From a virus: 22,481 bases of DNA. The notes below the pieces were generated by a model. The model was not told where the DNA came from and did no database searches. It saw only the letters and a program-made list of their open reading frames with translations. Where the stretch lies: IMG/VR virus record IMGVR_UViG_3300042914_001256, positions 1 through 22,481 of that record. One strand, 5' to 3'. This document shows, one piece after another, positions 1 through 22,481 of this stretch; position 1 is the first letter of the stretch, and every line of letters starts with the position of its first letter. The translations under genes and the position numbers were made by a program.

Positions 1-1
1 A

Positions 2-340
2 TCACCCCCGCGCCGCCCCCAGATACTCCCACTCCAGCAACCGCAGATCCTCCAGCAGCCACACCCGGTCACGGCGCTTCACGCCCTCATCCTTGGCGCA
101 TTGGATGAACACCCCGTAATCGAGGCCCACGGGGCCAGCCATCCCCACCCGCCACTGGGTCTGCATCTTCAGGAACCACGCCAGCGCTTCGCAGTTCTCC
201 GGCAGGATCCCGAACGTCTTGGGCCGCTGCTCCACCTCAGGCGCCACCAGGCCGAACATGGCTGCAGCGTCGGCGGCATCCTTGCCGTCGTCAGCCTCAC
301 CTTTCGCGGCGCCAGCGAGGAACAGCGCCGCGTCGATCAG
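2..340 (-). CDS. Tail assembly chaperone, frameshift (T) part, DUF1799-like
   Basis: This is the downstream half of a lambda G/GT-type tail chaperone pair. The conserved core is the last 85 residues, beginning at an internal ATG at 259, with the block TQWRVGMAGPVGLDY typical of the DUF1799 family of small phage proteins. The reading frame is open without a stop from 340 to 259, so a ribosome slipping back one base at the end of the upstream gene reads straight into it. The fused product would be 269 residues (157 + 112). In lambda-like phages the fusion binds the tape measure protein and recruits tail tube subunits; the tape measure gene would be the next gene, just outside the window. Independent translation from the ATG at 259 cannot be excluded. 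The stop is a TGA at 4-2, so the gene is complete. Confidence 0.85.
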   Translation of the reverse strand: MIDAALFLAGAAKGEADDGKDAADAAAMFGLVAPEVEQRPKTFGILPENCEALAWFLKMQTQWRVGMAGPVGLDYGVFIQCAKDEGVKRRDRVWLLEDLRLLEWEYLGAARG

Positions 341-362
341 TTTTTTGCGCGGAAGCCTCCTT
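305..362 (-). promoter_or_regulatory. Programmed -1 ribosomal frameshift signal
   Basis: Three elements of a bacterial -1 frameshift site are visible in order. A perfect Shine-Dalgarno-like AAGGAGG lies at 362-356. The slippery heptamer A AAA AAC (346-340, in the correct phase) follows after 9 nt and is directly followed by the zero-frame stop TGA (339-337). After a 7-nt spacer comes a perfect 8-bp stem, CGCGGCGC (332-325) with GCGCCGCG (312-305), around a 12-nt loop. The -1 frame is open into the DUF1799-like gene. This layout matches dnaX-like and lambda G/GT frameshift sites. Confidence 0.88.
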
Positions 363-810
363 GCTTGGCGGCGGATTTGGCGGGCTCGCCGGCGGCGCTG
401 GGCTTGCCGATACTGGCGACCCAGGCATTGAAAATCGCGGACGCGGCACCCTGCATCCGCAGCATCTTGGCCTTGGCAGCATCGGTGAACTCGACAGGCT
501 CGCCAGCTTCGTCCACCACCTCTTCGCCCCAGCCGCAGAGCACCTCGGCGGCCAGATCCTCATAGGTGCACGGCAGCGGCTCAGTGAGCACCTCCAGGTC
601 ATTGCTGCCCCGGTAGCTCTGCAGCGCCTCGTAGCGCTTGATGGTGGCCACGATCAGCGCATTGTGCTGCTCGTTGAGATCGTCGCAATCCTCCTGGTCC
701 AGCACCCGGAAATGGGCGGTGAAGGTGTAGGCCTTCTTTAGGCCCGCCTTCACCGGCAGATCAACCGATACCGGCCACTCGATGTGGTCCGGCTGGTACA
801 GATGGAACAT
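337..810 (-). CDS. Tail assembly chaperone (lambda G-like), zero-frame product
   Basis: A 157-residue protein placed directly after the tail tube gene and before the DUF1799-like frame, which is the position of gpG in lambda-like phages. The N-terminal half is a mixed alpha/beta region (residues 1-50) with a stretch about inputs to tail proteins of this family: short, acidic, without signal peptide or membrane segment. The C-terminus (about residues 135-157) is a low-complexity Ala/Lys-rich tail that ends in the slippery sequence, so the last residues Ala-Lys-Asn are encoded by the heptamer itself. It is expected to coat the tape measure protein during tail assembly, and not to be part of the finished virion. 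The start ATG at 810 lies 6 nt after the stop of the tail tube gene. The assignment rests on position and the frameshift site more than on sequence similarity. Confidence 0.78.
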   Translation of the reverse strand: MFHLYQPDHIEWPVSVDLPVKAGLKKAYTFTAHFRVLDQEDCDDLNEQHNALIVATIKRYEALQSYRGSNDLEVLTEPLPCTYEDLAAEVLCGWGEEVVDEAGEPVEFTDAAKAKMLRMQGAASAIFNAWVASIGKPSAAGEPAKSAAKQGGFRAKN

Positions 811-816
811 GGCGAA

Positions 817-2010
817 TCAGAAGAAAACGAGGCGGGTTTCGTCGTTGCCGGCTGCGGACTTAGGCAGCGCGGTGAATGGGATCTGCAGCATGCTGACTCC
901 GTCAGAATCAGGGAAGGAGAGGTCGCCGCTGATCGCCGCGCGGGGGCAGAAGAAGATGGAGCTTTCGGTAGCCGTCGTGCCCTGCTGCACAACGAACGGG
1001 CCATCGCTGGCGCCGCTGTTGTCAGCCGCAGCGGTGAAGAAGTTCTTCGTCGCCACAGGCGGGTTCTCGATCGTGATTGTGCCGTTCGGGTTGGGGCGGT
1101 CGGTGATGCGGGCGTGAGGTTCGCAGCCGATCAGCGAGCGGAACACGGCCGACACGCCCCAGTCGAAGTTGAAGCCTTCGGAGCAGGGATTGAAGCCCTG
1201 GAACCGCAACGCCTTGGTGTGGGTCGGGGTGACGGGCACCGGCTCGGCTTGGTTGCTGTAGATGAATCCTTCAGCGCTCTTTGCGGTGGGGGTGGTGTAG
1301 CGGCCGACGCCGGTGATGGTGAAGGTGCCGTAGCCGTTCAGAGTGCTGTTGAGGGCCGGGCTGCCGCGGAATCCATCAATCCGGTGAACGTTAACGCCAT
1401 CCTTCACCGCCACGATGGTGCAGCTGCTGCCGTTGCCGAACGTGCTGATCGGCTGCAGCAGGGACAGCGCGGGGATCTTGTAGCCCACTGCGCCGCCGGT
1501 GAACGATGCGGTAGAAGGAACCACCGTCACCTGCCTGGTGGCCCCGTCGTGCGCCACGATCACGCCTTTGTGGCCCGTGTTGGCGCCGCTGGTGATCTCG
1601 ATTGGCAGCCCCAGGTAAGCGTCGCTTGCGGGGTTGCTGCCCCCCAGGTCCGCCAGGGTGAGGGTGTTGGCGCCGCCTGCGGTGGCCGTACCGGTCAGCT
1701 CGGCGAATGCCGAGACGTTCATGCCGGCTGCCTGCAGCAGCGGCGTGAATCGGGGCGCGGTGGCAGCGACGCCAGAGCCGCCCCACTCGAAGGCGATCGT
1801 TGCCACCACGTGCTCATTAGTGAGCGGCTGACGGTCGGCACCGAGGAACCCCTTGATCAGGTTCCGCTCGACTCGGGTGCCGGTGATCGGGTTGATCTCC
1901 ATCGACACGAATTTCATCGCGTCGGTGTTGGCGATTGGGCTGGCCAGGGTTCCGTAACTGGTCTCGGCCTTCACCAGCGCGAAGCTGTTGCGAATCAGGA
2001 GTTCGGTCAT
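817..2010 (-). CDS. Major tail tube protein
   Basis: A 397-residue protein with the N-terminal pattern RNSFALVKAETSYGT, followed by a long beta-rich region (residues 30-330) without helices or membrane segments. This start and the size are those of phage tail tube proteins that contain an additional domain; lambda gpV is about 250 residues, so this one is long. Position supports the role: tail terminator, a small protein, tail tube, then the G/GT chaperones is the usual siphovirus order. The protein polymerises into the tube through which DNA passes. Its ATG overlaps the stop of the 46-aa upstream gene as TGATG, so translation is probably coupled. The region around residues 100-200 is rich in Gly, Thr and Ala and may be a surface domain. 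I am sure it is a structural tail protein and fairly sure that it is the tube subunit. Confidence 0.8.
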   Translation of the reverse strand: MTELLIRNSFALVKAETSYGTLASPIANTDAMKFVSMEINPITGTRVERNLIKGFLGADRQPLTNEHVVATIAFEWGGSGVAATAPRFTPLLQAAGMNVSAFAELTGTATAGGANTLTLADLGGSNPASDAYLGLPIEITSGANTGHKGVIVAHDGATRQVTVVPSTASFTGGAVGYKIPALSLLQPISTFGNGSSCTIVAVKDGVNVHRIDGFRGSPALNSTLNGYGTFTITGVGRYTTPTAKSAEGFIYSNQAEPVPVTPTHTKALRFQGFNPCSEGFNFDWGVSAVFRSLIGCEPHARITDRPNPNGTITIENPPVATKNFFTAAADNSGASDGPFVVQQGTTATESSIFFCPRAAISGDLSFPDSDGVSMLQIPFTALPKSAAGNDETRLVFF

Positions 2011-2150
2011 CAGTCCTTGGCCTTCGGCGCGGGTTGGGGCTTGGCGGGCTCAGGCTTGGGCGCCTCAGCAGCGGGCACCATCTGGCCACTGGGGAGCATC
2101 ACATACTCGCCAGACAGGCCGTGGTGCTCATAGTGTTGGTCGGCCGCCAT
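2010..2150 (-). CDS. Small hypothetical protein before tail tube
   Basis: A 46-residue gene starting at ATG 2150 and ending in a TGA that overlaps the tail tube ATG as TGATG. The first half contains YEHHGLSGEYVMLPSGQMVPA, and the second half is a Pro/Lys/Ala-rich tail (repeats of the KPEPAKPQPAP type). Such short ORFs with Pro/Ala tails commonly precede tail tube genes in lambda-like phages, but I do not know a function. The coupled overlap with the next gene is the main reason to call it real. Confidence 0.6.
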   Translation of the reverse strand: MAADQHYEHHGLSGEYVMLPSGQMVPAAEAPKPEPAKPQPAPKAKD

Positions 2151-2180
2151 GGTTAGGGGGTGAGCTTCCGTACTCTCAGG

Positions 2181-2636
2181 CTATGGAGCCGCGTTGATCG
2201 CGTCGTCGCGGGTGCGATAGCGGATCAGGAAACGCTGAGTCATGCGGCCAGAAGTGGCATCGGCTGCCTCCATCTCTGGCAGGTAGCCATCGGGCTGCAC
2301 GTCATGGGCCAAGCCGCCAAGGGTGCGGTCGGCCATCATGCGGGCGTGAACGTCGGTCACGATGGGGTCCGCCAGCTGGTCCGGCACATCGCCGCGCACG
2401 TAGGTTTCGACCAGGACCACCAACGCGTTGTCAAGGCGTCCCAGACTGGCGCCCGTGGTGCGCGGGGCGTTCATCGGATTGTCCTCGCCAGGGCTGACGA
2501 TCACCGCTGGGGTTTCGGGCCTGGAGATCGCCTGCACCCGGCTGCGGTAGATCCTGATGCCGACCTGCACCGTGCCCGGCAGGGTGACGGTGTGGATGTG
2601 ATCGAGGATCTGCTCGCGGAGGCTGGGGGTGGTCAT
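2181..2636 (-). CDS. Tail terminator protein (gpU-like)
   Basis: A 151-residue protein that begins with SLREQILDHI, then a strand and RIYRSRVQAISRPETPAVIVSPGED, the pattern of gpU-like tail terminator or tail completion proteins: an N-terminal helix, a Y-R-S-R segment and a hydrophobic strand followed by an acidic turn. The C-terminal half (residues 75-150) has alternating strands and helices with YVRGDVPDQLADPIV. Tail terminators form a hexameric ring that stops tube growth and joins the tail to the head. Placement just upstream of the tail tube gene agrees. The ATG at 2636 overlaps the TGA of a short upstream ORF that resembles the N-terminus of this same protein. The stop is TAG at 2183-2181. 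Confidence 0.72.
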   Translation of the reverse strand: MTTPSLREQILDHIHTVTLPGTVQVGIRIYRSRVQAISRPETPAVIVSPGEDNPMNAPRTTGASLGRLDNALVVLVETYVRGDVPDQLADPIVTDVHARMMADRTLGGLAHDVQPDGYLPEMEAADATSGRMTQRFLIRYRTRDDAINAAP

Positions 2637-2737
2637 GGTTCAGTCCGGCTCCGATACACCCGCCCGCTCACGCCGCTGGTGGCCGCCAGGGTGGTGGTGA
2701 CTTGGGCGAGGATTTGTTCGTGTTTGGTGGTGGTCAT
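2633..2737 (-). pseudogene. Truncated duplicate of the tail terminator N-terminus
   Basis: A 34-codon ORF begins at ATG 2737 and ends at TGA 2635-2633, overlapping the next ATG as ATGA. Its sequence parallels the first third of the tail terminator: M-T-T start, then HEQILAQV against REQILDHI, a gap of similar length, and GRVYRSRTEP against IRIYRSRVQA. It stops where the family would continue into its second strand. It looks like the remnant of an older or duplicated tail terminator gene left by recombination at the gene start. It could instead be translated as a leader peptide that couples translation of the next gene. Confidence 0.55.
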
Positions 2738-2771
2738 GGGTGGGGCGTTGTAGTCGGGGGCGCTACGGGGG

Positions 2772-3173
2772 TTATTCTGTGCTTGGCTCTGGGCGGTTGT
2801 AAGCCAACAGCGCAGGAATCCGCTCAGCAGCGATCATCCCAGCGGCGGCCAGTGCCTGTAGGCCGGACTCCAGTCGGGGATCGTCAAGAGCCACCGTGGG
2901 AGCGCTTATGAACTCATCCACCAGGGCAGCCACCTGTGGGGACTGCCCGGCAGCGGCGAGGATCGTCACGTATTCAGCGGCAGTCAATCGGTGGATGAAT
3001 GCAGAGCTGGTGATCAACCCAATGCGGTTCAAGTCGGCATAGATGCGGCCTTGGTGTTTCAGGAACTCCAGCGCAAGCTGCTCGGGCGTGGCGCCGTTGC
3101 GGTTGGCGGCTTCCACCCAGCCGTCGATCAGGCGGGTGTCAGTGATGGTGATAGTGAGAGAGAAAAGAGGCAT
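2772..3173 (-). CDS. Hypothetical structural-region protein, 133 aa
   Basis: I do not recognise this family with certainty. It starts MPLFSLTITITDTRLIDGWV, a beta strand followed by a helical protein (about residues 15-125) with many Ala and Leu, including a pattern of helices RTAAEYVTILAAAG-like at residues 60-80. The sequence has no Cys and no membrane segment. It lies 14 nt downstream of the fibre-like gene and 34 nt upstream of the truncated tail terminator remnant, so it is in the same operon. A gene of this size behind a fibre gene may be a fibre chaperone or a small attachment protein, but that is only inferred from position. Confidence 0.6.
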   Translation of the reverse strand: MPLFSLTITITDTRLIDGWVEAANRNGATPEQLALEFLKHQGRIYADLNRIGLITSSAFIHRLTAAEYVTILAAAGQSPQVAALVDEFISAPTVALDDPRLESGLQALAAAGMIAAERIPALLAYNRPEPSTE

Positions 3174-3187
3174 GGTTAAACTCCGGG

Positions 3188-5494
3188 CTAATCTACCTGT
3201 CCGGTCATATACTGAACCGACAGGTAGATGGTGCCGGTTCCGTTAAAATTGCCGCCCACAGCGGTAACAATTACATTCGTGGCGGCAGGAAAACATTCAA
3301 TGGTGCCTGCAGTCCAATCACGGTTATCGCTGGCGGTGCCAGCAGCGGTGTCGGTGATTGCCCCCCAGCGGTCAGAATCGCTGGCGGTGCCGATTTCATA
3401 GCCAGTAGTGCCGTTGCCGGTGCCAAGGCTAGTAGTGACTTTGCTGGTTACCCCCATCACGACCGCACCTGCAGGGATCAGGGCGGTGGCTGTCACACTG
3501 GCGCCAGATACCGCGCTGAGCGTGGCGCGGGCTGTAGCGATTGCGGCTCGGTGAAAGTCCGTGTCTGAGGTGTAGGTGTCGTAGACGCGAAAGATTTGGG
3601 CAGCAGTACCATCGCGTTGAGCCATAGTGCCCGCAGCTTCACCTGTAATAGCTACTGGGTTATTATTTGCAGTGCCAGTAAAGAATCTAAGCTCAAGGGG
3701 ACTAAGTGCCGAGCGGCGGCCTGTTGATTGAACAACGCCTAGGTTTGGGGTGTTCCCGCCGCTAATTCTTACAAAACCGGCACCAATACCAGAATCTACA
3801 AAAAACTTTGTTACTCCATTTAGCTGCAAATCCAGCAGGTTCCCGGTAAACCCGTTTGGCGCATTAACGCCAAACCCCGTGCCAGCAGTGCTCCAGCTTG
3901 TTGACGTGGTGCCAGTTGGTTCAATCAGTAACGCTGGCTTGGTGGTTGTGCTGGTGCCGCCCGTGAACCACGTCCCAGTCAGTGCCATCGGCGGAGTGTT
4001 AGCCGCACCATTCGCCACCAGGATCAGCCTTGCCAGCGTCACGGCGCCCGTGGCGCCATCCACGCTGCTGTTGGGGATCGCGCCCAGCGCGCTGCCGTTG
4101 CGGTACTGAATCTCGGTGCCGCTGCCTGCAGGGGATGTGCCTGCGGGCAGGTTGGTCAGCTGCGATCCGTCAACCGCTGGCAGCTTCGCCGCGTTGTCGA
4201 GCTGCACCACATTGCCGGCGCTGGTGCCGACGTTTTGTGCTGCTGCTGTGCCCAGCGTGGGCAATCCCGACAGGCTGGCGTAAGCGATCTGCGCCCCGTC
4301 GCCGCCGTCGTGGTTGTGGCTGTTGCCGTTCGTGACGCCTTGCGCTGCGGGGGCGAAATCACCCGTGCTGGCCGCCGCTGCCGTGCCCAAGGTGGGCAGA
4401 CCTAAGAGATCGCCATAGGCCCCAGTGAAGCCCACCCGGGCCATCGCCGCGCCAGTGTTCACCAGGATGGTTCCGGTGTTGACGTTCACCCTCACTACGC
4501 TGCCGACCTGTTGCACCTCGCCAGATGCCGGGATCGTCGCCACCATGGCGCCGCTAGCGCCGACATAGAGCTGATCGCCCAGTTGGTAGCTGTTGGTATT
4601 GAACGGCCTCAGCTCGCCCAGTACCACGGCGTCGCCATCGCCGTTGTTGGCAAGGGTGGTCTCCAGCACGGCAATCGCTGGCATTTTCAGCGGATCGGTC
4701 GGGTCGCAGGCCGCCACCGTGATCCGATCGGTGTCGCCCACGCTGCCGGTCGCATAGACCACCGTGCCCGCCTCTAGGGGGCCGCCGCTGGTGTTTTTGA
4801 CGTGAACGTAGAAGTTCCCGGCGATGCTGCCATGGATGTTTGGGATGACGACCGGCGCGGTGCCGGTGATGGTGAGACCTGTAAATGATGGGCTGTCAGC
4901 CGTGCCCAGGCCCAGCAGCGTGCGTTGCGCGGCAGCGTCGAGCGCCTCCACCATGGCGCGGCCTGCAGCGGTGCTAACGCCGGTCCACCAGGCGGCGATG
5001 GCCTGCCGCACCCTCTGGGCCGTAAACGCCCGCCGAGTCGTTGCGGTGCCAGCCTCGGCCTCGGCCTGCTCAATGGTGGCGGCGGTCCACTCGCGGGCGT
5101 CGCTTAACCTGGCGTCGCTCAGCCCCACATAGGCCGCGGCACCCTCGGCGGCGGTCAGGTAGCCAGGATGCGGGTCGGCTGCTGCCTCATGCGCTCCGAT
5201 TGCCGCTGCCACCTCCGAGTCTCTGGCGATCCCTGCAGGGATGTCCGAATCGCTCAGCGCCGTGGCCGATTGCCGGTATCGGCCGTCGCCCTCCGCCTGG
5301 GTTAGGTACTGAGAGTGCGGGTCTGCAGCTGCTACGTGGGAAGCCACAGCACTGCTGATCGCCGCGCCGGCCAGATTCGCAATATCTTGGGTGGTGGCGT
5401 CCTTCGTCGCCCCAGCCTGATCCATCGGCACCCGCTCAGTTCCATCGAGCGGGGTCGTGGCGTTCGGTAGGCCTGTAATCGTGGTTTCAGCCAT
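3188..5494 (-). CDS. Large tail-fibre-like / receptor-binding structural protein
   Basis: A 768-residue protein with fibre features. The N-terminus (MAETTITGLPNATTPLDGTERVP) is a common start for phage fibres. Two copies of an AADPHxxYLTxAEG motif lie near residues 56-70 and 104-118, a repeat seen in trimeric fibres before a shaft. Two GLPTLGTAAA repeats fall near the middle, and the rest is Gly/Thr/Ala-rich beta structure. The C-terminal 110 residues form a compact globular end that may carry the receptor-binding or carbohydrate-binding domain. It probably forms a trimer on the virion. The position is odd: it sits between the head-tail attachment gene and the tail terminator, not after the central tail genes. 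The middle (about 3640-3960) is visibly AT-richer than the surroundings, as if that part of the gene had been exchanged. It could alternatively be a capsid-attached fibre. Confidence 0.7.
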   Translation of the reverse strand: MAETTITGLPNATTPLDGTERVPMDQAGATKDATTQDIANLAGAAISSAVASHVAAADPHSQYLTQAEGDGRYRQSATALSDSDIPAGIARDSEVAAAIGAHEAAADPHPGYLTAAEGAAAYVGLSDARLSDAREWTAATIEQAEAEAGTATTRRAFTAQRVRQAIAAWWTGVSTAAGRAMVEALDAAAQRTLLGLGTADSPSFTGLTITGTAPVVIPNIHGSIAGNFYVHVKNTSGGPLEAGTVVYATGSVGDTDRITVAACDPTDPLKMPAIAVLETTLANNGDGDAVVLGELRPFNTNSYQLGDQLYVGASGAMVATIPASGEVQQVGSVVRVNVNTGTILVNTGAAMARVGFTGAYGDLLGLPTLGTAAAASTGDFAPAAQGVTNGNSHNHDGGDGAQIAYASLSGLPTLGTAAAQNVGTSAGNVVQLDNAAKLPAVDGSQLTNLPAGTSPAGSGTEIQYRNGSALGAIPNSSVDGATGAVTLARLILVANGAANTPPMALTGTWFTGGTSTTTKPALLIEPTGTTSTSWSTAGTGFGVNAPNGFTGNLLDLQLNGVTKFFVDSGIGAGFVRISGGNTPNLGVVQSTGRRSALSPLELRFFTGTANNNPVAITGEAAGTMAQRDGTAAQIFRVYDTYTSDTDFHRAAIATARATLSAVSGASVTATALIPAGAVVMGVTSKVTTSLGTGNGTTGYEIGTASDSDRWGAITDTAAGTASDNRDWTAGTIECFPAATNVIVTAVGGNFNGTGTIYLSVQYMTGQVD

Positions 5495-5496
5495 AC

Positions 5497-5856
5497 CTAC
5501 AGAATGCGGAGCTGTCTGTTGTCGAGGGTCGTGAGCCGCAGGCCGCTCAGCGTCACCAGGTAGGTGGCCACGGCCTCAATCTTCTCCAGCACCATCACGC
5601 AGAACCGGCCATCAGCCAGCTTCAGCGGTTCGTGCTGCAGCTTGTACGTCAATCCCTCGTGCTGCACCTGGTCGCCATACTGCAACTCGCCAAACTGATC
5701 GGTCCTGGCGGTGATCGCATAGTCCACCGTCACCACCTGATCATTCATAATGATCTGGCTGGCGCGGTCCATGATGCCCAAACCAACAACGGCCCCAGCA
5801 GTGACGCTGGAGCCGAAGTCAGCCAGCAGGAAATCATCGGGGATTTCCTGGATCAT
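5497..5856 (-). CDS. Head-tail attachment protein (FII-like)
   Basis: A 119-residue protein that fits lambda gpFII-like head-tail attachment proteins: small, beta-rich, with DDFLLADFG at the N-terminus, a central block where a nucleotide or surface loop lies (ARTDQFGELQYGDQV), and GLTYKLQHEPLKLADGRFCVMVLEK near the end. These proteins form the joining ring between portal/connector and tail. It follows the small head genes by 2 nt and precedes the fibre-like gene by 2 nt. The last 20 residues extend beyond the family core as I remember it. The assignment is from length, fold pattern and position; a general head closure protein is the main alternative. Confidence 0.6.
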   Translation of the reverse strand: MIQEIPDDFLLADFGSSVTAGAVVGLGIMDRASQIIMNDQVVTVDYAITARTDQFGELQYGDQVQHEGLTYKLQHEPLKLADGRFCVMVLEKIEAVATYLVTLSGLRLTTLDNRQLRIL

Positions 5857-5858
5857 GG

Positions 5859-6245
5859 TTAGACCGCGTAGCGAGCGCCGCCGACAGCCACGCAGGTGAC
5901 AGTGGCGGAAAAGCTGCCGGTCTCGTCTGTGAAGGCCAGCCGCACGAACTTGCCCACTTGGTTGCGGGGGATCGACAGCTTCTGCAGGGCGGCAGTGCTG
6001 CCCAGGTCGGTGAATGCACCACCCGGCACATCCGTAGCATCGCTGCCATCGGAAGCGTTGCCAGACTGCACTTTCACCTTGATCGCGGTGCTGGAGGCGC
6101 TGGCGGCGGCATACAGCAGCAGCAGCAGATCGCCGTCAACGCTGCTCACGTCCACCGCAGTGGTGTTGCCCGCGGCGTCGCGGGTGGCAGGAGCCAGGAT
6201 GGTGAATGCCTGGAGTTGCTCCAGGGCTCTGAGTTCAATGGCCAT
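5859..6245 (-). CDS. Beta-rich head or decoration-type protein, 128 aa
   Basis: The function is not recognised with certainty. The sequence has alternating strands: an N-terminal LQAFTILAPATRDAAGNTT segment, a central SVDGDLLLLLYAAASASSTAIKVKV, and a final GKFVRLAFTDETGSFSATVTC. This looks like a small beta-sandwich, and such proteins next to the capsid gene are often capsid decoration or head completion proteins. It is 2 nt from the downstream attachment gene and 3 nt from the upstream 71-aa gene, inside one tight operon. No signal peptide is present. Confidence 0.62.
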   Translation of the reverse strand: MAIELRALEQLQAFTILAPATRDAAGNTTAVDVSSVDGDLLLLLYAAASASSTAIKVKVQSGNASDGSDATDVPGGAFTDLGSTAALQKLSIPRNQVGKFVRLAFTDETGSFSATVTCVAVGGARYAV

Positions 6246-6248
6246 TGG

Positions 6249-6464
6249 TTAATCCTCCGGGGTGGGGTCAGGGGTGGAAGTCTTTGCAGAGCGCCGCAGC
6301 TTGGGTGGGCAGGCCGGGGCGGGCTCAGGCTCGGGCTCTGGCGCAATCGACGCCATGCCCAGCGCCAGCAGCTCGTTGGCGACGCCTTGCGGAAGGTCAG
6401 CCACCTCACCCATGGAGAGGTGGCGACCGTCTGCTCTGCAGTTCGAGAGAATCTGCAGCCTCAT
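6249..6464 (-). CDS. Small protein downstream of capsid
   Basis: A 71-residue protein whose N-terminal 40 residues (LSNCRADGRHLSMGEVADLPQGVANELLALGMA) form a strand followed by a helix-turn pattern often found in a short gene behind phage capsid genes. The C-terminal 30 residues are a disordered tail rich in Pro and Glu with PEPEPEPAP repeats. The role is unknown; such proteins are usually annotated as hypothetical head-region proteins. The ATG at 6464 follows the stop of the capsid gene by 2 nt. Confidence 0.62.
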   Translation of the reverse strand: MRLQILSNCRADGRHLSMGEVADLPQGVANELLALGMASIAPEPEPEPAPACPPKLRRSAKTSTPDPTPED

Positions 6465-6466
6465 AA

Positions 6467-8464
6467 TCAGGTGCCCAGAGCGAAGGACTGCGGGCGGCGC
6501 ACTGCTACGTCAAAGTCCTGATGCACGGTCATGATCACCTGGCCGCTGGCCGACTGAGTGTAGGGATCAATCACAAGATCCAATCCAGACCACATCCCCA
6601 CCACGCAATCGGCGAAGTTGCCGAACAGTACGTCGTTCTGCTGCATCTGGTTAGACACGGTGAACTGGTAGCCGTTCACGGTGCCGGCATCGGTCATGAT
6701 GTAGTCAGAACCAGCAGCGGATGCCCGCAGGGTCTGCTTCAGTGCGCCGCGCACCACGCTGTTGCCGATGTGGCGCATCGATCCGGCGTCGAGGTTGTCG
6801 ATCGCCAGTTCGGTTTCCAGGTCCACGTAGTCGCCCCAGTCGCCGCAGTTCAGGGCCGAGCCGCCGCCGAGGCTGGCGGGGAAGTCCTTGGCGGTGCCAC
6901 CAGCGAAGGTCACCGAGCCGATGCCGGTGGTGTTGATGATGCCTAGCGGCTGGCCGTTGGAGCCGGTGCCGTAGCCGATGGTGTAGTCCATGCCCAAGGC
7001 AATGGATTCAGCAATGTCAAGGCGCACCAGGTTCTCAATATCAGGCGAGGACTGAAGCATCATCCTGCGGCTGATCGGCACGCGAGCACCAATCGTCCGG
7101 GGGATCATGTTCACCAGCCCGAATGTCAGCTTGCTGTTCGTGACGTCTTGGTTTTCGCCGACGAAGTAATACTGGCTGGAGCTGAGCTTCTTGGGGATCT
7201 CAACGTTGCCGTCCAGACCGGAGAGCATGGTCAGGCCGCTGTTCAGGAAGGCTGAACGGTTTCTGATGAGATCGATGAACTGTGCATCCAGTCGATTGGT
7301 GCCCACAAGCGCACCACCGTCGCCGAAGGTGCCAACCACCTGGCCAGGGGTTTCAGCGGCGCGGCTGGAGCCAATTGCCTCCCAAGGGATCATCACGCCG
7401 TTTGGGGTCGTGGCGTCCTTCATGCGAGAGCGCTGAATTGCCGCAGCGTGGCCCACTTCCAGCTCGAAGGCAGCGGACTCGGCAAGCCGGCGATCCTGCG
7501 GGTCAAGCATGTGACGGATGAGCCGCACAACGCTGTAGCGCTTCACCTCACGCTTGCTCAGGCCGATCTCACCAGCGCCAGCGTCATGCACGCGGCCCTC
7601 GAATTGGACCTTGCGCATGCCCAGCTGCTGCATCACCACCTCACGGGCGGCATCGATGCTGGCGTCATCGTTGATAAGTTTCTCGGCCAGCTCGGGGAGC
7701 TGGAACTGGTCGCACATGCCGCGGATGGAAGCAACACGCTCGCGCTCAGCGCGCCGAGCGTCCTGCTGCACCTCCGCCACGTTGATCTCAGTGGTCATTT
7801 GGATTTGATCAGTGGGGTCAGTCCGCTCGGCGGTCTGTGCTGTCAGGCTATGGAGGGCCTTGCTAACGGCAGACTTGACCAACTCGGGGTCAATCGTGAC
7901 GGTCGGCTCGGCTGGCGCAGGGGGCTCAGGGGTGGGCTCAGCGGCGGGCTCAGTCTCTACCCAAGGGTCATCCATGGCGCGGCCGAGGCCTACGGTTTGG
8001 TCGGCGGGGACGCTGACGCTGGAGACTTCCAGCACGTTCCATTCGGTCACGTAGAAGCCGTCGGCGCGTTCGTCGATCTTGTTGATCTCGTACGCGAACG
8101 AGACATTGCGCACGATGCCAGCTTCCACATCCTGCCGGCGCTTGTATTCCTCGCTGCCCTTCTCCAGGGTGTTGGGCGACCAGCGAACGGTGGAGTAGAG
8201 CCGGCGATCGTCGCCGAGCCAGGCCTTTTCCGCGACGCCCAGCACCACATCCCGGTTGTGGTTCCACAGATAGACGCCGCCGTCGTTCATCCGGCCCAGG
8301 TCTACGGATCCTTCCTCGTGCACCAGGATCTCGCGGCCAAACCAGCGGTCGACGGGGGCCTCAGAGCTGAAGCTGAAGGTCAGGGTTTCGTCGGTGCTTT
8401 CTTCGACGCGGAGGCCCATCGGGAGCTCTCGCCGCTGAGGGCCTTTGAGTTTCGTGAGATCCAA
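6467..8464 (-). CDS. Prohead protease - major capsid protein fusion (HK97 type)
   Basis: A 665-residue fusion. Residues 1-165 match an HK97-family prohead protease (peptidase S78): GGVYLWNHNRDVVLG carries His69, NVSFAYE carries Ser122 and EWNVLEVSSVSVPAD carries the likely acidic partner Glu146. Residues 165-260 are a Pro/Glu-rich linker and a helical scaffold (delta-like) region. Residues from about 300 onward are the HK97-fold capsid protein, with the QRSRMKDATTPNGVMIPWEA segment, the GTNRLDAQFIDLIRNRSAFL helix and a C-terminal DFDVAVRRPQSFA strand. In this family one polypeptide supplies protease, scaffold and shell protein, and cleavage releases the mature capsid protein. It follows the portal by 19 nt, the usual order. 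Confidence is high; the exact maturation cleavage site cannot be read from sequence alone. Confidence 0.93.
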   Translation of the reverse strand: MDLTKLKGPQRRELPMGLRVEESTDETLTFSFSSEAPVDRWFGREILVHEEGSVDLGRMNDGGVYLWNHNRDVVLGVAEKAWLGDDRRLYSTVRWSPNTLEKGSEEYKRRQDVEAGIVRNVSFAYEINKIDERADGFYVTEWNVLEVSSVSVPADQTVGLGRAMDDPWVETEPAAEPTPEPPAPAEPTVTIDPELVKSAVSKALHSLTAQTAERTDPTDQIQMTTEINVAEVQQDARRAERERVASIRGMCDQFQLPELAEKLINDDASIDAAREVVMQQLGMRKVQFEGRVHDAGAGEIGLSKREVKRYSVVRLIRHMLDPQDRRLAESAAFELEVGHAAAIQRSRMKDATTPNGVMIPWEAIGSSRAAETPGQVVGTFGDGGALVGTNRLDAQFIDLIRNRSAFLNSGLTMLSGLDGNVEIPKKLSSSQYYFVGENQDVTNSKLTFGLVNMIPRTIGARVPISRRMMLQSSPDIENLVRLDIAESIALGMDYTIGYGTGSNGQPLGIINTTGIGSVTFAGGTAKDFPASLGGGSALNCGDWGDYVDLETELAIDNLDAGSMRHIGNSVVRGALKQTLRASAAGSDYIMTDAGTVNGYQFTVSNQMQQNDVLFGNFADCVVGMWSGLDLVIDPYTQSASGQVIMTVHQDFDVAVRRPQSFALGT

Positions 8465-8483
8465 AGCCGGATAGTCGCTGGCC

Positions 8484-10196
8484 TCAGGCTACGGATGGCC
8501 GGGGCTGAGCTTCCGCATCCTCAGCATCCCCCCCGTCGTCGTCGGGGTCTTCCGTCTCGGGCTCAGGGGTGGGTGGCTCCACCACGGGCTCAGGCGGTTG
8601 CTCGACGGTGGGCATCAGGCCCAGTGACTCCTTCAGTTCGTTTTCCATGGCGATCTGAGCCATCACCTGCTCAAACTGCTCGCCGCTGTATTCAGTTATC
8701 AGCTCGCTGTGAGATTTGAGTAGCATTGCCTTGGCTTTTTCCATGGCGGAAACATCCTTAACTGGGTCCACCCAGTCCCATGATCTAGCCTGCCAGCGCG
8801 GAGCGTTATACCTTTCTGGGCGAGTCCAATAATCGGAGAATGCAGGCGAAGGCAATTCGCCCGCCAGCATCGCAGCGCGTAGCCACTCTTCAAATACGCG
8901 CTGGTGAAACACCTCAATGATCGCGCTTTGCACCACCCGCCAGTGGTCGCGATCTTCCAGCACGCTGGTGCGCATGCTGCTGTAGTTCGTGTCGCTGAAG
9001 TCCTTGCTAATCGTTGCATACGAACACCCGAACCCAGCCGCAAACCGCCTGGTGAGGTTCTTTACGACTGCATCGTATTGGCCATCATCCGGCCCGAAGT
9101 TCGGCGGCACCGGAACCTCGCCGGCCTCAAGGATGTTGTAGGCGCCGGGCTCAGTGTTGAATAGCCGCTGACCGTTCTCCACCGCATCACCGGTCAGCCC
9201 GGCATCGGGCGTTTGAATCCACCCCAGCGATGCCGCCTGGACGCGCTTCCGTACTAGGTGAGCCTTTTCGTATTCAGAGAGCCCATGCACCGTCGTAATC
9301 ACCGACGCCAACCACGGCACCCCACGGTTCTGCCCGATCCGCTCCGGCAGGAACACATGAATCATGTCCGCCGCCGGCACTAGGAGGTGCTTCCGCTCCA
9401 CGCCGCGGCGGTTTAGGCCGAGCTCCACATCGCCAGGGTGGCGGGTCAGGATGGCGTACCGGGTCGGGCGGCCCCATTGGTTGATCTCGACGCCCAGCCG
9501 CCATTCGTGGCCGGCGCGGTCTGAAACACCAGACTTGTCCTCATCGAGCTGGTGCGCCTCGATCAGCTCCAGCGCCAGCGGGGTGCGGCCCTGCCCCATC
9601 GGCTGCCGCACGATCCTGATCAGGCATTCGCCCGACTCCGGCAGGCTGCCGGCGATCATCATCTCGAAGCCGTGAAACGACAGCCGGCCCGCCACGTCGC
9701 AAGTGTCTGGCCGGCACCAGCGGCGCCATGCTTCCTCCAGCAGCCGGTTGCGGCGCACGTCCTTTTCCGTGCCGTTGGGGCGCATCACCTGCCCCTGCAT
9801 CTGAATCCCACGCGGGCCCACCACGTTGATCTGCGTGGTCCGCTTGGCCTGGCGGGCGTAGGGGTTGTCCCTGACCAGCTGGTGGCAACGGTCGCGCAGC
9901 ACCTGCAGGCTGACGCGCAGCTCGGCGTCTGCGGATGTGGTCGGTGCCACCAGGTCATGGAGCAACCGGTTGCGCCGGGCGCCCTCGAACATCCGCTGAG
10001 CTTGGTCGCGCATTCGCAGGCCTTCTCTGCCGAACCTCTCCAGCGCTTCAGGGCTCGCAACGCTTAGCCATCGCCCGAATTGCTCGGACGTCATCCGAGC
10101 CGGGGCAATTTCAGAGCCAGTGCCAATAAGCGCAATCTCGCCTTTTCCGTATCGCGCAAAAAGCGTTTGCTGCCTCAGCCAGGATCGAACACCCAT
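8484..10196 (-). CDS. Portal protein (lambda gpB family)
   Basis: A 570-residue portal protein of the lambda type (Phage_portal_2). Signs are the N-terminal helical region with VSLQVLRDRCHQLVRDNPYARQAKRT, the NVVGPRGIQMQGQV block, the central EAHQLDEDKSG and RYAILTRHPGD segments, and the conserved AADMIHVFLPERIGQNRGVPWLA motif around residues 270-300. The C-terminus from about residue 525 is Pro/Glu/Asp-rich and disordered. Twelve copies form the ring at one capsid vertex through which DNA is packaged and ejected. Its start overlaps the TGA of the connector gene as TGATG (10196). Family size is about 530-570 residues, so the protein looks complete. Confidence 0.93.
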   Translation of the reverse strand: MGVRSWLRQQTLFARYGKGEIALIGTGSEIAPARMTSEQFGRWLSVASPEALERFGREGLRMRDQAQRMFEGARRNRLLHDLVAPTTSADAELRVSLQVLRDRCHQLVRDNPYARQAKRTTQINVVGPRGIQMQGQVMRPNGTEKDVRRNRLLEEAWRRWCRPDTCDVAGRLSFHGFEMMIAGSLPESGECLIRIVRQPMGQGRTPLALELIEAHQLDEDKSGVSDRAGHEWRLGVEINQWGRPTRYAILTRHPGDVELGLNRRGVERKHLLVPAADMIHVFLPERIGQNRGVPWLASVITTVHGLSEYEKAHLVRKRVQAASLGWIQTPDAGLTGDAVENGQRLFNTEPGAYNILEAGEVPVPPNFGPDDGQYDAVVKNLTRRFAAGFGCSYATISKDFSDTNYSSMRTSVLEDRDHWRVVQSAIIEVFHQRVFEEWLRAAMLAGELPSPAFSDYWTRPERYNAPRWQARSWDWVDPVKDVSAMEKAKAMLLKSHSELITEYSGEQFEQVMAQIAMENELKESLGLMPTVEQPPEPVVEPPTPEPETEDPDDDGGDAEDAEAQPRPSVA

Positions 10197-10759
10197 CAGC
10201 TCACCCCCGTGAAGCGCACATAGAGCCGGCGCGGATCGCCGAGGCCCTGCGCGATCATCTCGGCGCGTTTCTCGCGGGCGACTTCAGCCTTGAGGCGGTC
10301 GCGCCAAACAATTAAATCGGGCAGATCGACACGCTTTACGCGTCTGCCTCCGGAACCCAAAGAGCCGATCTGATACTCAACCGCGCCACCTACCAAGGCC
10401 CGAATGGCTTCCTCGGCGGCAGCTAAATCTTTCTCAGCCTGACTGCGATCGTCGAACGCGCCAGGCGTTCCGCTGAAGGTCAAAGTTTTGCGGGCGGTCA
10501 GGCTGCCGCGGCGCAGAGTGTGCGGCACGCCGTCAACCGTGGCCACCACTTGCACGGTCCAGTCGCCCGGCGCCATCGTGGCGGTCGTGGCCGTGCTCAA
10601 GGTGATGCGCCAGCCGTCGTCTGTCAGGGTCGCTGGGGCCTCGACGCCAGCGCCGGCCGTGGTGGCACGCAGCCAAACAACGACAGCCGTAGCGTCATCA
10701 GGCGCAGGCTCAAGCCAGGTGACCTGATCGCCTTGGTAGATCTGCAGCGGCTGGGTCAT
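10196..10759 (-). CDS. Head-tail connector, beta-sandwich domain fused to gpW-like domain
   Basis: A 187-residue protein with two parts. Residues 1-95 look like an Ig-like beta-sandwich: QIYQGDQVTWLEP, a hydrophobic strand VVVWLRA, GDWTVQVVATVDG and RRGSLTARKTLTF. Residues 105-187 are gpW-like: a helix DRSQAEKDLAAAEEAIRAL, a short strand, then DLPDLIVWRDRLKAEVAREK and a C-terminal strand RRLYVRF. I recall the same two-part arrangement in other phages between the large terminase and the portal gene, which is exactly this gene's position apart from the inserted cassette upstream. gpW completes the packaged head and makes the surface for the tail. The start ATG is 10759. A candidate promoter was not found in the 50 nt between it and the terminator at 10813, so expression may depend on read-through or antitermination. 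Confidence 0.7.
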   Translation of the reverse strand: MTQPLQIYQGDQVTWLEPAPDDATAVVVWLRATTAGAGVEAPATLTDDGWRITLSTATTATMAPGDWTVQVVATVDGVPHTLRRGSLTARKTLTFSGTPGAFDDRSQAEKDLAAAEEAIRALVGGAVEYQIGSLGSGGRRVKRVDLPDLIVWRDRLKAEVAREKRAEMIAQGLGDPRRLYVRFTGVS

Positions 10760-10812
10760 TGATCAGTGTCGGCAGCCTGTCTAGATCCTGACTCAAGACT
10801 AGGGAGAACAGG

Positions 10813-10834
10813 AAAAGGCGGGTTGCCCCGCCTT
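10813..10834 (-). terminator. Intrinsic terminator ending the pentamer array
   Basis: A perfect 8-bp stem, AAGGCGGG (10834-10827) with CCCGCCTT (10822-10815), is closed by a GCAA tetraloop and followed by a further TT (four T in all). This is a good rho-independent terminator on the minus strand, directly after the last hairpin of the array. It implies that the array is transcribed in the same direction as the gene before it and has a defined 3' end. Confidence 0.85.
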
Positions 10835-10838
10835 ACCT

Positions 10839-10855
10839 GGCCGCCGGAAGCGGCC
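10839..10855 (-). other. Terminal hairpin of the array
   Basis: A perfect 6-bp stem, GGCCGC (10855-10850) with GCGGCC (10844-10839), encloses the loop TTCCG. It follows the last pentamer of tract 3 and precedes the terminator by 4 nt. It may protect the 3' side of the RNA or act as the third, shortened version of the hairpin modules, since its loop also contains TCCG. Confidence 0.7.
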
Positions 10856-10929
10856 CTCGCCTTGCCCCGCCAGTCCCTACCCCGCCATGCCTGGCCTAGC
10901 ATCGCCTAGCCGCGCCCCAGGGTGCCGCG
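10855..10929 (-). repeat. Pentamer tract 3 (15 units, YNNGG)
   Basis: Fifteen consecutive 5-nt units from 10929 down to 10855 with consensus YNNGG. Thirteen of the fifteen end in GG and fourteen begin with a pyrimidine (the exception is ACTGG). Examples are CTAGG, CCAGG, CATGG, CGGGG. The two middle positions vary freely. The period of five is not a multiple of three, so this is not a coding repeat. The tract begins one base after module 2 and runs into the terminal hairpin. Confidence 0.85.
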
Positions 10930-10990
10930 TCTGCCCTCAAAAGAGAGCAGCAGGGAGCCTCCGCAGAAGCTCCGTGCTGCTGTCTGCAGC
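10930..10990 (-). ncRNA. Array hairpin module 2 (61 nt)
   Basis: A structured spacer between tracts 2 and 3. The central hairpin has an outer 7-bp stem AGCAGCA (10981-10975) with TGCTGCT (10952-10946), a C-C mismatch, an inner 8-bp stem (one G-U) of GGAGCTTC with GAGGCTCC, and a TGCG loop closed by C-G, which fits the stable C(UNCG)G class. The flanks (GCTGC at 10990-10986 and GGGCAG at 10936-10931) can pair with the same strands, so alternative folds exist. A TTTT loop can form between CTGCTCTC and GAGGGCAG. Confidence 0.72.
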
Positions 10991-11060
10991 CCTTGCCAGG
11001 CCCGGCCATGCCTCGCATGGGCTCGCCCCGCCACGACGTACCGCGCTGCGCCTGGCCTTG
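10991..11060 (-). repeat. Pentamer tract 2 (14 units, YNNGG)
   Basis: Fourteen consecutive 5-nt units from 11060 to 10991. All fourteen begin with a pyrimidine (thirteen C, one T) and ten end in GG. First and last units are both CAAGG. Deviating units such as CGCAG, CGAGC and CCATG keep the phase without insertion or deletion, so the spacing itself is under constraint. Both flanking modules have lengths of 5n+1. Confidence 0.85.
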
Positions 11061-11116
11061 TCCACCCCTTGTGAGGGTGGCAGGGAGGCCGGAGCCTCCG
11101 TGCCACCGTCTGTGGT
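11061..11116 (-). ncRNA. Array hairpin module 1 (56 nt)
   Basis: A structured spacer between tracts 1 and 2. The central hairpin has an outer 7-bp stem GGTGGCA (11107-11101) with TGCCACC (11082-11076), a C-C mismatch at 11100/11083, an inner perfect 6-bp stem GGAGGC with GCCTCC, and a TCCG loop closed by C-G, again a C(UNCG)G tetraloop. Flanking CCAC (11115-11112) and GTGG (11065-11062) are complementary to the outer arms. The layout and the bases AGAC, CACGGAG and CTCCCTG are shared with module 2, while the stem sequences differ. Confidence 0.72.
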
Positions 11117-11221
11117 CCTTGCCAAATCCCGCCGGGCCATGCCTTGCCCCACCCCACCGCACCCTACTGCGCCGTAGCGTGCCGAACCTGGCCCTGACCT
11201 GCGTGACCGGGCCATGCTGGG
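11117..11221 (-). repeat. Pentamer tract 1 (21 units, YNNGG)
   Basis: Twenty-one consecutive 5-nt units from 11221 to 11117. Every one starts with a pyrimidine and fifteen end in GG, among them CATGG, CCCGG, TTCGG, TAGGG. The tract begins 26 nt after the stop codon of the RAMP-like gene (11248) and ends with CAAGG next to module 1. At the GC content of this region only about one unit in nine would end in GG by chance. Confidence 0.85.
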
Positions 11222-11247
11222 ACTTACACCAGAGGATGCCCAGCGCA

Positions 11248-11880
11248 TCAGGCCACCTCCGCCAGCAGTCGATCCAGTTGCTCGGCGACAGGAACCACCT
11301 CGGCGTCGAAGCGGCCATGCTTAGGCCGCCAATCGCCAATCCCCACCAGCTTGCCGGCGTCGATGGCGATCTCTTCAACGTCCCGCATGTTGAGCACGTC
11401 GGGGTCGTACTGAGCCAGCGCAGTGATACTCCAGTTGCGGAACACGGGGCGGGTGCGCATCACCTTGGCCATGCCCACCTTGACGCCGATCGTGTGGGTG
11501 AAGTCACCACTGGCGAACATCTCCGAAAGCGTCTCGTCGGTGATGGTGTCGGGCTTGCCGTCAAACTGCAGAGAGGCGTGCTCAGTGAAAAACAGGCCGC
11601 ACTTCGCTTGGGGGCCGCGCTTGGACTTTTTAGCGCCGCTGATCATGGCGCTCTCAATCACGTAGTCGGGGATCACCAGATCGCCGTCGATGCGGTACAA
11701 GCCAGCCAGCCATTCAAGGCGGGCCATTTCATCGTAATCAGCGTCGGTCTTTTTGCGCTTGCTGCTGACTGCTTTCATCGCCTTCGCGTAGGTATTTCGC
11801 GGATCGGCGGTCTGCCCGTTGTGGCACAACAGTGGGCTCACGCCCTGCAATCGAATCTGAACAGAAGGAAGGCTGGACAT
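11248..11880 (-). CDS. Phage protein with suspected RAMP/Cas7-like pattern
   Basis: A 210-residue protein. I chose ATG 11880 because GGAG lies about 7 nt upstream (CACGGAGACAAA before ATG) and because the longer frame to 12000 overlaps the HNH coding region with meaningless sequence. Visible blocks: a first strand QIRLQGVSPLLCHNG (8-22), a helical insertion with DPRNTYAKAMKAV and KRKKTDADYDEMARLEWL (26-58), VIPDYVIESAMISGAKKSKRG (69-89), VGMAKVMRTRPVFRNWS (135-151), then a beta-alpha-beta unit ALAQYDPDVLNMRDVEEIAI ending in the Gly-rich LVGIGDWRPKHGRF (178-191). The strand, P-L, late ferredoxin-like unit and Gly/basic loop recall Cas7/RAMP RNA-binding proteins. That is inference from pattern, not a proven homology. 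I recall related proteins in other phages without a known role. The array follows 26 nt after the stop, so the mRNA would contain both. Confidence 0.72.
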   Translation of the reverse strand: MSSLPSVQIRLQGVSPLLCHNGQTADPRNTYAKAMKAVSSKRKKTDADYDEMARLEWLAGLYRIDGDLVIPDYVIESAMISGAKKSKRGPQAKCGLFFTEHASLQFDGKPDTITDETLSEMFASGDFTHTIGVKVGMAKVMRTRPVFRNWSITALAQYDPDVLNMRDVEEIAIDAGKLVGIGDWRPKHGRFDAEVVPVAEQLDRLLAEVA

Positions 11881-12235
11881 TTTGTCTCCGTGAAGTTGCT
11901 GGAACAGAAAGTGAAGGCGGAGCGATGTGAACCGGATCGACTTGCTTTTTGGGGTCCAGCTTGAATCGTTGGCGCCGAACAGAGTTAGTAATGCCGTCAT
12001 GGCATTCAGAGCACAGCGTCAGAAGATCTGACATTTGCTCGTTACCAAATGACGGGTACGAAAAGTTCGGTGGGCCAGCGTTCTTGTGATGAACCTGAAG
12101 CACAGGCCAGCCCAGCTCAGCCAACTGCGCAGCAGTGATGCCGCACCCTTGGCACTGGTGGCCGTCGATCTCAAGGCGTTGCTGTCTGCGCTGCCGCCAC
12201 TGGCGAGACAGGTAGTAGCCGCTAGGTGTGTTCAA
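11738..12235 (-). CDS. HNH endonuclease domain protein
   Basis: About 165 residues from the possible TTG start at 12235. The HNH/zinc pattern is clear: C28-x2-C31 (CQGC), the catalytic-type LQVHHKN (H49, H50), an Asn-containing FGNEQMSD segment, and LLTLCSECHD (C75, C78, H79). HNH proteins nick or cut DNA; in many phages one lies beside the terminase and takes part in cos packaging, and others are mobile nucleases. The start is uncertain: the frame is open up to a GTG at 12328, but two strong hairpins at 12273-12312 suggest that this part is untranslated leader. The C-terminal 47 codons overlap the next gene in another frame, which is unusually long; a shorter original C-terminus changed by frameshift is possible. 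It is the first gene of the minus-strand side of the cassette. Confidence 0.75.
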   Translation of the reverse strand: MNTPSGYYLSRQWRQRRQQRLEIDGHQCQGCGITAAQLAELGWPVLQVHHKNAGPPNFSYPSFGNEQMSDLLTLCSECHDGITNSVRRQRFKLDPKKQVDPVHIAPPSLSVPATSRRQNVQPSFCSDSIAGREPTVVPQRADRRSAKYLREGDESSQQQAQKDRR

Positions 12236-12272
12236 GCATGATGGATCCAACCTTTCGGCTGGGCGATCGTGG

Positions 12273-12312
12273 CTGGCCAAAGGCCAGGGGCATGCCGGGG
12301 TACCAGCCCGGC
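12273..12312 (-). other. Two tandem hairpins in the leader of the HNH gene
   Basis: CTGGCC AAA GGCCAG (12273-12287) is a perfect 6-bp hairpin, and GCCGGG with CCCGGC (12294-12312) is a second one with a 7-nt loop. Neither is followed by a T-run on either strand, so they are not typical terminators. They lie between the divergent ribbon-helix-helix gene and the HNH gene and may control expression. Confidence 0.5.
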
Positions 12313-12370
12313 TTGCTCCGCCCACCACTTCGGCCGGAGCGCCAGCCGCCGCTAAGCTGCTGACTGTTGA

Positions 12371-12379
12371 ATCATACCA
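12371..12379 (-). promoter_or_regulatory. Candidate extended -10 promoter of the HNH/RAMP-like/array unit
   Basis: The minus strand carries TGGTATGAT (TG, one base, TATGAT), a good extended -10 element; no convincing -35 box lies upstream. Transcription would begin near 12364 and run through the HNH gene, the RAMP-like gene and the array to the terminator at 10813. It sits 11 nt from the start of the divergent regulator, so that protein could repress it. Confidence 0.45.
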
Positions 12380-12389
12380 CGATCAGAGC

Positions 12390-12548
12390 ATGGCGGAAGG
12401 GGTACGGGTCCAAATAGTTCTGCCACCATCGGTGGCGCAGGCGCTCAGGCAGCGGGCAGCCGCAGAAAAGCGCACAGTCAGCTCGCTGGGTGGCTACCTC
12501 ATCGAATCGGGGCTGCAAGGCTTGCCGCCACTGCCGGAGGCCTGCTGA
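12390..12548 (+). CDS. Ribbon-helix-helix (CopG-like) DNA-binding protein
   Basis: The only convincing plus-strand gene: 52 residues from ATG 12390. The sequence VRVQIVLPPSVAQALRQRAAAEKRTVSSLGGYLIESGL has the strand of a ribbon-helix-helix fold, a first helix and the conserved turn before helix two (TVSSLGGYLIE). Such proteins are dimers that bind operators and often regulate their own promoter. The frame is open further upstream to 12228, but that part has no family resemblance and overlaps hairpins and the HNH leader. The 3' end lies 6 nt from the end of the large terminase gene, tail to tail. The gene is divergent from the HNH gene, so it is a likely local regulator of the cassette. A toxin-antitoxin role is less likely because no toxin-type partner is adjacent on the same strand. 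Confidence 0.8.
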   Translation: MAEGVRVQIVLPPSVAQALRQRAAAEKRTVSSLGGYLIESGLQGLPPLPEAC

Positions 12549-12554
12549 GCTGAT

Positions 12555-14477
12555 TCAGATCACCTTGAACGACCTTGCCCGGCGCGGCGCGGGCTCTCCC
12601 TTAGAGGCTACGGAGGCCGCCAGCTGGGCCGCCAGCTGGTCCCACATGGTTTGACGGTTGTAGCGGCGGCTTACTAGCTGGAGGGCGGCGTAGGCGTACC
12701 GGGTGCAGTCACCCGCCTCATCCCGCATTCCGGTCGGGCAGTCCCAGTGGTATTCCCGGCCGCGGCTGCCCTTCTTCGGCATGCGCTTCCACGGGAACAG
12801 CTCCGCCAGGAACTGATCGGTCGAGGCCTCGCCCAAGTGCAGATACCCAGGCCCAGGGAGCTCGTTCCGCAACCGGCCCTGTAGGTGCGAGACGCTCGTT
12901 TCGTACCCGACCCGATACAGCAGCAGGCCTTTTTTCTGCACCGGCTGATTCTTCCGGTTGATGTCAACCGGCGTGCCGCGGCCCACCAGTGGCCTGCCTT
13001 TGGCGCCATCACCACGCACCGGCACCCACAGGCCGCCCTGCTTTCGGCACCAGTCCCTAATCTCCTGTGTCGAGTGGCCGCCTTCGTCGATGGCCCCCAT
13101 CGCCAGTGGCACCTCAGCGCCATCCTCTCGCCGCCACTTCGTCGCGGCGATCCGCTCCAGTTGCTCCAGCGTTTCCTTCTGCTGCGGGTCGCCGTCGATC
13201 TCCCAGTGGCCCAGGTGCCAGCCTTCCTCGCCGCGGCCCCATCCCCACACCGTCACCACAACCCGCTCACCTACTGAGCCGCCGCCGCCCTGCACGTCCA
13301 CTCCTGCGGTGATCAGCAGCACGCCATTGGGCACGGTCCCGGCCGGGTAGCCGTTGCCGCCCTCGATGTTCTTCCGCCGCTCCGCCAAGCCGTCGCAGGT
13401 GAGTTTGCCGGCGATGCTGTCTTCCCAGGGGATCCCCAGCACGGTGTTGTGGTAGGTCTGCATCGGGTCGGTATCACCCCGGCGCATTGCTTCCAGTGCT
13501 TCCTGGTACTCGCTGATCAGCTTCGACCACACCGCCCCGGCGTGGTAGCTGTACGCCGCCCAGATGTACTGGCTCTCAACTGCCGGCTCACCCTCGGCCG
13601 TCAGCGCTTGCTGTGAGCGGTCCAGGCCCAGTGGGCAGGCCCAGCCGCCGTGGGCGTCCATCTCCCGCAGGGAGGTGTAGCGGATCGGCTCTTTGCAGTT
13701 CTCGCACTCGAAGGTGCCGGCGTCGGGGCCCTCCTTTGCCATCGCCTCCCACCGCAGCGGCTGGTAGTGGTTGCAGTGCGGACACGGCAGATGGCGGTAC
13801 TGCTGATCACCACGCAGGAACCACTGATGGGTCTTGTCGTTCGGGAAGATCGGCGTGCCGCCGATGATCACCTTCGGATTCCAGGAGGTCTCTGTTCGGC
13901 GGATGCCCAGCTTGATCTGGCAGCCTTCGTTGATTCGGTCGTAGGCAGACGGTTCCTCAAAGATCACCACCGGCCGCTCCTTGCGCCGGAATGACTTGCC
14001 ACTCTTGGCGTTCACGATGTCGATCAGTGCGCCATTCGTGAGCTTCTTCAGCAGGATGGTGTTGGTAGCCGTGCCGCGAGATTTCGACTCCGACAGCAAC
14101 CCACCCAGGCAAGGCGTGTCAGCGAACAGGTCGCTGATGTCTTCCTTGCTGTACTCCTCCGCGTCCTTTTCGATCGGCTGCACCACCATCACCTTCGATG
14201 GTTTCCAGTGCGCGTAATACTGCACCGCGCCGATCTTCACCGACTCCGACCAGCCGACACGGGCGGACTTCATGCACACGAAGATCGGCACCCGCCGCGA
14301 GGCGAAGGCGTAGAACCAGTAGGCCTGATAGGGCCGGGTGATCCATGGGCCCTTGCTGGCCGCGTTGCCCGTCACGTGGCCGTAGGTATCGGCATACTCC
14401 ACGCCGCTGAGCACCGGCCTGGGGCGGAAACACTCGGCGATCCCTGCCGCCAGGGCTGGTACGTCTCGGGTGATCAT
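12555..14477 (-). CDS. Terminase large subunit (GpA family)
   Basis: A 640-residue GpA-type terminase, the same length as lambda gpA (641). The ATPase Walker A-like segment is KSARVGWSE (70-78), Walker B is VVIFEEPSAYD (170-180), and a zinc pair CPHC (232-235) with CENC (258-261) is typical of the GpA family. The nuclease part shows ITAGVDVQGG and AIDEGGHS blocks with conserved acids, and a final DEAGDCTRYAYAAL. It cuts concatemers (at cos in relatives) and pumps DNA into the prohead. I chose ATG 14477 because it overlaps the TGA of the small subunit gene as ATGA and because the frame further upstream is a shadow of that gene. The 3' end abuts the plus-strand regulator of the cassette. Confidence 0.93.
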   Translation of the reverse strand: MITRDVPALAAGIAECFRPRPVLSGVEYADTYGHVTGNAASKGPWITRPYQAYWFYAFASRRVPIFVCMKSARVGWSESVKIGAVQYYAHWKPSKVMVVQPIEKDAEEYSKEDISDLFADTPCLGGLLSESKSRGTATNTILLKKLTNGALIDIVNAKSGKSFRRKERPVVIFEEPSAYDRINEGCQIKLGIRRTETSWNPKVIIGGTPIFPNDKTHQWFLRGDQQYRHLPCPHCNHYQPLRWEAMAKEGPDAGTFECENCKEPIRYTSLREMDAHGGWACPLGLDRSQQALTAEGEPAVESQYIWAAYSYHAGAVWSKLISEYQEALEAMRRGDTDPMQTYHNTVLGIPWEDSIAGKLTCDGLAERRKNIEGGNGYPAGTVPNGVLLITAGVDVQGGGGSVGERVVVTVWGWGRGEEGWHLGHWEIDGDPQQKETLEQLERIAATKWRREDGAEVPLAMGAIDEGGHSTQEIRDWCRKQGGLWVPVRGDGAKGRPLVGRGTPVDINRKNQPVQKKGLLLYRVGYETSVSHLQGRLRNELPGPGYLHLGEASTDQFLAELFPWKRMPKKGSRGREYHWDCPTGMRDEAGDCTRYAYAALQLVSRRYNRQTMWDQLAAQLAASVASKGEPAPRRARSFKVI

Positions 14478-15064
14478 TCCTCTTCCTCCTGATCCATGCG
14501 CCAGTCCGCCACGGCGGTGAGCACCTTGGCCACCAGCCGCTCGATCATTTCCTCGTCGCTGATCGACAGGTGCGGCAGCTGCTGCTTGATCTGCTTGGGC
14601 AGCGCCTCCAGCTGGTTCTTCAGGGTCAGGGCGATGGCCATCTGCGCCTGCTCCACGTCGGCCTTGTAGACCAGCTCGCCGGCTTTTTGGCGGCGGTCGA
14701 GTTCGGCGATCAGGCGTTTTTCGCGCTCGTGCCAGGCGCGCTCTTCGTTGTAGTCCGGGGTTTCGGTGGTGTCGGGGGTCGGGGTGGCCGGGGGGGCGGT
14801 GCGCTTGCGGGTGGGCGGACCGGAATCCTGGGGCTGGGGGATGGTGTCGGCGCGGGCGGAGGGGGCGGGCGCCTTGTTCGAGTTGGTCGCACGGCGCCTG
14901 GCCGCCTCCCACTGCTCCCTGAGCCCGTCGCTTTCGACCATCCGCTGCTTGCCCACCATGACGCAGGGCAGCTCTTGGTTATTGATCTTTCGGTACAGCC
15001 CGCCAGCGCTCTTTTCGCCCAAAAATGCCGCCGCGTCCCTAATGCTCAGCAGCACCCGAGGCAT
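14474..15064 (-). CDS. Terminase small subunit
   Basis: A 196-residue protein. Residues 1-55 (IRDAAAFLGEKSAGGLYRKINNQELPCVMVGKQRMVE) are a winged-helix or excisionase-type DNA-binding domain like the N-terminus of lambda Nu1. Residues 56-105 are a Pro/Thr-rich linker. From about residue 105 there is a long helical region (EERAWHEREKRLIAELDRRQK) and a C-terminal segment LPKQIKQQLPHLSISDEEMIERLVAKVLTAVADW that probably binds the large subunit. Role: recognition of the packaging site and recruitment of the large subunit. The gene lies directly before the large subunit with an ATGA overlap. Its start ATG is part of a row of GTGAAT repeats, and no Shine-Dalgarno sequence is visible. Confidence 0.8.
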   Translation of the reverse strand: MPRVLLSIRDAAAFLGEKSAGGLYRKINNQELPCVMVGKQRMVESDGLREQWEAARRRATNSNKAPAPSARADTIPQPQDSGPPTRKRTAPPATPTPDTTETPDYNEERAWHEREKRLIAELDRRQKAGELVYKADVEQAQMAIALTLKNQLEALPKQIKQQLPHLSISDEEMIERLVAKVLTAVADWRMDQEEEE

Positions 15065-15271
15065 TCACGATTCACATTCACAAGCTATGGAGCTGTGAAT
15101 GGCCGCCGGGGCAGGCATGATACGGGGGAGGGGGAAAGTGTGCTTGCGCCCAGGCTGGCGCTGCACGGATTCACAGTATTCCAGAACCGTTATCGCCAAA
15201 AAGTTCAACCTTCGCATACACCCGACGCGGCTTTTTCCACAGAGGACCCGCTTATGCGCATAGCCGCATAC
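15063..15271 (-). other. Candidate cos / terminase-binding region with GTGAAT repeats
   Basis: A 224-bp gap before the small terminase gene. On the minus strand GTGAAT occurs four times (15081-15076, 15075-15070, 15068-15063, 15174-15169), three of them in a row, the last overlapping the start ATG. An inverted copy at 15095-15100 makes a hairpin ATTCACA ... TGTGAAT around GCT/AGC. A perfect 10-bp palindrome TATGCGCATA lies at 15253-15262. Cos sites and small-subunit binding sites lie in this position in lambda-like phages. An operator is the alternative. Confidence 0.45.
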
Positions 15272-15288
15272 CCAGCCATCACCCGCCC

Positions 15289-16032
15289 TCACCCGAACCC
15301 AGCCCGCCGCAGCTCCGCCTCCAGGCTGCTCCTGATCAGCCGGGGATAGGTGCGCTCCACTTCTTCGTTGAGGATGCGCACGATCGGGAAGCGCCGCTCA
15401 TGGTTCGGCGCATCGTCCAGCACCATGAAGGCGGTCTCCACGTCGCGGCTGCCACCGCCAGGGGGGCGGTAGAGGATCGCCCGGCCTGAGCGGGACATGA
15501 AGAACTGGCCAGCCTGTGCCCGCCTGCGCTGCGACCGGGCGCTGTTGCTGGCGTTCATGTAGGACAGGCTGCCCTGATACGCCTTGAGCTGACTCAGCAA
15601 CATCGACATGGTGCCGCGTGGCACGTTGCCGTACGGGTCTCCCTGCCACTCGCGACGGGGCACGATGTACTGGCCGCGGCCGATGGCGCCAGCGCCGCGC
15701 AGGACCGACTCAGAGCGCTTGTGCGAGCGATCCCCACCACGGGCCATAGCTGAGAGGTACTTGCCGGCTGGTGTGCCCTTGGTGGCGAACTGCTTGAAGC
15801 CCACCTCAGCCCGCATGCGGTTCGGGTTGGCGAAGCTCACGTATGTGCTGCGCTGAGTAAACGGCGTCGGCCGATCGATGTACCGGCTCATGCTGTCGGT
15901 GATGGCCTTCTGCCCAGCCTTGGCGCTGTCGGTCATGGCTTGGGCCACGGCATAGCGGAACTGCAGATCCGTCAGCAGCGCCAGCTTGCCGACCTTCTCG
16001 GGGATGTTGGTTGTGATCGAGAGCTCCAACAT
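15289..16032 (-). CDS. Minor tail protein Z-like / neck protein
   Basis: A protein of 247 residues from ATG 16032 (a GTG stands directly before it). The N-terminus LSITTNIPEKVGKLALLTDLQFRYAVAQAMTDSAKAGQKAI and the following DRPTPFTQRSTYVSFAN segment match lambda gpZ-like minor tail proteins (prophage minor tail Z) as I remember them. A basic middle part (residues 90-185) is followed by VFVLDDAPNHERRFPIV-like sequence, seen here as TAFMVLDDAPNHERRFPI, and a C-terminal helix. gpZ takes part in joining tail to head or in DNA positioning. The position before the small terminase, far from the other tail genes, is unusual and makes the role less certain. The start overlaps the TGA of the 83-aa gene as TGATG. 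Confidence 0.6.
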   Translation of the reverse strand: MLELSITTNIPEKVGKLALLTDLQFRYAVAQAMTDSAKAGQKAITDSMSRYIDRPTPFTQRSTYVSFANPNRMRAEVGFKQFATKGTPAGKYLSAMARGGDRSHKRSESVLRGAGAIGRGQYIVPRREWQGDPYGNVPRGTMSMLLSQLKAYQGSLSYMNASNSARSQRRRAQAGQFFMSRSGRAILYRPPGGGSRDVETAFMVLDDAPNHERRFPIVRILNEEVERTYPRLIRSSLEAELRRAGFG

Positions 16033-16283
16033 CACCCCTCCCCCACCGGCACGTCCAGCAGCTCCTCCAGCTCCATCCGCTGCAGCTCAAGATCAGTCGG
16101 CAGATCCCAGGCGGCGAACTCATCGGGATCAGCAGCGCTGACAACGGTTAGGCAGCCGATGGAATCCCACGACGACACCCAGTTAAGGATCAGCTCCTGC
16201 CACCAGGCCAGCCACGGTGTCGAGCGGTCCAGCAGGTGCCAAGGGGTGGCGGCGCGTTTCACGGTGGCAGGGCATCTGCGCAC
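16032..16283 (-). CDS. Hypothetical protein, 83 aa
   Basis: A Trp-rich small protein (TPWHLLDRSTPWLAWWQELILNWVSSWD at residues 13-40) with an acidic C-terminus (LPTDLELQRMELEELLDVP). The start is probably GTG 16283, or the in-frame GTG 21 nt further on. It begins only about 20 nt after the T-run of a strong terminator, so its expression needs either read-through or a promoter inside the terminator region. The stop overlaps the next gene as TGATG. Function unknown; the context (first gene of the packaging operon) is the only hint. Confidence 0.6.
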   Translation of the reverse strand: MRRCPATVKRAATPWHLLDRSTPWLAWWQELILNWVSSWDSIGCLTVVSAADPDEFAAWDLPTDLELQRMELEELLDVPVGEG

Positions 16284-16301
16284 AGTCTGCCAGCAGGCAT
16301 G

Positions 16302-16328
16302 AAAAACCCCCGCCTGCCAGGGCGAGGG
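16302..16328 (-). terminator. Intrinsic terminator between early and packaging genes
   Basis: On the minus strand CCCTCGCC (16328-16321) pairs with GGCGGGGG (16314-16307), 8 bp with one G-T wobble, around a 6-nt loop, followed by TTTTT (16306-16302). This is a typical rho-independent terminator. It lies after the 89-aa gene and divides the early block from the packaging and head genes. Confidence 0.85.
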
Positions 16329-16390
16329 TCACGGTCCACTCGATGCGCCATGCACCGAGGGCAGCCTACAGGATGGCCGTCAGGCGGCGG

Positions 16391-16660
16391 CTAGCTGCGG
16401 CGATGGTCGAAGGCGTGCATCTCCCACTGTTCGGCGTAGTCGGACACCTGCTGCAGCAAACGGAACGCCTCGGCGCGCTCATCGCGGGCCCGCTGCCACG
16501 CGGCGGGATCCTGAGGGTAGAAGTCGCGTTGATTGCAGGTAGCAGCAGCGAGGGCATCAGCAGCGGCTGCGATGGCCCTGCGCACGGCTTGGTACTCACG
16601 ATAAAGGGAGTCGGCGCCGGTGCCGTTCAGGTGGATTGTGGGCAGGGTGGGGGCGGTCAT
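16391..16660 (-). CDS. Conserved phage hypothetical protein, 89 aa
   Basis: The sequence LPTIHLNGTGADSLYREYQAVRRAIAAAADALAAATCNQRDFYPQDPAAWQRARDERAEAF belongs to a family I recall as common in phage early regions: a short N-terminal strand with HLNGTG, a long helix, the fixed CNQRDFYPQ block near residue 42, and a second helix. No function is known to me. The gene is preceded by leader B (first copy) and followed by 60 nt and the terminator. It is the last gene of the early block. Confidence 0.72.
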   Translation of the reverse strand: MTAPTLPTIHLNGTGADSLYREYQAVRRAIAAAADALAAATCNQRDFYPQDPAAWQRARDERAEAFRLLQQVSDYAEQWEMHAFDHRRS

Positions 16661-16720
16661 GGCGGAACGACGGGTGGAGTGGTTGCCGGGGTGGAGCCCC
16701 CGGCGGGCTGGGGTGGGTCA
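16661..16720 (-). repeat. Leader repeat B, copy 1
   Basis: The interval upstream of ATG 16660 is nearly the same as that upstream of ATG 17945. It contains the 7-bp hairpin GCCGGGG / CCCCGGC (16685-16704, loop of 6), the block CCCACCCCAGCCCGCC before it and CACTCCAC after it. Both copies also include the end of the preceding gene, which closes with Arg-Arg ... Ala-Ala and TGA. No T-run follows the hairpin, so it is not a standard terminator. Confidence 0.75.
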
Positions 16721-16921
16721 GGCGGCGCGGCGACGGTTCAGCTCTTGCCCGTAGGTGCTGGCCTCGTCTGCGTAGCGGCCAGCAGCGATGGGGTCGAAGC
16801 TGTCGAAGTTGCGGGCGCACTCGGAGGCGTCGCGGATGCTCCAGAGCAGAGCGGCGACGGTCATGGACTTGGCCTTGGTTTCCCAGGTGGCGAAGTCAGC
16901 GGCGGTTGCGTGGCTGGTCAT
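16718..16921 (-). CDS. Hypothetical protein, 67 aa
   Basis: A small protein beginning MTSHATAADFATWETKAKSM, with a helix LLWSIRDASECARNFDSFD and a C-terminal ADEASTYGQELNRRRAA. I do not recall a function, but small proteins of the type DAxECA...D.....Y.DEASTY are frequent in phage early regions. The start at ATG 16921 is preferred because repeat A, which also precedes the J-domain gene, ends exactly at this ATG; the frame extends 14 codons upstream into the repeat. There is no typical Shine-Dalgarno close to the ATG. Confidence 0.68.
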   Translation of the reverse strand: MTSHATAADFATWETKAKSMTVAALLWSIRDASECARNFDSFDPIAAGRYADEASTYGQELNRRRAA

Positions 16922-16967
16922 GGCTGGCTGGCGAGTGGTGGAGGGCGTCCCTCCGATGCACATACCT
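16919..16967 (-). repeat. Leader repeat A, copy 1
   Basis: The leader upstream of ATG 16921 shares 27 identical bases next to the ATG with the leader of the J-domain gene at 18506, then a small GGAGG...CCTCC hairpin (GGAGGG ACG CCCTCC here) and the block CATCGGAGG preceded by TATGTG, which corresponds to TATTTA in copy 2 and could be a -10 element. No close -35 box is visible in this copy. Confidence 0.75.
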
Positions 16968-17009
16968 TAGCGCGTCCCTTACGGTGTGGCGACCATCAGG
17001 GCGGCCAGT

Positions 17010-17231
17010 TCACAATCCGTCACGCTTGCGGCGCTGAGCGCGTCTGACCCGTTCGGCGTGAGCCGCCTTGCCCTCCGGCGTGATGCGCTCCCAGCAGCTG
17101 GCGCACAGGGCGCCATGGGCGCCGCGGTGGACCTTGCCGCAGGCAGTGCAGCAGGGGCGCTCCACAGGCGGCAGGCGTCCGGCCTGGCGTTCTCTCCAGC
17201 GGCGCTGGTGTTCGGCGTTGGTGAGGGGCAT
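17010..17231 (-). CDS. Zinc-ribbon small protein
   Basis: A 73-residue basic protein. The N-terminus LTNAEHQRRWRERQAGRL resembles the short helix found in many phage proteins that precede DNA-related zinc fingers. Residues 28-46 have C-x2-C (CTAC) and C-x2-C (CASC) separated by 11 residues, a zinc-ribbon spacing, and the end is strongly basic (RVRRAQRRKRDGL), fitting nucleic-acid binding. The start at ATG 17231 overlaps the stop of the 130-aa gene as TGATG, so the two are coupled; the longer frame upstream is a shadow. The role is unknown. Confidence 0.72.
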   Translation of the reverse strand: MPLTNAEHQRRWRERQAGRLPPVERPCCTACGKVHRGAHGALCASCWERITPEGKAAHAERVRRAQRRKRDGL

Positions 17232-17623
17232 CAGAGGTGTTCGGCAAGGTTGATGCCGGCGGCACGGCAAGCAGCGCGAGCCTTGCTCTGGGCGTCAAGG
17301 GCTTGGCGGTAGGCGTAGTGGGCTTGCCAGAATGCAGCGTCGGCCTGCCGATAGTGATCTAGCAGCGCTTGCTGTTCTGAAGTGAGTGGTGCGGTCGCAG
17401 AGTTGGGACGGGCTGGTAAATCCAGCGTGGACTCGGCGACGTTTGGTGGCTCCCAATCAGGATGCCGCCAAACCAGATAATCAAGGCCGCCAGAGGCAAG
17501 GACTGGAACTTCAACGCACTTGCCTTCCGTTTTGATGTAATGGCAGCCGGAATCACGGTTCCATTGTTCCTCTCGAATTTCAACGATGGTCTTGGCTTCA
17601 GGGTTGCATTCGAGAAGGTGCAT
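17231..17623 (-). CDS. Hypothetical protein, 130 aa
   Basis: Not recognised. The N-terminal half (MHLLECNPEAKTIVEIREEQWNRDSGCHYIKTEGKCVEVPV) is rich in strands and has three Cys, possibly a small metal site; the C-terminal half (residues 78-130) is a long helical segment with QQALLDHYRQADAAFWQAHYAYRQALDAQSKARAACRAAG and may form a coiled coil. It is coupled by TGATG to the zinc-ribbon gene. Upstream, a second frame begins at 17658 with an ATG overlapping the stop of the OB-like gene; it ends early and lacks protein-like composition, so I preferred this one. Confidence 0.65.
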   Translation of the reverse strand: MHLLECNPEAKTIVEIREEQWNRDSGCHYIKTEGKCVEVPVLASGGLDYLVWRHPDWEPPNVAESTLDLPARPNSATAPLTSEQQALLDHYRQADAAFWQAHYAYRQALDAQSKARAACRAAGINLAEHL

Positions 17624-17657
17624 GGTTGGCGGGGCATGGGGTTGGTGGGGTCAGGCA

Positions 17658-17945
17658 TTAGGCGGGGATTCCTAGTGGCTTGCCGAGGATCTCCAAGCGG
17701 TCGAGCCGAACGATCGCGTGGGCGTTTTGCTCTTCGATCGGTCGCAAGGTGCCGATGATGCCCACCAGGCTGCCCTCATCCATCGACTCGAACGCTTCAA
17801 TGTCGCGCTCCCGGTGCGCGTGGCACTCGACAACAAGCTCAGGCCGCTGGCCCTTGCCGTTGACGGTGAGCAGGAATGACACGTGATCAGCGTGGCACTG
17901 CAGCTGTGAGGCACGGCCGACGAGGGTGATGCTGCGTTTTGACAT
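17658..17945 (-). CDS. Possible OB-fold / single-strand-binding-like protein
   Basis: A 95-residue protein with strand-rich pattern: SITLVGRASQLQCHADHVSFLLTVNG, then RPELVVECHAHRERDIEAF, then EGSLVGIIGTLRPIEEQNAHAIVRLDRLEILG. The order strand, strand, helix-like segment, then GSLVGIIGTLRP and a last strand is what a short SSB or PriB-like OB-fold looks like. This would fit a replication or recombination role next to the J-domain and resolvase genes. Length is shorter than cellular SSB and there is no acidic C-terminal tail, so interaction with host SSB partners is not suggested. The gene is preceded by leader B, copy 2. Assignment is from pattern only. Confidence 0.68.
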   Translation of the reverse strand: MSKRSITLVGRASQLQCHADHVSFLLTVNGKGQRPELVVECHAHRERDIEAFESMDEGSLVGIIGTLRPIEEQNAHAIVRLDRLEILGKPLGIPA

Positions 17946-18018
17946 GGCGGAATGGATAGCAGTGGAGTGATTGCCGGGGTGAGCCCCCGGCGGGCTGGGG
18001 TGGGTCGCTCAGGCGGCG
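17946..18018 (-). repeat. Leader repeat B, copy 2
   Basis: The second copy of the B leader, upstream of ATG 17945 and overlapping the end of the J-domain gene. The hairpin GCCGGGG / CCCCGGC (17973-17991) has a 5-nt loop here against 6 in copy 1, and the flanking CCCACCCCAGCCCGCC and CACTCCAC blocks are identical. An extra 4 nt lie near the stop codon of the preceding gene. Confidence 0.75.
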
Positions 18019-18506
18019 GCTAGCTGGCGGCGCTGGGCAGGCTGCTGAGCCTCGCTGGTGAACCCTTGATAGCCGTACTTGGCGGCCAGCGTCTCCAGTC
18101 CGCCGGGGTTGCTGCGGCTCTTGCCGCACCATGCGGGCTTCCAGTACCAGCAGCTGCGGCCGGAGTGCCAGCGGCACTGCTGAGCCTTGAGCTGATCCTT
18201 GACGGGCTTGGTGTCACCCTGCACCCAGATCCAGTAGCCGATCAGGCTGATCTCCAGGTTGGGGATCTTGAGCAGTTCAGCGATCACATCCATGATCTCT
18301 TGCTCCGACTTGGCGTTGTACTTGTAGGTGCGGCCGTCGTTGGTCTTGCCGTTTTGGCCACTCAGGGCAGCGTGGTAGGCGGCGTTGATCGCCTTCATGG
18401 TCTCCAGGTCGCCGCCGAGGTCGGGGTGGTGCTGGCGGGCGAGATCGCGGTAGGCGCGCTTGATTTCTTCAGGGGTGCTGAGGCCGGCGAAGTAGGTGGC
18501 GGTCAT
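18009..18506 (-). CDS. J-domain (DnaJ-like) protein
   Basis: A 165-residue protein with an N-terminal J domain: helix II IKRAYRDLARQ followed by the invariant HPD at 27-29 (HHPDLGGD) and helix III ETMKAINAAYHAAL. J domains stimulate the ATPase of DnaK. The remaining part (residues 60-165) lacks the Gly/Phe and zinc regions of DnaJ. It contains EIMDVIAELLKIPNLEISLIGYWIWV and an aromatic, Cys-containing segment CRWHSGRSCWYWKPAWCG, which is typical of phage J proteins and may be the client-binding part. A role in recruiting host chaperone to a phage replication or assembly complex is plausible. The start at ATG 18506 was chosen because repeat A ends at it. The C-terminus (QPAQRRQLAAA) lies inside the B repeat. 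Confidence 0.85.
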   Translation of the reverse strand: MTATYFAGLSTPEEIKRAYRDLARQHHPDLGGDLETMKAINAAYHAALSGQNGKTNDGRTYKYNAKSEQEIMDVIAELLKIPNLEISLIGYWIWVQGDTKPVKDQLKAQQCRWHSGRSCWYWKPAWCGKSRSNPGGLETLAAKYGYQGFTSEAQQPAQRRQLAAA

Positions 18507-18557
18507 GGCTGGCTGGCGAGTGGTGGAGGGGCTTGCCTCCGATGTAAATATCCTACA
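18504..18557 (-). repeat. Leader repeat A, copy 2
   Basis: The second copy of leader A, immediately upstream of the J-domain gene. The 27 bases next to the ATG are identical to copy 1. The stem GGAGG / CCTCC has a changed loop (CAAGCC), and CATCGGAGG is conserved with TATTTA before it. Confidence 0.75.
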
Positions 18558-18582
18558 CCACTCCGAGCGCAAGTGAGCGCAA
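18545..18582 (-). promoter_or_regulatory. Candidate promoter and tandem TTGCGCTC sites
   Basis: TTGCGCTC occurs twice exactly 10 bp apart on the minus strand (18582-18575 and 18572-18565), one helical turn, as expected for an activator or repressor binding on one face. TTGCGC (18572-18567) as a weak -35 box is 16 nt from TATTTA (18550-18545) as a -10 box. Transcription would begin just before the GGAGG hairpin of leader A and run into the J-domain gene. Confidence 0.35.
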
Positions 18583-18615
18583 ATGCACCCAAGCAGGCAG
18601 CCAGTTAACCGATCG

Positions 18616-18939
18616 TCACGCTTCGCCCAGCAGCTCGCGAAACTGCTTCAGGGTCATCACCACGAACTGATCGGCCGCGGCCGTGCTGCCCTTGCGCTTT
18701 ACCACCAGGGCGTGGAGGCGCTTCCCGGCGTTGACCTGCTGCTCCATCGCATCGCGCAGCCAGGCGCCGAGGCTCAGGGTGCGGCAGCACTTCGCCTGAA
18801 TTGCACAGCTCGGTGTCCAAAGATCCCCGCGGTCGAGGGTGGCGCCAGCAGGGATGCGCTCGCAGGGCATGCGTTCGGCCAGGTAGTCAGCGATCAGTCG
18901 CTCAAAGGCCGAGCCCTTGCGTTTCTGGGGGTTGGCCAT
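18616..18939 (-). CDS. Hjc-like Holliday junction resolvase / PD-(D/E)XK nuclease
   Basis: A 107-residue protein with the compact nuclease pattern: KGSAFERLIADYLAER (Glu13 in the first helix), GATLDRGDLW with Asp36 and Asp39, and then AIQAKCCRTLSLGAWLRDA, where Gln48-x-Lys50 replaces the usual Glu-x-Lys. The following helix QQVNAGKRLHALVVKRKG and strand complete the core. This matches archaeal Hjc-like and phage resolvase-like proteins that cut branched DNA; in phages they serve recombination or removal of branches before packaging. The start ATG 18939 lies 3 nt after the stop of the previous gene. Nuclease class is fairly sure; the substrate is inferred. Confidence 0.72.
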   Translation of the reverse strand: MANPQKRKGSAFERLIADYLAERMPCERIPAGATLDRGDLWTPSCAIQAKCCRTLSLGAWLRDAMEQQVNAGKRLHALVVKRKGSTAAADQFVVMTLKQFRELLGEA

Positions 18940-18942
18940 GGG

Positions 18943-19329
18943 TCAAGCGCCGAGACGTGCGGCGAGTCGCTGCAGAGCAGTCTGAGGGCAGCAGCTGCTC
19001 TCCACCTCGCTGCCGTCGGGCAGATAGATCGCGTTGCGCTGATACGGCTCCAGCGTGAGGGGCGGGCTGTAGCTGGGGACAGGCAGCGGCGGCACCCACT
19101 CGCGGCGCCACCAGGCCACCACGGCGCCACCCAGCAGCACTGCACGCTGAGCCTCTCCAGGTTGCGCCTGCGGGTCGGTGCGGGGCAGCCAGTCGCCGAA
19201 CGTGAACGGGCAGGGCCGCAGGGGCGCCGCTGCGGGGGCTGCAGGCGATGGGGCGGGTGTGGGCACCGGCGGGGGGGTCGAGGCGCCTTCCTGGGCCACG
19301 GCGGCGCGCAGCTGCTGCAGGACGTTCAC
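18943..19329 (-). CDS. Hypothetical protein, 128 aa
   Basis: Not recognised. A short N-terminal helix (MNVLQQLRAAVAQEG) is followed by a Pro/Ala-rich linker (residues 17-40). A folded part has FTFGDWLPRTDPQAQPGEAQRAVLLGGAVVAWWRREWVPPLPVPSYSPPLTLEPYQRNAIYLPDGSEVESSCCPQTALQRLAARLGA. It has two Cys near the end and no membrane segment. Its ATG overlaps the TGA of the 89-aa gene as ATGA and it ends 3 nt before the resolvase gene, so the three form one unit. Confidence 0.62.
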   Translation of the reverse strand: MNVLQQLRAAVAQEGASTPPPVPTPAPSPAAPAAAPLRPCPFTFGDWLPRTDPQAQPGEAQRAVLLGGAVVAWWRREWVPPLPVPSYSPPLTLEPYQRNAIYLPDGSEVESSCCPQTALQRLAARLGA

Positions 19330-19595
19330 GGGGAGGGGATGGCTAGGAGACGTTGGGCGATGGTGTCGAGCGATTCACGAATGGGATCCGCGGCCGCACT
19401 GATCGAATTGTCCACGGACATGGCCCCGATCAGTGTCGCGGCAGCCTGAAGGGAAGCATCGCCGCTCCATCCGTACTCCACAAAGCGACGAGCGATGGCA
19501 TCAATGCGCGCCGCGTGGTCGGAGTAGGAGGAAGAACTTCGAACGCCGGATGGGGTGTTCCACGTGATCAGACGGGACGTGTCGGCCGATTCCAT
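19326..19595 (-). CDS. Hypothetical protein, 89 aa
   Basis: Not recognised. The first 20 residues are polar, with LITWNTPSGVRSSSSYSDH; the rest is helical, DAIARRFVEYGWSGDASLQAAATLIGAM and AADPIRESLDTIAQRLLAIP. The pattern suits a small helical DNA- or protein-binding subunit, but that is only a guess. It is the first gene after the 390-bp iteron region, so its promoter should lie there; the minus-strand TATAAAA near 19790 in the AT-rich core is one candidate. It is coupled to the next gene by an ATGA overlap. Confidence 0.6.
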   Translation of the reverse strand: MESADTSRLITWNTPSGVRSSSSYSDHAARIDAIARRFVEYGWSGDASLQAAATLIGAMSVDNSISAAADPIRESLDTIAQRLLAIPSP

Positions 19596-19676
19596 GCAGC
19601 GATAGCGGGTAGGGGCATCCTACCGCCAGTTGCACCCATCAGCACCAAACAACCGGATTTCGGAGGGTTGAAAGCG

Positions 19677-19958
19677 ATTCCACCCCATTTCAACCCATTT
19701 CAACCCTGGCGGTGTGAAATAGAATCCTGTCCACGACAGGCGACTTGCCCTATTCCACCCATTTCACCCCATAGGGAGAGAATTACTTTTATATTCTCTC
19801 TCTTTATTTTTTCTTAACCTCCAGGGCCCTCTCTCCCCTTCTTTCCCCGTAAGTGGGTGGAATGGGTGGAATTGCCCCTAACACCAGTCATTCCAATGGA
19901 TTGCGTTCACACCGCCCGGTGTGGAGTGGTGTGAACGGGGTGGAATGCCGGGTGGAAT
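19677..19958. repeat. Iteron region around an AT-rich core, candidate origin
   Basis: A gene-free interval (19596-19982). Left side, plus orientation: ATTCCACCCC, ATTTCAACCC, ATTTCAACCC in direct tandem at 19677-19706, then ATTCCACCC, ATTTCACCCC at 19752-19770, with one inverted copy at 19711-19720. Right side, inverted orientation: GGGTGGAAT twice in tandem at 19855-19872, GGGGTGGAAT at 19937-19946, GGGTGGAAT at 19950-19958, with GGTGTGGAGT and GGTGTGAAC variants between. The core at 19770-19818 is AT-rich and contains GAGAGAAT/ATTCTCTC (19776-19800). A perfect palindrome CACACCG CC CGGTGTG lies at 19908-19923. Iterons plus an AT-rich stretch beside a replication gene suggest an origin. Confidence 0.6.
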
Positions 19959-19982
19959 GCCCTCAGTCGGGGTGAGGGCGCT

Positions 19983-22481
19983 TCAGGCAGGCGGCAGCCA
20001 CTGCAGCGACCGCTGCACCTCCCTGAGCTCTCCCATGTCCGGGGCATCGCTAACGACGTGCTCCAGCCAGGCGCGGCGCTCGGCAGCCTTCATGCGCTTC
20101 TGCGGCAGGCACCACTTGCGCAGCTGATCGAGGGGCACAGGGATAGGGCCATTGGCGCGGCGCCACTCCTGACCACGGGCGAGCAGCTCCTTGACCTTGC
20201 CGGTGGCATCGGCATCCCGCACGGCGCACAGCACCCGATCGCGTTCGACGATCAGCATGCCAGCGAAGCTGATCGCTGCCATCAGGGTGTCGGCGCTGAT
20301 CGGGCCATTCATGCGAATGCCGCTGGCGCCGCAGCGGATGGCGTGGATGAGCAGGGCCAGGGTCAGCGTGGTTCCGCGCAGCTTGATGATGTAGCCCTTA
20401 TCTTCCTGCAGAGTGCGCGCCCTGCGCATCTCCAGCAGGTCATCCACCCACTGGGTCCACAGGGGGATGGCATCTTCCGCCAGCAGGATCTCGCAGCTCT
20501 TGCCAGGCGCCGGCATCGGCAGCCGCGCTGCGGTGGCGTCAATGGCCTTATAGAGGTTGGATAGCACCGGGGTGAGATGCACCGTGGTGGGGCGGTAGCG
20601 GTAGTCCCACTCAGGGAGCTGCACCATGTGGAACCGGGCCCACAGGCCATCGGCATCCGGCACGCCCTGGCAGGCCTTCACGTCTGCCTCCCATAGGCCA
20701 GCGATGCGGGCCGGCTGCAGGTTGCCGAACAGCGAGCAGCGCGGGTTCTGGATGAGCACCTCGGTGCGGTTAACCCGATCAGTCATCAGGGACGACCCAG
20801 AGCCGATCGAGAGCCACTTCGGGCGATCACTCTTGCCGCCACGCTCACGGCAGAGGTTGGCGAACCAGCCAGAGAGCTCATCGTGAAACGACAGGTGGCC
20901 TGGCGTCTCGGCGCTGAGCAGGTTGATCTCCAGCTTCTCGATGGTGGTGTCGGTGGAGATGATGTAGCGCCGCTCGGGCTGCGGGTTCTCTGCCAGAAAG
21001 TCGCCGACCGGATCTTCAGAGCCGCCGGCGTCGTCGCCATTGCGGCGCCGCTTCTCGGCCTCCTCGGCCTTGGCCTTGCCGCGGTTCCACTCTTTGATGG
21101 CAGCCTCATGCTTCTCCCGCTCTGCGGCGTGCCAGGCCACCAGCGGTCGTTCGATGGCGGGTGCGGTGATGGGCGACTTGCCGGCGCTCACGCCACCGAT
21201 GGACATGCCCCACAGCACGGCGATGCCGCGCACTTCATCGCCTGAGCGTGGGACGCAATGGGCACGGTTGCCAATGATGGACGCCACCGTGGTGAGGATC
21301 GGCAGGTAGAAGCCGCGTGCGGGCAGCTGCTGCTCTTCGGCGTAGCTCAGCAGCTTGGTGGCCATGTCCGGCGGGAACAGCAGCTGAGGAGTGACGACCG
21401 CGGCCAATTCCCCGGCATCGCGGAAGCTCTGCAGCTCCGCCAGCAGGTCGCTGCGGGCAGCAGCGGCGTCTTCATCGTCGAGGGGCTCCGTCTGCCATGG
21501 ATCGGCCGCTGCGGGCTCCACCGGCGCGTCAGGCGGGATGAACTGCTCGCCGTTGAGGGGTGGGGTTGGCGGGTCAGGCTTCGGCTTGGGCTTGTCGATC
21601 ACGAACAGCGAGCGCTCGCCGAAGCTGTCGTGATCCTCGGTGCGGACATAACCCCAGGTGCGGCCATCGTGGCCGGTGACCGTCTCGCCCTTTTTGCTGC
21701 AATCAGGGGCTGATTTCGTCTCGCCGTGGCAACACCAGACCGAATCGCCGTCCTGATGGATGCTGCAGGCGCCGGAGTGGTCGCGGCCGCACATCGGGCA
21801 CGGTTGCCGCTGGCTGCTGTTGCGCCAAGTGCCGGATGCGTTGCTGTAGCTGCGCGGCCCGCGTGTGACCTGAGGCGAGATTGAGCGTCGTGTTTTCGGC
21901 CGCAGTGGTCGATCACCGCAGAAGACGCCCTGCAGCAGCGCGAACCATTCAGCCGGCAGCGGCTGCGCATCGGCAGGTGGCCGGCCGGCCCAGGCGTACT
22001 GATCGTCGTTGTCGGTGAAGTGAGATTCCTTGGTGTAGTGCTGGCCCAGCACCACCACCTGAGTGCCGTGCTTGGCAAAGACGGCAAACTCCTCGCCCTT
22101 GTCATCGGGCCCACCTTCGCCAATGCCGACCTTCACGGTCTTGCCGCCGGCGGCAAGGATGGCCTTCTGCTCAGCGGTGACGGTGTAGACCAGCTTCAGC
22201 CGGTCGCTGTTGCCGGTGCGCACGATGCGCCAGGTGTCGGCTGTGTACGGATCGCAGCCATGCTGCTGGCAGAACGCCGCGGCCCTCGGCCCGTCAATGT
22301 CGATGGCGATGTGGCTAGGGGCGGCGCCGATGTGCCAGCAAACGCATTCAGGCGCCGTGGTCTGTAGCTCGGCCACGGGCACGCCGGCATGGTTCTCCCA
22401 GCCGTCACCAACGAGTGGCCGTTTGTCAGGCGCGCCAGGGAGCAGCGGCCCGAAACTGGCGAGCATCGGCAGGCGTTCCAG
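19983..22481 (-). CDS. Replication protein: PrimPol domain, zinc motif and DUF3987-like helicase (5' partial)
   Basis: At least 827 residues; the first ATG is at 22466 but the frame stays open to the window edge, so the true start may be outside. Numbering from that ATG: residues 1-170 resemble a primase-polymerase domain, with the two catalytic Asp in IAIDIDG (D56, D58), RTGNSDRLKLVY (83-94) and EEFAVFAKHGTQVVVLGQHY (125-144). A zinc motif follows (C213, C216, C235, H237). After a Pro-rich linker the C-terminal half has Walker A GGVSAGKS (414-421) and Walker B-like LSFHDE (515-520), as in DUF3987/YfjI-type proteins often joined to primases. It would prime or replicate DNA and unwind it at the adjacent iteron region. 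The ring-type helicase function is inferred. The coding region ends directly at the iteron interval, and no other replication initiator is in the window. Confidence 0.82.
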   Translation of the reverse strand: MERLPMLASFGPLLPGAPDKRPLVGDGWENHAGVPVAELQTTAPECVCWHIGAAPSHIAIDIDGPRAAAFCQQHGCDPYTADTWRIVRTGNSDRLKLVYTVTAEQKAILAAGGKTVKVGIGEGGPDDKGEEFAVFAKHGTQVVVLGQHYTKESHFTDNDDQYAWAGRPPADAQPLPAEWFALLQGVFCGDRPLRPKTRRSISPQVTRGPRSYSNASGTWRNSSQRQPCPMCGRDHSGACSIHQDGDSVWCCHGETKSAPDCSKKGETVTGHDGRTWGYVRTEDHDSFGERSLFVIDKPKPKPDPPTPPLNGEQFIPPDAPVEPAAADPWQTEPLDDEDAAAARSDLLAELQSFRDAGELAAVVTPQLLFPPDMATKLLSYAEEQQLPARGFYLPILTTVASIIGNRAHCVPRSGDEVRGIAVLWGMSIGGVSAGKSPITAPAIERPLVAWHAAEREKHEAAIKEWNRGKAKAEEAEKRRRNGDDAGGSEDPVGDFLAENPQPERRYIISTDTTIEKLEINLLSAETPGHLSFHDELSGWFANLCRERGGKSDRPKWLSIGSGSSLMTDRVNRTEVLIQNPRCSLFGNLQPARIAGLWEADVKACQGVPDADGLWARFHMVQLPEWDYRYRPTTVHLTPVLSNLYKAIDATAARLPMPAPGKSCEILLAEDAIPLWTQWVDDLLEMRRARTLQEDKGYIIKLRGTTLTLALLIHAIRCGASGIRMNGPISADTLMAAISFAGMLIVERDRVLCAVRDADATGKVKELLARGQEWRRANGPIPVPLDQLRKWCLPQKRMKAAERRAWLEHVVSDAPDMGELREVQRSLQWLPPA

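Follow-up and report, generated by a model that had tools for sequence, protein, structure and literature searches.

Organisation of the locus

The window, i.e. the whole 22.5-kb virus record analysed here (IMG/VR, IMGVR_UViG_3300042914_001256), has no recognised ends. On its minus strand, a terminase gene, an HNH-domain ORF (11738..12328; PHROG HNH families, best E = 3e − 10) and a gene for a 210-aa protein (11248..11880; phrog_4652, function unknown, E = 6e − 49) precede a repeat array of the same orientation, with the 3′ part of the HNH ORF overlapping the start of the 210-aa protein gene (vipr, see below). Directly after the vipr stop codon lies a 5′ leader hairpin (CTGGGCATCC-TCT-GGTGTAAGTCCCAG, 11217..11243), a conserved feature which is located at or near the stop in nearly all relatives and often has a GNRA-type loop. 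Three tracts of YNNGG pentamers, delimited by unit scanning, then alternate with tails supported by covariation across 78 homologous tails: 20 units (putative guide tract of vrRNA1, 11117..11216); the vrRNA1 tail with the start of the next vrRNA (11061..11116, comprising segments A0 and A, a central hairpin, and segments B and C); 14 units (vrRNA2, 10991..11060); the vrRNA2 tail, again with the start of the next vrRNA (10930..10990); and 15 units (vrRNA3, 10855..10929). Two hairpins visible in the sequence follow on the same strand, one closing the last vrRNA (GCCGC-TTCCG-GCGGC, 10840..10854) and one resembling an intrinsic terminator (AAGGCGGGGCAACCCGCCTTTT, 10813..10834), after which come head-tail, portal, and capsid genes. 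Rfam returned no match in the window at the gathering threshold, and chance matches only at a loose threshold.

A non-coding array in strict 5-nt register

The array occupies positions 11216-10855 of the minus strand in strict 5-nt register. A reading made from the sequence alone had counted 50 units in tracts of 21, 14, and 15; the three tracts and the lengths of the last two stand, while the first has 20 units and the total is 49, because the supposed 50th unit (CCCAG) is the end of the leader hairpin. A terminal GG is found in 38/49 units, and all but one (48/49) begin with a pyrimidine. The period-5 autocorrelation suggested in the sequence-only reading gave values of 0.42 at lag 5, 0.45 at lag 10, and 0.40 at lag 15 (minus strand, 10855-11221), as opposed to 0.25–0.30 at all remaining lags to 14. 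GG pairs at a 5-nt spacing numbered 32, far above the 13.7 ± 3.3 (maximum 26) seen in 5000 dinucleotide shuffles. A pattern of six units requiring a GG at each 5-nt step had six exact matches, all within the array, where 0.02 were expected, and a unit scanner run over both strands of the entire window detected only these three tracts, the intervening stretches being structured tails and not part of the array. A coding repeat is excluded by the period of 5 together with the gapless fit to YNNGG. The earlier view that the array is non-coding, and that its phase is kept and not merely its composition, is upheld.

Across 225 tracts of the family, position 1 of the unit was C or T in 93% of cases, position 4 was G in 91%, and position 5 was G in 84%, with positions 2 and 3 being nearly uniform.

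The 210-aa protein is a Vipr homologue

VIPR was described in a 2026 preprint and proposed to predate CRISPR (PMC13142463). It combines a RAMP protein, Vipr, with vrRNAs, each made of 9–16 YNNGG repeats and a structured tail, whose NN bases read double-stranded DNA with one base skipped; for the SUSP1 system, ribonucleoprotein formation, DNA binding, and repression were reported (PMC13142463). Known carriers include Escherichia phage SUSP1 and a P. fulva prophage, and seven types have been published (PMC13142463). The statement in the sequence-only reading that no described repeat class has this form no longer holds, as exactly such YNNGG tandem repeats, next to a RAMP protein, are the subject of this preprint.

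The 210-aa protein shares 32% identity with the SUSP1 Vipr homologue (E = 5e − 27), and its family profile matches PDB entry 36pp, 'SUSP1 Vipr protein' (E = 2e − 40). Its AlphaFold2 model (pLDDT 87) matched Csm3, Cmr4, and Cas7-11 along most of the chain; a Pfam search of the protein gave no match at all. Homology and predicted fold identify it as Vipr, the RAMP of the SUSP1 family. At 20 units, vrRNA1 exceeds the 9–16 repeats given in the preprint.

An IMG/VR scan with the 210-aa protein yielded 80 relatives (81 loci with the window). The sequence-only reading had proposed searching beside homologues of this protein, and had held that absence of tracts from close relatives keeping the flanking genes would speak against the array; at least one tract lies within 1.5 kb of vipr in 80 of these 81 loci. 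Period 5 was the strongest short period downstream of vipr in nearly all 80 IMG/VR loci, and the relatives repeat the same architecture: a leader hairpin at the stop codon, a guide tract, a tail, another guide tract, and another tail. Tracts were likewise seen beside much more divergent homologues, found in phages of Mycobacterium, Gordonia, and Pseudomonas, on a Bradyrhizobium plasmid, and in several genome bins. The same scanner applied to the SUSP1 locus found four tracts, one upstream and three downstream, in agreement with PMC13142463. The array is real, non-coding, and ancient within its family.

Only six distant vipr homologues were found in sequenced genomes, and a distant scan with the Vipr of locus L136 revealed no further viral relatives. 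When the array was searched against phages with blastn, matches fell mainly on a piece of Mycobacterium phage Brocalys and its relatives, which proved to be another YNNGG tract. In Brocalys (locus L086, 2158-2290), as well as in related mycobacteriophages, tracts directly precede gp45, whose product distantly resembles Vipr (26% identity, E = 0.02). The conjugative Bradyrhizobium plasmid pBb1S5b (L089, 2531-3152) carries a vipr homologue followed by one 17-unit tract. One guide tract (L017, 5886-6015) contains an exact 45-nt tandem duplication of nine units, a hint as to how guides lengthen. In an Omnitrophota bin (L139, 186-240), a type-P5 twister ribozyme is found ~1 kb upstream of a vipr homologue.

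In each of the 80 clade loci that extend at least 600 nt upstream of vipr, and in 4/5 genome-bin loci, an HNH homologue directly precedes vipr; none was found in SUSP1 or in the other phage and plasmid relatives tested. Published VIPR accessory genes comprise vap1-6, and nucleases are named as accessory in types III–V (PMC13142463); the HNH gene may be an accessory gene of this VIPR type.

Tails with two alternative folds

In the 78 tails compared, four short segments, A0, A, B, and C, flank the central hairpin. Pairing of A0 with A together with B with C was possible in 95% of cells, and the alternative pairing of A with B in 97%; in both folds, compensatory changes greatly exceeded those in shuffled and slid controls. 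As the two arrangements are mutually exclusive, the tail is probably two-state, and cleavage between B and C as the RNA matures would offer a simple explanation for the two folds.

Hammerhead ribozymes between vrRNAs have been reported for some VIPR types (PMC13142463). We reject a hammerhead reading of the present tails: Rfam detected none in 17 related loci, and the CTGATGA motif that some tails contain belongs to the A0:A hairpin. In Mycobacterium phage LittleE (L087, 2230-2440 and 3700-3900), each YNNGG tract is followed by a minihelix resembling a tRNA acceptor and T-arm, itself preceded by a short hairpin, and a similar minihelix follows a tract in Gordonia phage MakoManhole (L088, ~2976-3030); GTCCGGG..GGCGGTTCGAGTCCGCCGCCCGGA is an example from these loci. 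ARAGORN called none of these minihelices a tRNA, nor did Rfam in the case of LittleE; they may let RNase P or RNase Z mature the vrRNAs.

Some guides match other phages' genes at a 1-nt skip

Guides of the clade were reduced to their NN dinucleotides and threaded through the fetched contigs, in which tracts were masked, with 0–3 bases skipped between pairs. With one base skipped, 19 of 140 non-redundant guides scored ≥34, compared with a mean of 0.2 guides in unit-order shuffles; skips of 0, 2, and 3 gave none. The matches fall, in either orientation, in sister-phage genes for terminase, portal, and head proteins (the target terminase and portal were identified by eye from translated sequences), and the skipped base lies mostly at codon position 3, in agreement with what PMC13142463 reports for other phages. 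GGY forms the framework of the unit; DNA is read by the NN pairs in the pattern NNxNNx. The statement in the sequence-only reading that the variable bases carry information is borne out. A target was detectable for a minority of clade guides, the collection searched being small, and the 1-nt-skip reading holds statistically for the clade and, within the window, for vrRNA3 only. These results lend independent support, from natural sequences alone, to an unusual code, and name natural targets: the packaging and head genes of close kin.

The vrRNA3 dinucleotides (GC AC GG GC TA GA TA CA AT GG AG CT GG AA GA) match the head-tail gene of a close sister group, whose Vipr is 97% identical, at 22/30 read bases, including eight consecutive complete units. 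This score was equalled in 1/400 unit shuffles. The phage's own head-tail copy matches at 19/30 read bases; at the same site it reads TCT TTG, against AGC CTC in the sister, so that residues are identical and read bases changed. Among whole contigs of 35 relatives, allowing ≤3 mismatches, vrRNA3 alone had matches, and vrRNA1 and vrRNA2 had no convincing target in the contigs searched. No sequence in IMG/VR fitted nine units of vrRNA3 exactly. Exact IMG/VR scans with guide parts gave no match for vrRNA3, five for vrRNA2, and two for vrRNA1, with none spanning a whole guide; the latter seven are few enough for chance, show no tie to related genes, and were discarded.

Interpretation and alternative explanations

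We consider it very likely that the array is a phage VIPR system with three guide RNAs. Fitting this less well are the lack of a convincing target for vrRNA1 and vrRNA2, the 22/30 read bases of vrRNA3, the 11/49 units that lack GG, the length of vrRNA1, and the minority of clade guides with a target in the small collection searched. The present data establish anatomy, homology, fold, 1-nt-skip match statistics, and the target genes; expression, processing, and targeting in the window's phage, along with any part played by the HNH gene, are inferred. Downstream of vipr, the transcript would be cut into three vrRNAs, each consisting of a YNNGG guide tract and a structured tail. Vipr, a Cas7-like RAMP, would cover the tract at one subunit per unit of 5 nt, gripping GGY and exposing NN, and successive NN pairs would base-pair with double-stranded DNA, one target base being skipped per unit. 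Because the base passed over is the wobble base of the codon, most synonymous changes would give no escape. Once bound, the complex would block the target gene, here most likely a terminase, portal, or head gene of a competing sister phage. Among the options listed in the sequence-only reading, that of a protein-coating platform with a 5-nt footprint comes close to this mechanism.

How a phage might spare its own copies was assessed at Ser, Leu, and Arg codons conserved in the target site. These were class-switched in the own copy in 20/36 cases, versus 90/482 in the own flanks (p = 3e − 6, Fisher test) and 228/877 at the same sites in third-party homologues (p = 2e − 4). Self-avoidance by codon class switching is suggestive only, since the sample consisted of top-scoring guides that are not all independent, targets were picked as best matches, and own copies rank as average among homologues (mean 0.52). 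Tentatively, and with somewhat less than even confidence, we propose an HNH-linked VIPR clade engaged in sister-phage conflict over shared late genes, where guides would follow rival terminase, portal, and head alleles, own alleles would escape through Ser/Leu/Arg switches that alter read positions, and the two-state tail would govern vrRNA maturation. The clade opens a direct test of self-sparing in a phage that competes with close kin.

That the guides instead regulate the phage's own late genes, as a self-targeting timing control, is unlikely. The targets are late structural genes adjoining the locus, own copies often match in part (as does vrRNA3), and their average rank would fit such a role. 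However, of the 29 top cases in which the phage has a homologous site of its own, 28 had their best match in another contig, the own site being poorer, and the excess of class switches at own sites over third parties also speaks against self-targeting.

Slightly less probable still is a decayed array, in which vipr remains intact while the window's guides no longer match anything. The two guides with no detected target and the 11/49 units lacking GG could be read in this way, but Vipr is both intact and highly conserved, the leader and tails are well formed, and the collection searched is small relative to what the phage meets in nature. A DNA-level element with no guide role, be it a signal for packaging or recombination or a G-quadruplex tract (the sequence-only reading had listed packaging and two-tetrad G-quadruplexes), is very improbable in spite of the GG-rich composition and the position between terminase and portal genes, given that relatives elsewhere carry the array far from packaging genes, that the clade's arrays always lie on the coding strand directly after vipr, and that such elements predict neither NN matches to other phages' genes at skip 1 only nor tails with compensatory changes of paired RNA.

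Comparison with known systems

TIGR-Tas is likewise a tandem array of guides, encoded by phages and used in RNA-guided targeting of DNA, with an effector that is reported to carry a Nop domain (PMC12045711). The window's effector is a RAMP in which no Nop domain was found, and we reject a TIGR-Tas assignment given the RAMP fold and lack of any Pfam match. Similarity to the backbone of Class 1 CRISPR-Cas (Csm3, Cmr4, Cas7) extends to the RAMP fold and to a multimer assembled on guide RNA with periodically disrupted pairing, an arrangement that the window's Vipr would share. Unlike these systems, the window has a period of 5 in the guide itself, a single small protein, no spacer-repeat array, and no cas operon; CRISPR-Cas was rejected on the grounds of the pentamer array, of neighbours that are phage structural genes and an HNH gene, and of the failure of PADLOC to match the RAMP.

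The VIPR systems of SUSP1 and the P. fulva prophage share with the window a homologous Vipr, tandem YNNGG tracts, a structured tail after each tract, and 1-nt-skip matches to other phages with the skip at the wobble position. Relative to these systems, the window's clade is set apart by a tail that differs from that of SUSP1 in sequence and structure and has two exclusive covarying folds, by the leader hairpin that starts the array, by the HNH gene before vipr, by having no gene between vipr and the array, and by its targets, the packaging and head genes of sister phages. The locus belongs to a kind already described (VIPR, PMC13142463), to which the fixed upstream HNH gene, the leader hairpin, the two-fold covarying tail, and hints of self-avoidance add features beyond the main text of the preprint.
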